From an uncultured bacterium (GTDB lineage: Bacteria > Bacillota_I > Bacilli_A > RFN20 > CAG-826): a stretch of DNA of 64,000 nt. Under the pieces are notes generated by a model that saw nothing but the letters and a program-made list of their open reading frames with translations, was not told where the DNA came from and ran no database searches. The translations under genes were made by a program, and so were the position numbers. Below, piece by piece: positions 1-64,000 of this stretch. The stretch's first letter is position 1. Each line of letters starts with the position of its first letter. Where the stretch lies: contig CASEKC010000002.1 of NCBI GenBank assembly GCA_949288485.1, positions 1 through 64,000 of the forward strand, written 5' to 3'.

Positions 1-179
1 TTGCAATAAAGAAATTTATTTTTTTGCGATGAATAGGCCATATTTTTAAATTATATTATTTTATTTTAAAATCTTTTGCATTGAGTTTGATATTTAACGC
101 AAAATTTAAAAAACTAGATTAAAAAACGATTATTAGATATAATAGTAAAGCCAAATTAAAAAAAGGAAATAATATACAT
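1..179. other. AT-rich leader and window edge
   Basis: No coding frame is visible. The first about 25 bases form an imperfect GCAA/TTGC palindrome followed by T-rich sequence, which could be the terminator of a gene outside the window. The rest is the promoter and leader of the kinase gene at 180. Confidence 0.4.
115..143 (+). promoter_or_regulatory. Promoter of the uridine-kinase-like gene
   Basis: A perfect TATAAT (138-143) lies 17 nt after a weak TAGATT -35 (115-120). Transcription would start near 150, leaving a short leader with an AAAAGGAAA ribosome site at 161-167 before the ATG at 180. Confidence 0.45.
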
Positions 180-1826
180 ATGGGATTTACTGTTTTTTTA
201 GACTCTAAAGAGTTACATTTTGAAAAAAAAATCAAGCTCAAGGAGTTAACTAACTCCGATTATTCAATAATTTGTGCATTAGTTAATGGTAGAGTAAGAG
301 AGCTTGATTACGACTTGCATTATGATGCAACTGTTAAATTTTTAACAACTGCAGATCAACCTGCTGCTGGAATTTATGAAAGAGGAATAAGATTTCTTTT
401 CGCAATGGCCGCTCAAAGATTATATCCAGACATTAAATTCAGATTTTCTTATTCTGTCTCTCGTTCAATTTTCGCACATGTTGAAATCGGCAACAAAGTT
501 ATTACTACTCAAGTTGTAGAAGAAATTTATCAAGAAATGAAAAAAATTGCCGATAATGACTACATTTTTGAAAGAGTGATAATTAGTAATGAAGAAGCTG
601 CTAAATTATATGAAGAATTTAAATTGTATGATAAATTAGCTGTTTTACAATATCGACCAGAAAAAACTGTCCATTTATATAAGGCTGATAATTATTTTAA
701 TTATATGTATGGAAAAATGGTTCCTTCTACTGGCTATTTAAAGAACTTTAAATTGATTTTTTATCCACCAGGAATTTTAATTCAATATCCTCGTCATGAG
801 TTTAATGGAGAAATTCCTCCATTTAAAGACGAACCAATTTTCCAAAATACTCTTGAAGGTAGCGATGCATGGTCTTCTTTAGTCCATCTTTCAACAATTG
901 CTGAGATTAATGATTATTCAAAGGAAAGCGAAGGTACTAATTTAATTAATATTTGCGAAAACAAACATAACCGTATGCTCGCTGAACTAGGTCAAATTAT
1001 CCAAGATAGAATTAATAATATTAAATTAATTTGTATTGCCGGTCCTTCAAGTAGTGGAAAAACTACTTTTGCTGATCGTTTAACTCTTGAACTTATTTCA
1101 ATAGGCATTAAACCAATTAGAATTTCTATTGATGATTATTATAAAACTAGAGAAAACGTTCCTTTAGATGAAGATGGAAATAAAGATTTTGAAAGTATCG
1201 ATGCTTTAGATATCGATTTATTCAATAAAAATTTACTCTCATTACTTAGTGGTGAAGAAGTTTTATTGCCAACTTTCGATTTTAAAACAAATTCTCGTAA
1301 TTTTAATAGAAAAATTAAAATCGGGCCTAAAGATCCAATTATTATCGAAGGAATTCATGCTTTAAATGAAGCAATGACACCTTTAATTCCTAAACATATA
1401 AAATATAAGATTTATATTTCGCCACAAGCTCAAATTAATTTAGATTATGAAAATCCTATTTCAATCAGCGATATTCGTTTATTAAGAAGAATTGTTCGTG
1501 ATTCTAAATATCGTAATTCTTCTGCTGAAGAAACAATTTCAATGTGGCCATCAGTTAGAAGAGGCGAATTTAAATGGATCTATAAGACTCAAGAATATGC
1601 CGATTACGTATTTGATTCATTCTTGAATTATGAAATTGGCGTGATGAAAAAATATGCTACACCATTATTATCAAAAATCGACCGTGATAGTAAATTTGGG
1701 CCAGATGCTGAAAGATTATTAAAATTATTAAAATATTTCAGTGATATTAGCGAAGAATATATTCCTTGTAACTCGATATTAAAAGAATTTATTGGAGGTT
1801 CTTGTTATCGAGATGTTCAATCCTAA
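180..1826 (+). CDS. Nucleoside (uridine) kinase-like protein with ThrRS-like N-terminal region
   Basis: This is a 548-residue P-loop kinase of the uridine kinase/phosphoribulokinase family. The Walker A motif GPSSSGKTT is at residues 288-296 and is followed by the family's ISIDDYY aspartate motif; an LPTFDF segment and a basic lid (RLLRRIVRDSKYR) follow. The first about 280 residues look like the TGS/threonyl-tRNA-synthetase second-domain region that is fused to kinases in many Clostridia and Bacteroidetes. It probably phosphorylates a nucleoside (salvage), but the substrate is not certain. An AAAAGGAAA ribosome site supports the start. Its last 38 bases overlap the convergent gene that ends at 1789. 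Confidence 0.8.
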   Translation: MGFTVFLDSKELHFEKKIKLKELTNSDYSIICALVNGRVRELDYDLHYDATVKFLTTADQPAAGIYERGIRFLFAMAAQRLYPDIKFRFSYSVSRSIFAHVEIGNKVITTQVVEEIYQEMKKIADNDYIFERVIISNEEAAKLYEEFKLYDKLAVLQYRPEKTVHLYKADNYFNYMYGKMVPSTGYLKNFKLIFYPPGILIQYPRHEFNGEIPPFKDEPIFQNTLEGSDAWSSLVHLSTIAEINDYSKESEGTNLINICENKHNRMLAELGQIIQDRINNIKLICIAGPSSSGKTTFADRLTLELISIGIKPIRISIDDYYKTRENVPLDEDGNKDFESIDALDIDLFNKNLLSLLSGEEVLLPTFDFKTNSRNFNRKIKIGPKDPIIIEGIHALNEAMTPLIPKHIKYKIYISPQAQINLDYENPISISDIRLLRRIVRDSKYRNSSAEETISMWPSVRRGEFKWIYKTQEYADYVFDSFLNYEIGVMKKYATPLLSKIDRDSKFGPDAERLLKLLKYFSDISEEYIPCNSILKEFIGGSCYRDVQS

Positions 1827-2943
1827 AAAATTTATCTTTAAATAAAGAAGATAAACCATTATGAATTTGATGAAGTTGATTAATATAAATTTTTTGTAAA
1901 GTTTCATATTGTTCGACTTCATCTTTTTTTGAAACTTTTTTATAGAAAATATAAAAAACTTTTTCTAAACGGAAGAATGTTTCATATAAATTTAAAAGAG
2001 TTAAATTAAAATAATATTCTCGATTTGAAAAAATTAATAAAGGAGAAGAGTGGGCAATCTCGCTAGAAAGCTCATAAATTTTTGAATAAGATTTTAAACC
2101 GGCAATCGTTTCAACACCATCTCTAAAATTAAGTTTGAAATCTACATTAAATTCCTTATCTTTTATTGAGAATAAATAGCCATATTCAATAAATTTTTTC
2201 ATATCTTTACTTTTTAAGTTATATTCTTTCATTTTAGATTTTATTTCTTCAAAAATTTTATCGGTTTGTTCTTTATTTTTGATTTGACCACGATAAGCTA
2301 AAGAATATTGAATATGTCTAAAATAGGAATCAAAAGTCTCTTTTCCATTTAAAACAAGACAATATAAAATACATTCATTTTCATGCATTGTTCTCCAAGT
2401 AGAAAAAGCTTCAACATCAAATGCATTAATTAAAAGGTTTTCAATACATTGACCTAATGAAAGAGAATTTTTTAACATATTTTTAACTAAATCATCGTAT
2501 TTATTTAAATTGTAAGATTTATTTAAGATGTTTAAACAAAAATTGAAATAAAGTGAGAGAGTAGATATTTGAGGATTAAATTTATTTAAAAAAGCGGGCG
2601 ATTTATAATTTAATTGCTCATTTGTAAGATATTTATCGCAAACAATTGAACCAATAAATTCGACAAAACTATCTGTTTTTAATATTTCACCAATTTTTTC
2701 AGGTGAAAAATTACGACTTTTAAAATAAAAACCTAATTCATTAACAATATATAAAATTATTACGACTGGATTGACATAGGTATACTCTTTAAACTCAGTA
2801 ATTTTCATTACTTCTTCTATTCCATCGCATACAGTTTCATAAATTTCATAAATTTCATTAGTAAAAAGAAAGACTTCTTTTGAAGAATTAAGTCCTTTTA
2901 AAATATTGACTAGCTGATTTTTATTAACTTTTTTTATTTTCAT
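1789..2943 (-). CDS. DUF5677-like protein of unknown function
   Basis: This 384-residue, largely helical protein has no signal peptide. The segment WRTMHENE around residues 183-190 and the later YELSSEIAHSSPL segment resemble the conserved Arg and His motifs of the DUF5677 family, which occurs in accessory and defence-rich regions. No catalytic function is known. It is the last gene of the AT-rich minus-strand block. Its start follows the upstream frame by 36 nt, and there is only a short AAGG directly against the ATG, so the initiation signal is weak. Its 3' end overlaps the kinase gene tail to tail (1789-1826). Family assignment is by motif resemblance only. Confidence 0.6.
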   Translation of the reverse strand: MKIKKVNKNQLVNILKGLNSSKEVFLFTNEIYEIYETVCDGIEEVMKITEFKEYTYVNPVVIILYIVNELGFYFKSRNFSPEKIGEILKTDSFVEFIGSIVCDKYLTNEQLNYKSPAFLNKFNPQISTLSLYFNFCLNILNKSYNLNKYDDLVKNMLKNSLSLGQCIENLLINAFDVEAFSTWRTMHENECILYCLVLNGKETFDSYFRHIQYSLAYRGQIKNKEQTDKIFEEIKSKMKEYNLKSKDMKKFIEYGYLFSIKDKEFNVDFKLNFRDGVETIAGLKSYSKIYELSSEIAHSSPLLIFSNREYYFNLTLLNLYETFFRLEKVFYIFYKKVSKKDEVEQYETLQKIYINQLHQIHNGLSSLFKDKFFRIEHLDNKNLQ

Positions 2944-2979
2944 CCTTATTTATTTTAATATCTTTTACTCTTTTACACA

Positions 2980-3612
2980 CTAAAAATATTTAATCAAATC
3001 AAAAAATAGAGAAACTTCATCTATATGTGCCATTAATGTTTCTTTCGATAAATAGTTTTCATAAGGATAAAAACAAATTGTTTCAGCTTTATTTAAAATT
3101 TCTTTAAATAATGTATAGTTTTTTAGAAGTATACTTTTATATAAAACTTCATTAGTATAAAATTTCTTCTTTTTTGATCCGATAAATGCAACTTTATTAT
3201 TTAAATAGTTATAAAAATGTAAATCACTTAATCTTAAAGCTTTTATTTTTGAAGAATAATTAACTATTTTTTTAAAATCGATTCGTAATAAAAAAGTAAT
3301 TAAAAAATATAATTTTTCGACATTCACGGTTTTACTTTTTAGATAAAGTAAAAGAGCGTCTAAAAACAAAATATCATCGTTATCTTGATATAAAGCTGTT
3401 AAATTTAAATCTTTGTTTAACTTATTTAAAAATTCATAAGCATTATATGAACATTCATCATTTAAAAATAAAAGTATTTTAGATTTTGATATTAATTTTA
3501 AAAATTCAATGTCTTCTTTATCTGCTTTATTTAAAACAACTTTTAATACTTTAAAAATATAATTTAAAATTTTTGTTTCAATATTCTGATAATGATTAAT
3601 TTTTTTATTTAT
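2980..3612 (-). pseudogene. Downstream half of a frame interrupted by UGA
   Basis: This frame of 210 sense codons is open from directly after the TGA at 3613-3615 to a TAG at 2980. It contains no ATG or GTG, and its first TTG is only at 3369, with no ribosome site before it. It is in the same frame as the gene upstream (3613-4398). The simplest reading is one original protein of about 473 residues broken by a single in-frame TGA (nonsense mutation, sequencing error or readthrough). The composition (Leu, Lys, Asn, Ile, Phe rich) continues unchanged across the stop. No family is recognised. Confidence 0.6.
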
Positions 3613-4398
3613 TCATGTCATGTTTAAAATAAACTCTTTAAAATCATCGTCATCTTCAAAAATAAAACATTCGACATCATTTTTTACTCCTTTTATTAAT
3701 AAATTCAAATAACCATCATATTCACATATTTTTGTATCTTTATTTTTAATAATTTCACTAAAATTAAAAGAAAAATTTTTATCATCAATTGTTTTTAAAA
3801 ATTTCTCTAAATAACTTTCGTTGTCATTTTTTGGTAAAGATAATATTTTGCTATTTATCGCGTTTATAGCATTATATTTAAAACTTGGGATATTCTTAAT
3901 TTTTATATATTTTAAATGTTGGAGTCGAAGTAAAAATAAATTCACTAACACATAACTTTTTCGATCATTAAATTTATTATTAATTAACTTCAAGTTTTGG
4001 ATTAAAGAATTATAATCTCTATTTTTAAATAATCGTTTTATATTTTTAAAATTTTTTATATATGGAAGATTTTTTTGATTAGTTGCAATTATTCTTACAA
4101 TATTAAATAGAAAATCCTCTTCTTCTTTTAATATTTCATCTTTTGATTTTGTATATATCTTTTTATAATTTTTTAAAAATAAAGAAGATAAATTTAAACT
4201 GAGTGATAATGGTGCTTCATATTTTCCTAGAATTTCGAAATCTTTAAGTAAATCAATATTTATTCTATTTAAAAAAGATAATAAGTCATCAATGGAATTT
4301 ATAACAACGTCAAAATAAAATGGATTTAATAAATCCACTTCATTTAAATTTTCTAATATATATCTATCTTTTTCGTTGATATAAGCCAAATGTTTCAT
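3613..4398 (-). CDS. Unknown AT-rich protein, probably truncated by an in-frame TGA
   Basis: The 261-residue product is hydrophilic and predicted mainly helical, rich in Lys, Asn, Ile and Leu, with an acidic tail (FEDDDDFKEF). No family is recognised. The ATG at 4398 overlaps the end of the upstream gene by 35 nt in another frame, suggesting translational coupling. The TGA at 3613-3615 is followed by a further open stretch in the same frame. In this genome TGA is clearly used as a stop elsewhere, so the protein is most likely an N-terminal fragment. The AT content is visibly higher than that of the glycerol genes upstream. Confidence 0.55.
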   Translation of the reverse strand: MKHLAYINEKDRYILENLNEVDLLNPFYFDVVINSIDDLLSFLNRINIDLLKDFEILGKYEAPLSLSLNLSSLFLKNYKKIYTKSKDEILKEEEDFLFNIVRIIATNQKNLPYIKNFKNIKRLFKNRDYNSLIQNLKLINNKFNDRKSYVLVNLFLLRLQHLKYIKIKNIPSFKYNAINAINSKILSLPKNDNESYLEKFLKTIDDKNFSFNFSEIIKNKDTKICEYDGYLNLLIKGVKNDVECFIFEDDDDFKEFILNMT

Positions 4399-5092
4399 TT
4401 TCTAAAAAAGTATTACATTTATTTTTTAATATACAGTGTTCACATTTATTGCTGCGCTCTTTTTTAAATTCCTGTTTATTTAAAGTCGCAATTAAATTAT
4501 CCAAGATTTTACTTGTTTCGATTTCTTTAAAATGAAATCCTTTTGATTTACTATTAATTTTATTTGAATTCTTATTTCTTTTTAACTTATCAATACAATA
4601 AATAAGGTTAGAAAGAATATTCGGATTTATGTTTGAAAAATCTTTATCTAAATTCGTAAATCCATCTAAAGAGCGGTATTTTTCATTATTATTAAAATAA
4701 TAAATTCCATCTAAAGGTATATTATTTTCAATAAAAAGACAAAGAGATATGAGTGCATAATTTTCGGGCAAAATATGTTTATTTAAAATAACAATAGTAA
4801 ATTCGTCATTTTTAATAAAATATTTTGTTGGAACAATTAATTTATAATTTTTATATTTAAGATAAAATTTTTTATTTTCAAAAACCGATGATTTATCAAA
4901 TGAATTTAATAAAAAATCAATATTGTTACTTAATTTAATGAATTCGTTATTTACTCGAAAAATATTTAAAAAATAAAAGAATTCACAATAAGAAACTAAT
5001 GTTAGATTATTCAAATTGATATTATTTTTTGTCTTCAAGCAAATATTTTTGCTGCTAAAAGAGGGATTATCGATTTTTGATAGCATAAACAT
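4364..5092 (-). CDS. Degenerate Fe-S RecB/Cas4/AddB-fold-like protein (tentative)
   Basis: This 242-residue protein has a Cys at 36 inside a hydrophobic segment (SYCEFFYFLNIF). At its C-terminus it has C217-x2-C220-x5-C226, the spacing and placement of the four Cys that hold a 4Fe-4S cluster in Cas4/AddB-type PD-(D/E)xK nucleases. Between them, residues 80-105 (KLIVPTKYFIK...FTIVILNK) could match the nuclease core, but the catalytic Asp and Glu/Asp positions appear to be Thr and Leu; only the Lys is kept. If the fold is right, it is probably catalytically dead. It lies 19 nt after glpK and overlaps the next gene. The fold assignment is an inference from motif spacing. Confidence 0.45.
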   Translation of the reverse strand: MFMLSKIDNPSFSSKNICLKTKNNINLNNLTLVSYCEFFYFLNIFRVNNEFIKLSNNIDFLLNSFDKSSVFENKKFYLKYKNYKLIVPTKYFIKNDEFTIVILNKHILPENYALISLCLFIENNIPLDGIYYFNNNEKYRSLDGFTNLDKDFSNINPNILSNLIYCIDKLKRNKNSNKINSKSKGFHFKEIETSKILDNLIATLNKQEFKKERSNKCEHCILKNKCNTFLENETFGLYQRKR

Positions 5093-5111
5093 ATTTCTTT
5101 CAGTGAAAGTG

Positions 5112-6587
5112 TTATTTAAAAAGTCTTGTAGCAGAAATTGCTTTCTTCCACTTATTATCTATTTGAGCAATTTCATCTTCATTCATTTGTGGTTCATAAA
5201 CTCTTGAAATCTTATGAACTTTAGAAATTTCATTTACATCTTTCCAATATCCAGAAGATAATCCAGCTAAATAAGCTGCACCAAGAGATGTTGTTTCTAA
5301 ATTTTTAGGTAAAATTACTGTTGAAGATAAAATATCTGATTGAAATTGCATTAAATAAGAATTTTCGCTTGCACCGCCATCAACTCTTAGACTTTCAATT
5401 TTTTTATTTGAAATTCTTTCCATTTCTTTAATAACGTCTTTTGTTTGTAAAGCAATGGAATTTAAAGTTGCTCTAATAAAATGTTCTTTAGTTGTTGCTC
5501 TTGTTAACCCAAATACCGCTCCGCGACAATCATCATCCCAGTAAGGAGCTCCTAAACCAACAAAAGCCGGGACAACATAAACGCCAAGAGAATTTTCACA
5601 TCTTCTTGCATAAGTTTCACTATCTGATGCTTTTTTAAACATTCTCATTTGGTCTCTTAGCCATTGAATAGATGCTCCTCCAACAAAAACTGACCCTTCA
5701 ATTGCGTATGTTACTTCTTCTCCTATTTGCCAAGCTATAGTTGTAATTAATCCACCTTTATCAAAAATTGGTTTTTTACCAATATTCATTAAAACAAAGC
5801 AACCAGTTCCATATGTAGATTTTACATCGCCTTCTTTAATACAGTTTTGTCCAAATAAAGCCGCTTGTTGATCTCCAGCAACACCGGTTATTTTAAGATT
5901 CTTTTTTAATAAAGATGCATAACCAAAATTATATGATGAAGGGCAAACTTCTGGTAACATGCATTTTGGAATGTTAAAAAGATTTAATAAATCTTCGTCC
6001 CATTTAAGAGTATTAATATTGAAAAGCATCGTTCTAGAAGCGTTAGTTACATCGGTTCTAAAAATTTTACCATTAGATAATTTATACATAATCCACGTAT
6101 CAATAGTCCCAAACATCAGCTCGCCATCATCAGCTCTTTTTTGCCCGTTTTCAATGTGATCTAAAATAAAACGTATTTTGGAAGCACTAAAATAAGGATT
6201 GATAATTAGGCCAGTTTTTTCTTGAACAATTGATTTTTTATCTAACAATTTATCGCAAATATATGCACTTTGGCGTGATTGCCAAACCAAAGCATTATAT
6301 ACAGGCATCCCTGTTTTTTTGTCCCAAACAATTGTTGTTTCTCTTTGGTTAGTTAAACCGATACAATCAATATTTGCGTAGGTTAAATTTGTTTTAGCAA
6401 GTAAATCGTTAATTACGTTTAAAACCGATAACCATACATCAATCGCATCTTGTTCTACCCATCCATCATGTGGAAAGAAACATTTTATCTCTTGTTGAGC
6501 TTTATAAAAAATATTTCCATCTTTATCAATTAATGAGGCTCTTGTTGAAGTTGTTCCCTGATCGATAGTCAAAACGTATTTTTTCAT
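5112..6587 (-). CDS. glpK: Glycerol kinase
   Basis: This enzyme phosphorylates glycerol to sn-glycerol-3-phosphate with ATP. The 491-residue product has the FGGY-kinase N-terminal phosphate loop DQGTTSTRAS, the WxxQ/E segment HDGWVEQDA, the GVAGDQQAALFGQ segment and the C-terminal DGGASEN motif, all typical of GlpK at a typical length. I place the start at 6587 (MKKYVLTID), because AAAGGGA lies 8 nt before it; the ATG at 6608 has no site and overlaps the upstream stop. The preceding lipase-like gene ends 4 nt earlier. Together with the G3P oxidation genes upstream it completes a glycerol to dihydroxyacetone phosphate pathway. Confidence 0.95.
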   Translation of the reverse strand: MKKYVLTIDQGTTSTRASLIDKDGNIFYKAQQEIKCFFPHDGWVEQDAIDVWLSVLNVINDLLAKTNLTYANIDCIGLTNQRETTIVWDKKTGMPVYNALVWQSRQSAYICDKLLDKKSIVQEKTGLIINPYFSASKIRFILDHIENGQKRADDGELMFGTIDTWIMYKLSNGKIFRTDVTNASRTMLFNINTLKWDEDLLNLFNIPKCMLPEVCPSSYNFGYASLLKKNLKITGVAGDQQAALFGQNCIKEGDVKSTYGTGCFVLMNIGKKPIFDKGGLITTIAWQIGEEVTYAIEGSVFVGGASIQWLRDQMRMFKKASDSETYARRCENSLGVYVVPAFVGLGAPYWDDDCRGAVFGLTRATTKEHFIRATLNSIALQTKDVIKEMERISNKKIESLRVDGGASENSYLMQFQSDILSSTVILPKNLETTSLGAAYLAGLSSGYWKDVNEISKVHKISRVYEPQMNEDEIAQIDNKWKKAISATRLFK

Positions 6588-6591
6588 AAAA

Positions 6592-7719
6592 TTATCCCTT
6601 TCTTTCATTATTTTTAAGTTCGTTTTTATCTTTTAATAAATTTCTTAAATAGGATTTTAAGAGACCCCTTAACATTGATTTTATTCTTTTTTTACTATTT
6701 TCATCATAATTTTCAATTTCGCGATAATATTCATCGCCGGCAAAAAGAATATCTTTAAATAACCCACCTAAAGTTGAGATGTTATTTGTTTCAACTAACT
6801 TAAAGACAAATTTTATAAGTGCTTCTGCATCTTTAGGATCGGTTTTGTAATACCATTCATTAAATGTTTGATTAAAACAACTTGAATAAATAGTTAAAGA
6901 CTTTAATCGTTGGAGTTGTGTATATCTGCTTTTTCTATCAAGTTTCCAAGTAAGCAAATCATGAGCCCCCATATTAATTCTAGTTGAAGGTATGATTTCC
7001 CATTTATTTGAAGTATCAAAAATCATTCCGAAAACATCATCTTCAGGTACAAATTTAAACATTTTAGTACCATATTCACTATAATCATAATTGTCATTTT
7101 TAAAACCTGGGCCATCATAATTAAAAACAGAAATAACGCGACTTCTTTCTCTTTTGTTCAAATTTAAATAACAATAATATGCTAAATTTCCACCTTTTGA
7201 GTGACCTGAAATATATATTTTTCCTTTAACTTTTTTTAAAACGTCACGGACATAATCTCTTGCCATTTTTTGACCAGGAATTTTATCCATCAAGGCCATA
7301 TTAAAATCTTCTTTCCATCCTGTAATAGTGTTATCAGTTCCTCTGAAAACTATTAAATATTTATTATCAATATAAAAAGTTAAAGCAAAAAATTGCATAT
7401 TATCATCAAGAGAAAACTCATCGCGAAAATAACCAACCTTGGCATCTTTATATCTATTAGATGAAAAAAAGGAATTTAAAAATTGAGTATACCCTTTCCC
7501 AATTGTTAAATAATTTTTCTTTAATTTATTAATTACTGTATTTTTAGCGAAGACATTCAAAGGTACAAGACCATTAATGCTTTTTTCATCAAAATACAAA
7601 GAATTTTTAAAATCTGCATAAGAGAGTGCAGTTAAAACTAAAAAATCAGCCTCACAAAAAGGCGTTTTTTTAAAAGAATCGTTTTTTGTTAATTTTAAAA
7701 AATTCTTAGCAGTTGCCAT
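6592..7719 (-). CDS. Mbeg1-like (DUF2974) alpha/beta-hydrolase, putative lipase
   Basis: This 375-residue protein carries the lipase nucleophile elbow GHSKGG within YISGHSKGGNLAYYCY, preceded by FRGTDNTITGWKEDFNMAL. Both are typical of the DUF2974/Mbeg1-like lipase family. A conserved Asp (FNYDGPGF) follows, and a His is present near GAHDLL. There is no signal peptide, so action is probably cytoplasmic. The start at 7719 (MATAKNF) lies one nucleotide after the stop of the DUF1667 gene. The longer TTG start at 7752 lies inside that gene and is less likely. Placement between G3P oxidation genes and glpK suggests release of glycerol or glycerophosphate from lipids (inference). Confidence 0.75.
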   Translation of the reverse strand: MATAKNFLKLTKNDSFKKTPFCEADFLVLTALSYADFKNSLYFDEKSINGLVPLNVFAKNTVINKLKKNYLTIGKGYTQFLNSFFSSNRYKDAKVGYFRDEFSLDDNMQFFALTFYIDNKYLIVFRGTDNTITGWKEDFNMALMDKIPGQKMARDYVRDVLKKVKGKIYISGHSKGGNLAYYCYLNLNKRERSRVISVFNYDGPGFKNDNYDYSEYGTKMFKFVPEDDVFGMIFDTSNKWEIIPSTRINMGAHDLLTWKLDRKSRYTQLQRLKSLTIYSSCFNQTFNEWYYKTDPKDAEALIKFVFKLVETNNISTLGGLFKDILFAGDEYYREIENYDENSKKRIKSMLRGLLKSYLRNLLKDKNELKNNERKG

Positions 7720-7720
7720 T

Positions 7721-8062
7721 TTATAAAAACTCTTTTGTTGAAATGATATCAACTCCTAAATTTAATACATTTTTAATAAGGATTTGATTGATTTTAATTG
7801 GTTTTTTAACCTTTACTTTGTTAATTTCTTTCATTACATTAAAAATTTCTTTTTTTGGAATCTCATGTGAAGTTTTAACTGGACAAACTAAATTTTCCTC
7901 TCCTTCAATCATAACGGTTGAAGTTATGGTTCTTAAAGGATTTATACTTTCTTGTTTCGCATAAGAAAGACCCCTTAAACAAGTATATCCACTAATATTT
8001 TCACCATCTACCTTAATATGACAGCCTTTTGGGCAAACTATACAAATTAATTCCTGGACCAT
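7721..8062 (-). CDS. DUF1667 protein of the anaerobic G3P dehydrogenase cluster
   Basis: This small 113-residue protein starts MVQELICIVCPKGCHI. It has a CxxCPxGC cluster and a further Cys in GYTCLRG and in LVCPVKTS, as in DUF1667 proteins that accompany the FAD oxidoreductase pair of glycerol catabolism in Clostridia. The Cys pattern suggests an Fe-S or metal-binding electron carrier. The start at 8062 matches the family N-terminus. An alternative ATG at 8074 sits too close to the GAGGTG site. The start follows the upstream stop by one nucleotide, and the downstream lipase gene begins one nucleotide after its stop, so the genes are translationally coupled. Confidence 0.85.
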   Translation of the reverse strand: MVQELICIVCPKGCHIKVDGENISGYTCLRGLSYAKQESINPLRTITSTVMIEGEENLVCPVKTSHEIPKKEIFNVMKEINKVKVKKPIKINQILIKNVLNLGVDIISTKEFL

Positions 8063-8063
8063 A

Positions 8064-9329
8064 TTATAATTCATTCACCTCAACTTTTATCTCATTCATA
8101 TTTTCAAAATTTATATTATTAAGTTTAATTCTAACCATTTCAGACGGAATCAAATCGTTTTTAATTACTTTTTTGATTATTTCATTACCGTTTTTGAAAA
8201 TAAGTTCACCTTTTTTAATAGGTTTTTTAACTCTGAAAGAAAAATTTACTTCATTTAGATATTTATAAATCTTTATTTCATTAGGTAATAAATAAGACAA
8301 ATTTTGGTTATGTGATGTTAAAATTACTTTCGAAAATTCTTTTCTGCCTTCTTTAACTAATAAAGCGGCATTTTTACCAGCAATTTCACCTTCATCAGAA
8401 ACATAATCGACCAAATCATGAACATGAAGAACATTTCCACACGAAAAAACCGAATCTAAAGAAGTTTCTAAGTTTTGATCAACCCAAGAACCTTTAGTTT
8501 CATTATTTACTTTAGCACCACAATTTTTAAGCATTGAATTAAATGGATATAAACCTATAGAAAGTAAAAGTGTATCACATTTAATAAATTCTTCCTTACC
8601 TTCAATAGGCTTTAAAGAATCATCAACATCACAAATTGTTATGCCTTCAAGCTGATTTTTTCCATGTATTTTTACTACTGTATTATGTAATCTTAAAGGA
8701 ATATTATAATCATTTAAACATTGAACAATATTTCTATTTAATCCATTAGAATATGGCATAAGTTCGCTAACTCCAATAACATTAGCCCCTTCTAATTTCA
8801 TTCTTCTAGCCATAATTAGACCAATATCGCCACTTCCTAAAATATAGACGTTTTTCCCAACCAAATATCCATCAATATTAAGAAGTTTTTGAGCAAGTCC
8901 AGCTGTATAAACTCCGTTTGGTCTTTCTCCTGGAGTCATAATCTGACCACTTGTTCTTTCATTACAACCAGCAGAAAAAATTAAAGCGTTATAATTTATT
9001 GAAATGATTCCATCTTTACTAGAAGAACATACAATCGATTTATCATTTTTATTTATTGATAAAACCAAAGTATTTAAAAGATATTCGATGTTATTTTCCT
9101 TAACAAATTTAATATATTCGTAAGCATATTCTGGACCAGTTAATTCTTTTTTAAATTTATGTAATCCAAAACCATTATGAATACATTGATTCAAAATTCC
9201 ACCAAGTTCATTATTTCTTTCAATGATTAAAATAGAGGTTATACCTTCTTCAAATGCTTTTTTTGCAGCACTTAAACCAGCGCTTCCGCCACCAACAATA
9301 ACTATGTCGTAGGTTTTATTTTTCATCAT
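8064..9329 (-). CDS. FAD-dependent NAD(P) oxidoreductase, GlpB-like role
   Basis: This 421-residue flavoprotein is of the pyridine nucleotide-disulfide oxidoreductase fold. The FAD dinucleotide motif is VGGGSAGLSAA near the N-terminus, and the second nucleotide-binding motif is YILGSGDIGLIMARR. The segment LNQCIHNGFGLHKF is typical of the partner of BFD-type G3P dehydrogenases. It probably passes electrons from G3P oxidation to an acceptor such as NAD. AAAGG lies 8 nt before the ATG at 9329; the longer frame from 9365 lies inside the upstream gene. The gene overlaps the end of the G3P dehydrogenase gene by 14 nt. Confidence 0.85.
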   Translation of the reverse strand: MMKNKTYDIVIVGGGSAGLSAAKKAFEEGITSILIIERNNELGGILNQCIHNGFGLHKFKKELTGPEYAYEYIKFVKENNIEYLLNTLVLSINKNDKSIVCSSSKDGIISINYNALIFSAGCNERTSGQIMTPGERPNGVYTAGLAQKLLNIDGYLVGKNVYILGSGDIGLIMARRMKLEGANVIGVSELMPYSNGLNRNIVQCLNDYNIPLRLHNTVVKIHGKNQLEGITICDVDDSLKPIEGKEEFIKCDTLLLSIGLYPFNSMLKNCGAKVNNETKGSWVDQNLETSLDSVFSCGNVLHVHDLVDYVSDEGEIAGKNAALLVKEGRKEFSKVILTSHNQNLSYLLPNEIKIYKYLNEVNFSFRVKKPIKKGELIFKNGNEIIKKVIKNDLIPSEMVRIKLNNINFENMNEIKVEVNEL

Positions 9330-10770
9330 AATCATTACCTTTGCTTTTATATTTGAAAACTTCACTACCTTCGTCCTTATATAATATTGAAGATAATGGG
9401 ACTTTTAATTCTCTAGCTAAAATTTTGCATACTTCTTCTTCACAGAAACTGCCTTGGCATTTTCCAAAACCTGCACGAACTCTTTTCTTAACTCCTTTAA
9501 CAGTTGTTGCTCCACAATTACGATGTATAGCATCAATTATTTGTCCTTCACTAACTTTTTCACATCGACAAACCATATGCCCGTATTCTGGAGATTTTTT
9601 TATTAACTCGTTATATTTTTCGATTCCTAAAGAGTTTAAAGATAAAACTTTTCTCCTATTAGGTTTAAAATTTTCATTTTTAAGTAAATTTAATTTATCT
9701 CTTATTAAATCAGAAACGTATTCACCAATAGCAGGAGATGATGCTAAACCTGGAGACATAATTCCAGCAACATTAAATAAACCAGAATTGTTTTTACTTT
9801 CCTCGATAATAAAATCATCAATATCAGGATTTGCTCGAACTCCAGCAAAAGTTCTAATTACTTCACCATAAGGAATATTTTTTATAAGTTTTGATGCATT
9901 TTCTTTTAAATAATTAAGTGTAGAGGTATCTGTTGATGTATCTTCTTTTGATGAAGAATCATTTGAAGGTCCGATGATATAGTTATATGAAGTCGTTGGA
10001 GAAATTAAAACGCCTTTACCAACTTTAGTAGGACACATGAATAATGTATGTTTACACCAATTACTATTGAAATGATCTAATAAGATATATTCGCCTTTTC
10101 TTGAATTAATTTTAAAATTAGGTTTTTCTAAATTTGCTAAAATTTCATCCGAATATAATCCAGCTGCATTAACTAAAATTTTTGTTAAGTAGCTACCTTT
10201 GTTAGTAATTACCTCGAATAAATCGTCTTTTTTATGAATTTTTTCAACATTTTCATTTAAATTTAAATTAAATCCATTATCCATAGCATTTTCCATAAAA
10301 CCAATTGTTAGTTCAAATGGAGAAACTATGCCACTATCTTTACAAAATAAGGCGCATAAACATCCATCATTTAAAGATGGTTCCATTTGATGAAGTTCGT
10401 CTTTTTCAACAATTCTTGCATCTACGCCATTTTCTTTAGCTCGCAATAAAAGATTATTAATAGTATTTCTATCTTCTTCATTAAATCCAATAGTTAATGA
10501 ACCGTTTTTTATAAAAGGCACATCAAGTTCCTTACAAACTTCTTCCATCATTTTATTACCTTTTACATTAAAAATAGCTTTATTTGTATTTGGCAATGGA
10601 TCGTATCCACTATGAACAATAGCACTATTCGCACATGATGTTTCTTCACCAACATCAGAATGTTTTTCAATCAAAAGGCCATTAACTTTATAACGTGAAA
10701 GATAGCGAGCTATAGAACAACCTATAACTCCGCCACCAATAATAATTACATCAAATATTTTTTCACCCAT
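9316..10770 (-). CDS. Glycerol-3-phosphate dehydrogenase-like FAD protein with BFD Fe-S domain
   Basis: This 484-residue protein begins with the FAD motif IIIGGGVIGCSIARYLSRY and continues with a DAO-type fold: EETSCANSAIVHSGYD, then GVRANPDIDDF, then GIMSPGLASSPAIGEY. The C-terminus (residues about 400-460) is a BFD-like [2Fe-2S] domain with CRC and GKCQGSFC. The architecture matches the anaerobic GlpA-like dehydrogenases of Clostridia that oxidise G3P to dihydroxyacetone phosphate. The C-terminal Fe-S domain distinguishes it from the oxygen-using GlpO. It begins 3 nt after mazG and is followed by its oxidoreductase and DUF1667 partners, then glpK. Confidence 0.85.
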   Translation of the reverse strand: MGEKIFDVIIIGGGVIGCSIARYLSRYKVNGLLIEKHSDVGEETSCANSAIVHSGYDPLPNTNKAIFNVKGNKMMEEVCKELDVPFIKNGSLTIGFNEEDRNTINNLLLRAKENGVDARIVEKDELHQMEPSLNDGCLCALFCKDSGIVSPFELTIGFMENAMDNGFNLNLNENVEKIHKKDDLFEVITNKGSYLTKILVNAAGLYSDEILANLEKPNFKINSRKGEYILLDHFNSNWCKHTLFMCPTKVGKGVLISPTTSYNYIIGPSNDSSSKEDTSTDTSTLNYLKENASKLIKNIPYGEVIRTFAGVRANPDIDDFIIEESKNNSGLFNVAGIMSPGLASSPAIGEYVSDLIRDKLNLLKNENFKPNRRKVLSLNSLGIEKYNELIKKSPEYGHMVCRCEKVSEGQIIDAIHRNCGATTVKGVKKRVRAGFGKCQGSFCEEEVCKILARELKVPLSSILYKDEGSEVFKYKSKGNDYDEK

Positions 10771-10773
10771 TAG

Positions 10774-11115
10774 TTATTCATCCCTATTGATTGAATCTTT
10801 TGCATGGAAAGTTTCACCATTATATCTTTTATGAAGTTTATCTAAATTATATTGAGCAACTTCTTCTAAACTAATACCGAGTCCGCTTGCAGTTTCGGCA
10901 ATATACCATAAAACATCACCAAGTTCATCTTTCAAATGATCTTTATCAAGCTCGTGTCCTTGATATTTATATTTTTTAACAATATCACAACACTCACCAG
11001 CTTCTCCTGCAAGTCCTAAAACACCATTTGTTATCATGTCTTTTTTTCCTTCTGGAGAAATTAAATTAAAAGCATGTTTTTGATATTCATTAAATCCTAA
11101 TTCTTTCTTTTCCAT
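10774..11115 (-). CDS. MazG-like nucleotide pyrophosphohydrolase
   Basis: This 113-residue all-alpha NTP pyrophosphatase has the MazG metal motif: GLAGEAGECCDIVKK followed by DELGDVLWYIAE, giving the ExxE...ExxD set of acidic ligands. It probably removes non-canonical or excess nucleoside triphosphates (housecleaning). The single short domain is typical of stand-alone MazG-like proteins. It is spaced 20 nt from the flavodiiron gene upstream and 3 nt from the G3P dehydrogenase gene downstream, so it appears cotranscribed with both. Confidence 0.85.
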   Translation of the reverse strand: MEKKELGFNEYQKHAFNLISPEGKKDMITNGVLGLAGEAGECCDIVKKYKYQGHELDKDHLKDELGDVLWYIAETASGLGISLEEVAQYNLDKLHKRYNGETFHAKDSINRDE

Positions 11116-11135
11116 AATTAATTAACCATTAAAAA

Positions 11136-12959
11136 TTATTTAATTCTTTCGAAATCAGCAACGCCATGTTTACATAATGGACAAATGAAATCTGCCGGAA
11201 TATCTTCGCCTTCATAAATATATCCACAGATTTTACAAATCCAACCATTAATTTTCTTTTCACTTCTAGCTGGTTTTGGTTTGATATTTTCCATGTAATA
11301 AGAATAAGAAAGTGATTTTTCTTTACTTAATTGTTTTGTTTCGCTAATAGAAGCAATAAATCCAAAATGGGAACCTAAATCCATAACTTCATCAACATCT
11401 AAAGAAATATAGGCATTTGTATATTTTGTTAAATATAAAAGTCCGTTTTTATCACGTTTTGTATAAGAAATGTTTTCAAATTTGTCGATATCTTTTCCTG
11501 ATTGGAAACCAAAATTCTTGAAAATAGAGAATGGAGTATTTGTTGATAATAAAGAAACAGTTGCTTTTTTAGTATCTTTAATTACTTCAGCAGAATAATT
11601 TCTTTTATTTATTGCAAACATAATTTTGTTTGGATTTTCAGCAACTTGATTAATTGTATTTAAAATCATTCCATTGTCACGTTTTCCATCATTTGAAGTT
11701 AAAACGTAAAGACCATATGTAATATTAAATAATGGATTTGAATCTAAACTTGCTTTAGGGAAATCTTTAGCAATTTCATCGACTAAAGTTTCAATGTTTT
11801 CTTTTTGTTCATCTCTTAATGCAGATTTAACTGTAAAACAAACATCAGTTAAAACATTCATATTTTTCATTTCTGAAAAAATACCTTTCATTAAGCAAAG
11901 AGAATTTGGTGCCCAGCTACCATTTTCAACTAAAGCAACAGTTCTATTTTGCATATTATGATATTTTAAATCTAATAAGAATTCTTCAACTGGCGTAAAA
12001 ATACCCATGTTATAAGTAGATGAGACAACAACTAAATGAGAATATTTAAAAGTTTCAGCTACAAGATAAGATTTATCTGTTTTTGAAGCATCATACATAT
12101 GAATGTTCCTAATACCTTCATTAGCAAGGCCATCAGCAATCATATTTGCAACTTTTTCACTATTTCCATAAATTGAACCATAAACAATTAAAACACCTTT
12201 AACTTCTGGTTCATATCTGGACCATTTATCATAATAATTAAAGAAATATGGTAGATTTTCTCTCCAAATAGGTCCGTGTAATGGACAAATTGTTTCAATT
12301 TCAATTGTGCTAGCTTTCTTTAAGATTGCTTGAACTTGTGAACCATATTTTCCAACTATATTTGTATAATATCGTCTTGCTTCATCTAAATAATCATGGT
12401 CAAAATTCATTTCATGAGCAAATAAGTTACCACTTAAAGCACCGAATGTTCCAAAAGCATCAGCTGAGAAAAGAGTTTTTGTTGTTACATCATAAGTAAC
12501 CATAACTTCTGGCCAGTGAACCATTGGAGCCATAACAAATGTTAAAGTATGCTTTCCTAAAGAAAGAGTATCAAATTCTTTAACTAAAATTATATTTTTA
12601 ACTTCACGACCATTATTAAAATTTTTAAACATTGTATAAGCTTTGTCGCTTGTAACAATCGTAACTTCGGGATATTTATCTAAAACACGGCAAATTTCAC
12701 TGGAATGATCTGGTTCCATGTGATTTATAATAAGATAATCGAGTTTTTTACCATTTAAAACATCTTCAATTTTTTCAAAAAACATATTTGAAATTGAAGG
12801 ATCAACAGTATCTAATAAACATGTTTTTTCATCCATAATAATATATGAGTTATAACTAACGCCATTACTTAATGGATAAATGTTTTCAAAAAGCGCCAAT
12901 CTACGGTCACTTCCACCAACATAATAAGTATCTTTTGTTACTAATTTTCTAATATACAT
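11136..12959 (-). CDS. Flavodiiron protein with flavin-reductase-like and rubredoxin domains
   Basis: This 607-residue cytoplasmic oxygen or NO reductase has four modules. (1) A metallo-beta-lactamase diiron domain with the ligand motif HMEPDH at 80-85. (2) A flavodoxin domain from about 254 (VLIVYGSIYGNSE). (3) A flavin-reductase-like region at about 405-560 (ITYGLYVLTSN). (4) A C-terminal rubredoxin, about 568-607 (CKICGY...CPLC). The built-in reductase and rubredoxin would let NAD(P)H electrons reach the diiron site within one chain. AGGAG lies 8 nt before the ATG at 12959. It is divergent from superoxide reductase, forming an oxygen-stress locus, and heads the glycerol gene run. Confidence 0.9.
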   Translation of the reverse strand: MYIRKLVTKDTYYVGGSDRRLALFENIYPLSNGVSYNSYIIMDEKTCLLDTVDPSISNMFFEKIEDVLNGKKLDYLIINHMEPDHSSEICRVLDKYPEVTIVTSDKAYTMFKNFNNGREVKNIILVKEFDTLSLGKHTLTFVMAPMVHWPEVMVTYDVTTKTLFSADAFGTFGALSGNLFAHEMNFDHDYLDEARRYYTNIVGKYGSQVQAILKKASTIEIETICPLHGPIWRENLPYFFNYYDKWSRYEPEVKGVLIVYGSIYGNSEKVANMIADGLANEGIRNIHMYDASKTDKSYLVAETFKYSHLVVVSSTYNMGIFTPVEEFLLDLKYHNMQNRTVALVENGSWAPNSLCLMKGIFSEMKNMNVLTDVCFTVKSALRDEQKENIETLVDEIAKDFPKASLDSNPLFNITYGLYVLTSNDGKRDNGMILNTINQVAENPNKIMFAINKRNYSAEVIKDTKKATVSLLSTNTPFSIFKNFGFQSGKDIDKFENISYTKRDKNGLLYLTKYTNAYISLDVDEVMDLGSHFGFIASISETKQLSKEKSLSYSYYMENIKPKPARSEKKINGWICKICGYIYEGEDIPADFICPLCKHGVADFERIK

Positions 12960-12990
12960 TGTTTTTTCTCCTAATAATTCGAACAAAAAA

Positions 12991-13086
12991 ATTATATCAT
13001 TATTGAGGTATTATTAATAAGGATATTATAAGTTTTTTATTAATTAAAAGCATATCTCTTTATTTATTTAACCAATTAATTATAAT
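12991..13086. promoter_or_regulatory. Divergent promoter region: flavodiiron protein and superoxide reductase
   Basis: On the minus strand TATAAT (plus 12991-12996) precedes the flavodiiron gene. On the plus strand TATAAT (13081-13086) precedes the superoxide reductase gene, whose AAAGGAG site is at 13104-13110. Both -35 elements are weak, which would suit activation by a regulator. The stretch between is nearly pure AT with no clear operator. Confidence 0.45.
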
Positions 13087-13115
13087 TTAAGTAGTTTTAA
13101 AACAAAGGAGAATAT

Positions 13116-13499
13116 ATGGCAGAATTAAAATTATTAAAATGCAATAAATGCGGAAAGGTTGTTGAACTCTTACCTGGAACACATGGTTGCCAAACAGTTT
13201 GTTGTGGTGATCCAATGAATGAATTGGTTCCAAATTCAACAGATGCAGCTAATGAAAAACACGTTCCAGTTGTTACAGTTGATGGAAATCACGTTCATGT
13301 TCAAGTTGGAAGTGTTGAACATCCTATGAGTGAAGAACATCATATCGCATTTGTTTATTTAGTAACAGATAAAGCAACACACCGTGTTGACTTATCACAT
13401 ACTGGAAAACCAGTCGCAGATTTCTATATCGACAATGAAAAACCATTAAAGGTTTATGAATTCTGTAACCTCCATGGTTTATGGGTTAAAGAATTATAA
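13116..13499 (+). CDS. dfx: Desulfoferrodoxin (superoxide reductase)
   Basis: This 127-residue 2Fe superoxide reductase reduces superoxide to hydrogen peroxide without releasing oxygen, as in anaerobes. The N-terminal desulforedoxin centre has CNKCGK and CCGDPM Cys pairs. The catalytic centre is visible as HPMSEEHHI with a later CNLHGLW, giving the four His and one Cys ligand set. Length is as expected. AAAGGAG lies 5 nt before ATG. It is followed by a strong hairpin terminator and is divergent from the flavodiiron gene, so together they handle superoxide and oxygen. Confidence 0.95.
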   Translation: MAELKLLKCNKCGKVVELLPGTHGCQTVCCGDPMNELVPNSTDAANEKHVPVVTVDGNHVHVQVGSVEHPMSEEHHIAFVYLVTDKATHRVDLSHTGKPVADFYIDNEKPLKVYEFCNLHGLWVKEL

Positions 13500-13520
13500 T
13501 TAAAAAATGAAAAATGATAA

Positions 13521-13549
13521 AATAACTTAGGAAACTAAGTTATTTTTTT
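13521..13549 (+). terminator. Terminator of the superoxide reductase gene
   Basis: A perfect 10-bp stem, AATAACTTAG with CTAAGTTATT, closes a GAAA tetraloop and is followed by five T. The last T is immediately before the ATG of the next gene at 13550. Confidence 0.85.
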
Positions 13550-14473
13550 ATGATTTTATTTGTTAGTGGAAGAAGCGACATCCCAACCTATTATCCAAAA
13601 TGGTTTTATAACCGAGTAAAAGAAGGATTTGTTGATACAAGAAATCCTTTTAATCCAAAACTTGTTTCAAGAATATATTTTAAAAATGTAGACATGATTG
13701 TTTTTTGTTCTAAAAACGTCCATCCACTTCTTCCTTATTTAGATGAAATTCAAAATATATTAAATAATATTCAATTCGTATTTCATCTTACTTTAACTCC
13801 TTATAACGAAGATATTGAACCTATAATAGCAAAAAGTAAAAAAATTATTATTGAAGATATTAATTTTTTAGCTAAAAAGTATGGAAAAGATAATATCTTT
13901 ATAAGATATGATCCAATATTAAAAAATAAACGTTATACAATCGCTTTTCATTTAAAAGCATTCAATAAACTTCTTCCTTTAATCAAGTATTCTACTGAAA
14001 ATATAGTAATTTCTTTTGTTGATTATTATAAAAACACTATAAAAAATAATGATTTTTTAAATTTAGAATCATTTTCAACATCTGATTATAAATTAATAGG
14101 TGAAAATTTTTCTAAAATCGCACATTTATATAAGATTAATATTTTCACATGTGGAGAAAAAGAAAATTTAACAGAGTATGGTTTTGATAAAGGGGCGTGT
14201 ATTTCTAAAGAATTTGTTTTAAAAATTTTAAACAAAAGTGGAAAAGAAATAAGACTAAAACGACAAACCTTTAGAAAAGATAATAAATTTAGCTGCAATT
14301 GTGTTCAAATGGTTGATATTGGCGCTTATAATTCCTGTCTATCATTTTGTAAATATTGTTATGCTAATTATAGTGAAAACGAAGTTTTGTTTAATTTTAA
14401 AAACCATGATGATAATTCATCTTTATTAATAGGCAAAGTCAATGAAGACGACATTATAAAAGAAAGAAAATAA
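13550..14473 (+). CDS. DUF1848 family protein
   Basis: The N-terminus ILFVSGRSDIPTYYPKWF, and RNPFNP shortly after, match the conserved start of DUF1848 proteins. The C-terminus (about residues 248-272) has CNCV and then SCLSFCKYCYANY, the family's Cys cluster, similar in spacing to Fe-S-binding radical-SAM-like motifs. The 307-residue protein has no assigned function. The start is fixed by family similarity, yet it lies directly after the U-tract of the dfx terminator with no Shine-Dalgarno site. Expression must come from readthrough or an unusual initiation. The 3' end runs into three dyad repeats. Confidence 0.75.
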   Translation: MILFVSGRSDIPTYYPKWFYNRVKEGFVDTRNPFNPKLVSRIYFKNVDMIVFCSKNVHPLLPYLDEIQNILNNIQFVFHLTLTPYNEDIEPIIAKSKKIIIEDINFLAKKYGKDNIFIRYDPILKNKRYTIAFHLKAFNKLLPLIKYSTENIVISFVDYYKNTIKNNDFLNLESFSTSDYKLIGENFSKIAHLYKINIFTCGEKENLTEYGFDKGACISKEFVLKILNKSGKEIRLKRQTFRKDNKFSCNCVQMVDIGAYNSCLSFCKYCYANYSENEVLFNFKNHDDNSSLLIGKVNEDDIIKERK

Positions 14474-14526
14474 ACTGTTTATAAGTAAAATAAACTGTTT
14501 ATAAGTAACAAAAATAAACTGTTTAT
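14470..14526. repeat. Three direct copies of the dyad ATAAACTGTTTAT
   Basis: The 13-bp motif is a perfect inverted repeat around a central T. Copies lie at 14470-14482, 14490-14502 and 14514-14526, inside about 20-bp near-identical units (spacings 20 and 24 bp). The stop codon of the DUF1848 gene lies in the first copy. They sit just upstream of the tRNA-His promoter. They could be operators or a short tandem repeat array; no protein is known to bind them. Confidence 0.75.
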
Positions 14527-14539
14527 AAGTAAAATTTAT

Positions 14540-14568
14540 TTGAATTAGACCCTTAGTTTTGATATTAT
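14540..14568 (+). promoter_or_regulatory. tRNA-His promoter
   Basis: TTGAAT (14540-14545) and TATTAT (14563-14568) are separated by exactly 17 nt, with the tRNA beginning 17 nt after the -10. Confidence 0.7.
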
Positions 14569-14585
14569 ATTTAGGCAAAAGAAAT

Positions 14586-14662
14586 GGCGAAATTGGAGAA
14601 GCGGTTAACTCACTTGGCTGTGAACCAAGCATTCACCGGTTCGATCCCGGTATTTCGCCCCA
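14586..14662 (+). tRNA. tRNA-His (GTG)
   Basis: A 77-nt cloverleaf: acceptor GCGAAAT pairs with ATTTCGC; the anticodon stem CTTGG/CCAAG closes loop CTGTGAA with anticodon GTG; the T-arm contains GGTTCGATCC. The extra G at -1 (14586) faces C73, the identity mark of tRNA-His, and CCA is encoded. The acceptor and T-arm read cleanly, so it should be functional. Confidence 0.97.
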
Positions 14663-14675
14663 GATTAAAATATTT

Positions 14676-14705
14676 CCCCTTTACGAGTCTTGTAAAGGGG
14701 TTTTT
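14676..14705 (+). terminator. tRNA-His terminator
   Basis: Nine-bp stem CCCCTTTAC/GTAAAGGGG with a 7-nt loop, followed by TTTTT. Confidence 0.9.
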
Positions 14706-14710
14706 ATTTA

Positions 14711-14739
14711 AAAAAGAATAAGGAAATTCCTTACTCTTT
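14711..14739 (-). terminator. Terminator of the decarboxylase gene
   Basis: On the minus strand a 12-bp stem (AAGAGTAAGGAA/TTCCTTATTCTT, one G-U pair) includes the stop codon of the decarboxylase gene and is followed by TTTTTT. Confidence 0.8.
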
Positions 14740-16215
14740 TAGTTTTGTTTCATCGACAACGCTTACCTCATTAACGCCTTCAAAATCACTTAAAATATTA
14801 GCTTTAATCTTTTTAAAATATTTAAGTTCATCTATAACATTTTGAGTGAATCTTTCTCCTGGAATAATTACCGGTATTCCTGGAGGATAAGTCATAATCA
14901 TTTCTTTAGAAATTTTATTCAAAGCTTTATCTAATTTTACATGTTTTAAAGATGCGTGGTATGCTTCTCTTGGTCTTAAAACTAAAGGCGGGAATGAATC
15001 ATTTAAATAATGATGTGAAGGATAAACAATATCTTCTTTATAATATTTTTTTGAGATTTTCTTTAAAGCATCGACGATTATATCAACATCTTCTTTTTTA
15101 CTTCCTACTGTAAAAAGTAAAAGAAAGACATATGTTTCACCTAACTCAATTTGAATATTATATTTATCTTTTAAAATTTTATATAATTCAAAACCTGTTA
15201 ATGAAAGATTATCTAATTCAACAACTACTTTAGTTTCATCATAATTATAAGCACCATTTTGCTTAAAATATTCTTTATCACGAGCTTTAAATCCTTTAAT
15301 CTCACTTATTCTTTCTCTTGCTTCACGAGCTAATTTAATAATTCTATTAATTGTTCTTGACCCATGAAAAACTAAATATTTTCTTGCTGAATCTAACGAT
15401 GCAATTAATAAAGAAGATGGGGATGTCGTTGTTAAAAGGTTAAATGTTTTTACAACATCATAACGAGGAACTCGATTTCCATTAACTAATAAAACTGATG
15501 ATTGAGTTAAACTTCCTCCAGTTTTATGAATAGATAAGGTAGACATATCAGCACCTGCTTCCATTGCAGAAATTGGGGAATGAGATGAAAAATAAAAATG
15601 AGAGCCATGAGCTTCATCAACTAAAACTATCATGTTTTTCGAATGAGCATATTCAACAACTTTTTTAATATTACATGTAGCACCAAAATAAGTCGGATTG
15701 ATTATAAATATAGCCTTAGCATCTAAATTGTTATCAATAGCTTTTTTCCAATCTTTATAAGAAATTTGGTTAACAATTTCTGTGTTTTTATCAATCTCAG
15801 GCATTACGAAAACTGGTATAGCACCACTTAAAACCAACCCATTTATAACTGACTTATGTACGTTACGTGGCATCAATATTTTTTCTTTAGCTTTTAATGC
15901 CGACATAAGCATTATTAAATTTCCTTCACTGCTTCCGTTAATTAAAAATTTAGAGTAAGTAGCACCACAAGCTTTAGCAAATAATTCTTGAGCCTCTTTT
16001 ATAACTCCGGTTGGATGCGATAAATTATCCATCCCGCGTGGAGCATTAACATCGCTTTGATATATTTTAGGTCCAAAGACTTTATTAAAATCAGTTCTTA
16101 TTTTACCCTGGTGATGCCCAGGAACGTCAAATGCGGTAGTATGTTTATCAAGATACTTTTTATAAGCATCTAAATAAGGGGTCTTTTTTTGTTCGACGAG
16201 GTCATATTTTTTCAT
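14731..16215 (-). CDS. Orn/Lys/Arg decarboxylase family, PLP enzyme
   Basis: This 494-residue fold-type I PLP enzyme resembles the shorter Bacillus-type arginine/lysine decarboxylases (SpeA/Cad/YaaO group). Visible are DVPGHHQG, the substrate/PLP segment NGSSEGN, DEAHGSHFYF (PLP-contacting Asp and His) and the PLP lysine in STLSIHKTGGSLTQ near residue 230. The C-terminal domain ends in a segment with YPPGIPVIIPGE. Its product would be a polyamine or diamine (agmatine, cadaverine or putrescine); substrate choice cannot be read. The start at 16215 (MKKYDLVEQKKTPY) matches the family. No ribosome site is visible. Confidence 0.88.
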   Translation of the reverse strand: MKKYDLVEQKKTPYLDAYKKYLDKHTTAFDVPGHHQGKIRTDFNKVFGPKIYQSDVNAPRGMDNLSHPTGVIKEAQELFAKACGATYSKFLINGSSEGNLIMLMSALKAKEKILMPRNVHKSVINGLVLSGAIPVFVMPEIDKNTEIVNQISYKDWKKAIDNNLDAKAIFIINPTYFGATCNIKKVVEYAHSKNMIVLVDEAHGSHFYFSSHSPISAMEAGADMSTLSIHKTGGSLTQSSVLLVNGNRVPRYDVVKTFNLLTTTSPSSLLIASLDSARKYLVFHGSRTINRIIKLAREARERISEIKGFKARDKEYFKQNGAYNYDETKVVVELDNLSLTGFELYKILKDKYNIQIELGETYVFLLLFTVGSKKEDVDIIVDALKKISKKYYKEDIVYPSHHYLNDSFPPLVLRPREAYHASLKHVKLDKALNKISKEMIMTYPPGIPVIIPGERFTQNVIDELKYFKKIKANILSDFEGVNEVSVVDETKLKE

Positions 16216-16246
16216 AACATAAAAATAATAAACGCTTATAAACAAT

Positions 16247-16275
16247 ATGACAATTACTTTTTAAGAAACTATAAT
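16247..16275 (+). promoter_or_regulatory. Promoter of the YfcE-like gene, leaderless arrangement
   Basis: ATGACA (16247-16252), 17 nt, then a perfect TATAAT (16270-16275). The ATG of the gene at 16282 is exactly where +1 is expected. Confidence 0.75.
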
Positions 16276-16281
16276 ATCTTC

Positions 16282-16761
16282 ATGACAAAAATTGTAATTA
16301 TAAGTGACACCCATGGCTCATATCAACCTATTTTAGATGTCCAAACAAAAGAATATGATGCTGATTATTATTTCCATTTAGGAGATTTTTGTATTCCCGA
16401 TTATCTTATGTCACAGTTTTTAACAGTTAAAGGAAATAATGATTTTTCAACGAGTTTTCCAAATAAAAAAGATATTGTTATTAATGGCTTAAAAATACAT
16501 TTGGAACATGGCCATAATTATGAATTTCAAATAAATAGGAATAATTATGTAAAAAATATAGATCCAGACATTTTTTTATTTGGACATACACATCGTTTTT
16601 ATGTGGGAACAGTAAATAATAAGACAATTTTAATAAACCCCGGTTCTTTAACTAATCCAAGAGATGATGTTATTGGAAGTTATGCTATATTAAAAATCGA
16701 TGATAATGGAAAAATTAGTGTAGAAAAGAAAGAATATCCTTTTAAAAAGGAAAAGAAATAA
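16282..16761 (+). CDS. YfcE/MJ0936-type metallophosphodiesterase
   Basis: This 159-residue calcineurin-like phosphoesterase has the five metal motifs in order: ISDTHG, HLGDF, KGNND, LEHGH and FGHTH, followed by the typical NPGS. The family hydrolyses phosphodiesters in vitro; the natural substrate is unknown. The start at 16282 (MTKIVIISDTHG) matches the family. A longer frame to 16189 would run through the promoter and into the start region of the divergent decarboxylase. There is no Shine-Dalgarno site, and the -10 box ends 7 nt before the ATG, so the mRNA is probably leaderless. Confidence 0.9.
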   Translation: MTKIVIISDTHGSYQPILDVQTKEYDADYYFHLGDFCIPDYLMSQFLTVKGNNDFSTSFPNKKDIVINGLKIHLEHGHNYEFQINRNNYVKNIDPDIFLFGHTHRFYVGTVNNKTILINPGSLTNPRDDVIGSYAILKIDDNGKISVEKKEYPFKKEKK

Positions 16762-16810
16762 TTTATTAAAAGATTTTTTATTATATTTAAAATGGAGTAA
16801 AATAATCGTC

Positions 16811-17635
16811 ATGAATACGATTTATTTATATATCTTTTCCTTATTTGGAACTTTATTATCAACTTTTGTTGGCTCCTTTTTACCTTTCTTATTTAAAAAG
16901 CCACACCCAAAATTAACTTCATTTTTTATGACTTTTTCAATAGGAACAATAATCTCATTATTGTTTATGGAACTTATCCCTCATTCTTTAGAACATAGCG
17001 GTACTATTTTTTCTAATCAAACTTATGGGATTTTACTTGTTTTAAGTATTATTTTTATCACAGGATTAATCTTTTTCCTTCTTCATGAACTTATGCATAA
17101 AATTACTCATCACCATAATCATGATAAAGAAGATACAGCTCCATGTCATGATCACGTTCATTCAAACGAAATGATCATTGAAAATAAGATTACTTTAACT
17201 TCATCTTTAATATATCTTTTTGCTATATTTATTCACAATATTCCAGAAGGATTTGTCTTGGGAACACTTTTTACTTCAGAAGGTTTCCCATTAAGCGGAT
17301 TAATGATGACTATTTCTCTTTTTATTCACAATCTTATTATAGGATACTCAATATCTTCTTCATTTAAAAAGAGTAATAAAGGAAAATTGTTTTCGATTTT
17401 ATTAACTTCACTTAATGGATTAATCTCTTATATTTTATCAATTGTTGGATATTATTTTTCTATCTCATTCCCAGATTTAGTAACAACAATTATCTTTGCT
17501 ATTTCAAGTGGAAGCTTATTATATGTTTTATTAATTGAACTACTTCCATCTATATTTTATGAATACAAAAATAAATATACCTTCTTAATTTTATCTTTTA
17601 GTTTTATCTTATCTACATTCTTATTATTACTTTAA
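16811..17635 (+). CDS. ZIP family metal (zinc) transporter
   Basis: This 274-residue membrane protein has about eight hydrophobic segments and the ZIP metal site HNIPEGF (residues about 142-148), with a second site in SLFIHNLIIGYS. A His-rich cytoplasmic loop (HHHNHD...CHDHVH) lies between segments three and four. It probably imports Zn or related divalent metals. A GGAG lies 14 nt upstream of the ATG, longer than ideal, and a TAAAAT box lies 7 nt upstream, so initiation could also be leaderless. It follows the phosphodiesterase by 49 nt. Confidence 0.88.
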   Translation: MNTIYLYIFSLFGTLLSTFVGSFLPFLFKKPHPKLTSFFMTFSIGTIISLLFMELIPHSLEHSGTIFSNQTYGILLVLSIIFITGLIFFLLHELMHKITHHHNHDKEDTAPCHDHVHSNEMIIENKITLTSSLIYLFAIFIHNIPEGFVLGTLFTSEGFPLSGLMMTISLFIHNLIIGYSISSSFKKSNKGKLFSILLTSLNGLISYILSIVGYYFSISFPDLVTTIIFAISSGSLLYVLLIELLPSIFYEYKNKYTFLILSFSFILSTFLLLL

Positions 17636-17742
17636 TTATTAAGCTTTGTTTTTGTAACCAAAAATAATAATAATGCTGGCAAAACAAAGAATATCAAAAA
17701 GGTTATTGGTAATATTAATAAAAATTTTACTAGCAATTTCAT
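17632..17742 (-). CDS. Possible 36-residue membrane peptide
   Basis: A short frame encodes MKLLVKFLLILPITFLIFF followed by VLPALLLFLV and a basic tail TKTKLNN. It is one long or two short hydrophobic segments flanked by Lys. AAAGG lies 11 nt before the ATG. The stop overlaps the ZIP stop codon tail to tail. It is independent of the tuf gene, being separated from it by two hairpin terminators. Such peptides often escape annotation. It could also be chance, since the region is AT rich. Confidence 0.4.
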   Translation of the reverse strand: MKLLVKFLLILPITFLIFFVLPALLLFLVTKTKLNN

Positions 17743-17813
17743 ATTAACTAAATCCTTTAACTCTTATTAAATAAGATTGGAAACAAGGATTTATGGTGCA
17801 ACTACTTTTTATT

Positions 17814-17849
17814 AAAAAGTGGATTCTAGAATATAGAAATCCACTTTTT
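17814..17849. terminator. Strong bidirectional hairpin between the small frame and tuf
   Basis: The 12-bp stem AAAAAGTGGATT/AATCCACTTTTT extends inward with CTA/TAG and is followed by T-runs on either strand. It insulates the tuf region from the ZIP region. Confidence 0.8.
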
Positions 17850-17892
17850 CAATATTATCATTAATAACAGAGATTATTCTTTTTTCCATAAT

Positions 17893-17915
17893 AAAAGCAG
17901 GCAAATTGCCTGCTT
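17893..17915 (-). terminator. tuf terminator
   Basis: A perfect palindrome AAGCAGGCAA/TTGCCTGCTT, followed on the minus strand by TTTATTA, lies 23 nt after the tuf stop codon. Confidence 0.85.
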
Positions 17916-17937
17916 AAATTTCGTTGTTATAAGTTAA

Positions 17938-19122
17938 CTATTTTAAAATTTCGCTAACTGTACCAGCACCAACTGTTCTACCGCCTTCACGGATTGAGAA
18001 TTTAGTACCTTTTTCAACAGCGACTGGGTGAATTAATTCAACTGTGAAGTTGACGTTATCACCTGGCATAACCATTTCTGTACCTTGTGGGAGAGTAATA
18101 GTTCCAGTAATATCTGTTGTATGGAAATAGAATTGTGGTCTGTAGTTTGAAAGGAATCCAGTATGTCTTCCGCCTTCTTCTTTAGTTAAGATGTAAGCTT
18201 GACATGTGAATTTTGTATGTGGAGTAACAGAACCTGGTTTAGCAAGAACTTGTCCTCTAACGACTTGGTCTCTGTTAACACCTCTTAATAAGACACCTGC
18301 GTTATCACCCGCTTCAGCGAAATCGAGTGTTTTTCTGAACATTTCGATACCTGTAACAACTGATTTAATTGTAGGTTTAATACCAACGATTTCAACTTCG
18401 TCGTTTAATTTAACTGTACCTCTTTCAACTCTACCAGTAACGACAGTTCCTCTACCAGTAATAGTTAAAACGTCTTCGATTGGCATTAAGAATGGTTTAT
18501 CTGTATCTCTGACTGGATCTGGTATATATGAATCAACAGCATCCATTAAGTCTAAGACAGCTTTTTCAGCATCAGCATCGCCATCGAGAGCTTTTCTAGC
18601 TGAACCTCTGATAATTGGAGTATCATCTCCTGGATAACCATATTTATTTAATAAATCTCTGACATCCATTTCAACTAAGTCGATTAATTCTGGATCATCA
18701 ACTAAGTCACATTTATTTAAGAAAACAACAATGTATGGAACACCGACTTGTCTAGCTAAAAGAATATGTTCTCTTGTTTGTGGCATAACACCATCAGTTG
18801 CAGCGACAACAAGAATAGCACCATCCATTTGAGCAGCACCAGTGATCATGTTTTTAACATAGTCAGCGTGCCCTGGACAGTCAACGTGTGCATAGTGTCT
18901 ATGTGCTGTTTGATATTCGATGTGAGCAGTATTAATTGTAATACCTCTTGCTTTTTCTTCTGGAGCAGCATCGATTTGATCGTAATCTTTAACTTCAGAT
19001 AAGCCTTTTTTTGCTAAAACGTGTGTGATAGCAGCTGTTAAGGTTGTTTTACCATGGTCAACGTGTCCAATGGTACCAATATTCATATGAACCTTACTTC
19101 TATCAAATTTTTCTTTTGCCAT
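17938..19122 (-). CDS. tuf: Elongation factor Tu
   Basis: EF-Tu delivers aminoacyl-tRNA to the ribosome. The 394-residue product has GTPase motifs GHVDHGKT (19-26), [14 protein letters not shown] and GSARKAL, followed by the two beta-barrel domains, with length and sequence typical for bacteria. AGGAGG precedes the ATG. It lies 137 nt after fusA and has its own strong promoter at 19169-19197, so it can be expressed independently of the str operon. Confidence 0.99.
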
Positions 19123-19168
19123 AAGTATTCATTTCCTCCTAATAATACCTTGCGTTTGCAATGATTAA

Positions 19169-19197
19169 ATTTTATAGCATTTTTTTTATATTATCAA
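19169..19197 (-). promoter_or_regulatory. tuf promoter
   Basis: On the minus strand TTGATA (plus 19192-19197), 17 nt, TAAAAT (plus 19169-19174), with about 40 nt of leader to the start codon. Confidence 0.75.
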
Positions 19198-19259
19198 TAA
19201 ATATCTAGGGGATATTTACGATTATATATTAACTAATTTTTAAGTTAGGAAATGAGGGA

Positions 19260-21332
19260 TTAACGTCCGCTCATTCCTGACTTTTTAATAATTTCGTCTT
19301 GAATAAATTTTGGAGTTTCACCGAAGTGAGAGAATTCCATAGTATAGGAGCCTCTACCTTGTGTGAAGGAACGTAAATCAGTAACGTATCCAAACATTTC
19401 TGCAAGTGGAACTTCAGCATCAATAATTTTAGCATTACCTCTTTGTGATTCACCAGTCATTTGACCTCTTCTTCTTGAAATATCTCCGATAACATCACCA
19501 TAGTATTGTTCTGGGACAGTAACTTCGACTTTCATAATAGGTTCAAGAATAACTGGGCTACATTTTTTAGCAGCTTCTTTTAAAGCCATTGATGCAGCAA
19601 TTTTATATGCAGCTTCAGATGAGTCGACATCATGGTAAGAACCATCATGTAATGTTGCTTTAATATCAATTACTGGATAACCTGCAACAAGACCTCTTTG
19701 TAATGCATCTTCGAGACCATCTTGAGTTGGCTTAATATATTCTTTTGGAATAACACCACCAACAATTCCATTAACAAATTCAAATCCTTTACCTGGGTTT
19801 GGTTCAAATTTGATAACAACGTGACCATATTGACCTCTACCACCAGATTGTTTAATGTATTTACCTTCACAATCTCCGACACCTTTAATAGTTTCACGGT
19901 ATCCGACTTGTGGTTTACCAACATTGACTTGGACTCCGAATTCTCTCTTTAATCTATCGACAATAATGTCTAAGTGTAATTCACCGACACCAGCAATAAT
20001 TGTTTGACCTGTTTCTTCAGAAGTTGAAACTTTGAATGTTGGGTCTTCTTCAGCAAGTTTTGCTAATGCAATTGACATTTTTTCTTGGTCAGCTTTTGTT
20101 TTTGGTTCAACAGCTTCTTCGATAACTGGTTCTGGGAATTCCATTTTTTCTAATACGACATCAAGGCTTTCATCACATAATGTTTCACCTGTTGTAGTAT
20201 TTTTTAAACCAATAATAGCACCGATTTCACCAGCATTTAATGCATCGACTTCTTCTCTATGGTTAGCGTGCATTAAGACTAATCTACCGATTCTTTCTTT
20301 TGTATCTTTGTTAGAATTTAAAACATAAGAACCTGATTTTAAGACACCTGAATAAACTCTAACGTATGCTAATCTACCAATAAATGGATCGGTAGCAATT
20401 TTGAATGCTAAACCAACGAATGGTTCTTTGTCATCTGGTTTGCAAAGATATTCATTACCTTTTGAATCAAATCCTTTTGCTTCAGGAATATCAAGTGGAG
20501 ATGGTAAGTAATCAATAACGCCATCAAGTAATAATTGAATACCTTTATTTTTATAAGCAGATCCACAGAAGACAGGGTGGAATTGACCACTGATAGTAGC
20601 TTTTCTAATGACTGCTTTAATTTCTTCGACAGTTGGTTCTTCACCTTCGAGAACTTTCATCATTAAATCATCATCAAATCCAGCAATATCTTCAATTAAT
20701 TCTTGTCTATATTTATTAACTTTATCGAGATATTCTTCAGGAATATCAATTTTAACTGGGTTATCTTTATCAGTATAATCCCAAGCTTCCATTTTAATTA
20801 AATCGATAACGCCTTTAAGAGTTGAAGAAATACCAATAGGGTATTGAACAGCTTTTGCGTTAGCCCCTAATTTTTCTTTTAAAGAATCAACTGACATTTC
20901 AAAATCAGCACCAATAGCATCGAGTTTGTTAACGAAAACGATACGTGGAACGCCATATTTTGAACCTTGTCTCCAAACAGTTTCAGTTTGTGGTTCAACG
21001 CCGTTTTTACCATCAAGAACAGTAATAGCACCATCAAGAACTCTTAATGATCTTTCAACTTCAACAGTAAAGTCGACGTGCCCAGGAGTGTCAATAATGT
21101 TAAATCTGTTTTCTTTCCAGAAACAAGTTGTTGCTGCAGAAGTAATTGTAATACCTCTTTCTTGTTCTTGGACCATCCAGTCCATTGTAGCAGCACCTTC
21201 GTGTGTTTCACCGATTTTATGAATCTTGTGAGTATAATACAAAATACGTTCTGTAGTAGTAGTTTTACCGGCATCGATGTGAGCCATGATACCGATATTA
21301 CGAGTATGAGCTAAATCGTATTCTCTTGCCAT
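19260..21332 (-). CDS. fusA: Elongation factor G
   Basis: This 690-residue translocation GTPase has AHIDAGKTT (17-25), [12 protein letters not shown] and the domain II-V segments, including GGVIPKEYI and [13 protein letters not shown]. Length is standard, and the C-terminus KKSGMSGR is complete. It follows rpsG by 25 nt in the str operon. No antibiotic-resistance-like change stands out by eye. Confidence 0.99.
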
Positions 21333-21357
21333 AATATTTTTCCCTTTTTAATATAAA

Positions 21358-21828
21358 TTACCACTTATAATGAGCGTAAGCTTTGTTAGCTTCTGCCATT
21401 TTATGAACATCTTCTCTTTTCTTAACAGAACCACCTGTTCCATTTGCTGCGTCGATGATTTCGTTACATAATTTTTCTTCCATGGATTTTTCTTTTCTTA
21501 ATCTTGAATAAGAAACTAACCATCTTAAACCTAATGTAACTTTTCTTTCTGCAGAAACTTCAGTTGGAACTTGGAAGTTTGCACCACCAATTCTTTTAGC
21601 CTTTAATTCAACTTCTGGCATAATGTTATTGATAGCTGTTGCGAAAACATCCATAGCTGGTTTTTGTGTTTTTTCTTCAATTCTTTTGAATGCGTTATAA
21701 AGAATTGTTTGAGCAGTACCTTTTTTTCCATCGAGCATAATTCTATTAATTAAACGAGTAACTAATTTTGAATTATAAATTGGATCAGGTAAAACGTCTC
21801 TTTTTTGATTAAATCCTTTTCTTGACAT
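21358..21828 (-). CDS. rpsG: Ribosomal protein S7
   Basis: The 156-residue S7 begins [20 protein letters not shown] and contains [11 protein letters not shown] and the RWLVSYSR segment of the rRNA-binding fold. It nucleates assembly of the 30S head and can repress its own operon in other bacteria. It is spaced 13 nt after rpsL in the str operon. Confidence 0.98.
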
Positions 21829-21841
21829 GCTTAATTACCTC

Positions 21842-22261
21842 CTATTCGTTGCCTTTTGGTTTTTTGGTACCGTAAAGTGATCTTCCTTGTCTACGAGTTT
21901 CGATACCAGCACAATCTAATGTACCTCTAATGATATGATATCTAACACCTGGGAGGTCTTTAACTCTTCCTCCTCTAATCATAACAGTTGAGTGTTCTTG
22001 TAAATTGTGACCTTCACCACCGATATAGGCAGTAACTTCATATCCATTTGATAACTTAACTCTTGCGTATTTTCTTAAAGCTGAGTTAGGTTTTTTAGGT
22101 GTCATAGTACCAACACGGGTACAAACACCTCTTTTTTGTGCACTATTTTGATTTGTTTCTTTTTTTGTTAAAGAATTGTATCTTTTTAAGAGTGCAGGTG
22201 CTTTTGATTTTTCAGTAGTTTTGCTTCTACCTTGTCTAACTAATTGATTAATAGTTGGCAT
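21842..22261 (-). CDS. rpsL: Ribosomal protein S12
   Basis: The 139-residue decoding-centre protein contains [11 protein letters not shown] (with the Lys that keeps streptomycin sensitivity), [11 protein letters not shown] and [13 protein letters not shown]. The extra about 14 residues before [10 protein letters not shown] are normal for Firmicutes S12. I choose the ATG at 22261 ([11 protein letters not shown]), which has GGAGG 10 nt upstream. The longer frame at 22285 only reads through the leader. Confidence 0.97.
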
Positions 22262-22342
22262 CCTTTTCTTTCCTCCAATATACACAATACCTGGTGTATC
22301 AATAATAACACTAAAAAAAATAAACTTTTCAGTTGCTCGAAT

Positions 22343-22371
22343 ATTTTACTTAAAGTAACTTATCAAGTCAA
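22343..22371 (-). promoter_or_regulatory. str operon promoter
   Basis: On the minus strand TTGACT (plus 22366-22371), 17 nt, TAAAAT (plus 22343-22348), leaving a leader of about 75 nt. A 12-bp inverted repeat (22319-22330 and 22374-22385) flanks it. Confidence 0.8.
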
Positions 22372-22407
22372 TAGAAAAGTTTATTAATATTAAATGCCCA
22401 CGAAAAA

Positions 22408-23412
22408 CTATTTTAATCTAAGAAATTCTTTTGTTCTCTCTTCTTTTGGATGTTCAAATATTTGTTCCGGAGTACCGCTTTCAACAATATAACCATTCTC
22501 CATAAAAACAACTTTATTAGAGACATTTTTAGCAAAATTCATTTCGTGTGTTACAACAATCATTGTCATACCAGCATTTGCTAATTTTTTCATAACTTCC
22601 AAGACTTCACCAACCATCTCTGGATCTAGTGCAGATGTTGGTTCATCGAAGAGTAAAATCTCTGGATTCATACATAACGATCTAGCAATCGCCACTCTTT
22701 GTTTTTGTCCTCCACTCAATTCTCTGATTTTGTAGTTCATTCTATCTTGCATATTAACTTGAGTAAGGTGTTGAACAGCAATTTCTTTTGCTTCGCTATA
22801 TTTTCTTTTTAAAACTTTAGTTTGAGCTAAAGTACAATTAGATAAAACATCATAGTTATTAAATAAATTAAATGATTGGAAAACCATCCCCATTTTACTT
22901 CTGATTTCATTGATTTTTTTAGAAGGAATAATAACATTTGGATTTTCTTTTATCGCAGCCTTATATGCTTCTTTATCAAAATAATTTTCTTTTAAAATTG
23001 GATGTTTTTTTACATAATTAAATTCTTTTCTTTTTTCTTTAATTTCAAATTTTAAATCTTTATTATGTTTTTTATCTTCTAAATATTTATTTAATACGAT
23101 TGCATAATTATCTTCTTTTTCTATATAAAATTCTTTATAGGCATTATAGTCGTCGACATAGTTTTCATAGTCAACAAAATCATCTTTACATTTTGAAATA
23201 TTAAAGTATTCTTCACCATTAAAAACCAATCTACCTCTTGTAGGAGTTTCTAAAAGGTTTAAGCATCTTAAAAATGTAGATTTACCACTGCCAGAAGGTC
23301 CAATAATAGCAATAACATCACCCTTATTAACATCTAAAGAAATATCTTTTAAAACTTTTAAAGGTCCAAAGAATTTAGCAATATTTTCTACTTTTAATAA
23401 TAATTCGCTCAT
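22408..23412 (-). CDS. Amino-acid ABC transporter ATP-binding protein with about 85-residue insertion
   Basis: This is the ATPase of a polar amino acid importer (GlnQ/ArtP type). Walker [10 protein letters not shown] is at 38-46, the Q loop is VFQSFNLF (177-184), the signature is LSGGQKQR, Walker B is [12 protein letters not shown] and the switch His is VVTHEM. It has 334 residues where the family usually has about 245. The surplus is a charged Tyr/Asp/Lys-rich stretch, about residues 70-160, between Walker A and the Q loop. Everything else is intact, so it should be active. It overlaps the permease stop (ATGA), and the riboswitch upstream suggests lysine as substrate. Confidence 0.93.
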
Positions 23413-24194
23413 ATTTTAAAACTTCTCCTAAATCTAAATGGGTTAAATGAGAATTTAACACCATCCATTTTCTTTTCTATAAGTTTTAAAACTCCTGTTG
23501 CAATAAGGGTTAAAACTAAATATATAACTGCAGCGATAAGATAACATTCCATATATGCAAAATTTTTCCCTGCAATTAAATCCATCCTATAGAATAATTC
23601 AGTAACACTAATAACATTTAAAACTGATGAATCTTTAATGTTAACGATAAGCTCATTTCCAATTGTTGGTAAGGAATTTCTTAATGCTTGAGGAAGGATA
23701 ATTGAGAAACTTGTTCTTGAAGCGCTCATTCCTAAACTTCTAGCACCTTCTACTTGTCCTTGATCAACTCCATTAAGTCCACTTCTAACAATTTCGCCCA
23801 TATAAGCAGCAGTGTTAAGCGTAATAACAATTAAACCAGCAAAGAACCATCCGTTAAATATATTATTTATTTCACCTTGGAAATAAATATCGCCCCAGTT
23901 CAAACCTAAAGCCTGGCTGCCGAATTTAAAAATTAAAGCTTGAACCATCATTGGAGTTCCACGTAAAACGGTAGAATAAATACTACAAATACCTTTTAAA
24001 ATATATTTAAAAGTTTTAATTACCCCGTTGTCCATTTCTTTTACTTTTAAATTCTTTCCATAAGCTAAGAAGATTCCTAAAAATAATCCAACAAAGGTTC
24101 CAACAATGGCTAATATAACAGTTGTAATAATTGCGTAAATGATAAAGGTAAAATTTTGACCTAAAACATTCCGCATTTTACCAAAATCTATCAT
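23409..24194 (-). CDS. Amino-acid ABC transporter permease (probably lysine)
   Basis: This 261-residue inner-membrane permease of the HisM/GlnP family has several transmembrane segments. The coupling loop contains [22 protein letters not shown], split here by its conserved Ala and Gly residues, followed by [10 protein letters not shown]. Its ATG overlaps the stop of the binding-protein gene by one nucleotide, and its own TGA overlaps the ATP-binding gene, so the three genes are translationally coupled. Because the operon is behind a lysine riboswitch, lysine is the likely cargo. Confidence 0.92.
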
Positions 24195-25078
24195 TATGCA
24201 TTTTCTGCGCTTCTAGAAGCAGCAGCCCCCATCATTTCATTTCTTTCTTCGACACTTAATTTTGATAAAGCTGCATTTATTTCGTCTGCTAATTCAGTAT
24301 TTCCTTTTTTAATTCCAATTGAAACCGAAAGGCCATTTAAATCTTCTTCACTTAAGAAACTTTTATAATCGCAATAAAGAACACTTAAACCACCAAGGTT
24401 TGTCATAGTTTCGACAACTGGAAGTTCTGCCGGCATTGCAAAAGATACACCACCCTTAACGTCATTTGCTGCAGCAGGATAGGTGCTTTGAGGATTATCG
24501 TGTCTAATCGTTTTTCCTTGAGTATTATTAGTAAAATAAGTGTCAATGAACCCGTCACCAACGACATTTGCTTGGCAAACTAAACTTTTTCCATCAAACA
24601 ATTTTAATAATTGTTCATAACTTGCTGGATTTTCTTTTGTGCCATATCCTTCAGGCATATCTTCTGTTCTAATTAAAAAAGCTAAATCACTAGTTAAATA
24701 TGGATCTGTAAAATCAATTGACTCTCTTCTTTCGGGAGTATCTGTCATGCCAGCTAAAACTAAATTGACTTCTTCTTCTTGAAGTGAAGGAATTAAACTA
24801 TCCCAAACAATTCTTTTGATATAAACATCCTTGCCTGTTTCTTCACTTAAATATTTTGCAATTGCAACATCATAACCATCAGCAAATTCGTTAGTGCTAT
24901 AAATAGGTAATGTGTACTCACTTGAGGTATAAGTTGTCCAGTTAAAAGGCTGATAATTAGCTTCCATTCCAATAACTAAAACATCATTAGTTACAACTAA
25001 AGTATTACTTCCACAAGAAGTTAAAGCAGTGCCGAACAAAGTAATAGCGGCACCAAAAATAATTAATTTTTTATTCAT
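24194..25078 (-). CDS. Amino-acid ABC transporter substrate-binding lipoprotein (probably lysine)
   Basis: This 294-residue periplasmic-binding-protein type 2 lipoprotein has a signal peptide MNKKLIIFGAAITLFGTALTSC with lipobox LTSC, then a Ser/Asn linker. Typical family segments are IGMEANYQPFNW, LVLAGMTDTPERR and SIDFTDPYL. It captures an amino acid outside the cell. The start at 25078 has AGGAG 6 nt upstream. The longer frame would translate the riboswitch terminator. It is the first gene of the operon controlled by the lysine riboswitch. Confidence 0.93.
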   Translation of the reverse strand: MNKKLIIFGAAITLFGTALTSCGSNTLVVTNDVLVIGMEANYQPFNWTTYTSSEYTLPIYSTNEFADGYDVAIAKYLSEETGKDVYIKRIVWDSLIPSLQEEEVNLVLAGMTDTPERRESIDFTDPYLTSDLAFLIRTEDMPEGYGTKENPASYEQLLKLFDGKSLVCQANVVGDGFIDTYFTNNTQGKTIRHDNPQSTYPAAANDVKGGVSFAMPAELPVVETMTNLGGLSVLYCDYKSFLSEEDLNGLSVSIGIKKGNTELADEINAALSKLSVEERNEMMGAAASRSAENA

Positions 25079-25090
25079 ATTAATCTCCTT

Positions 25091-25121
25091 TAAAATAAAA
25101 AGATTGCATCGCTCGATGCAA
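25091..25121 (-). terminator. Intrinsic terminator of the lysine riboswitch
   Basis: Minus-strand stem TTGCATCG/CGATGCAA with a 2-nt AG loop, followed by TCTTTTTATTTT, lies between the aptamer and the lipoprotein start. It is the expression platform for transcriptional control. Confidence 0.85.
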
Positions 25122-25147
25122 CCCATAATTTTCATTAAGAAGATTTA

Positions 25148-25308
25148 CATCGATAGCGCCTCTAGATAATCTAGGAGTCTAATAGATATTTTCTATTAGC
25201 CCAACCAAATTCAATACCTTGAATTTGTTTCGGCGATCTTGCCTTTCATTAACTTCATCGGATGTCTCCTCCATTAATTACTAATCTTAATCGCGCCTCT
25301 ATCAATCT
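25148..25308 (-). promoter_or_regulatory. Lysine riboswitch (L-box)
   Basis: Read on the minus strand, the about 160-nt leader contains conserved lysine-box segments in order: GATAGAGGCGCGA, AGTA, GGAGGAGA, GAAAGGC...GCCGAAA, GGTTGGGCTAATAG with CTATTAG, then AGAGGCGCTATC closing P1. The five-way junction elements are all present. Lysine binding would promote the downstream terminator and shut off the transporter. Confirmation needs a covariance-model scan. Confidence 0.93.
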
Positions 25309-25320
25309 TTACAAGTCAAT

Positions 25321-25348
25321 ATAATAATAGAAAATTTAAATTTAGCAA
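25321..25348 (-). promoter_or_regulatory. Promoter of the lysine transporter operon
   Basis: On the minus strand TTGCTA (plus 25343-25348), 16 nt, TATTAT (plus 25321-25326), just upstream of the aptamer. Confidence 0.5.
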
Positions 25349-25363
25349 GTCTTTTTTATAAAT

Positions 25364-25708
25364 TTAGAAATTATTTCCATTAAATCCCCAATTTCTAGTA
25401 AAAAAATAAGAAACATAAATTCTTGAGGAACTAATATGAAGATTGTCTGATAAATAAGAAGTTAATAATGAAGTGAAATTATTGAGAATTTTATCTGAAT
25501 AAGAATCACCATAGATTAGAACTTTTACCATTATCGCTCCTTCATCACTTCCTTTAAAAAATAGTGATGAATTATCATTAATATTTACCATCAACCAATT
25601 TTCACTTTTACCTGGTAATTCTTCTATTAATTCACCTAATTTAGACTTAATTTCTCCTTTCAAAGTTTGGCTTAATTCATAATTTGTATTCAATTCAATA
25701 TATGGCAT
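25364..25708 (-). CDS. MIF-like tautomerase superfamily protein
   Basis: This 114-residue protein starts MPYIELNTNYEL with Pro2, the catalytic base of the macrophage migration inhibitory factor/tautomerase superfamily. The length and layout follow MIF: MPxxxxNTN start, ELPGKSENWLMVNIND, a GSDEGAI segment, then LLTSYLSDNLHISSSRIYV and a C-terminal WGFNG. It would form trimers with tautomerase activity; the bacterial role is unknown. GGAGG lies 9 nt before the ATG at 25708. The longer frame to 25753 would hide Pro2 and is unlikely. Confidence 0.75.
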   Translation of the reverse strand: MPYIELNTNYELSQTLKGEIKSKLGELIEELPGKSENWLMVNINDNSSLFFKGSDEGAIMVKVLIYGDSYSDKILNNFTSLLTSYLSDNLHISSSRIYVSYFFTRNWGFNGNNF

Positions 25709-25753
25709 ATTTTTTATCCTCCATTCCATAATTAATTTTACATTAATTTTCAT

Positions 25754-25981
25754 ATTAACTATGCATAAATTTCAAAAATTTTACCTTCTTGTACTACGTA
25801 CGGGAGGGTTGAACCTTTTATATAAAAATCCCATTCTTATATTATTTATATGTATATTAGATAACATTTATATAAAAATTATTAAGATAATATTATTTTT
25901 AATTCAAACTTCTCTTATTTATTTGACTTAACAATCAGAAAATAATTAAATAATTTTTATATTTTTTATAAAGGGGCACTT
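25754..25981. other. Intergenic spacer with a small GC-rich island
   Basis: Mostly AT. A short island at about 25795-25825 (GTACTACGTAC then GGGAGGGTTGAACC) stands out in base composition but matches nothing I recognise. The hpt promoter lies near the right end. Confidence 0.4.
25923..25951 (+). promoter_or_regulatory. hpt promoter
   Basis: TTGACT (25923-25928), 17 nt, TTAAAT (25946-25951). AAGGGG follows shortly before the ATG at 25982. Confidence 0.65.
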
Positions 25982-26551
25982 ATGAAAGAGATTGTTTTAA
26001 GCGAAGAAGAAATACAAGAAGCAGTAAAAAGAGTTGCTGAAGAATTAAAAGAAAGATTTAAAAATAACGATTCAATACCTGTATTCATCGGAGTATTAAA
26101 AGGTGCGATGCCTTTTATGATGGATTTACTCAAATATTATGATTTACCAGTTATCGAAGATTTTATTCAAGTTTCTTCATATGATGGTACTTCTTCTACA
26201 GGCGTTATTCATTTAAAAAAAGATATTACTGAAAATGTAAAAAATAAAGATATTGTATTAATTGAAGATATAGTTGATACTGGCACTACTCTTTCTTATT
26301 TAAAACAATATTTCAAAATTAAATATCAACCAAGATCAATAACAATATGTTCTTTTTTAGATAAAAAACCTTTAAGAAAAGTTGAACTAGAGGCTGATTT
26401 TGTTGGCGTCACTTTGACTAAAAATCAATTCCTTGTTGGTTATGGATTAGACTATAACGAAATAAAAAGAAATACACCATATATTTTTATTCCTGATGAA
26501 AAAGAAATTGACGAATGGAATAATATATTAAAAAATAACGAGAACAAATAA
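25982..26551 (+). CDS. hpt: Hypoxanthine phosphoribosyltransferase
   Basis: This 189-residue purine salvage enzyme transfers phosphoribose from PRPP to hypoxanthine or guanine. The PRPP loop LIEDIVDTGTTL is at about residues 93-104. IGVLKGAMPFM (pyrophosphate-binding) precedes it and FVGYGLDYNE follows. Length is typical. It is transcribed alone between a clear promoter and a bidirectional terminator. Confidence 0.95.
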   Translation: MKEIVLSEEEIQEAVKRVAEELKERFKNNDSIPVFIGVLKGAMPFMMDLLKYYDLPVIEDFIQVSSYDGTSSTGVIHLKKDITENVKNKDIVLIEDIVDTGTTLSYLKQYFKIKYQPRSITICSFLDKKPLRKVELEADFVGVTLTKNQFLVGYGLDYNEIKRNTPYIFIPDEKEIDEWNNILKNNENK

Positions 26552-26575
26552 AAAGGACCAGGCGGTCCTTTTTTT
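26551..26575. terminator. Bidirectional terminator between hpt and galK
   Basis: Stem AAGGACC/GGTCCTT with 4-nt loop AGGC, flanked by A-run and T-run so that it serves both converging genes. Confidence 0.88.
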
Positions 26576-27731
26576 AAAGCTTTTTAAAATTACAAGCGTT
26601 TTTAGAAATATAAACTTTAAAATATCTTTCTTCTGGATATTTTTCTTTTAAAACTTTATCGAATTCATCAACAAAGTCATTTTTAATAAAAGCTAAAACA
26701 GTCCCTTTAAATCCACCACCATGAATTCTAATTGCACCATGCTCTCCAATAATTGGAATGAGTTCATCAATAATTGATTGAGGTGAATTTTCATATTCTC
26801 CACGAACATATGTATTTTCTAAATTTTTATTTGAAGAATCTTGTGAAGCACGAATAGCACTTAAAAATTCTTCTAATGAATTTGTTTCAACAGCTTCTTT
26901 TGCTTTTAAAACGTTTTCATTTTCAATAAAGAAATGTTTTGCTTTTCTTTTAACAGCATCTTCAACGTTTAAATTGTCAATTTTTTCAAAAATATTATCT
27001 TTATTTTGAATATCTCTTAAAAATCCTTTATTTTCTAAAAGATTTGCAACCTTTTTCATTGAATCTGGAATTGCTGCATATAAATGTGTTAAAGATGAAT
27101 GATCGCCAACTGATTTAACTAAATATAGAGTTAAAGGCAAATTAAATGGTAAAGTTGTAATTGTTGGTTCATCAATATTTTTAAAATCAATGAAATTTGA
27201 TGAATCAAAAGATGTGCCGATTTGATCTAATAAACCACAAGGTTTTTTAAAATAGACGTTTTCAGAAAATTGACCTGTTTTTGCAATTTCTAAAGGTGTA
27301 ATTTTCCCATCATTAAATAAATAAGAAATTGTGTAACCGAATAAAGATTCAATAGCAGCTGAAGAAGAAACACCACTTCCATCAGGTATTTCACTATCAA
27401 TAAACATTTTAAATCCACCGATCTTATAACCCAATTCTTTTAATTTAAATAAAATACCTTTTGCAAGACCAATAGTCTTTCCACTTATTTCATCGGTATT
27501 TTCTAAATCATTAACATTAAAAGAAAATTCTTTATAACCTTTTGATTTAACAATAACCTCATCCCCATTAAGTGATAAGCAAGCTTTAGCTCTTAATGAA
27601 CAATTAGCAACTAAACATAAGCCATGATTATGGTCAGTATGATTTCCAATAATTTCAAATCTTCCGCCTGTATCAATTGAAAATTGAGGTTTTTCTTTGA
27701 AAAATTCTTCAAATAATTGATTAACTTCCAT
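26574..27731 (-). CDS. galK: Galactokinase
   Basis: This 385-residue GHMP kinase makes galactose-1-phosphate. The galactokinase signature is GGRFEIIGNHTDHNHG (22-37), motif 2 is PDGSGVSSSAAIES near 118-131, and the C-terminal motif is IRIHGGGFKGTVLAF. Typical bacterial sequence has GRxNLIGEHTDYN, so EIIGNHTDHN is a modest variant also seen in Firmicutes. It is the last gene of galM-galT-galK, spaced 14 nt after galT. Confidence 0.93.
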   Translation of the reverse strand: MEVNQLFEEFFKEKPQFSIDTGGRFEIIGNHTDHNHGLCLVANCSLRAKACLSLNGDEVIVKSKGYKEFSFNVNDLENTDEISGKTIGLAKGILFKLKELGYKIGGFKMFIDSEIPDGSGVSSSAAIESLFGYTISYLFNDGKITPLEIAKTGQFSENVYFKKPCGLLDQIGTSFDSSNFIDFKNIDEPTITTLPFNLPLTLYLVKSVGDHSSLTHLYAAIPDSMKKVANLLENKGFLRDIQNKDNIFEKIDNLNVEDAVKRKAKHFFIENENVLKAKEAVETNSLEEFLSAIRASQDSSNKNLENTYVRGEYENSPQSIIDELIPIIGEHGAIRIHGGGFKGTVLAFIKNDFVDEFDKVLKEKYPEERYFKVYISKNACNFKKL

Positions 27732-27745
27732 GATATCTCCTTTAA

Positions 27746-29269
27746 TTAAAATTTAATAGAATTAATAAATGTATCGATTCCCTTATTGCCTTTTTCATCA
27801 TCTTTAAAAACGGCAGTATTTTTTAAGATATTTCGACAGACATTATTTATATATTCTCTAATATCGCTATCGATTGTTTCTTTATTATAATTTTGAGCTA
27901 ATTGATGAATCATATTAATAAATAAATCATCAAAATCACTATATTTAGCTTTTATTTCAGTATCGCTAAGTTCATTTTCTAAGCAATTCTTAATTTGATT
28001 AGTTTGTCTTACTAGTCTTGCTGGTAAAATAAATAATCCCATTGCTTCAATAATTCCAATGCCTTCGTGCTTAATATGATGATATTCAGGATGAGCATGG
28101 AAGATACCATCTGGATATTTTTCATTACATCTATTATTTCTTAAAATCAAATATAATGAATAAACATTTCCATCCTTTTTAACACATGGTGTGACTGTTG
28201 AATGAGCAACATCTTCACTATGAGATAAGATATCGTTTATAGGATCATCATAATTTCTCCATTTTGTTAAAATTTTTGTTGCGATATCTACAATATCTTC
28301 TTTATTTTCACCTTCAATCAAAAGAGTAGAATTATACCAATCTAATAAATAAAGTTTTGATGAATGATTATCTGGTAATTTATATTCTCTTTTTGGTTTA
28401 GCATGCATAATTGGTAAACGATGTTCACCGCCTTGATAGTGTTCATGATTTAAAATCGAACCGCCGACAATAGGTAAATCAGCATTACTTCCAATAAAGA
28501 AATATGGGAAATCATCAACAAAACTTAAAAGTTTTTTAAATGTTGATTCATTAATAACCATATTGGTATGACTATCTTTAAAGACAATGCAGTGCATATT
28601 GAAATAGCCATATGGTGAATATTGCAAATACCAAGTTTCATTAGCCAGTTTTAATGGAATTGTTCGAATATTTTCTCTAGCTGGATGATCATCTCTTCCA
28701 TAGTAACCAAGATTTTCTTTACATAATAAACAAGACGGATATTTAATATCTCCTGCTTTAGGTTTAACTAATAACTTTGCAATATCTTTATTATTTTTTT
28801 CTGGTTTTGAAAGATTTATAGAAACTTCAATGTTTTTATCTGGGTAATTTGAAGTCCATAATAAATTCTTATCGATTTTAGATTTTTTAACATAATCATT
28901 TTTGATGGATAAATCATAAAGATAATTTAAAGCTTCTTCATCACTTTTATTTTCGTGAATTGAATTAAATTTAGAAATAACTGTAGATGGTCTTGGTGTT
29001 AAAAAACCATATATTTTTGTTATTTTTCTTTCAATTTCATTATCACTTAAAGTTGTATTTTCTTTTAAATATTCACTTAAAACATCAGAAAAATAATCTG
29101 GATTTTTGAAAGAATCAATTTTATTAATGTCGACTTCGACTTCTTTAAAAGATACTAAATTTAATTCACCTAAAATAATATTTCTAAAATAAATTAAATC
29201 CGCATTTTCGATATCAAAATTAACCTTAGAATATCTTACTAATTCATTAACAATTAAATTTATATCCAT
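27746..29269 (-). CDS. galT: UTP/UDP-hexose-1-phosphate uridylyltransferase, GalT type 2
   Basis: This is the 507-residue Firmicutes-type (class II) GalT of the Leloir pathway, exchanging galactose-1-phosphate and glucose-1-phosphate on UDP. Visible are CLLCKENLGYYGR, the substrate segment NHEHYQGGEH (catalytic HxH region) and HAHPEYHHIKHEGIGIIEAMG. The start at 29269 (MDINLIVNEL) has AGGGGGG 6 nt upstream. The ATG at 29284 overlaps the galM stop and lacks a site. Confidence 0.93.
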   Translation of the reverse strand: MDINLIVNELVRYSKVNFDIENADLIYFRNIILGELNLVSFKEVEVDINKIDSFKNPDYFSDVLSEYLKENTTLSDNEIERKITKIYGFLTPRPSTVISKFNSIHENKSDEEALNYLYDLSIKNDYVKKSKIDKNLLWTSNYPDKNIEVSINLSKPEKNNKDIAKLLVKPKAGDIKYPSCLLCKENLGYYGRDDHPARENIRTIPLKLANETWYLQYSPYGYFNMHCIVFKDSHTNMVINESTFKKLLSFVDDFPYFFIGSNADLPIVGGSILNHEHYQGGEHRLPIMHAKPKREYKLPDNHSSKLYLLDWYNSTLLIEGENKEDIVDIATKILTKWRNYDDPINDILSHSEDVAHSTVTPCVKKDGNVYSLYLILRNNRCNEKYPDGIFHAHPEYHHIKHEGIGIIEAMGLFILPARLVRQTNQIKNCLENELSDTEIKAKYSDFDDLFINMIHQLAQNYNKETIDSDIREYINNVCRNILKNTAVFKDDEKGNKGIDTFINSIKF

Positions 29270-29280
29270 AAATGCCCCCC

Positions 29281-30252
29281 TCATTTTTCCAAAATAATAT
29301 ATTCAATATAATGGTTATATTTTTCGCCTTTTTTAAAGAAAATAGAGTCTTTATCTAATAAATATAATTGAGGCTCTAAGGCGATTCCTCTTCTTTCAAA
29401 TAATGAAGGATTGTTTACAAACTTAACAGGTGTTAATGAGGAATCACAATAAATATTCATTGCAGGATAATCAGTCTTTAATTTTATAGTATATTTATCA
29501 TTTCCCATTAAAACTTTATTTACTAAGTGATCAAAAACAAAAGTATTATCAATAGTTCCAATAGCAAGTTTAGCAGCTTTATCTAATCTAGATTTTAATT
29601 TTGTTTTACGATTAAATAATAAATAATCAGGTGTTTCAATTGTATCTTCTAATAAAAGGTAATCATTTACTTTGCCAATTCTTGATGCATCGAATTTTAA
29701 ATAATAATCATTAATATTTACTGAATTTAAATTCCAATAAATGTGATTTGATAAATTTAATAAGGTATCTTCTTTAATGTTTGCTTTTTGAATGATTTTA
29801 AAGCCAGGTTTATTTTTATATAAAGAATAAATATTATAAATCTTTACTTTTCCATTAAATCCATTTTCACCTTTTCTTGGAGAAATTGAAAAAATAATAT
29901 CAATTTTATTACTAGTTTCTTTAATTTTATATTTCCAAGTCTTAAAAGAAAGGGAAGAGAGTTCGCCTCCATGAAGACAAATGTTGTTTCCAGTATTCTT
30001 TAAATTATATTTAAGACCATTATATTCATAATCAACTGGTAGACGACCTGCGACCAATCCCAATGTCTTATTAAAAAATTGTGGAGATTCTAAAAAGAAA
30101 TTTTTATCTTCTAATTCTAAGATTAAAGGTACTTTATTTTTTCTTAAAGAGTAAAGACTTGCTCCACATGAAGAAAAAACGTAATCAAAATCGTTGATTT
30201 TAACTTCAATAAAATCAACATTTTCATTAAATTTTTCTATTATATGTTCCAT
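29281..30252 (-). CDS. galM: Aldose 1-epimerase (galactose mutarotase)
   Basis: This 323-residue beta-sandwich protein interconverts the anomers of galactose before GalK. Visible family segments are LGLVAGRLPVDYEYNG (usual GxxxGRxANRI), NICLHGGELS, NHIYWNLN, IDNTFVF and ALEPQLY with the catalytic Glu. GCAGGAG precedes the ATG. It is the first gal gene, directly downstream of the subtilase terminator. No regulator gene is adjacent. Confidence 0.9.
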   Translation of the reverse strand: MEHIIEKFNENVDFIEVKINDFDYVFSSCGASLYSLRKNKVPLILELEDKNFFLESPQFFNKTLGLVAGRLPVDYEYNGLKYNLKNTGNNICLHGGELSSLSFKTWKYKIKETSNKIDIIFSISPRKGENGFNGKVKIYNIYSLYKNKPGFKIIQKANIKEDTLLNLSNHIYWNLNSVNINDYYLKFDASRIGKVNDYLLLEDTIETPDYLLFNRKTKLKSRLDKAAKLAIGTIDNTFVFDHLVNKVLMGNDKYTIKLKTDYPAMNIYCDSSLTPVKFVNNPSLFERRGIALEPQLYLLDKDSIFFKKGEKYNHYIEYIILEK

Positions 30253-30281
30253 ATTAAACTCCTGCAGTTAATTAACGAATT

Positions 30282-30314
30282 AAAAAACCTCATATATTTT
30301 AGCAATATATGAGG
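30282..30314 (-). terminator. Subtilase gene terminator
   Basis: Minus-strand stem CCTCATATAT/ATATATGAGG with 7-nt loop TGCTAAA, followed by TTTTTT. It lies 30 nt before galM, and no separate galM promoter is evident downstream of it. Confidence 0.88.
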
Positions 30315-30354
30315 CAATATTCTATATTCTAGATACTTTAATTTACATTAATAA

Positions 30355-33300
30355 TTAGTGTTTCTTGTTTAAACTATGTTTAATAATTCCAATAACTCCA
30401 ATAATTAAAACTCCACCAGCGAAAATAGAAACAATTATTATTGAAGGAAGGAAAAGATCGAATAAACCATCGTTTTCTAAACGATTATTAATTAAAAATT
30501 CTGAATAAGAAGTATTAAAACGGATTAACTCATTTTCACTAGTTGAAGCTTGATAATTAATATCGGCCGTTGAGTCTCCATCAACTGCTTTAACGTTAAT
30601 AAATAATCCATCAGGTAATAAGCCATATAAAGTTTCACTATTGAAGTTAATTAATTCGCCATTATTATCAACTAATTTTAAATAATATGATTTATTGTTA
30701 CGTTCTTCTTTTTCTATATTTATTGAAGAAGAAACTTCATTTCCGGCAATAACTATATTTTCTTCTATAAAATATTTAACGTAAGTTGAATTATTATCAT
30801 TATTAATAACAGAAATAAATAATTCGCCAAAAGTATATTCATTTAAATTTATTTCAAAATACGATCTATAAACACCAACTTTAGTAATTTCAATTGAATT
30901 ACCACTAGTGTTATTGATTAAAATATCGTAATCATCTTGTTCTCTAACATAAACTCTTAAAATATTGTTATAAAGAGTAATGTCATAAATTACAGGAATA
31001 GATTTGAAATTTTCACCAATATGCAAAACATATCTTGAAGTATATTTTTCACCGTTAACAAGCTCAAATTCAAATAACAAATTGTATGTTCCATCTTGAT
31101 ACAAATAATCTTCATATCCATCATCGTAAACTAAAGGAATATAACAATAACTTCGGTGAGTAAAATAATTTCTACTCATCAAGCTGCTATTTTGTTGAAG
31201 AATATAATTTCGATATAATTCGTGAGTTAATTCTGTATCAAATAACGAATCTTTAAAGTAATATGTCTCAATTAAATTATTATTATCATCAAATAAAGTC
31301 ACTTCATTATGAATAACGCTTCTTAGCATGAATAATTGAATGATTAATCCTTTAGAGTCAGGATATTCACCTGTATAAATATGATAAATCTCATTTTCTT
31401 CATCATATATATACTCCATATATTTATATTGCTTAATTAAAGAGAAGGTTGAAGGCAAAATATTACGTATATAATATTTTTCATTATCACCAATTAAGAA
31501 ATATGAACCAGTATATGCGTTTGTTAAATTATAATTTTCACGTAAATAATCATCCATAATGTCAGATTCATAAACTTTATTAGGGTCTTTTTCAAAAGAG
31601 AAATCTTCATAAGGTTTTAACGAACTATAGTCACCATAAAAACCTAAGAAAGGCATGTTTAATGTTCTTTCTTCACTTTCAAAAATCAAATATCCTTCTA
31701 AATAAGTTCCGTTTTCAAATCTGTCAAGATATTCACGTGTCGAAGTTGAAATAACTTCATTTATATTTATAATATTTTCTCCAACATTACTTTGATAAAA
31801 TGGAAAAATAACTTTTGATTCCAATAAAACATCATCGCTATTAATGAGCTCAACTTGTTTTCCATTAAATTCAGCTTCAATGATTTTTGGAGCCATTATA
31901 TTTAATGTAATTTTATAATTATTTGAATTCTTTTCTTCAATTAAAGTAACTTCATTATTAAAAACACCGTTTCTAATTGTATAATTATTTCCTAATTCCA
32001 TTTGATATTTATCTTCATATAAAAGATAAGATGAAGAATCATAAACTGCATCAACATTAACAAGTCCATTACCTTGTCTTCTAGGTGAAATATATGTTCC
32101 AAATTCATCTTTTAATAAAGTCGTATTAGAAAATAATTTATTTCTTAAATTTTTAGCAACTTGTTCTCTTGATGAGTCGTTATTAATATCATAAGAAGAT
32201 AAAAGAGAGACATAAGCACCCATCAAATTAGGTGTTGCCATAGAAGTCCCACTTATAAAATAGTAAGCTTCATTTAAATAATAATCACCACTTGCAGGGG
32301 AGTTATTTGGTCTATAATAACTATAAGCTCCATAAATATTAGTTCCTGGAGCGGTTAAATCTGGTTTCAAAGATAAATCTGCACTAGCTCCAAGTGAAGA
32401 AGAATCTGACATTTCTTCATGATAAAAACTAATTGTAGTTTCATTTGCTTCCTTTAATCTTTTTCCTGCTTCATAATTTACAATTGCAACAGGAATATTT
32501 ATATATGACAAATCAAAAATTCTATCACCATATTCATCGATAATTGTAGGAATACCTGGATAATCTTCTAAAGTTGCATCATCAATCTTATATGAAAATT
32601 GCGGTAAGTTTGTATCGCTTTTTTGATTGTAAATAATAAGTCCTGAGGCTCCATTTTTAATTGCATAATAAATTTTTGCGGTAAAAGGTAGTTCTCCTCT
32701 TTCGACAACAGCAATTTTATTATTAACGTTAATATTTTTATAATCTTCATCAGATCCTTTATTAGGAACTAAAACATATTCATAAGTTCCTTCATTAATT
32801 AAAGAAGAAAAACGATGTTCCGTTGGAAAATCGGTAATATGATACTCATTTGCACCTTCTTCTAATCCAACAGAATCTACAATTCTATCATTAATTAAAA
32901 TTGACCTTTTATTATCTATTAATCCATAAACATTAGAAACATCATCACTTAATGTTGAATTTGCGACAGTAATAGAATCTTTGTTTAAGGCTAAATTTCC
33001 CATAACTCCGCTTTCAACCGATGAAGTTAAACTATATTCATATGTTGAACCAACAAAATCATCTCGACCATCATTTCCAGATGCAATAAAAACTTGAGTA
33101 CCTTTTTCTCTTAAAGCATTTAAAACATCATCAACGGCTTTATCAGTAGCATCTTTTGAATAATTTAAAGCGCTACCAAAAGACATGTTTACAGCATCAA
33201 CATCGAGAAGATAGGCATCTTCTAAAGCTTTTAAATATACAACTGATGTACATCCGCCTCCATAATCATTAAAAACTTTCATAAAAGCAAGTTGACTTTG

Positions 33301-34008
33301 AGGCGCTATACCTTTATATCTACCATTTCCAACAGAAAGGGAAGAAACGTGGCTTCCGTGTGTATCTTTAGCTTTTACATCATTATCATCATTACAATAA
33401 TCATAAGAAAATGGGACTTTATCATTAATTCTTCGATAATTTTTAGCGTTAAAATCACTATTGCTAGCTAAAGAGGCAATCTCATTAGAATCATATCGCA
33501 TTGTTGCCGAATCGATGGTTTGAAAAGCTTCGTGATCATAATTTAAAGCACTATCTAAAACCGCAACAATAGTATTTTCACCATCGCTAATACTTTCACC
33601 CTTATTCATTTCGATTTCGCTATAATTTGTGGTTAAAATCTCATTTTCACCTAAATAATTATAGGTAGGGTCATTTGGATCGAAATAATATTCGATTTCT
33701 TCATACGCATATTCAACAGTTGATAATGAATTTATTTTTTCAATATCCTCGCTATTTACTTTTAAGCTAACAAAATTAAAAACACCATTGATTTCATCAA
33801 GTTTACGATAATTAAATGAAACAGTATTTGTTAATTCATTAAAAAAAAGGCGACTCATTTCACTTTTATCTAAAGAATCACTATCTTTAATTTTAACGAT
33901 AATATTTGTATCTAAATCTTTTTTGTTTGAATTCTCTTTTTTTGTATATAAGGCAAAAGAGATTGCAAATATTGATGCACAAAAAACAAGTATTCCTTTA
34001 TTTTTCAT
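30355..34008 (-). CDS. Large membrane-anchored subtilisin-like (S8) protease
   Basis: The 1217-residue secreted protease has an N-terminal signal peptide/membrane segment (residues about 5-21). An inhibitor-like propeptide follows to about 110, then a subtilase domain with Asp152 (VAVLDS), His217 (DTHGSH), oxyanion Asn312 (ASGNDG) and Ser589 (SGTSMATP). A PA-type insert (VVERGELPFTAKIYYA) lies at about 430-530. Then come about 550 residues of beta-rich repeats and a C-terminal transmembrane helix near 1187-1208 with basic tail KHSLNKKH. This resembles lactocepin/C5a-peptidase proteases, but the anchor is a helix, not LPxTG. It is divergent from a TetR-like gene. There is no ribosome site; the -10 box is 7 nt upstream. 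Confidence 0.92.
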   Translation of the reverse strand: MKNKGILVFCASIFAISFALYTKKENSNKKDLDTNIIVKIKDSDSLDKSEMSRLFFNELTNTVSFNYRKLDEINGVFNFVSLKVNSEDIEKINSLSTVEYAYEEIEYYFDPNDPTYNYLGENEILTTNYSEIEMNKGESISDGENTIVAVLDSALNYDHEAFQTIDSATMRYDSNEIASLASNSDFNAKNYRRINDKVPFSYDYCNDDNDVKAKDTHGSHVSSLSVGNGRYKGIAPQSQLAFMKVFNDYGGGCTSVVYLKALEDAYLLDVDAVNMSFGSALNYSKDATDKAVDDVLNALREKGTQVFIASGNDGRDDFVGSTYEYSLTSSVESGVMGNLALNKDSITVANSTLSDDVSNVYGLIDNKRSILINDRIVDSVGLEEGANEYHITDFPTEHRFSSLINEGTYEYVLVPNKGSDEDYKNINVNNKIAVVERGELPFTAKIYYAIKNGASGLIIYNQKSDTNLPQFSYKIDDATLEDYPGIPTIIDEYGDRIFDLSYINIPVAIVNYEAGKRLKEANETTISFYHEEMSDSSSLGASADLSLKPDLTAPGTNIYGAYSYYRPNNSPASGDYYLNEAYYFISGTSMATPNLMGAYVSLLSSYDINNDSSREQVAKNLRNKLFSNTTLLKDEFGTYISPRRQGNGLVNVDAVYDSSSYLLYEDKYQMELGNNYTIRNGVFNNEVTLIEEKNSNNYKITLNIMAPKIIEAEFNGKQVELINSDDVLLESKVIFPFYQSNVGENIININEVISTSTREYLDRFENGTYLEGYLIFESEERTLNMPFLGFYGDYSSLKPYEDFSFEKDPNKVYESDIMDDYLRENYNLTNAYTGSYFLIGDNEKYYIRNILPSTFSLIKQYKYMEYIYDEENEIYHIYTGEYPDSKGLIIQLFMLRSVIHNEVTLFDDNNNLIETYYFKDSLFDTELTHELYRNYILQQNSSLMSRNYFTHRSYCYIPLVYDDGYEDYLYQDGTYNLLFEFELVNGEKYTSRYVLHIGENFKSIPVIYDITLYNNILRVYVREQDDYDILINNTSGNSIEITKVGVYRSYFEINLNEYTFGELFISVINNDNNSTYVKYFIEENIVIAGNEVSSSINIEKEERNNKSYYLKLVDNNGELINFNSETLYGLLPDGLFINVKAVDGDSTADINYQASTSENELIRFNTSYSEFLINNRLENDGLFDLFLPSIIIVSIFAGGVLIIGVIGIIKHSLNKKH

Positions 34009-34015
34009 GTTTTAT

Positions 34016-34021
34016 ATTATA
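34016..34021 (-). promoter_or_regulatory. -10 box of the subtilase gene, leaderless arrangement
   Basis: Minus-strand TATAAT, with only ATAAAAC between it and the ATG at 34008. An AGGAGG lies upstream of the -10 and therefore outside the transcript. Confidence 0.65.
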
Positions 34022-34024
34022 TCA

Positions 34025-34047
34025 ATCTTTAAACCTCCTATAAAGAT
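34025..34047. promoter_or_regulatory. Candidate operator, inverted repeat in the subtilase promoter
   Basis: ATCTTTA (34025-34031) and TAAAGAT (34041-34047) form a perfect 7-bp inverted repeat with a 9-bp spacer, over the -35 region of the subtilase gene and next to the TetR-like gene. Confidence 0.4.
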
Positions 34048-34097
34048 AAACGAAACTTAATAACCTAAATTTTATTTTACTAACGATTCAAGATGCC

Positions 34098-34103
34098 TAT
34101 AAT
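34098..34103 (+). promoter_or_regulatory. -10 box of the TetR-like gene, leaderless arrangement
   Basis: Perfect TATAAT 7 nt before the ATG at 34111. A weak TTTTAC -35 lies 17 nt upstream at 34075-34080. Confidence 0.6.
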
Positions 34104-34110
34104 AAATAAG

Positions 34111-34581
34111 ATGGCTATAAATATTAACAAGCTACGTAAAGATTTTTTTGATCTTTTTTATGAAGTAAATTTATGCGAAATGAACGTTGATAACTTTTGT
34201 AATTTATTGAAAATATCACCATCTTTTTATCATAAAAAATTATCGAGTAAGGAGAATATAATTGTTGATAGTTTAAAAGAATATTTCAACTCTTTAAAAA
34301 TTATTCAAAATAATCCTAAACAAATTTTAAGCGATTATAATTATAATCTTTATAAAAAGATTACTTCCCACAATTTAAATGACATCTTTTTTAAAAATTT
34401 TAATTGCTATTTACCAATTTTTAAGGATTTTTACTTATCATTTTTTAGAAATCTATTAAAAGGGGCGCTTATTTTCGATTATGCAGGAAACCAATTAAAT
34501 TTAGAATTCTTTATTTTGAGTAATTTTGATTTATTAAAAAATGCGATTTATTTAAGAAGTGACGAATATCTTATTTATTAA
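34111..34581 (+). CDS. TetR-like transcriptional regulator (degenerate)
   Basis: In this 156-residue protein, residues about 15-50 fit a TetR helix-turn-helix: MNVDNFCNLLKISPSFYHKK followed by LSSKENIIVDSL, matching the usual pattern of GVSxGTxYxxFxSKExL. The remainder is helical and Asn/Lys/Phe rich, as in short ligand domains. It probably regulates the divergent subtilase. The start is placed at 34111 (MAININKL) because a perfect -10 box covers the earlier ATG at 34093. There is no Shine-Dalgarno site at either. The gene ends in a bidirectional terminator shared with rpoC. Confidence 0.65.
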   Translation: MAININKLRKDFFDLFYEVNLCEMNVDNFCNLLKISPSFYHKKLSSKENIIVDSLKEYFNSLKIIQNNPKQILSDYNYNLYKKITSHNLNDIFFKNFNCYLPIFKDFYLSFFRNLLKGALIFDYAGNQLNLEFFILSNFDLLKNAIYLRSDEYLIY

Positions 34582-34609
34582 AAGGGCCTCAAATACTGAG
34601 ACCCTTTTT
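34580..34609. terminator. Bidirectional terminator between tetR-like gene and rpoC
   Basis: Stem AAAAGGG-CTCA/TGAG-CCCTTTT with one internal mismatch and a 5-nt loop. TTTTT follows on the plus strand and TTTTAATAA on the minus strand. Confidence 0.85.
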
Positions 34610-34615
34610 AGTTAT

Positions 34616-37600
34616 TTATTTAGATAGTAAGTTTTGAGTTACAAGAGATTCCATATTTTCTAATTCAATATCTTTTGATTCGATATCTGAATTTTTATCA
34701 TGGACACCGATGTATTGATCTTTAACTTTTTGCATTGCATCAGTAACATCAAACTCTTTTAAGATAGCTTTTTCTTTATCAATGGAATTTAAACCTCTAC
34801 CTGCTGGAATAAGTTTACCTGTAATAACATTTTCTTTTAAACCGTGTAAACTATCTGTTTTCCCTTTAATTGCAGCATCTGTTAAAACTCTTGTTGTTTC
34901 TTGGAATGATGCAGCTGAAAGGAATGATTCAGTTTCGAGAGCAGCTTTAGTAATACCTAAAACTAAAGGTTTACAGAATGCTGGACGTTTTCCATTTAAT
35001 AATGCATCTCTATTCTTTTCTGTAAATTCTGCTAAAGAAACTCTTGTTCCAGAGATAAGTGAAGTTTCACCACCATCGACAACAACAACTTTTCTTAACA
35101 TTTGTCTAACGATAACTTCAATGTGTTTATCACTAATTCCAATACCTTGTGAACGATAAACTTTTTGAATTTCTTTAATAATATAACGTTCGACACTACC
35201 TACATCAGCACATTCAAGTAATTTTTTAGGTGAAATAGCACCTTCTGTGATTTTTCCACCGTTTTTAATCTTATCACCTTTTCTAACTCTTAAACGAGCA
35301 CCGAATGAAGTTGTATATTCTTTAAATTCTAAGTCGTTTTCAACTTTAACTGTATAAATACCGTTATTTTCTCTAATATCAGTAACAGTTCCGCTAATTT
35401 CAGAAATTGTAGCTTCACCTTTTGGAGTTCTTGCTTCAAATAATTCTTGGACTCTTGGGAGACCTTGAGTAATATCTTCAGTTGTAGCAACACCGCCAGT
35501 ATGGAATGTTCTCATAGTTAATTGAGTACCAGGTTCACCAATAGATTGAGCGGCCATGATTCCAACAGCTTCACCAATTTCAACTAATTTACCAGTAGCT
35601 AAATTTCTACCATAGCAGTGTACGCAAACGCCATCTTTAGTTTCACAACCAAACAATGATCTAATTTCGACTTGTGTAATACCTGCATCAACAATTTTTT
35701 GTGCACTATCTTCTTCAATTAATTGATCTGCTGGAATAATTAATTCTCCAGTATTTGGATTATAAATGTTATGACAGCTAAATCTTCCAACAAGTCTGTC
35801 AAATAATTTAACAATAACAGTACCTTGAGCAGTATCGACGATATCGCTAACAATTGTACCATGATCAGAATGACAATCTTCTTCTCTTACGATAACGTCT
35901 TGAGAAACGTCAACTAATCTTCTAGTTAAGTAACCTGAGTCAGCTGTTTTTAAAGCAGTATCAGCACCACCTTTTCTAGCACCGTGGGTACCAGTAAAGA
36001 ATTCGCTAACATTTAGACCTTCTCTGAAGCAAGATTTAACTGGAATTTCAATAGTATCACCTGAAGTTGAACCCATAAGTCCTCTCATTCCCATAAGTTG
36101 GGTATAGTTGGATTTACTTCCTCTAGCTCCCGAATGCCACATAATGTAAAGTGGGTTTCTTGTATCGCTCTTTAAAACCTTTTCGACATCATTACCAACT
36201 TCAGAGTTAATTTTTGTCCATAAACTGACAACTAAGTTATGTCTTTCATCATCAGTTAAGAAACCTTTCTCATAAAGATTTTCAATTTTTTCGACTTGTT
36301 CGTCACCTTTTTTGATTAATTCATCTTTATTTGGTAAGACATAAATATCAGAAATAGCAACTGTTAAGCCTGAAATAGTTGAATATTTATAACCATAGTC
36401 TTTAATCTTATCAAGAATTGCGGATGTTTTTGTTGTTCCGTATTTTGCATAAACTTCATCGATAATTGAAGTAATATATTTTTTCTCGATAGCTTCACGA
36501 GTTGGAGTATTTTTAATAATTTCTTTAATATTTGAACCTTTTTTAACAAAGAATTCTGGTAATGTTTCCTTTAAATTTCTCTTATCGTTTGAATTGATGT
36601 AAGGGAAATCGCTTGGAAAAATGAGGTTAAAGATAATCTTACCAACAGTTGTAATGACATATGATTCATTTTGTTCTGGTGTAAAGATTTTCTTTCTTAA
36701 AGCTTTTGCTGGAAGAGCGATTCTGTTGTGAAGATGAATTTTTCCAAGTTCATAACATTTAATACATTCGTCAATATCTTTAAATACTTTACCTTCCATA
36801 TTAACGAAACTTCTATATCTTTCTGCTTCGTCTAAATCACCATTATCTTCATATTTTTGAGCTTTTTTAAGGAAATCTTCCTCGTTAGCTTCCATAGTTA
36901 AATAATAGTTACCAATTAAGATATCTTGAGATGGAGTAACGATTGGTTTTCCATCTTTTGGTGCAAGAATATTATTGGAAGCAAGCATTAAATCAATAGC
37001 TTCTTCTTGTGCAGCTTTTCCAAGTGGGACGTGAACAGCCATTTGGTCACCGTCGAAGTCAGCATTAAATCCAGTACAAACAAGTGGATGTAATCTGATT
37101 GCTCTACCTTCAACTAAAATTGGTTGGAAAGCTTGAATACCTAAACGGTGAAGTGTAGGAGCACGGTTTAATAAAACTGGATGGTAAGAAATAATTCTTT
37201 CAACGATATCATAAACATCATTGTCTTTATCATTTATCTTACGGTCAGCTTGTCTATGCAACGAACATTTGCCTTCCTTAATTAAAATTGCAGCAATGAA
37301 TGGTCTTAAAAGATTAATTGCCATTTCACGTGGCAACCCACATTGATACATTTTTAATTTTGGTCCAATAGCAATAACTGAACGGCCAGAATAATCAACT
37401 CTCTTACCAAGTAAGTTTTGTCTAAATCTACCTTGTTTTCCTTTTAAAGCACCAGAGAGTGATTTATAAGGTCTTCCGTTTTGACCAGTTACTGGTTTTC
37501 CGTTTCTTCTTCCGTTATCAATTAAAGCATCAACAGCTTCTTGTAACATTCTCTTTTCATTTACAAGAATGACTGTTGGAGCATTCATTTCTTGTAATTT

Positions 37601-38539
37601 CTTTAAACGATTATTACGAGTAATTATTCTTCTATATAAATCGTTTAAATCTGATGTAGCAAAACGTCCGCCGTCAAGTTGGAGCATAGGTCTTAAATCT
37701 GGTGGAATAACAGGGATAGCATCTAAAACCATCCATTCAGGTTTATTTTCAGATTTAATAAAAGCATCTAATACTTCTAATCTTTTTGTTAATTTTGTTA
37801 ATTTTTGACCTGAAGCTTTACGAATTTCTTCGTTAACACGATTAAATTCTTCTTCTAAGTTGACTTCTTTTAATAAGCGTTTAACAGCTTCAGCGCCTTC
37901 ACCGAATTCAACACCTAATTTTTCAGAAATGAATTCAGCATTTGAATAGAAATCAAAAGGATCTCTTAATCTTTCTAATCCTTCAAGTAAGTCTTGAGCT
38001 TTGGAATAATCATATGTTCCTGGTTCAAGAGTTTCTTGAATTTCTTTAATTGTTGCTGTAAAAGCTTCTCTACCTTTTGAATCATCTAAAAATTGTTTAT
38101 ATTGTAAAGTTTTAGAATTACCAGCATTTAAACAAACGTGGGCACTATAATAAACAATTTCTTCAAGATCTTTTGGTGACATATCTAATACTAAAGCCAT
38201 TCTTGAAGGAATACCTTTTAAATACCAAATATGTGAGCAAGGAGAAGCTAATTCAATATGACCGACTCTTTCTCTTCTTACTTCTTTTGAGATAACTTCG
38301 ACGCCACATTTTTCACAAACAACACCAGCATATCTGCTCTTTTTATATTTTCCACAGTGACATTCAAAATCTTTGGAAGGACCAAAAATTCTTTCACAGA
38401 ATAAACCATCCATTTCTGGTTTTTGTGAGCGGTAGTTAATTGTTTCTGGTTTTGTAACTTCACCGTGTGAAAGTTGTCTAATTTTATCTGGGGAAGCAAG
38501 TCCGATTTTAATTGAAGCTAAATTATTTACATCAAACAT
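34616..38539 (-). CDS. rpoC: RNA polymerase subunit beta prime
   Basis: The 1307-residue catalytic subunit has an N-terminal zinc site CHCGKYKK...CEKCG, the active-site Mg loop [12 protein letters not shown] near residue 490, the bridge-helix region ([18 protein letters not shown]) and a second Cys cluster ([13 protein letters not shown]). Then come [19 protein letters not shown] and the C-terminal tail. No large lineage insert is apparent. It is spaced 15 nt after rpoB, with a good ribosome site (GGAGGAGAG). Confidence 0.99.
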
Positions 38540-38554
38540 AATCTCTCCTCCTTA

Positions 38555-41500
38555 CTAATTTAATAATTCATCAATGGTTTCATCGATTGAATCTTGTTCA
38601 TCTTCGCCTTCAAATGGAGCAACGTTATCTTCTCCATAATTTCTAACACTTCTAAGAGATTGTTGTTCTTCTTTTTGTGTTTCTCTAGCGAGTTGATCCA
38701 TATCAATGATTTTTCCATTTTTGTCTTTAAGTTCAACATCTAAAGCTAAACCTTGTAATTCTTTAGTTAAAACTTTAAATGCTTCTGGAATTGATGGAGT
38801 TGGGAGTGGTCTTCCTTTGATAATCGATTCGTAAGTCTTTCTTCTGCCGACTCTATCATCTGACTTAATGGTCATCATTTCTTGTAATGTGTAAGCAGCA
38901 CCATAAGCTTCAAGTGCCCAAACTTCCATTTCACCAAATCTTTGACCACCGTTTTGTGCTTTACCACCTAAAGGTTGCTGTGTAACCATAGAATAAGGTC
39001 CAGTAGCACGAGCATGTAATTTATCGTCAACCATGTGAACGAGTTTAATCATATACATAACACCGACGTTAATACGATCATCGAATTTTTCACCGGTTCT
39101 ACCATCATATAATGTATATTTACCATCTTTGGAACATTTTGCTTCTTCCATCATTGCCATAATTTCATCGTTTGAAATTCCATCAAAGACAGGAGTTGCA
39201 ACTTTTACTCCACCAAGTTTTTTACAAGCCATACCTAAATGGACTTCAAGAACTTGGCCGATATTCATACGTGAAGGAACACCTTGAGGATTTAATAAAA
39301 TATCAACTGGTGTACCATCTTCCATAAATGGCATATCTTCTTGAGGCACGATGCAAGAAATAACACCTTTGTTACCGTGTCTTCCTGACATCTTATCACC
39401 TTCAGAAATTTTTCTCTTTTGAACGATATAGACTCTAATTTTCTTTAATACGCCTGGAGAAAGTTCATCTTTGTTTTCACGTGAAAATACTTTGACAGCC
39501 AAAACTGTACCTGCGCCACCATGAGGAACTCTTAAAGACGTATCTTTTCCATCTTTTGATTTATCACCGAAAATAGCATCAAGTAATTTTTGATCTGGTG
39601 TAGGTTCACTTTGTCCTTTTGGAGTAACTTTACCAACTAAAATATCTCCTTCTTTAACATCAGTACCAACAATAACAATACCATCTTCGTCTAAATTAAT
39701 TTTACCTTTTTCACCGATGTTAGGAACATCAGCAGTAATTAATTCTTTACCGTTTTTTGTTTCGCGGCATTCAACTTCATATTGTTCAATATGAATTGTT
39801 GTATAAACATCTTCTTTAACTAATCGATCTGACATGATGACAGCATCTTCATAGTTGTAACCTTCCCAAGTCATAAAGGCAATAGTAACGTTTTGACCTA
39901 AAGCTAAATCACCATTTTCCATTGAAGGACCATCGGCAATAATTTCACCTTTTTTAACTTGCTGACCAACTTTAACTATTGAAGTTTGATTTGTACAAGT
40001 GCCTTGGTTACTTCTTTCAAATTTTTGTAAATGGTAAGTTCTTTCGCCTTCTTTTTCCATTACTCTAATTTGTTTAGAATCTGAATATGTAACAATTCCA
40101 TCATCAACAGCAATAACAGCTAATCCACAATCGTGAGCAATTTTATTTTCTAAACCAGTTCCAATATATGGAGCATGTGGTCTTAAAAGTGGTAATGCTT
40201 GTCTTTGCATGTTAGCACCCATGAGTGCTCTGTGGTTATCATCGTTTTCAAGGAAAGGAATACAGGCAGTAGCAACTGAAACAATTTGCATTGGCGATTC
40301 ATCAATATAATCAACTAAATGTCTATCAACTAAAACGTTTTGTCCATTATATCTAGCAACAACTCTTTCACCGACTAAATAGCCATCTTTAATATCGTCT
40401 CTTGTTGCTTGAGCAATAAAGTGATTATTTTCATCAGCTGCTGAAAAATATTCAGTTTCATCACTAATTTTTCCAGTTTCCTTATCGACTTTTCTATATG
40501 GAGTTTCGATAAATCCGTATTTATCGACTTTAGCATAAGTTGAAAGGTTGTTAATTAAACCAATGTTTTGACCTTCAGGTGTTTCAATAGGACAGATTCT
40601 TCCATAATGAGTAAAGTGAACGTCTCTAACTTCCATTGAAGCTCTATCTCTTGTAATACCGCCTGGACCTAAAGCAGAAATTCTTCTTTTATTTGCAAGT
40701 TCAGCAAGTGGATTGGTTTGATCCATAAATTGAGAAAGTTGTGAAGATGCAAAAAATTCTCTAATTGCGCTAGATAATGGTCTAATATTAATTAAACTCT
40801 TTGGAGTAACTTCTCTTAAACTATCTCCAGCGGTAATTGACATTTTTTGAGTAACACTCTTAGCCATTTTGGTTAAACCGATTCTAAATTGAGTTTGAAT
40901 TAATTCACCAACACATCTAATACGTCTATTTGATAAGTGGTCGATATCATCAACACTTCCGAATCCATCCATAAGATTAAGGAAATATGAGAAGATAGCA
41001 ACAACATCAGAAATTGTTACTCTAGAAATTTTTAAATTTAAATCAGTTCCGATAACATTTGAAACTAAGTCTTTATTGTCATTGTTATAAACCTTAACAA
41101 TGTTGACAACACTATTTTTATCAAGTCTTTCATTAACAGCCAAAACTTTTTGATGAGCTCCTTTTTCAAAGAATTCTTCGTTTTGGAGTTCTTCAACCAT
41201 TTCTCTTGTTAATAAAGTATTTTTTGTATATTTAACTTCGCCATTAGCATCGATTAAATCTTCAGCAAGAATACGGTTAATTAAACGATTATAAATACCT
41301 AATTTATTTTTATATTTAAATCTACCAGCTCTTCCTAAATCATATCTTTTTTCATCAAAGAATTTTTGAACCATAAAATTAACGATACCTTCATCGTTGA
41401 ATGGTTCTCCTGGTTTTAATTTTGTAAAAATAAATGTTAAAGCAGTATTTTCTGTAATTTTTGCTATAGCATCGCTTTTAATTGGATCTTTTTCCCAAGT

Positions 41501-42163
41501 TTTTGTTAAAACTTCTCTATCTCCGAAAAGATTGATAATTTCTTCTTGAGTGGTGAAACCTAAAGCTTTGAGTAAAATTGTTGCAGGCATTTTTCTTTGT
41601 CTATCAATTCTTACCCATAAAAAGCCTTTAGTATCACTTTCAAATTCTAACCATGTTCCTCTTGATGGAATAAGGTCAGCATTGTAAACAAAAAGACCAT
41701 TTTTTGTATCCATTGTTTTTGATAAATATGCACCTGGAGATCTAACAATTTGTGAAACAATGACTCTTTCTGCACCGTTAACAATAAATGTTCCACTATC
41801 TGTCATAAGTGGAATATCGCCCATGAAGACATCGCTAGTAACGATTTGTCCATTATTGTTTTTATCAATTAATGCAAGATTAACTGTTAATGGAGCACAA
41901 TATGTTAAATCTTTTTCTTTACATTCAAGATATGAATATTTTGGTTCTTCAATCTTAAATGAACGGTAATCAAGTGTCATAGATCCGTTATTAGAAACAA
42001 TTGGAAATACATCTCTGAAGACTTCATCGATACCATCTTTTAAGAAAGATCTGTATGAATCTGTTTGAATTTCACATAAATATGGTAATTCCAAATGACC
42101 ACTGATTTTAGAAAAATTAATACGATCATTATTAAGTTTTGGATAATCTTTATATGATTTCAT
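38555..42163 (-). CDS. rpoB: RNA polymerase subunit beta
   Basis: This 1202-residue subunit has the rifampicin pocket SSQLSQFMDQTNPL, then AELANKRRISALGPGG; the residue equivalent to E. coli His526 is Asn (residue 491, codon 40691-40693). Other landmarks are GRICPIETPEGQNIGL, GDKMSGRHGNKGV and GGKAQNGGQRFGEMEVWALE. AAGGAG lies 7 nt before the ATG at 42163. The longer frame to 42202 runs back into rsmC. Asn at this position is known from intrinsically rifampicin-resistant Mollicutes. Confidence 0.98.
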   Translation of the reverse strand: MKSYKDYPKLNNDRINFSKISGHLELPYLCEIQTDSYRSFLKDGIDEVFRDVFPIVSNNGSMTLDYRSFKIEEPKYSYLECKEKDLTYCAPLTVNLALIDKNNNGQIVTSDVFMGDIPLMTDSGTFIVNGAERVIVSQIVRSPGAYLSKTMDTKNGLFVYNADLIPSRGTWLEFESDTKGFLWVRIDRQRKMPATILLKALGFTTQEEIINLFGDREVLTKTWEKDPIKSDAIAKITENTALTFIFTKLKPGEPFNDEGIVNFMVQKFFDEKRYDLGRAGRFKYKNKLGIYNRLINRILAEDLIDANGEVKYTKNTLLTREMVEELQNEEFFEKGAHQKVLAVNERLDKNSVVNIVKVYNNDNKDLVSNVIGTDLNLKISRVTISDVVAIFSYFLNLMDGFGSVDDIDHLSNRRIRCVGELIQTQFRIGLTKMAKSVTQKMSITAGDSLREVTPKSLINIRPLSSAIREFFASSQLSQFMDQTNPLAELANKRRISALGPGGITRDRASMEVRDVHFTHYGRICPIETPEGQNIGLINNLSTYAKVDKYGFIETPYRKVDKETGKISDETEYFSAADENNHFIAQATRDDIKDGYLVGERVVARYNGQNVLVDRHLVDYIDESPMQIVSVATACIPFLENDDNHRALMGANMQRQALPLLRPHAPYIGTGLENKIAHDCGLAVIAVDDGIVTYSDSKQIRVMEKEGERTYHLQKFERSNQGTCTNQTSIVKVGQQVKKGEIIADGPSMENGDLALGQNVTIAFMTWEGYNYEDAVIMSDRLVKEDVYTTIHIEQYEVECRETKNGKELITADVPNIGEKGKINLDEDGIVIVGTDVKEGDILVGKVTPKGQSEPTPDQKLLDAIFGDKSKDGKDTSLRVPHGGAGTVLAVKVFSRENKDELSPGVLKKIRVYIVQKRKISEGDKMSGRHGNKGVISCIVPQEDMPFMEDGTPVDILLNPQGVPSRMNIGQVLEVHLGMACKKLGGVKVATPVFDGISNDEIMAMMEEAKCSKDGKYTLYDGRTGEKFDDRINVGVMYMIKLVHMVDDKLHARATGPYSMVTQQPLGGKAQNGGQRFGEMEVWALEAYGAAYTLQEMMTIKSDDRVGRRKTYESIIKGRPLPTPSIPEAFKVLTKELQGLALDVELKDKNGKIIDMDQLARETQKEEQQSLRSVRNYGEDNVAPFEGEDEQDSIDETIDELLN

Positions 42164-42179
42164 TACTTTCTCCTTTTTA

Positions 42180-42773
42180 TTAAATACTTGATTCAATGAC
42201 ATAATAGCCCTTATCTTTATCTATGATTTCTACTTTATCAAAAATAGATTCCAAATATTTTTTATGAGATAAAGCGCCCTTGTCTTTTCTTATAACGATA
42301 AGAAGCGACCCTTTGTCTAAAAGTTTATCTTTTGCTTCCTTATAAAGCCTAAAACAAACTTCTTTTCCGGCCGATATAGGGGAGTTTAATAGAATATAAT
42401 TGAATTTTTTATTTATATTTTCTAATCCATCAGATAAGTGCACATCTGCTTCTAAATCATTCAAAATCAAACTCTTTTTAGTTAGTTCGACACAATATGG
42501 ATTTACATCAGAAAAAGTTACTCTTACATCATTAGAAAATACTTTTTTAACTGAAATTCCTATAATTCCATTCCCCGATCCTAAATCTAGGACATCGCCT
42601 TTTAACGGTAAAGCAATGATAGTATCAATAAAAATTCGTGTTCCTAAATCAACTCGATATTTAGAGAATGTCCCTTTATCACTTACTACCATTATTCTAT
42701 TATTTTTCACGATAAAATCGACTATTTTTGGATCTTTCGCTAGAGTTGTATCTTCAATAAAATAATGGCTCAT
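42180..42773 (-). CDS. RsmC-like class I methyltransferase
   Basis: This 197-residue SAM-dependent methyltransferase occupies the position of Bacillus ybxB between rplL and rpoB. The SAM-binding motif is VLDLGSGNGIIGIS and the acidic residue motif is VTFSDVNPYC. The catalytic NPPx motif of RsmC/RsmD-type N2-guanine methyltransferases reads NSPISAGK here, a substitution at the second position. It is half the length of E. coli RsmC, having only the catalytic domain. The target (16S rRNA guanine) is inferred from family. AAAGGA precedes the start. Confidence 0.85.
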   Translation of the reverse strand: MSHYFIEDTTLAKDPKIVDFIVKNNRIMVVSDKGTFSKYRVDLGTRIFIDTIIALPLKGDVLDLGSGNGIIGISVKKVFSNDVRVTFSDVNPYCVELTKKSLILNDLEADVHLSDGLENINKKFNYILLNSPISAGKEVCFRLYKEAKDKLLDKGSLLIVIRKDKGALSHKKYLESIFDKVEIIDKDKGYYVIESSI

Positions 42774-42794
42774 TTCGCATTCCTTTAAATAGGC

Positions 42795-42830
42795 AAAAAC
42801 CTGCCCCTATAAATTTTATAGAAGCAGGTT
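42795..42830 (-). terminator. rplL terminator/attenuator before rsmC-rpoB
   Basis: A 16-bp stem (AACCTGC...GCAGGTT, including two G-U pairs on the RNA) with a 1-nt centre is followed by TTTTT on the minus strand. rsmC-rpoBC lies just downstream, so partial readthrough would set the ribosomal protein to polymerase ratio. Confidence 0.85.
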
Positions 42831-42849
42831 AATTAAATTTTAGTTAAAA

Positions 42850-43224
42850 CTATTTAATTTCAACTTCTGCACCAGCAGCAACTAAAGCTTTCTTGTGTTC
42901 TTCTGCTTCGACTGGTGAAATATGTTCTTTAACTGGGCTTGGAGCTGCGTCGACTAATTTTTTAGCATCCATTAATCCTAAACCTGTGATAGCTTGGACA
43001 GCTTTGATAACGCCAACTTTGCTTCCACCAACTGATTTTAAGATTAAAGAAACTTCACTTGGTCCTTTCTTTTCTTCTTCTTCAGCTGGAGCAGCACCTG
43101 CAGCAACAGGAGCAGCAGCTGTAACGCCGAATTCTTCTTCGATTGCTTTTACTAAATCATTTAATTCAACAACTGTCATTTCTTTAACAGCAGCGATAAT
43201 TTCTTCATTTGTTAATTTTGCCAT
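42850..43224 (-). CDS. rplL: Ribosomal protein L7/L12
   Basis: The 124-residue stalk protein has an N-terminal dimerisation helix region, an Ala/Glu-rich hinge ([19 protein letters not shown]) and the C-terminal factor-binding domain with [20 protein letters not shown] and [20 protein letters not shown]. Length is standard. It lies 38 nt after rplJ and is followed by a strong hairpin. Confidence 0.98.
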
Positions 43225-43262
43225 AAATATTTTTTCCTCCTAAATTCTAAATAGCAAATTGT

Positions 43263-43748
43263 TTACTTCTTTTCGCTTACTTGAGATAAGCTGTAAGCTA
43301 AGTTTCTCATTGGAGCTTGTAATACGCTTAATAACATAGAAACAAGTCCTTCTTTTGATGGTAATGCTGCGAGAACTTTAATATAATCAGCATTTTTTAA
43401 ATTTCCATCGATAACGCCACCTTTAATGACGAGATTTTCGTTTCTTCTAGCAAATTTTGTGATTGCCTTTAAAGAACCGTTTGTTGGATCTTTTAAGAAA
43501 ATATAAATGTTTGGTCCAGCTAAATATTCATCAATGCCTTCATAATCTTCTTTTAATGCTCTAGAAACTAATGAATTTTTGTAAACATTAGCTTTTGCAT
43601 CAAGTTTAGCTAAATCTTTTCTTAATGAAGAGATTTGTGAAACTGTTAAACCACGGTATTCGCAGATTACGAAACTATGATTTTCATTGACAAGGTCTTT
43701 AACTTCACCAACGACACCTTCTTTTTCCTTTAAGACGTCTTGATTCAT
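43263..43748 (-). CDS. rplJ: Ribosomal protein L10
   Basis: This 161-residue stalk base protein binds L7/L12 dimers. It contains CEYRGLTVSQISSLRKDL, VYKNSLVSRAL and the C-terminal helix. Together with L12 it can bind its own leader to repress translation, and the matching leader RNA is visible directly upstream (43800-43860). AGGAGG precedes the ATG. Confidence 0.97.
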   Translation of the reverse strand: MNQDVLKEKEGVVGEVKDLVNENHSFVICEYRGLTVSQISSLRKDLAKLDAKANVYKNSLVSRALKEDYEGIDEYLAGPNIYIFLKDPTNGSLKAITKFARRNENLVIKGGVIDGNLKNADYIKVLAALPSKEGLVSMLLSVLQAPMRNLAYSLSQVSEKK

Positions 43749-43754
43749 CTTTTA

Positions 43755-43860
43755 CCTCCTTATATATTGAGGATATATATACAATAAGGTTTTATATCTA
43801 TATTTTAACCTCGGTAACATAATTAAGGACGAATCCCGTTACTGTCTTTGGTATATTTAT
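43755..43860 (-). promoter_or_regulatory. L10 leader RNA (rplJL autoregulatory)
   Basis: On the minus strand the segment ACCAAAGACAGTAAC...GTTACCGAGGT reproduces the conserved core of the L10 leader found before rplJL, with stem AGTAAC/GTTAC(C). Further down, CCTTAT pairs with ATAAGG of the ribosome site region (43755-43785), which would hide the Shine-Dalgarno sequence. L10-L12 binding would therefore be expected to repress rplJ-rplL. Confidence 0.8.
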
Positions 43861-43878
43861 CCTTCAAAACAAATTTAA

Positions 43879-44559
43879 TTAGTCACCAATTGATAATTTA
43901 ATTGATGGGCCCATAGTTGTTGAGAGGTGGCATGATTTAACATAAACACCTTTAACACTTGCTGGTCTTACTTTTAAAATTTGATTAACAACTGCGTTAA
44001 CGTTTTCTTCTAATTTAGCTGGTTCGAATGAACATTTTCCAACCGCTAAATTAACGTTTCCATCTTTATCAGCACGGTATTCAACTTTACCTGCTTTGAG
44101 TTCGCTAACCATTTTTGTAATATCTGGTCCAACTGTTCCAGTTTTTGGGTTTGGCATTAATCCTTTAGGACCTAATACACGTCCTAATTTACCGATTTCA
44201 CCCATCATTTCAGGAGTTGCACACATGACATCAAAGTCAAACCATTTTTCATTAGAAATTTTTTCTAATAAATCTTTTCCTCCAGCGAAATCAGCACCTG
44301 CTGCTTTAGCTTCATCAACTTTTGAAGTAATAGCACAAACTCTAACATTTTTACCACTACCTGCTGGAAGAATAACTGTACCTCTAATTTGTTGATCAGC
44401 TGCTTTTGTATTAATGTTTAAATTAAATGAAATACCAACCGATGCATCAAATTTAGTTGTTGATGTTTTTCCAATAACTTCAACTGCTTCTTTTACTGTA
44501 TAAACTTTTGTTTTATCGACTAATTTTAAAGCAGCTTCAAATTTTTTACTGTGTTTCAT
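43879..44559 (-). CDS. rplA: Ribosomal protein L1
   Basis: The 226-residue L1 stalk protein contains GKNVRVCAIT, GRVLGPKGLMPNPKTGTV and the C-terminal VKGVYVKSCHLSTTMGPSIKL. In other bacteria L1 represses the rplK-rplA mRNA. It is 19 nt after rplK and is followed by the L10 leader region, with no clear terminator between. Confidence 0.98.
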   Translation of the reverse strand: MKHSKKFEAALKLVDKTKVYTVKEAVEVIGKTSTTKFDASVGISFNLNINTKAADQQIRGTVILPAGSGKNVRVCAITSKVDEAKAAGADFAGGKDLLEKISNEKWFDFDVMCATPEMMGEIGKLGRVLGPKGLMPNPKTGTVGPDITKMVSELKAGKVEYRADKDGNVNLAVGKCSFEPAKLEENVNAVVNQILKVRPASVKGVYVKSCHLSTTMGPSIKLSIGD

Positions 44560-44578
44560 CTTTTACTCTCCTTTAAAA

Positions 44579-44992
44579 TTAATCAACGACTTTAATGCCC
44601 ATATTACGAGCACTGCCTTCAACAATTCTACAAGCTGCATCGATATCGTTTGCATTTAAATCTGGCATCTTGTATTCAGCAATTTCTTTAATTTGTGCTT
44701 TTGTAACTTGACCAACAATTGTGGTTTTTGCATTTGCACTTCCTTTTGAAATTCCTGCAGCCTTAAGTAAAAGACCAGTAACTGGGGAAGTTTTGATTTC
44801 CATATCAAAGGTTTTGTCTTCATAAGCTGTAATAATTACAGGGACAACTTCACCTCTTCTATCGGCTGTTTTAGCATTAAATTCAGTACAGAATTTTGGC
44901 ATAACAACGCCAGCTGATGCTAATTTTGGTCCTGGTTTTGCATCCCCTCCAGGAAGTTCCATTTTAACAACCTTTGCGATTTTTTTACCCAT
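44579..44992 (-). CDS. rplK: Ribosomal protein L11 with shortened N-terminal loop
   Basis: This 137-residue L11 of the GTPase-associated centre has a standard C-terminal rRNA-binding domain (KMPDLNANDIDAACRIVEG, SARNMG). In the N-terminal domain the usual NPSPPVGPALGQQGVNI-type loop is reduced to DAKPGPKLASAGVVM. It lacks about four residues and the paired prolines linked to thiostrepton binding. Similar AKPGPALA-type loops are what I recall from Mollicutes L11, so this may be a lineage trait. AGGAG precedes the ATG. Confidence 0.97.
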   Translation of the reverse strand: MGKKIAKVVKMELPGGDAKPGPKLASAGVVMPKFCTEFNAKTADRRGEVVPVIITAYEDKTFDMEIKTSPVTGLLLKAAGISKGSANAKTTIVGQVTKAQIKEIAEYKMPDLNANDIDAACRIVEGSARNMGIKVVD

Positions 44993-45021
44993 TGTTAAAT
45001 TCTCCTTTATACAAATAGATA

Positions 45022-45051
45022 TGTAGTATGAAGAATCGCTCTTCTCCTACA
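45022..45051 (-). promoter_or_regulatory. Candidate autoregulatory hairpin in rplK-rplA leader
   Basis: Minus-strand TGTAG-GA-GAAGA-GCGAT-TCTTC-ATA-CTACA forms two stems separated by an asymmetric internal loop, a layout like L1 binding sites. It lies about 30 nt before the rplK start. Binding by L1 is an inference. Confidence 0.45.
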
Positions 45052-45082
45052 AAAAATATTGCACGCAAAATTGTGCTTAATA

Positions 45083-45111
45083 ATTTTATCTCAAAATAAA
45101 ATTGGTAGCAA
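45083..45111 (-). promoter_or_regulatory. rplK-rplA promoter
   Basis: On the minus strand TTGCTA (plus 45106-45111), 17 nt, TAAAAT (plus 45083-45088), located after the nusG terminator. Confidence 0.7.
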
Positions 45112-45141
45112 TAAAAATTCGAACAAAGCCGAAAATTCGTA

Positions 45142-45167
45142 GAAAAAAACTCCTCGAAAGGAGTTTT
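45142..45167 (-). terminator. nusG terminator
   Basis: Minus-strand stem AAAACTCCT/AGGAGTTTT with the stable TTCG tetraloop, then a T-run. It separates the rpmG-secE-nusG unit from rplKA. Confidence 0.9.
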
Positions 45168-45169
45168 AA

Positions 45170-45766
45170 TTACGATATGTGTACGATTTCAGAGAAATCT
45201 ACATCGACTGGAGTATGTCTTCCAAAGAAAATAACATCAACTTTAACGGTTCCAGCTTCTTTATCGATGGAAATGATAGTGCCTTCAACACCATCGAAAG
45301 TTCCATGAATAATCTTAACAAGATCTCCGACATGGTAATTTTCATACATAGCGAAATCGACCATACCCATTCTTTTTAAGACTGCTTCAATTTCTCTTGA
45401 TGTAATTGGAGTAGGTTTTTGACCGCCACCACTTGAACCAGTAATACCAGTAACTTCAGGAGTGTTTCTAACAACATACCAAACATCATCAGTCATAATC
45501 ATTTCTACGAAAACATAGCCAGGATAAAGATTAACAATTTTATATTTTTGTTCCATTTCACCTGTCTCTTTATTTCTTCTCATGACAGGGTCACCATTTT
45601 TATTAATTGAAGGAACTTTTTCTTCAGCAACAATAACTCTAAAAATGTATTTGCTTAAATCATAGGTTTCAATTCTTGTTCTAATATTTTCAGCTGCCTT
45701 TTGTTCGTGGCCAATAAATGTTGTGACAGCATACCATTGTTTTTCAGATACTTTTTCTTCACTCAT
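45170..45766 (-). CDS. nusG: Transcription antitermination factor NusG
   Basis: The 198-residue protein has an NGN domain (WYAVTTFIGHEQKAAENI, LYPGYVFVEM, VRNTPEVTGITG) and a C-terminal KOW domain (VGDLVKIIHGTFDGVEGTI). It binds RNA polymerase and modulates pausing and elongation. It lies 21 nt after secE in the conserved order and is followed by a terminator. Confidence 0.97.
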   Translation of the reverse strand: MSEEKVSEKQWYAVTTFIGHEQKAAENIRTRIETYDLSKYIFRVIVAEEKVPSINKNGDPVMRRNKETGEMEQKYKIVNLYPGYVFVEMIMTDDVWYVVRNTPEVTGITGSSGGGQKPTPITSREIEAVLKRMGMVDFAMYENYHVGDLVKIIHGTFDGVEGTIISIDKEAGTVKVDVIFFGRHTPVDVDFSEIVHIS

Positions 45767-45787
45767 AAAATAACCTCAAAAAAATAA

Positions 45788-45985
45788 TTAAATACTTTCG
45801 AAAGCATTTCTAAGTTGTTCGAGAATTGTTGCAGTAGCTAAATCCTCAAGAGAAAGGAAAATTCCTGCAAAAATAGCAATACAAATAACAACAACCATAG
45901 ATGGAATGAAGGTTTCCCTATCAGGCCATTTGATTCTTTTAGTTTCTCTTCCAACACCTTTAAAATATCTTAAGACACTTTTCAT
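45788..45985 (-). CDS. secE: Preprotein translocase subunit SecE
   Basis: This 65-residue single-span subunit has the SecE amphipathic motif ETKRIKWPDRETF followed by one transmembrane helix (MVVVICIAIFAGIFLSLEDL). It is small, as in Gram-positives. AGGAAGGA precedes the ATG, and it lies between rpmG and nusG. Confidence 0.95.
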   Translation of the reverse strand: MKSVLRYFKGVGRETKRIKWPDRETFIPSMVVVICIAIFAGIFLSLEDLATATILEQLRNAFESI

Positions 45986-46006
45986 ATTTTTCCTTCCTTC
46001 GTCTTA

Positions 46007-46156
46007 CTATTTAGATTCTTTGTGAATTGTATATTTATTACAACGTGGGCAGAATTTCTTTAACTCTATTCGAGTATCACGATCTTCTTCTTTTTTTGTA
46101 GTTGTATAATTTCTAGCAAGACACTCGCTGCATATTAAAATAACTTTCTTTCTCAT
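46007..46156 (-). CDS. rpmG: Ribosomal protein L33
   Basis: A 49-residue protein beginning [20 protein letters not shown], with a second Cys pair in [17 protein letters not shown]. The CxxC...CxxC pairs make it the zinc-binding form of L33. It is short but unmistakable by sequence and by its place upstream of secE. It ends with TAG, 21 nt before secE, and shares the strong promoter at 46191-46219. Confidence 0.95.
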
Positions 46157-46190
46157 AACAATTATTATTTATAACATACAAACTATAAAA

Positions 46191-46219
46191 AATATAGTGA
46201 AACAAGCCTTCATTGTCAA
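46191..46219 (-). promoter_or_regulatory. rpmG-secE-nusG promoter
   Basis: On the minus strand a consensus TTGACA (plus 46214-46219), 17 nt, TATATT (plus 46191-46196). It lies just downstream of the sigma-factor gene. Confidence 0.85.
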
Positions 46220-46249
46220 ACATTTTTTGATTGAACTGAAGTTAGAATG

Positions 46250-46837
46250 TTAATCAACAAGCTCTGGAAGATATTTTTTTATATATTTTTTTGATTTTAT
46301 TTGTGCAGATTTTAATTTTCTAAATGCACTTGAATAACAAATTTTCAAAATTTCAGAAATTTCTTCAACTGTGTAAGAATTGCTGAATAATATTAAAACG
46401 ATTTTTTCTTTTTCATTTAATTCAGATTTTTTATCCTTAACTAATCTATCTAAAATTTCATGACTATTCGAATATGCTCGGTCATTAGCGATAGAAATTT
46501 CGAAATCTTGGTTTATTTTATAGCCACAATCGTCTATATATTTTTGCAAAGATTCATTTTTGCGTAATCTTTTTCTGAAAAAATCTTTAATTCTTTGAAT
46601 ATAAATATATTTAAAGAAATCATCGGTCTTATAAAGAATATCCTCTGAATAAATAATTGTTTCAAATGAATCAATAATTAATTCTTCTAAATCTTCATAA
46701 AGAATTCCAGTTGTGTTGGTAGCCGATCTTATATACTTTTTTGTGATTGGCAATGCAATATTAATATAATGTTCGAATAAAATTTTTTGCGCAAATTCAT
46801 CTCCAAGCTTTGATCTAATGTAGACATTATTGTCCAT
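46250..46837 (-). CDS. Sigma-70 family factor in the SigH position
   Basis: This 195-residue protein has a weak region 2 (LYEDLEELIIDSFETIIYS, FFKYIYIQRIKDFFRKR) and a clear region 4 helix-turn-helix (LNEKEKIVLILFSNSYTVEE, ISEILKICYSSAFRKLKSA). Gene order rlmB - sigma - rpmG - secE - nusG is that of Bacillus sigH, so it may be a divergent SigH. The sequence is far from typical, and an ECF-like role is also possible. GGAGG precedes the ATG. Targets are unknown. Confidence 0.8.
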   Translation of the reverse strand: MDNNVYIRSKLGDEFAQKILFEHYINIALPITKKYIRSATNTTGILYEDLEELIIDSFETIIYSEDILYKTDDFFKYIYIQRIKDFFRKRLRKNESLQKYIDDCGYKINQDFEISIANDRAYSNSHEILDRLVKDKKSELNEKEKIVLILFSNSYTVEEISEILKICYSSAFRKLKSAQIKSKKYIKKYLPELVD

Positions 46838-46870
46838 AAATAAACCCTCCTAAAGGTTAAAGCGGAGCGT

Positions 46871-47578
46871 TTATTTTCTTCTTAATTCATAAAAAGCTAT
46901 TGCTGCTGCGTTTGAAGCATTTAAGCATGGAGTATGTCCAAGTTGAGGAATTTTTACTAAATCATCACAATTCTCTCTAACTAATCTAGAAATTCCTTTA
47001 CCTTCAGACCCTATTACTAAGCAAATATTTCGATTTTTATCTAAATCCTGAATATGCATTTTTGCATTTCCATCTAGCCCATACACCCAGAACGAATTTT
47101 CTTTAATTTTTTCAATAGATCTTGAAAGATTCGTTACTTCGCAACATTTAATATAATTAATGGCTCCAGAAGAAATTTTTGCAACTAATGGTGATAAAGA
47201 AACAGAATTAGTTTTTTTATAAATTAAAGCTTCAACGTTAAATATTTCAGCACTTCTTATAATCGCTCCTAAATTATTTGGATCAGTTAATTCATCAAGA
47301 ATAGCTATGATCCTATTTTCATTTTTGGTTGGATTATTCAAAATTTCATCCAAAGAATATAGTTTGTAAGGAATGATATAAGCCATGCAACTTTGTGAAT
47401 TCTTGCCTCTAGCAAATCCATCTAATTCTTTTTTAGTTACTCTTTCAATAACAACCTTTTTCTCAGCTGCAAGTTTTAAAATCTCCTCGTTATTAAAGTC
47501 ATATGTAATAACCAGCTTTTTAACACGATTTGCTTCTAAAGATTGTCTAACTGAGTTTGTGCCATAAATTATATCCAT
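46871..47578 (-). CDS. rlmB: 23S rRNA 2'-O-methyltransferase, RlmB/TrmH family
   Basis: This 235-residue SPOUT methyltransferase has the three family motifs: LDELTDPNNLGAIIRSAE, LVIGSEGKGISRLV and PCLNASNAAAIAFYE (usual SLNVSVAAGI). It has an N-terminal L30e-like substrate domain beginning IYGTNSVRQSLEANRVKKL. It is predicted to methylate G2251 of 23S rRNA. It lies 33 nt upstream of the sigma-factor gene. AAGGTGA precedes the ATG. Confidence 0.9.
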   Translation of the reverse strand: MDIIYGTNSVRQSLEANRVKKLVITYDFNNEEILKLAAEKKVVIERVTKKELDGFARGKNSQSCMAYIIPYKLYSLDEILNNPTKNENRIIAILDELTDPNNLGAIIRSAEIFNVEALIYKKTNSVSLSPLVAKISSGAINYIKCCEVTNLSRSIEKIKENSFWVYGLDGNAKMHIQDLDKNRNICLVIGSEGKGISRLVRENCDDLVKIPQLGHTPCLNASNAAAIAFYELRRK

Positions 47579-47685
47579 AAAATCACCTTATTAAATGAAA
47601 CAAATATTTCATATTCTGTAAAAACGCATATTTCAAATTTTTAAAAAAATATAATATTTTTTATAAAAATTCTAAATTATATTGT

Positions 47686-47715
47686 AAAAAAAATATTGCA
47701 ACTAGTGCAATATTT
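47686..47715 (-). terminator. Terminator overlapping the end of the mgtC-like gene
   Basis: Minus-strand stem AAATATTGCA/TGCAATATTT contains the TAG stop in its loop and is followed by T5 or more. Confidence 0.75.
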
Positions 47716-48460
47716 TACATTCAAGAGGTTTTATTTCTTGAGTTAACTTAACAACTAAATCAGGCATAGCCTCTTTTTTAGTTCCAGTTCCTCTAAAAAC
47801 AATCTTTGATAAGAATGAATCTCCATCCTTAACAAGTTCTGAAGACATTTCACTTACTTTAATGTTGTTTGCCTCACAAACAGACATTATTTTATCTAAA
47901 CTTTTATCTTCAACTCTTGTAACAATAATTATCATGGCACTTCTTGAACTAGCTTTAACTTCAATTTTATGGAAGAAAGTTAAGAATATTAATGTTAGAG
48001 AAGTTACCACGAATCCGATTATAAAATAGCCAGCTCCAGCACACATACCAATTGCCATTGTAATCCAAATAGATGCCGCACTTGTCAATCCTCTAATCGA
48101 AAAACCGTTTTGAATAATGGCCCCTGCCCCTAAAAAGCCGATTCCTGTTACACCTGCTGCAGCAAGTCTCATTGGATCTCGCGTTTCATAACTTCCTGGT
48201 GCAGCATAAATTGAAATAATCATGATTAATGCAGATCCTAATCCAATTAAAAGGTGTGTTCTAAAACCAGCTGGATGTCCATTCTTTTCTCTTTGCATTC
48301 CTATTGCTGCCGAAAAAATAACAGCAAAAACAATCGATAAAAATATTAAAAGTGAAACGCCAATATTTTCATCAATCAAACCGTTAAAACCGGTTTCAAA
48401 AAAATTAACAATCTCTCCATCAATCGATGGAGGTGTTGTATAAACGTTGGTTAAAATCAT
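47702..48460 (-). CDS. MgtC/SapB family membrane protein
   Basis: This 252-residue protein has about five transmembrane segments in its N-terminal two thirds. The family sequence includes AAIGMQREKNGHPAGFRTHLL, split here, then GLGSALIMI, RLAAAGVTGIGFLGAGAI and GLTSAASIWITMAIG. The soluble C-terminus resembles an ACT-like domain. MgtC relatives are linked to magnesium limitation and to control of ATP synthase or other transporters; transport itself is not shown. AGAGG lies 7 nt before the ATG, and it has its own extended -10 promoter. Confidence 0.88.
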   Translation of the reverse strand: MILTNVYTTPPSIDGEIVNFFETGFNGLIDENIGVSLLIFLSIVFAVIFSAAIGMQREKNGHPAGFRTHLLIGLGSALIMIISIYAAPGSYETRDPMRLAAAGVTGIGFLGAGAIIQNGFSIRGLTSAASIWITMAIGMCAGAGYFIIGFVVTSLTLIFLTFFHKIEVKASSRSAMIIIVTRVEDKSLDKIMSVCEANNIKVSEMSSELVKDGDSFLSKIVFRGTGTKKEAMPDLVVKLTQEIKPLECKILH

Positions 48461-48489
48461 AAAAAACCTCTTTTTTTATATGGGATTTT

Positions 48490-48498
48490 ATTATACCA
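48490..48498 (-). promoter_or_regulatory. mgtC-like gene promoter (extended -10)
   Basis: Minus-strand TGGTATAAT (plus 48490-48498), an extended -10 element with no strong -35, between cysS and the mgtC-like gene. Confidence 0.5.
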
Positions 48499-48507
48499 AA
48501 AGAAATT

Positions 48508-49839
48508 TTATAATAAACCTTTTTTTATAAGTTCTTCTCTTAATTTATCAGAAAGTTCAAAATTTTTAATAGATTTAGCTTCTAAATATTTATTGTATAA
48601 ATCAATCTCTTCATCATTAAATTTTCTAAAAGGAACCTCGATTCCTAATATATATAAAATTTTATTAATTGAATAAAAATTTGAGGAAATTAAATTCAAA
48701 TCTTTTTCTTTTTTTCTGATTTCAATATTTGACTCTTTAATCAAATCTAACAAATAAGTAATTCCGTTAGGAATATTCATATCATCAGCTAAAGCTTTTA
48801 AAAATGGCTCGATTTTATTTGCTTCACCATCTAAGTCGATATTATTTAAGTTTAAAATTAAGTTAGATTGTTTTATAACAAATTCAATTTTATTTAAAAT
48901 AGCTTTATTATTTTGTAAAGATTCATCACTAAAATCTATAATCGAACGATAAGGTGCATTTAAAAGTAGTAATCTTGTAAGATTTGCTCCATATTCATTA
49001 ATAGCATCTTTAGCTAATATTACATTTCCTAAAGATTTAGACATTTTGTCGCCATTAATATTCATCATTGCATTATGAATCCAAAAATTGGCTAACGGAT
49101 GACCGTCATGAGCTTCACTTTGAGCTATTTCATTCTCGTGATGTGGGAATTTTAAATCGCTTCCGCCACCATGAATATCAATTTTTCCTTTAAAAATTGA
49201 ATGAATCATAACGCAACATTCAGTATGCCAACCCGGTCTTCCTTCACCCCAAGGCGAATTCCACTTTATACCAACTTTAGTATCTTTCCAAAGCAAAAAA
49301 TCTAATGGTGATTTCTTCTTTTCATTAATATCGATTCTAGCTCCATTAAGAAGATCATCTAAATTTATTTTAGATAATTCCCCATATTTTTTATCACTTA
49401 AAACATCAAAAAAGACTTCTCCATCATTTACGTAAGCACTCCCTTTATCGACTAATTCGTTTATATAAGTGATAATTTGATCCATATATTCACTTACACG
49501 TGGATTTTCAGAAGCTCTTTTAACATGAAATGAATCAAGAGTTTTTAAATATTCGCCAATATAATAATCGGTTAATTGTTTTTCAGTAATTTTTTCTTCT
49601 TGAGCTTTATTAATTATCTTATCGTCAACATCTGTAAAATTAGAAACATATGTAACGTTGTAGCCAGCAGTTTCTAAAAATTTTCTCAAAGTATCAAAGA
49701 AAACAACCGGTCTTATATTTCCAATATGCGGAAAATTATAGACAGTTGGTCCGCATACATAGATTGAAACTTCTCCTTCTTTGATTGGTTTGAATAATTC
49801 GATTTTATTCGTTAATGAGTTATAAAATTTAATTTCCAT
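48508..49839 (-). CDS. cysS: Cysteinyl-tRNA synthetase
   Basis: This 443-residue class I synthetase has the HIGH-type motif CGPTVYNFPHIGN (29-41, Cys29 a zinc ligand), further zinc ligands in HTECCVMIHS and HHENEIAQSE, and KMSKSLGN near 265. It is slightly shorter than E. coli CysS at the C-terminus. The gene is divergent from trpS across only 63 bp. No Shine-Dalgarno site is present, and its TATAAT box lies 9 nt from the ATG. Confidence 0.96.
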   Translation of the reverse strand: MEIKFYNSLTNKIELFKPIKEGEVSIYVCGPTVYNFPHIGNIRPVVFFDTLRKFLETAGYNVTYVSNFTDVDDKIINKAQEEKITEKQLTDYYIGEYLKTLDSFHVKRASENPRVSEYMDQIITYINELVDKGSAYVNDGEVFFDVLSDKKYGELSKINLDDLLNGARIDINEKKKSPLDFLLWKDTKVGIKWNSPWGEGRPGWHTECCVMIHSIFKGKIDIHGGGSDLKFPHHENEIAQSEAHDGHPLANFWIHNAMMNINGDKMSKSLGNVILAKDAINEYGANLTRLLLLNAPYRSIIDFSDESLQNNKAILNKIEFVIKQSNLILNLNNIDLDGEANKIEPFLKALADDMNIPNGITYLLDLIKESNIEIRKKEKDLNLISSNFYSINKILYILGIEVPFRKFNDEEIDLYNKYLEAKSIKNFELSDKLREELIKKGLL

Positions 49840-49848
49840 AGTTAATCA

Positions 49849-49893
49849 ATTATACAACCATAAATTGCTATTTTCTATCTTTAATGCTATTAT
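49849..49893. promoter_or_regulatory. Divergent cysS/trpS promoters
   Basis: trpS: TTGCTA (49865-49870), 17 nt, TATTAT (49888-49893), with ATG at 49903. cysS: minus-strand TATAAT (plus 49849-49854), with ATG at 49839 and a weak TAGAAA -35. Both leave 0-3 nt of 5' leader at most, and no ribosome site. Confidence 0.65.
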
Positions 49894-49902
49894 TTTTAGC
49901 GT

Positions 49903-50892
49903 ATGAAAAGATCATTAAGTGGTATAAAACCTACCGGAAAATTAACATTAGGAAATTACATTGGGGCTTTAAAAAATTTCCCAAAATTTCAAGATTTATA
50001 TGAAAATTTTATTTTCGTTGCAGATTTACATGCTTTAACTCTTCCTATTGACCCTGATTATTTAAGAAATAATACTCGTGATTTAGTTGCACTTTATTTA
50101 GCATGTGGACTAGACCCAAGTAAAACTACAATTTTTTTACAAAGCGATGTTTCTGAACATAGCGAATTAAATTCAATTTTACAAAACTACCTTTATATGG
50201 GCGAATTATCAAGAATGACTCAATTTAAAGATAAAAGTAACAAACTAAATCAAAACGCAATTGGTTTAGGATTGTTTGCCTATCCAGTTTTGATGTGCGC
50301 TGATATCTTACTTTATAATGCAGATGTTGTTCCTGTTGGAGAAGATCAAAAACAACATGTTGAATTATGTAGAGATTTAGTTCATAGATTCAATGTTCGT
50401 TATAACAAAGAAGTTTTTGTTATGCCTGAACCTATCGTTCCACAAGTTGGTGCAAGAATTATGTCTTTAAGCGATCCAACTAAAAAGATGTCAAAAAGTG
50501 ATGAAAAAGGCGATATTTTCTTACTTGAAGATTTAAAATCTATCGAAAAGAAAATAATGAGAGCTACTACCGATTTAGGTAGTGATATTAAATTCGATAA
50601 AGAAAATAAACCAGGTATATCAAACCTTTTAACAATTTATGCTTCTTTAAAAGATATAAGTATTGAAGATGCTGAAGAACATTTTAAAGATTGCCACCGT
50701 TATGGCGATTTTAAAAAGGAAGTCGCTAGCGTTGTTGTTGAAACCATCTCAAATATTCAAAATAGATATAACGAAATTATTAAATCAAATCTTGTTGATG
50801 AAGTTTTAAAAGAAGGAGCTAAAAAAGCAAAAGCTGTAGCATCGCAAACTTTAAAAAACGTTCAAAGAACAGTTGGTATTTATGGAAAATAA
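49903..50892 (+). CDS. trpS: Tryptophanyl-tRNA synthetase
   Basis: This 329-residue class I synthetase has the N-terminal SGIKPTGKLTLGNYIGAL segment (HIGH equivalent), ADLHALT, VPVGEDQKQHVEL and the KMSKSD motif near residues 196-201. Length matches bacterial TrpS. The start lacks a Shine-Dalgarno site and sits 9 nt after its -10 box. The following HAD gene begins inside its last codons. Confidence 0.96.
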   Translation: MKRSLSGIKPTGKLTLGNYIGALKNFPKFQDLYENFIFVADLHALTLPIDPDYLRNNTRDLVALYLACGLDPSKTTIFLQSDVSEHSELNSILQNYLYMGELSRMTQFKDKSNKLNQNAIGLGLFAYPVLMCADILLYNADVVPVGEDQKQHVELCRDLVHRFNVRYNKEVFVMPEPIVPQVGARIMSLSDPTKKMSKSDEKGDIFLLEDLKSIEKKIMRATTDLGSDIKFDKENKPGISNLLTIYASLKDISIEDAEEHFKDCHRYGDFKKEVASVVVETISNIQNRYNEIIKSNLVDEVLKEGAKKAKAVASQTLKNVQRTVGIYGK

Positions 50893-51715
50893 AAAATATC
50901 TAATTGCTCTTGATTTAGATGGAACTTTATTAAACGATAATAAAGAAATTACAACTACAACAAAAGAATTCTTAAATAAATTAGAAAAAGAAGGAAATTT
51001 AATAGTCATTTGTTCTGGAAGAGCTCCAAGAAGCATAATCGAATATTATGATTTTTTAGACATAAAATCGCCTGTTATTAGCTATAATGGAGCACTTGCT
51101 TTTGACTCTAAAGATAAAAATTTTATGACTATTTCTTATAAAATAGACACTTCTTTTACTAAAAAATTATATAAAGAAATTATAAATAAAGAAGTTACAT
51201 CAATTCTTGCTGAAGATGATAATCACATTTATTGCGATAAAGAAGACGATTTTTTATTCGCTTTCTTTAAAAAAGAAAATATGGAAGTAATCAATAGAAA
51301 TTTTGATGAAAACGATATTAGTTCAACTTATATCTTCGTTATGAAAATGAAAGATGAAAGCGATGAAACTAAAGAATCGTTATTAAATAAGTTTAATAAC
51401 TTAAATATCGAAAATCGTTATAAATTAAGATTTTGGTGGGGATGTCCGTATTGTGAAATTCATTTTAAAAAAGTCTCAAAAGCTAATACTTTAGAAGAAT
51501 TAAGAGTTTTAGAAAATATTGATAAAGAGAATGTTTTAGTTTTTGGGGACGCGGATAACGATATTGAAATGTTATCGAATTATAAAAACTCATTTTTAAT
51601 GAAAAATGGTAATCCAATGTTAAAAGGATTTGCTAATAACGTTACTGAATTTGATAATAATAACGATGGAGTAATAAGAGAATTAGAAAAGTTCTTCAAT
51701 AAAATTAATCACTAA
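50882..51715 (+). CDS. Cof-type HAD phosphatase
   Basis: This 277-residue HAD hydrolase has motif I ALDLDGTLL, motif II ICSGRA and motif III/IV LVFGDADNDIEML, with a type IIB (Cof) cap between. It probably dephosphorylates sugar phosphates or flavin intermediates; the substrate cannot be read. The ATG at 50882 lies within the trpS end (11-nt overlap), suggesting coupled translation. A TTG at 50873 is the alternative. Confidence 0.88.
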   Translation: MENKKYLIALDLDGTLLNDNKEITTTTKEFLNKLEKEGNLIVICSGRAPRSIIEYYDFLDIKSPVISYNGALAFDSKDKNFMTISYKIDTSFTKKLYKEIINKEVTSILAEDDNHIYCDKEDDFLFAFFKKENMEVINRNFDENDISSTYIFVMKMKDESDETKESLLNKFNNLNIENRYKLRFWWGCPYCEIHFKKVSKANTLEELRVLENIDKENVLVFGDADNDIEMLSNYKNSFLMKNGNPMLKGFANNVTEFDNNNDGVIRELEKFFNKINH

Positions 51716-51727
51716 TTGCCAATTTAA

Positions 51728-51758
51728 AAAAGGTATCTCTTAAATTGAGATACCTTTT
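51728..51758. terminator. Bidirectional terminator, HAD gene and phosphoglucomutase
   Basis: Twelve-bp stem AAAAGGTATCTC/GAGATACCTTTT with 7-nt loop TTAAATT and T-rich tails on both strands. Confidence 0.9.
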
Positions 51759-51772
51759 ATTTAGATTTGAAA

Positions 51773-53485
51773 TTAAAGTAAGATATTTTTTAATTCCTCA
51801 AAGTATAATTCTGGTTTACCTTCGGTTTCTTTTCTATTTTTGCCACAAACTTCAATATAGAATTTACATTTTGGTTCAGTTCCACTAGGTCTAATTGCAA
51901 TATTTGAACTATCTTCAAAATAGAATTTAACTAAATCGCCATTTGGTAAATTTTCAATTTTACTTCTACTTCCATCATCTAAATTAATTTTTGTTAATGT
52001 GAAATAGTTTTCAATAAATTTAACTTTATTACCTAATAATTCTTTAAATGGATTTTTTTCTAAATTTTCCATAATTTTATCCATTTTAGCTTGGCCTTCA
52101 CTTCCTTCAAAATAGATATCAAATAATTTAGAATGATAGAAATTATTTACTTTTTGGCAAATTTCATCATAAGCTTCGACTAAATTTTTACCCTTTAAAT
52201 GATAAGCTAAACCCATTTCACTATATAATAAAATTGCTTGAATTCCATCTTTATCTCTAACAAATGGCGAAGCTAAACAACCATAACTTTCTTCATACCC
52301 AAAAAGGAATTCATAACCATTATTTTCTTCGTAATAGTGAATTCTATCGCCAATATATTTAAATCCAGTAAGGAAAGATTCAATTCTAACACCATAATAA
52401 TCACAAATTGCTTTACCGAGCATTGAAGAAACTACTGTGTTATATACAACATATTTTGATAAATCTTCACCATTTTTCTTTTTATGATCGAGAATATAAT
52501 CAAGCAAAATTGCAGCTGATTCATTTCCAGTCATTAAAGCGAACTCGCCATTATCAAGTTTAGTAGCAAGACCAACTCTATCTCCATCTGGATCTGTCAT
52601 ACAAATTTGTTCAGCACCAATTTCTTTAGCTAATTTTATTCCTTCAATAAAAGCACGTGGATCTTCTGGATTTGGTGAAAGAGTTGCACTAAAATCAGGA
52701 TCAAAACTACATTGTTTAACGACAGGATAAACATCATATCCTTCATCTTTGAAAACTCTCATTGCATTAACATAGCTTGTTCCATGATTTGGAGAATAAA
52801 CTATTTTGAAATTTGATTTATCTAAAGATTTATCAATGACAATTTTTTCAACGTTTTCGACATAGGTATCATCAACATCTTGACCTAAGATTTCGTTTTT
52901 TCCTTTATTTTCTACTTCGGGAACTTCAACATTTAATTCATCGTTTAATGAATTAATAATTTCGATTAAACGAGCAATTTTACTAGGAACTAATTGACAA
53001 CCTTCTTCATCATAAACTTTATAACCATTATATTGTTTTGGATTATGAGAAGCGGTAATCATAATACCGCCTTGGCATTTTTTATATCTTACGGCATAAG
53101 AAAGTTCAGGAGTTGGTCTTAAAGCATCGAAAATATAAGTATTAATACCCATTTCGTTTAAGATTTTTGCACTTTCTAAAGTAAATTCTCTAGAAAAATG
53201 ACGATTATCGTGAGAAATTGCGACGCTTATATTATTTAAATCTTTATATAATTCTTTTAAATATAAACCGAAGCCAATAGTAGCTTTTAAAATAGTGAAA
53301 TAATTCATTCTATTGGTTCCAGGTCCTAAAACCCCTCTTAATCCAGCAGTACCAAATGCGATATTTTTAAAGAAAGCATCATCAAGTTCTTTTTCATTCA
53401 TAGAATTTAATTTAGCTTTGTCTTCTTGGCTAACTTTTGGAGAATTTAACCATCTTTCTAAATTGTTTTTAACGATTTCCTTCAT
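51773..53485 (-). CDS. Phosphoglucomutase/phosphomannomutase
   Basis: This 570-residue alpha-phosphohexomutase has the phosphoserine loop TASHNPKQYNGYKVY (about 139-153), the Mg loop DPDGDRVG (about 296-303), the sugar loop GYEESYG and the phosphate-binding RPSGTEPK. Its length is that of the Firmicutes PgcA-type enzymes. It interconverts glucose-1-phosphate and glucose-6-phosphate and links galactose catabolism and surface glycan precursors to glycolysis. AAAGGGG precedes the ATG. Confidence 0.94.
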   Translation of the reverse strand: MKEIVKNNLERWLNSPKVSQEDKAKLNSMNEKELDDAFFKNIAFGTAGLRGVLGPGTNRMNYFTILKATIGFGLYLKELYKDLNNISVAISHDNRHFSREFTLESAKILNEMGINTYIFDALRPTPELSYAVRYKKCQGGIMITASHNPKQYNGYKVYDEEGCQLVPSKIARLIEIINSLNDELNVEVPEVENKGKNEILGQDVDDTYVENVEKIVIDKSLDKSNFKIVYSPNHGTSYVNAMRVFKDEGYDVYPVVKQCSFDPDFSATLSPNPEDPRAFIEGIKLAKEIGAEQICMTDPDGDRVGLATKLDNGEFALMTGNESAAILLDYILDHKKKNGEDLSKYVVYNTVVSSMLGKAICDYYGVRIESFLTGFKYIGDRIHYYEENNGYEFLFGYEESYGCLASPFVRDKDGIQAILLYSEMGLAYHLKGKNLVEAYDEICQKVNNFYHSKLFDIYFEGSEGQAKMDKIMENLEKNPFKELLGNKVKFIENYFTLTKINLDDGSRSKIENLPNGDLVKFYFEDSSNIAIRPSGTEPKCKFYIEVCGKNRKETEGKPELYFEELKNILL

Positions 53486-53511
53486 ATATTTCCCCTTTAT
53501 TGTGTATTATT

Positions 53512-54483
53512 TTAAATTTTTTGTATATAAAATTTCAATTTTTTTAATATTTTCTTTTCTTCTTCTTTTAAAGGCGCATAAAAAGTTTTATTCGATAAAT
53601 ATGATAATTCACCTTTAACATTTTTAAACGTAATCGAATAAGCGTGTAAAAATTGTTTTTCGTATTTAAATTCTTTATTAAAAGATTTATTTAAAACGAA
53701 ATTTCCATATTTTTCATCGCCAACAATTGGAAAATGTATGTAAGCTAAATGAACACGAATTTGATGAGTCCTACCAGTTATTAAATTAACATTTATTAAA
53801 GAATATAAATCGTTTCCACATATTTTTTTAAAAGTTGTTAACGAATCTTTTCCTAAAGAAAAATCAACTTTAACTGTATTTGTTTTGCTATTTTTTAATA
53901 AAGGAGCATTAATTTTTCCTTCTTCAGGAATATTTCCGAAAACCAAAGCTAAATAATGTTTTTCAATTTCAGTTTTATTTTTAAATAAATCGCTTCCATT
54001 TTTAAAAGCCATTAAATTTTTAGCGAAAATAATTAAGCCGGATGTGTTGCGATCAAGACGATGAATCGGGGAAGGAATAAAATTATCGTTTCTTGGAGAA
54101 TATTCTCCTTTATCAATTAGATATGAAATAACTTCATTAGAAAGTGTATATTTTTTTTCATTAATATCGCCATGAATCAAAAGCCCACGATCTTTGTTAA
54201 CGATTAAAATATTTTCATCTTCGTAAATGATATCGAAACTATATTTTATATTTTCAAAACTATCGCTTAAAAAATCGCTAATTTTTTCATCATTAACATA
54301 GATTCTTAAAACATCATTCTCAGCTAAGATATAATTTTCTTTTACCCACTTACCATTAACTTTAATATCTTTTTTTCTAAAAGTTTTATATATAAAAGAT
54401 AATGGGGCATTTTTTAAATATTTTTTTACAAATTTATCAACTCTTTGATTTGCATCGTTATGTGTAATTTTAAATTCTTTCAT
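53512..54483 (-). CDS. RluD/RluC-family rRNA pseudouridine synthase
   Basis: This 323-residue protein has an N-terminal S4-like RNA-binding region (VDKFVKKYLKN, DIKVNGKWVKENYILAEND) and the RluA-family catalytic motif PIHRLDRNTSGLIIFAKN with the catalytic Asp. GRTHQIRVHLAYIHFPIVGD follows. The exact uridine target is unclear. The start is placed at 54483 (MKEFKITHND). The longer frame, to 54663, reads through the complement of tRNA-Ser and is spurious. Confidence 0.9.
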   Translation of the reverse strand: MKEFKITHNDANQRVDKFVKKYLKNAPLSFIYKTFRKKDIKVNGKWVKENYILAENDVLRIYVNDEKISDFLSDSFENIKYSFDIIYEDENILIVNKDRGLLIHGDINEKKYTLSNEVISYLIDKGEYSPRNDNFIPSPIHRLDRNTSGLIIFAKNLMAFKNGSDLFKNKTEIEKHYLALVFGNIPEEGKINAPLLKNSKTNTVKVDFSLGKDSLTTFKKICGNDLYSLINVNLITGRTHQIRVHLAYIHFPIVGDEKYGNFVLNKSFNKEFKYEKQFLHAYSITFKNVKGELSYLSNKTFYAPLKEEEKKILKKLKFYIQKI

Positions 54484-54489
54484 TTTTAT

Positions 54490-54518
54490 GTGACTTTCAA
54501 ATATTCTTTTGATACAAT
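54490..54518 (+). promoter_or_regulatory. tRNA-Ser promoter
   Basis: GTGACT (54490-54495), 17 nt, TACAAT (54513-54518), with the tRNA starting 38 nt downstream. Confidence 0.6.
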
Positions 54519-54555
54519 AATAAGGCTTTAAAAAAGCATATACAACTAAATTAAT

Positions 54556-54644
54556 GGAGAAATACCCAAGAGGCTGAAGGGGCGGGCTTGGAAAGCTCGT
54601 AGGCTGTAACAGGCGCGGGGGTTCAAATCCCCCTTTCTCCGCCA
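54556..54644 (+). tRNA. tRNA-Ser (GGA)
   Basis: An 89-nt type II tRNA: acceptor GGAGAAA/TTTCTCC, discriminator G, encoded CCA, anticodon loop TTGGAAA with anticodon GGA (reads UCC/UCU), a long variable arm (TAGGCTGTAACAGGC region) as expected for Ser, and T-arm GGGGGTTCAAATCCCCC. Confidence 0.97.
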
Positions 54645-54659
54645 CGATTAAATGTCGAG

Positions 54660-54687
54660 ACACGTCCGTAAAAATACGTGTTTTTTA
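54660..54687 (+). terminator. tRNA-Ser terminator
   Basis: Stem ACACGT/ACGTGT, 10-nt loop, then TTTTTATT. Confidence 0.75.
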
Positions 54688-54730
54688 TTACTTTTTTGAA
54701 GATTTTTAATATATTTAGCATTTTTAGGCC

Positions 54731-54815
54731 ACCTGGTTGAGAGTCATATAGGGTTTCTTTAAACCCCTTATGAAAACTGGACAGACACGAGGGTTAAACC
54801 CTCTTAACCAGTTTA
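54731..54815. repeat. Complex palindromic element: structured RNA or mobile-element remnant
   Basis: Three nested structures are visible. Outer: CTGGTT(G)AGAG (54733-54743) with CTCT(T)AACCAG (54801-54811). Hairpin: TCATA-TA-GGGTTT with AAACCC-CT-TATGA (54744-54773, CTTT loop). Hairpin: GAGGG/CCCTC (54789-54803). In addition AAACTGG (54774-54780) can pair with CCAGTTT (54808-54814), which competes with the outer stem for the same CCAG. It lies between tRNA-Ser and the glycan operon. It could be a leader RNA with alternative folds or the end of an insertion element or MITE. Confidence 0.55.
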
Positions 54816-54964
54816 AAAAAGAAAAGATGATGTTTTATACATCACCATTTCTGCTAATTTGTAGTGTTCTTTTTTATGTTTTCAGGATTAATTAATTCAT
54901 TATTAACTACATCATTAATTCAAAATGGTGTTTTTTATAAGAAAAAATTATACAATTATTAAGT
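54816..54964 (+). other. Leader region of the glycan operon
   Basis: No gene is seen. GATGATGT/ACATCACC (about 54826-54846) forms a small hairpin, and CACCATTT (54843-54850) is complementary to AAATGGTG (54923-54930), which is followed by TTTTTT, so a terminator-like fold is possible. The likely glf -10 (TATACAAT at 54949-54956) lies 8 nt before the ATG. Confidence 0.45.
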
Positions 54965-56086
54965 ATGGAAAAAGATTATAAATATGATTATTTAATCGTT
55001 GGAAGTGGACTTTATGGCTCTATAATGGCTCACGAACTTTTTAAACACGGTTATAAAGTTTTAATTATCGAAAAAAGAAACCATGTTGGCGGAAATATAT
55101 ATACTGAATATCGCGATAATATTGATATCCATATTTATGGAGCGCATATTTTTCATACTTCAAATGAAAAAATTTGGAAATATGTTAATTCTTTTGTTAA
55201 ATTCAATAATTTTATTAATTCTCCTTTAGCTTTTTATAAAGGAAATTACTATCACATGCCTTTTAATATGAATACTTTTCATGAAATTTGGGGAGTTAAC
55301 ACAAAAGAGGAAGCAATGGCTAAAATCGAAGAAGAAAAGAAAAAAGAGAATATAAAAGATATTAAAAACTTGGAGGATCAAGCAATATCTTTAGTTGGAA
55401 GAACAATCTATGAAAGACTAATTAAAGGATATACAGAAAAACAATGGGGGAAAAAATGTAATGAACTCCCATCCTTTATTATTAAAAGACTTCCACTTCG
55501 TTTTGAATATAATAACAACTACTTTAACGATATTTATCAAGGTATTCCTATTGGAGGATATACAAAATTAATAAACGAATTATTGAAAAATATCCCTATT
55601 AAATTAAACGAAGATTTCTTAAAAAACAAAGATTATTATAAAAAAATCGCTAAAAAAATTATTTATAGCGGGGCAATTGATGAATATTTCGATTATAAAA
55701 TAGGAAAATTAGAGTATCGTTCATTAAAATTTGATTTAGAAAAAATAAATAAAGAATTTTATCAAAAAAATTGTGTAATTAATTTTACCGATGTTACTCC
55801 AGCTTATACCAGAATTATTGAACATAAATATTTTGAAAACGACAAAAGCCCAGTAAGTTGGATAACAAAAGAATATCCTGTTAATTATGTTGAAGGAATG
55901 GAAAAATATTACCCATTAAACGATGAAAAAAATAATCGATTATATGAAAAATATTTAGAACTTGCTAAAAATGAAAGTAATGTTATTTTTTCTGGCAGAT
56001 TAGGAAGATATAAATATTATGATATGGATGATGTTATTGAACTTGCTTTTAATGATTTAGCAAAAGAAAATATAGATGTGGAATAA
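54965..56086 (+). CDS. glf: UDP-galactopyranose mutase
   Basis: This 373-residue flavoenzyme converts UDP-galactopyranose to UDP-galactofuranose for surface glycans. The N-terminal FAD motif is VGSGLYGSIMAHEL (12-25). Next come EKRNHVGGNIYTE and YGAHIFHTSNEKIW, and later DVTPAYTRIIEHKYF with the conserved Arg. A final SGRLGRYKYYDMDDVI segment completes the family pattern. It is the first gene of a three-gene operon with two glycosyltransferases. There is no Shine-Dalgarno site; the -10 box is 8 nt upstream. Confidence 0.96.
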   Translation: MEKDYKYDYLIVGSGLYGSIMAHELFKHGYKVLIIEKRNHVGGNIYTEYRDNIDIHIYGAHIFHTSNEKIWKYVNSFVKFNNFINSPLAFYKGNYYHMPFNMNTFHEIWGVNTKEEAMAKIEEEKKKENIKDIKNLEDQAISLVGRTIYERLIKGYTEKQWGKKCNELPSFIIKRLPLRFEYNNNYFNDIYQGIPIGGYTKLINELLKNIPIKLNEDFLKNKDYYKKIAKKIIYSGAIDEYFDYKIGKLEYRSLKFDLEKINKEFYQKNCVINFTDVTPAYTRIIEHKYFENDKSPVSWITKEYPVNYVEGMEKYYPLNDEKNNRLYEKYLELAKNESNVIFSGRLGRYKYYDMDDVIELAFNDLAKENIDVE

Positions 56087-56091
56087 AAAAT

Positions 56092-57015
56092 ATGAAATTA
56101 GTATACGGAATGATGCTCTCAAGTAAAAAAGAGCAGGCAATTAACTTAATTAATTTACTTAATGTCAACGATAATCAACTTGTTATTTTAGTTGATAAAA
56201 AAAGCGAGGAATTATTTCAAGAACTATATTCTCGCTTCAAAAACGACCAACATATTCATTTTATAATGGATCGATTTGATGTTGGTTGGGGCGATTTAAC
56301 TACTTCTATTGCTACAACCTCATTATTAAAGAATACACTTTCTTTAGATTATGATTATTTTACTATGGTTTCTGAATCCTGCTTACCTCTTTATCCAGAT
56401 TTAGAAATTAAGAAATTTTTAGAAGAAAATAAAGGAAAAGAATTTATCGATGTTCGTTTTGATTGGACGAAAAGAAGTCGTTTACATTTAATTCATGATA
56501 AAGCTTATACTCCAAAGCAAAGAAAACATCGTAATTTATTAGCGTGTAGAGATGTAATTTGTGATTTATTATTTTCTCCATTTATGAAAACAAATAAAGC
56601 ATTTAAATCTTTTAAAGTTCCTACAACTTTATTATGGTTTACTATTTCAAAAGATTGCGCAAAATACATTGTCGAAACAATTGAAAATAATAAATTATTT
56701 GATAAATACAAAAATACTTTAATTGCAGATGAACATATTTTTGCAGAAGTTTTATATCATTCACCATATTTTGACAAATTATTTATTAAAAAGAAAAGAG
56801 GTGGAGCACTTCTTTATTGCGATTGGTATGTATTAAATGCACCTAAATCTTTAACAATGAAAGATTATAAACGTATATATAATCATAAAATTCCTGTTTT
56901 ATATGGACGTAAATTTGATTTAAAAACAAATCCTGATGTAGTTAATCAAATTTATAAAAATAGAGAAAATCCAAACTTTAAATGTCCATATGTAAAAGCA
57001 AATAAAATTAAATAA
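56092..57015 (+). CDS. Core-2/I-branching-type (GT14) glycosyltransferase
   Basis: This 307-residue protein has the GT14 pattern: a DKK segment early, then FDVGWGDLTTSIATTSLLKN (usual VxWGxxSxVxAxLxLL), followed by DYFTMVSESCLPLYP. Bacterial members transfer sugars during exopolysaccharide or teichoic-type polymer synthesis; the donor is unknown. There is no membrane segment, so it acts in the cytoplasm. It starts 5 nt after glf without a ribosome site, implying coupling. Confidence 0.85.
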   Translation: MKLVYGMMLSSKKEQAINLINLLNVNDNQLVILVDKKSEELFQELYSRFKNDQHIHFIMDRFDVGWGDLTTSIATTSLLKNTLSLDYDYFTMVSESCLPLYPDLEIKKFLEENKGKEFIDVRFDWTKRSRLHLIHDKAYTPKQRKHRNLLACRDVICDLLFSPFMKTNKAFKSFKVPTTLLWFTISKDCAKYIVETIENNKLFDKYKNTLIADEHIFAEVLYHSPYFDKLFIKKKRGGALLYCDWYVLNAPKSLTMKDYKRIYNHKIPVLYGRKFDLKTNPDVVNQIYKNRENPNFKCPYVKANKIK

Positions 57016-57016
57016 T

Positions 57017-58168
57017 ATGAAATATTTATTTTTTTCAAGCGATAATAATAGCGGTAGCGGTGCTTTTAGAGCATTAGTTAGACTCGTTAAAGATATTAAA
57101 TCTTTCGATAACAATGAAGTTTTTGTTGTTCTTCCTTATGGAGGAAGCGGAAGAAAAATGCTTAAGGAAGCAAAAATAGAACATAAAATCTACTTTACTT
57201 TTTCGTGGATTAAACATGATTATTTTAATCCTATTGACTATCTTTTATATCCTTTTAATAAACTCAATAATTTTTTTAAAGAAAAAGAAATTACTAAATT
57301 CGTTAAAGAATATAATCCAGATTTGATTATTATTAATACTTCTTATCATTATTTAGGAGCAAAAATTGCAAAAAAATTAAATATTCCATACGTTTGGCAT
57401 ATTCGTGAATTTTTAAATGAAGACCAAAAAAAGACATACTATAATTTTAATTATGCTTTGAGTTTATATAATTCAGCAAAAAAAGTTATATGCGTTAGTC
57501 ATGGATTATATTTAAAATACGCTCAAAAAATAAATAAAAATATACTTACTTATGTTTATGATGGTGTAAATACCAAAAAATTCTATAACCCTAACAAAGA
57601 AATATTTGCTTCTTCTACAATTCATTTTTTAAATGTTGGAAGAATTAAACATGAAAAAGGCCAATTTTTAATGATTAAGGCTTTAAATGAATTAAAAGAT
57701 CGATTTAACTTCGATATTACTTTTGTTGGATATATTCATAAATCTTATAAAAGAAAACTATTGAAATTAGGAAAAAACATTAAAGAAAGAATTACATTTG
57801 TTGGTCAAGTAAATGATGTTAATAAATATTATGAAAAAAGTGATGTATTTATTATGCCTTCTTTAAGTGAGGCTTTTGGGCTTGTAACAGTCGAAGCAAT
57901 GTTAAACGGACTCGTTGTAATTGCTTCAAACAGTTTAGGAAGTAAAGAAATTGTTGAAAATGAAAATAATGGTTACTTATTTAAAGCAAATGACTATATT
58001 TCGTTAAAAAACAAAATAATCGAGTTAATAAATGACGAAGATATAGCTAAAAGAAAAGCTCTCAATGGACAATTAAGAGCCTTAAATAATTTTAACGTTT
58101 TACTTAATAGTGAAAATATTTATAAAATTTATAAAGAATGTCTTAAAAATAAAAGCCCACTTCATTAA
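57017..58168 (+). CDS. GT4-family glycosyltransferase
   Basis: This 383-residue GT-B fold enzyme has an N-terminal acceptor domain and a C-terminal donor domain with LNVGRIKHEKGQFLMIKAL, ITFVGQVNDVNKYYEKSDVF and the E-x7-E motif SEAFGLVTVEAMLNG near residues 285-299. It is the third gene of the glf operon, one nucleotide after the GT14 stop, and ends inside a bidirectional terminator. Predicted role: addition of a sugar to a surface polymer containing galactofuranose (inference). Confidence 0.9.
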   Translation: MKYLFFSSDNNSGSGAFRALVRLVKDIKSFDNNEVFVVLPYGGSGRKMLKEAKIEHKIYFTFSWIKHDYFNPIDYLLYPFNKLNNFFKEKEITKFVKEYNPDLIIINTSYHYLGAKIAKKLNIPYVWHIREFLNEDQKKTYYNFNYALSLYNSAKKVICVSHGLYLKYAQKINKNILTYVYDGVNTKKFYNPNKEIFASSTIHFLNVGRIKHEKGQFLMIKALNELKDRFNFDITFVGYIHKSYKRKLLKLGKNIKERITFVGQVNDVNKYYEKSDVFIMPSLSEAFGLVTVEAMLNGLVVIASNSLGSKEIVENENNGYLFKANDYISLKNKIIELINDEDIAKRKALNGQLRALNNFNVLLNSENIYKIYKECLKNKSPLH

Positions 58169-58186
58169 TGAAACGGGCTATTTTTT
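58151..58186. terminator. Bidirectional terminator after the glycan operon
   Basis: Stem AGCCC-AC-TTCAT with ATGAA-AC-GGGCT includes the GT4 stop codon. T-rich tails lie on both strands, so it also ends the convergent gene at 58185. Confidence 0.88.
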
Positions 58187-58586
58187 ATTCTTTTTTAGTT
58201 GAGTTATTAATTAAAGTTGAATAAGTTGTATTTTCTTTTGGTGTGTTTGAAAGAGCTTCTCTTCTTTGTTTTCTTCTTGCTTCTCTTTCTTTTTCTCTAT
58301 CTTCACTTTTAGAAGCGAATGAAAGAGAAAATGCTAAGATTATTGATCCAACAACAGTGACAATTACACCAAACCAAGTAAATCCAACCCCTCCCATCAT
58401 TGATTTCATTGAAGAATTTGGGGTGGTTAAAGGTGAATTATAAAGATTTGTATAATCATCAATTAAACCAAGGACTAACATTGTTAATCCAAATGTAATT
58501 AAAAGTAAAGCGATAATAAAAGCAATTAACTCTTTTACACTAAAAACTTTAAAAAACTTATTTTTTGTATTTAATTGTTTGCTCAT
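58185..58586 (-). CDS. Unknown membrane protein, two helices
   Basis: This 133-residue protein has two transmembrane segments (about residues 18-41 and 69-91), separated by a Ser/Asn/Thr-rich loop, and a strongly charged cytoplasmic tail (EDREKEREARRKQRRE). No family is recognised. Its ATG overlaps the stop of the upstream gene (TAATG), so the two unknown genes are coupled and probably work together at the membrane. Confidence 0.75.
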   Translation of the reverse strand: MSKQLNTKNKFFKVFSVKELIAFIIALLLITFGLTMLVLGLIDDYTNLYNSPLTTPNSSMKSMMGGVGFTWFGVIVTVVGSIILAFSLSFASKSEDREKEREARRKQRREALSNTPKENTTYSTLINNSTKKE

Positions 58587-59461
58587 TATTTATCTTCTTT
58601 CTTTTCTTCGCTAGCTTTAGCAGCTTCTGCTTTTGCTCTTGCCTCTTGATTATCTTTAATCATTTCTTGAACTGCAGGAGTATATGTTAATTTCCAGCTT
58701 TCTTCAGAAAGAATTAAGAATTCATTAACTTTTGCATTTGCTTCAGCAAATACATCATTGAAATTCTTGCCTCTTGGTAATTCTCTTTTACCATTCATCA
58801 TTTCGATTAAATGTTCAACTAAATCTAAAGCATCTGTATATTCAGCACTCTTACATGTTGCATTTGCTTTTGAAATATAGAACATTTTAACAAGTGTATT
58901 TAATTCTTGTTCAATAAAACTTGCAGCAGGTCCTTTTTCACCATGAGCTTCTCTCATTTCTTTATTAAATTCATTAAATTTTCTCATAATTGTATTTAAT
59001 AAAGAGAATAAAACTACTGCACGATAAAATTTTTCATCTGCATCTAACAATTTAGTGATAGGTTCTTCAACTTGGTTATGTTCTTGAGCATATCTTTCAT
59101 GAATTTTAATAATTGCATTAATTTGTTCATGAAGTGGAACTGTTTTTTCATAAATCATAACATCTTGGTTATGATCAACTCTGATTGTGTCGCCATCGAC
59201 TCTTAAAACTGTTGATTTATCAGAATAAAAAGTTTCACTGTAATCAAGAATTTGTTTTCTTAATTCTTCACCTTTTTCTTTGTTAGAATCTAAGAAACTC
59301 TTTAATGGAGTATTTAAAAGTGGTTCGTTAACAATACCGTTTTTCTTGTAATTATAAAAATTAACATCGAACTTATCTCTATGAATTGTGTATTCAAGAG
59401 TATCTCTGATTAATGAATTATAATAAACAAGTGAAACAATAACTCTATTAATAGGTAACAT
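58586..59461 (-). CDS. Unknown helical protein
   Basis: The 291-residue protein is mainly helical, with a highly charged Ala/Lys/Glu C-terminal tail (EARAKAEAAKASEEKKEDK) that looks like a coiled coil or disordered segment. No signal peptide or known motif is seen. GGAG lies 13 nt upstream of the ATG. It is translationally coupled to the two-helix membrane protein. The codon use looks like that of neighbours, so it appears to be a resident gene rather than a recent import. Confidence 0.75.
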   Translation of the reverse strand: MLPINRVIVSLVYYNSLIRDTLEYTIHRDKFDVNFYNYKKNGIVNEPLLNTPLKSFLDSNKEKGEELRKQILDYSETFYSDKSTVLRVDGDTIRVDHNQDVMIYEKTVPLHEQINAIIKIHERYAQEHNQVEEPITKLLDADEKFYRAVVLFSLLNTIMRKFNEFNKEMREAHGEKGPAASFIEQELNTLVKMFYISKANATCKSAEYTDALDLVEHLIEMMNGKRELPRGKNFNDVFAEANAKVNEFLILSEESWKLTYTPAVQEMIKDNQEARAKAEAAKASEEKKEDK

Positions 59462-59506
59462 AAATAATTATTTCTCCTTTTCTACATCTTATATATTTTA
59501 CTATTT

Positions 59507-60337
59507 TTAATAAATATATCTAGATAAATCTTCATATTTATCAAGACTATATTTTGCATACTTTTTTACAGATTTTGGTGCATGAGACATTGCAAAAGAA
59601 CGTTCATGAAATTCTTTAAACATTGAAATATCATTTCCGCTATCTCCAACGACATAAACATCATCTTTTAAGATATTATTAAGTTCGCAATAATTTTTGA
59701 TAGCTTCACCTTTATTTATATTTCGATAAGTAATTTCAATGCAAGCTCCACTCCAAGAAGATTCAACATTATCATAAGTATTACGAATAATTTTATTTGT
59801 TTCCATAGCTCTTTTTCTTGCACCTTTAGTAATTCCAAAGAAGATAAGTATTTTATAAACTCTTTCAGTTTCAATAACTTTTTCATACTTTTGATTATTA
59901 AAATTAATTTTTTCTGCAAGAACGCCTTGCCATTTAAAATATAATTTTGATAATCCCAAAATTATTTTTGAATCTTTTTTTGAATGTACATAAATTCCAC
60001 TATCGGTAAAAATTGCTACCGCTAGACATTTATAAGAAGATAAAACATCACTAATAATAGATTTCACTTCTTCTTTACTTATTTCTTTAGAAAAAATAAT
60101 TTTTTTATTTTGATAAATGCAAGCGCCATTAAAAGAGACAATATCAACATCTCTTCCAATCTTTTTTTCAACCTTTAAACCATAAGCAAGAGATCTACCA
60201 GAAACAATAATTACTTTTCCTCCATTATCAATAAATGATTGGATAAAAAATAAATTAGCAGGGCAAATCATATTTTTATGGTCTTTTGGATAAAATAAAG
60301 TACCATCTAAATCTGTAGCAATAACTTTTTTAATCAT
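59507..60337 (-). CDS. Cof-type HAD phosphatase (second copy)
   Basis: This 276-residue HAD hydrolase has motif I ATDLDGTLF, motif II IIVSGRSLAYG, a IIB cap, and motif III/IV KGEAIKNYCELN with VVGDSGNDISMFKEF. The substrate is unknown. It resembles the HAD at 50882 in architecture but not closely in sequence. It lies after the HPF gene, separated by a hairpin. No clear ribosome site is seen. Confidence 0.88.
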   Translation of the reverse strand: MIKKVIATDLDGTLFYPKDHKNMICPANLFFIQSFIDNGGKVIIVSGRSLAYGLKVEKKIGRDVDIVSFNGACIYQNKKIIFSKEISKEEVKSIISDVLSSYKCLAVAIFTDSGIYVHSKKDSKIILGLSKLYFKWQGVLAEKINFNNQKYEKVIETERVYKILIFFGITKGARKRAMETNKIIRNTYDNVESSWSGACIEITYRNINKGEAIKNYCELNNILKDDVYVVGDSGNDISMFKEFHERSFAMSHAPKSVKKYAKYSLDKYEDLSRYIY

Positions 60338-60390
60338 AAAATAATAAAGATACCTTATAATCTTAACTATATTAATAAAAAAAGTAAAAC

Positions 60391-60420
60391 AAAAAAGCTA
60401 TCTTGTAGATAGCCTTTTTT
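60391..60420. terminator. HPF terminator
   Basis: Stem AAAAAGCTATCT/AGATAGCCTTTTTT with a short TGT loop; effective on the minus strand after the hibernation-factor gene. Confidence 0.8.
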
Positions 60421-60439
60421 CTTTTAGAAAATAATCAAA

Positions 60440-60991
60440 TTATAAAATTACTTTATTATCAGCTTGGAGTAAACCATAGCCGCCTTCCTTTCTTCTATAT
60501 ACAACAGAGATTTTTTCATCATCCGTATCTAAATAGATATAGAAATCATGATCAATTGCTTCCATTTCAGTAATTGCTTCATCTAAAGTAATAGGTTTGA
60601 GTTCTAAATTTTTTGTTCTAACAACTTCATTATCTTCAGCTTCTTCTTCACTTTCTAAAGCTTCATAAACAATTGCCTTACCTAAACCTTCGTGTTCAAA
60701 TCTTTTTAAAAGTTGAGTTTTAAGTTTTCTCATTTGACCTTGAAGCTTATCAATACATTCATCAATTGCATTGTATAAGTCTTGATCTTTGACTTCGGCT
60801 CTAAATGTTGTATCAGGAGTAAAAATTGTTACTTCGACTTTAGCTCCATTTTTATAACTTCTTACAACAGCCCTACAGTCGACAGTATCGTCGTCTTTAA
60901 AATATTTATCCATTTTGGATAACTTTTTAACAATAGCATCATTAATGGCTTCTGTAACTGTAATATTTTTGCCAATAATTTGATATTTCAT
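60440..60991 (-). CDS. hpf: Ribosome hibernation promoting factor, long form
   Basis: This 183-residue protein has a YfiA/RaiA N-terminal domain (residues 1-100: YQIIGKNITVTEAINDAIVKK, DQDLYNAIDECIDKL) and an acidic linker. Its C-terminal dimerisation domain is at about 125-183 (VVRTKNLELKPITLDEAITEM, FYIYLDTD, VVYRRKEGGYGLLQ). It dimerises 70S ribosomes into 100S particles in stationary phase. GGAGG lies upstream of the ATG. Confidence 0.95.
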   Translation of the reverse strand: MKYQIIGKNITVTEAINDAIVKKLSKMDKYFKDDDTVDCRAVVRSYKNGAKVEVTIFTPDTTFRAEVKDQDLYNAIDECIDKLQGQMRKLKTQLLKRFEHEGLGKAIVYEALESEEEAEDNEVVRTKNLELKPITLDEAITEMEAIDHDFYIYLDTDDEKISVVYRRKEGGYGLLQADNKVIL

Positions 60992-61090
60992 ATTATTATC
61001 CTCCTATGTGCTTTTGTTATCTATATTATAACAAGAAATAAATAAAATTAAATAGTAATAATAAATTTTTAAAATGTTTCCACGTGAAAA

Positions 61091-62275
61091 CTAATATCTT
61101 TGAATATCTAAATCTTTGATAATTTTATTAATTTCGTCGACTTTGTCAATCTTTTCCCAAGGTATATTTAAATCAGGTCTTCCAAAATGACCATAGGAAG
61201 CTAAAAGTCTATATTCAAAAGTTGGCTTAGTTAATGAAAATTGTCGATTAATTGCACCTGGACGGGCATCAAATACTTTATTTATTATTCTTAAAATATC
61301 TTCATCTTTGTAATGTGAAGTTTTAAAAGTAGATACTGAAATTGAAATAGGTTCAGCTTTTCCAATAGCATAAGAAAGTTGAATTTCTAATCTATCAGCA
61401 ATACCAGCAGCAACAAGATTTTTTGCCATGTAACGTGCATAATAAGCAGCACTTCTATCAACTTTAGAAGGATCTTTTCCACTAAAACATCCTCCTCCGT
61501 GTCTTGCAGATCCGCCATAAGTATCAACAATTATCTTTCTTCCTGTTAATCCAGTATCTCCAGCTGGCCCGCCAATAACAAATCTTCCTGTTGGGTTAAT
61601 AAAATATTTAAAATCGACATTTAGTCCAAAAGATTTAATAACAGGGATCATTATTTGATTATAAATATAGTCTTTAAATTCTTTATCGTTATAATCTGGG
61701 TCATGTTGAACTGACATTAAAACCGTATCAACACGAGGTGTATTGTTAGAATAATCGATAGTAACTTGTGATTTCATATCAGGTCTTGCGTTTTTAAAAA
61801 GACCTTCTTTTCTTAATCTTGTTGCTTCTCTGACAAGTTTATGAGAAATGACTATTGCTAAAGGCATATAACCTTCGTTTTCATTTGTTGCATAGCCAAA
61901 CATAATTCCTTGGTCACCAGCTCCTTGAAGAAGTTCATCACCTCTATTAACTCCCATATTAATATCAGGTGATTGAGAGTTAATAATATTGATAATTTTT
62001 AAAGTTTTATAGTTAAAACAAAGTTCATCGTTATCATAACCGATATCTTGAATAACTTTTCTAGCAATATTTTCATAATCAACATTAGCTTTAGTAGTAA
62101 TTTCTCCGCCAATAAGTAAAAAATCTTTACTTACAAAACACTCACAAGCAACGTGGGAAGAAGGATCTTCTTTTAAACATGCATCTAAAATTGCATCACT
62201 AATTTGATCACAAACTTTATCAGGGTGGCCTTCACTTACTGATTCAGAGGTAAATAATATCTTTTCTTTTTCCAT
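61091..62275 (-). CDS. metK: S-adenosylmethionine synthetase
   Basis: This 394-residue enzyme makes SAM from methionine and ATP. Visible are FTSESVSEGHPDKVCDQISDA, GAGDQGIMFGYA (ATP-binding), GGPAGDTGLTGRKI and GGGCFSGKDPSKVDRSAAY. Length is typical. The start at 62275 has AGGAG 4 nt upstream; the longer frame from 62308 runs through the leader terminator. Control is probably by the S-box-like riboswitch directly upstream. Confidence 0.98.
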   Translation of the reverse strand: MEKEKILFTSESVSEGHPDKVCDQISDAILDACLKEDPSSHVACECFVSKDFLLIGGEITTKANVDYENIARKVIQDIGYDNDELCFNYKTLKIINIINSQSPDINMGVNRGDELLQGAGDQGIMFGYATNENEGYMPLAIVISHKLVREATRLRKEGLFKNARPDMKSQVTIDYSNNTPRVDTVLMSVQHDPDYNDKEFKDYIYNQIMIPVIKSFGLNVDFKYFINPTGRFVIGGPAGDTGLTGRKIIVDTYGGSARHGGGCFSGKDPSKVDRSAAYYARYMAKNLVAAGIADRLEIQLSYAIGKAEPISISVSTFKTSHYKDEDILRIINKVFDARPGAINRQFSLTKPTFEYRLLASYGHFGRPDLNIPWEKIDKVDEINKIIKDLDIQRY

Positions 62276-62290
62276 AATTCTCCTTTTGGT

Positions 62291-62322
62291 TATAAAAAAA
62301 CCTTCCACTTTTAAGGAAGGTT
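62291..62322 (-). terminator. Leader terminator before metK
   Basis: Minus-strand stem AACCTTCC/GGAAGGTT with 8-nt loop, followed by TTTTTTTAT, between the aptamer-like leader and the metK ribosome site. Confidence 0.88.
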
Positions 62323-62337
62323 AAATATTTTTCCTTG

Positions 62338-62444
62338 CTTATCGTTCAAAGTGTGGATAACTTTGCTATTAGGAAGCACTTACTTTAAGTTTTAAAGAGT
62401 TGCTACTGCATTTTTTCACCTAACAATCTGCAGTTCTTGATAAG
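62338..62444 (-). promoter_or_regulatory. Divergent SAM-I (S-box)-like riboswitch upstream of metK
   Basis: On the minus strand the P1 strands are CTTATC and GATAAG, with CTTATCAAGA at the 5' side. Other SAM-I hallmarks are a GGTGAAA turn-like segment, TAGCAACTC, an AAGTGCTTCC segment, and a P4 hairpin (AAAGT/ACTTT) followed by GAACGATAAG. The P2 kink-turn and its pseudoknot partners are poorly conserved compared with the consensus. Placement before metK with a terminator supports SAM sensing. Confidence 0.65.
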
Positions 62445-62451
62445 TTTCATA

Positions 62452-62480
62452 ATTATATATAAAAAGGCTAGTTAATTCAA
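62452..62480 (-). promoter_or_regulatory. metK promoter
   Basis: On the minus strand TTGAAT (plus 62475-62480), 17 nt, TATAAT (plus 62452-62457), directly after the stop of the TSCPD gene and upstream of the riboswitch. Confidence 0.8.
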
Positions 62481-62481
62481 A

Positions 62482-62745
62482 TTAAATGTTGTTTTTAATT
62501 TCTTCGATAGTTTTAGCAATTTGATCTGGACACGAAGTTGACCTAGGACCACATTTTATATCTTTTAATAAATCATGAACTTCATCGATATCACGATTTA
62601 AAATTAATGCTTTAATTCCTTTTAAATTACCATTACATCCACCAATAATTGTAAAATCCACAATTTTATTTGTGTCTGTATCATAACTTAATTCAATTGC
62701 TCTTGAACATGTACCAGCACAAGTATGGGTATGTGTTTTAACCAT
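62482..62745 (-). CDS. TSCPD-domain protein
   Basis: This 87-residue protein is of the short TSCPD type (ribonucleotide-reductase-NrdJ-associated domain). It has TCAGTCSRAIE at the N-terminus, IGGCNGNLKGI in the middle and GPRSTSCPDQIAKTI (the defining TSCPD motif) at the end. Conserved Cys residues suggest metal binding. The function of stand-alone copies is unknown. Its ATG overlaps the PduL stop codon (TAATG). Confidence 0.88.
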   Translation of the reverse strand: MVKTHTHTCAGTCSRAIELSYDTDTNKIVDFTIIGGCNGNLKGIKALILNRDIDEVHDLLKDIKCGPRSTSCPDQIAKTIEEIKNNI

Positions 62746-63320
62746 TATTTAACAATTTCCCCATACATTTCGCCAAAACAATTACCAGCATTTGATTCAT
62801 CTGTATCAATATGCATTGCTAATTTATATTTTGGGGAAACTCTTACAACTGTGTCACCAAAAACAATTTTTCTTCCTTCGCCACCAGTTGCAACAGAAAC
62901 GATATCACCATTTTTAACTCCGAATGCTTCAGCATCTTCTGGAGTCATATGAATATGTCTTTTTGCAATAATACAACCTTCTGTTAAATCGAGTTCATTA
63001 CCATTTTCAGGATTAACAATTTTAATTGGAGCACTTCCAGCAACATCACCAGATTCTCTAACTGGGGCTTTAACTCCTAATGTTCTTGCATCAGTTGCAC
63101 TAACTTCTACTTGATTTTCTTTTCTTACTGGACCAAGAATAGAAACTCCACGAATTGTATTTTTTGGACCAACTAAATCTAACTTTGTATTAGATGCGAA
63201 TTGACCAGGTTGTGATAATTCCTTTTTAATGGTTAATTGGTAACCTTCACCACATAATTTTTCTAAAGCTTCTTGTGTTAAATGGATATGTCTAGCACTA
63301 GTTTCAACAATAAATTTCAT
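62745..63320 (-). CDS. pduL: PduL-type phosphate acyltransferase
   Basis: This 191-residue protein has the paired PduL zinc motifs TSARHIHLTQ and AKRHIHMTPEDA, with GPVRKENQVEVSATDART and the C-terminal MHIDTDESNAG. It exchanges CoA for phosphate on acetyl- or propionyl-CoA. No microcompartment genes are nearby and there is no encapsulation peptide, so it probably replaces Pta in acetate formation. A GGAGG site and the promoter at 63341-63368 precede it. Confidence 0.93.
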   Translation of the reverse strand: MKFIVETSARHIHLTQEALEKLCGEGYQLTIKKELSQPGQFASNTKLDLVGPKNTIRGVSILGPVRKENQVEVSATDARTLGVKAPVRESGDVAGSAPIKIVNPENGNELDLTEGCIIAKRHIHMTPEDAEAFGVKNGDIVSVATGGEGRKIVFGDTVVRVSPKYKLAMHIDTDESNAGNCFGEMYGEIVK

Positions 63321-63340
63321 ATTTCTTTCCTCCGTAAATT

Positions 63341-63368
63341 ATTATAATTCTTTAAAAAAGTTTGTAAA
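63341..63368 (-). promoter_or_regulatory. pduL promoter
   Basis: On the minus strand TTTACA (plus 63363-63368), 16 nt, TATAAT (plus 63341-63346). Confidence 0.7.
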
Positions 63369-63460
63369 AGTAATAAAAGTTAAAGAGAGTATAAATTTGT
63401 ATTTATTTATAAAAAATATAGAAATATGAATATTTATCGGTATACTATTAATAGGTTTTT

Positions 63461-64000
63461 ATGAAAGAAATTAATCGAATTTTAAATAACGACAAAACTA
63501 TTATTTTTATAGATTTTGAAGGCTCTCAATATAGCCAAGAAATTATTGCAATCGGAGCAGTTAAAGCTTCCTTAGATAACAAAAATTTTATTAAAAAAGT
63601 TATTTCAACATTTAAATGCTATATAAAAATAGACGAAATTGTTGGAGATTTTATTACAAATTTAACTGGAATTACTAATGAAATATTGGAAAATGAAGGT
63701 TTAACTTTCCCTGAAGCAATGGAAAAACTTCAAAACTTTGTTGGAAAAACACCAACAAAATTTTTCCATTATGGAAATTTTGATACTCATTTAATGCATA
63801 ACAGTGCTTTAAATAGCGGAATAAATGATGAACCTTTTATTAGATACTTCTATGAAAATAGTGTAGATTTTTCGAAAATATTTTCTCGATATGTTAAAAG
63901 TGAAAAAAATACATCATTGTCTTTAATTGATGCGTTAAAAGTTTTTCATACTAATATCGAAACAAACGTACACGATCCATTAACAGATTCATTAAATTTA
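63461..64000 (+). CDS. DEDDh 3'-5' exonuclease, N-terminal part (cut by window end)
   Basis: The frame opens with MKEINRILNNDKTIIFIDFE and stays open for 180 codons to the window edge. The DxE motif is IDFEGSQ, followed by ITNLTGITNE (typical of DnaQ/RNase T-type exonucleases), the HYGNFDTHL segment with the second Asp and NVHDPLTDSL with the His and final Asp. It could be a KapD-like or RNase-T-like exonuclease. TAGG lies just before ATG; TATACT is at 63441-63446. Confidence 0.8.
   Translation, partial: MKEINRILNNDKTIIFIDFEGSQYSQEIIAIGAVKASLDNKNFIKKVISTFKCYIKIDEIVGDFITNLTGITNEILENEGLTFPEAMEKLQNFVGKTPTKFFHYGNFDTHLMHNSALNSGINDEPFIRYFYENSVDFSKIFSRYVKSEKNTSLSLIDALKVFHTNIETNVHDPLTDSLNL

Follow-up and report, generated by a model that had tools for sequence, protein, structure and literature searches.

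A palindromic patch behind a tRNA-Ser gene in an uncultured bacterium is very probably the remnant of one end of a mobile element

The palindromic patch at positions 54731-54815 of the window, the 64,000-nucleotide stretch of DNA that was analysed here, very probably stems from a mobile element that inserted behind a tRNA-Ser gene, at its 3' end, and later decayed, and would represent the inner portion of the element's left end. Judging from their genome sequences, relatives in the same family contain units with varied cargo that are placed between a left (L) end and a right (R) end, beside tRNA-Ser, alone or in tandem. The window itself retains only a decayed trace of such a unit. The first-pass annotation had suggested an integration scar beside the tRNA as one of several readings, and this suggestion agrees with our results, in which the patch forms part of the left end of an element integrated at tRNA-Ser and precedes a remnant of the first gene of that element.

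Inspection of the sequence confirmed the inverted repeats at 54731-54815 (Table 1). For a region of 121 nt, the z-score of the RNA fold was -2.49 on the plus strand, with 2 of 200 shuffled sequences folding equally well, and -2.17 on the minus strand (4 of 200). Equal stability was seen in two of the 3196 stretches of 85 nt in the 64-kb window, both located over the tRNA, and the fold is thus beyond chance by both comparisons. The patch is also GC-richer than its surroundings, as described earlier, with a G+C content of 0.41 at 54720-54799 versus 0.16-0.34 in the other listed stretches between 54640 and 55100. All arms of the fold that had been pictured, two hairpins enclosed by an outer stem, are present. 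However, the 3' arm of the outer stem and hairpin 2 both use positions 54801-54803, so the picture is not fully self-compatible, and the minimum-energy fold consists of hairpin 1 and the alternative stem closing hairpin 2, with the outer stem absent. The feature as a whole starts at 54645, directly after the CCA of the tRNA, rather than at 54731, and the patch makes up the inner half of this block, which is conserved in relatives.

Table 1. Coordinates of the palindromic patch and of the parts of the proposed integration scar in the window
Feature	Position	Strand	Remarks
tRNA-Ser(GGA)	54556..54644	+	Proposed integration target; ARAGORN
Predicted crossover dinucleotide CA	54643-54644		CCA tail of the tRNA; position deduced
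L end, class A, element side of attL	54645..54804	+	nhmmer profile of 30 copies, match 54638-54804; 131 bits, in part by construction because the window is among the 30 copies
Terminator-like hairpin and T-run, element-borne	54659..54686	+	Folding; kept in relatives
Outer stem arms	54733-54743 and 54801-54811		11 pairs, one G-T
Hairpin 1	54744-54773		Inside the outer stem of the first-pass annotation
Alternative stem, AAACTGG and CCAGTTT	54774-54780 and 54808-54814		
Most conserved L-end core, CTGGACAGACACGAGGGTT	54777..54795	+	Core pattern across the family
Hairpin 2	54789-54803		Inside the outer stem of the first-pass annotation
Terminator-like hairpin of lost cargo gene	54826..54846	-	Terminator scan; aligns in G504 and G128
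Last 15 codons and stop of antirepressor-like first gene, NELINPENIKKNTTN	54854..54901	-	Aligned against the 186-aa genes at L299 and L222

The window aligns from 54638 to about 54905 with the left end of the record G504 and with that of the second unit in G128. The window matches the left end of a 29.7-kb element that bears recombinase genes, and the match runs on into the first gene of that element. The 186-aa antirepressor-like genes at loci L299 and L222 show a weak match to Bro-N and also match phage antirepressors. The homology to G504 and G128 ends after the antirepressor remnant, and the glf-like operon starts there. No R end was found at positions 54000-60000 of the window. What is left is an L end and a 15-codon gene scrap without an R end, and we therefore consider it to be a scar, the history of which is deduced from relatives since its own R end is missing. 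The element-borne hairpin directly behind the tRNA is probably the new terminator of tRNA-Ser. A glf-like gene and two glycosyltransferase-like genes (54965-58168) lie between the scar and a gene at 58185-58586, and these glycan genes are oriented opposite to the usual cargo. In several congeners, the apparent counterpart of the gene at 58185-58586 is located directly behind tRNA-Ser (by eye), so the interval in the window looks like inserted DNA. The window's genus contains a further product of decay from an element of this kind (G024), where a class A L end runs straight into a truncated recombinase 1 gene (L168, 140-970).

The block is present in a single copy in its own genome, and the congener G022 is 94% identical to it up to position 54795 only. 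The core pattern occurs at 38 places, which belong to 31 of the 196 family genomes and to 13 of 35 genera, while the reversed pattern, which served as a control, gave no matches in the 196 genomes. Among the 38 places, which were inspected except for the second place in G208, no L end was present at those in G216, G208:C2, and G141. A DNA search with one L-end copy matched 55 of 224 family genomes from 14 of the 35 genera. The search for further copies, which had been proposed as a check on a mobile origin, thus yielded none in the genome itself but many across the family. Beyond the family, a sample of the phylum contained matches in 13 of 295 genomes, eight of them within the family; the five outside it aligned over 23-33 bases with E-values of 4e-4 to 9e-4 and are taken as chance. 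Matches to a 14-base pattern in the genome collection are mostly chance, as three of the at least 117 listed stretches held L ends (L091, L148, and L141). The hosts of L091 and L148 are rumen bins labelled Bacilli bacterium. The plasmid and phage collections gave no match, and the virus collection contained one record with the core.

A MITE or an insertion-sequence remnant moved by transposition, which had also been suggested, would be in line with a short, palindromic sequence found in many copies across the family. However, this mechanism does not suit a sequence that is single-copy in its own genome, whose copies are placed at one kind of target, tRNA-Ser, or at R ends, with five odd ones excepted, and where whole genes are bounded by two unlike ends. 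We regard transposition of this kind as extremely improbable. The CTGGAC core was also considered as an insertion-sequence end, an idea that was dropped on seeing the anchoring to tRNA-Ser.

The L end is about 165 bp long and begins right behind the CCA of tRNA-Ser or behind an R end. In the 30-copy profile, the tRNA-Ser...CCA is followed by TCATCGATTGTCGAGACACGTACG, a hairpin and TTTTTT, then by a class-specific stretch and finally by AACCCC...CTGGACGGACACGAGGTTTAAAC. Most of the displayed core copies are preceded by a tRNA end of the form ...CTCCGCCA and a terminator-like hairpin. The middle stretch of the L end distinguishes class A, to which the window belongs, from class B. The R end contains two direct repeats, located about 37 bp apart, that end in GGAGACA, and its terminus is CGACAATTGGAGACA. 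It is followed by another L end (18 of 39 R ends) or by other DNA, which at several loci shows a terminator-like hairpin by eye.

We examined 65 non-redundant L ends, drawn from 55 stretches that were preselected by a pattern, L-end or recombinase match rather than from all 224 genomes. Of these, 35 directly follow tRNA-Ser, 18 lie behind an R end, and two adjoin a tRNA tail at the edge of a contig, while five are truncated at their start and five have other neighbours. By eye, two of the latter lie behind R-like sequence and two behind decayed tRNA-tail-like sequence, the fifth being L167. None of the 65 L ends lies at a non-Ser tRNA, and the isoacceptors are GGA in 30 cases, GCT in three, and TGA and CGA in one case each. 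The left border is fixed to the base by two comparisons of the same cargo at different positions in different genera (L170/L211 and L211/L212), in which identity begins at CA and the L end is preceded by the tRNA in one genome and by an R end in its counterpart. At the junctions, the tRNA end and the R end have nothing but the dinucleotide CA in common.

The units, counted from an L end to the next R end, range from 412 bp to 15.1 kb and occur singly or in tandem (n=21, taking the next detected R end for each L end and with overlapping loci of one genome possibly double-counted). Twelve of the 21 units, with lengths of 1.4-2.1 kb, contain one open reading frame of 90 aa or more. At locus L215, five L ends, two of them partial, are placed in a row beside one tRNA-Ser, and at L230 there are three. 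In 47 of 50 units, the first gene is oriented with its 3' end toward the L end, a count that omits the window and L-end matches ending before profile position 100 and that may include overlapping loci of one genome twice (L212/L319 and L226/L301). Many different genes are located downstream of the block in the relatives. The cargo includes ATPases with AAA_14 and DUF4143 domains, Fic, AbiEii, cupin, HTH+M78, and DUF4417 proteins, as well as JetC/JetD-like Wadjet genes. The AAA_14+DUF4143 ATPases are the most frequent single-gene cargo and occur at many loci.

The cargo proteins are 88-99.5% identical between genera (nine pairs) versus 48-61% for the RluA proteins encoded next to the tRNA (five pairs), with all pairs picked by eye from common N-termini. 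For only three of the cargo pairs does the RluA pair come from the same two genomes, and the identities for cargo versus RluA are then 99.5 versus 48%, 93.5 versus 51%, and 93.3 versus 55%. The genomes G084 and G229 are 99.6% identical over 5 kb, including the tRNA, which is possibly due to misbinning; as all genomes are draft bins, misbinning could imitate transfer. Four species of one genus, that of G219, have a common tRNA and distal flank (92-100% identity) with inserts of about 1.06, 1.72, 2.33, and 2.78 kb, and the R end before the flank scores 47, 40, 16, and 8 bits at these loci, two being clear and two weak. The distal flank was found in four of 24 genomes of the G219 genus, all occupied, and in one of 19 genomes of the G128 genus, G128 itself. 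Neither a fully empty site, in the flank searches in these two genera, nor a circular form, in a search of the virus collection for the R-L junction (0 records), was recovered. In G012, an IS66-like element, identified by eye, lies right behind tRNA-Ser and its terminator (L171, 4049-4700).

Large serine recombinases are encoded in the elements at L222 and in G504, but not in the window. A clade of such proteins, with Resolvase and Recombinase domains and 69-100% identity to the 590-aa protein at L222, is encoded at ten places in eight genomes, while other matches are at most 43% identical. According to the L-end similarity search, six of the eight genomes have an L end and two do not. An R end is located beside the recombinase operon in all seven places where the contig continues, at a distance of 15-38 nt from the last recombinase gene in six places and of 523 nt in one. 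In G504, an IMG/VR record (L299, L323, and L324), the sequence opens with tRNA-Ser(GGA), followed by a class A L end and then by the antirepressor-like gene. Further in, it encodes a 606-aa recombinase, DISARM-like DrmA and DrmB, methyltransferases, a VapE-like protein, and a terminase-small-subunit-like protein. The record terminates inside a recombinase pair and does not include an R end. No structural gene was identified among the G504 proteins scanned, and the element, which is called viral by IMG/VR, may be a phage satellite.

Only their position and the 2-bp junction link the recombinases to the units, and the catalytic step is inferred. In the mechanism proposed here, two or three large serine recombinases would join circular units to the tRNA end. 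The attP dyad is predicted to consist of CGACAATTGGAGACA followed by TCATCGATTGTCG, such that the circle would read CGACAATTGGAGACATCATCGATTGTCG. A crossover at the dinucleotide CA would leave the tRNA whole and supply it with a new terminator, and small units without recombinase genes would be mobilised in trans. Alternatively, the units might be moved in trans by a different enzyme, for instance a tyrosine recombinase or an RNA-guided transposase, with the serine recombinases being cargo and the L end a guide RNA or an accessory site. Consistent with this alternative, most of the units, and most of the small ones in particular, carry no recombinase gene, and the L end is a long, structured sequence that is conserved. 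However, tyrosine recombinases use an overlap of 6-8 bp, for which a junction of CA only is too short, while it suits a 2-bp serine-recombinase crossover. In addition, the recombinase pair adjoins the R ends, and no tyrosine integrase or transposase family was detected by Pfam among 40 proteins from the element regions. We therefore consider a different mover unlikely.

The mutually exclusive pairings had also been taken to suggest a regulatory RNA. A riboswitch-like cis-regulatory RNA upstream of the glf operon would explain both the unusually stable fold with overlapping stems and the position of the patch upstream of the glf-like gene. However, no Rfam family fits the patch, and no covariation was observed on either of the two proposed folds among nine class A sequences, a set with 90% mean identity and hence limited power. 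Hairpin 1 is near-invariant in the nine copies, which is uninformative either way, while at least three pairs of the outer stem are lost in five copies and four pairs of the alternative stem in three. The copies in the relatives furthermore adjoin various other genes, which point at the block. Taken together, a riboswitch-like function is very improbable.

As part of the end of a mobile element, the inner hairpins may insulate the tRNA from cargo genes that are read toward it, a role to which we assign roughly even chances. The minus strand of class B forms a terminator-like hairpin of ten pairs followed by a U-run (one copy folded), and at several loci this hairpin sits a few to tens of bases past the stop codon of the cargo gene, which makes insulation of convergent transcription our best guess. 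Class A is without a good U-run, which counts against the insulator role that the U-run in class B supports. Less probably, though still quite conceivably, the hairpins constitute an accessory recombination site, and they are unlikely to represent a small or guide RNA. The strictly conserved core CTGGACRGACACGAGG could also be a site where a protein binds during recombination.

No description of such units was found in the open-access literature, a coverage that excludes subscription papers and preprints. The system works like the ssrA islands of Dehalococcoides and the SCC/ECC elements, and its layout resembles that of an integron array. Integrons contain tandem small units, often of one gene, in one orientation and with a structured site in between. 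Similarly, the units here occur in tandem (L215 and L230) and the orientation of their first gene is uniform. Unlike in integrons, the anchor is a tRNA gene, the genes are read toward the platform, and each unit has two ends.

As described in PMC3146451, the Dehalococcoides ssrA islands (DsiB/DsiA) are arranged in tandem downstream of a tRNA-like gene, carry variable cargo, and are attributed to a large serine recombinase and a second serine recombinase, with the recombinase gene placed at an att end. The units here share all these features. However, the ssrA islands target the T-loop of the single-copy tmRNA with a 20-bp direct repeat, whereas the units here use the CCA terminus of several tRNA-Ser genes, with which they share about 2 bp, have distinct L and R ends, and often contain a single gene. 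The SCC/ECC elements (CcrAB), according to PMC6222049 and PMC10581047, are located in rlmH with direct repeats of about 50 bp around TATCATAA, and resemble the present system in their large serine recombinases, fixed chromosomal site, variable cargo, and leftover remnants. Here, the target is tRNA-Ser rather than rlmH, and the best scores of the recombinases with the Ccr models are 101-117 bits, far below the cut-offs of 700-900; by the features tested, the system is not an SCC. Islander-type tRNA/tmRNA islands are described as usually involving a tyrosine integrase, with the gene being split and then restored by a fragment copy (PMC4383910). They are similar in that a tRNA gene is the target and is kept whole, but differ in that the tRNA here is unsplit.

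We tentatively suggest, as an idea that may well prove wrong, that the system is integron-like but driven by serine recombinases. In this scheme, the CCA end of tRNA-Ser genes would serve this family of Bacilli as a shared docking platform, with the crossover at the CA of the tRNA's own tail. Standard-ended units of one or a few genes, read toward the tRNA, would be shuffled between genera by recombinases that larger, satellite-like defence elements provide in trans. If so, uncultured Bacilli of the gut and rumen would exchange single genes, such as those for defence and toxin-antitoxin functions, across genera at a predictable address, and the two kinds of end would provide a sequence handle for discovering unknown cargo. 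It would also turn the existence of cassette arrays without a tyrosine integrase into a testable question and add recombinases with a tRNA-encoded 2-bp core. Elsewhere in the window, two elements on the minus strand scored above the Rfam gathering score, a lysine riboswitch at 25146-25309 and a ribosomal protein L10 leader at 43773-43869.
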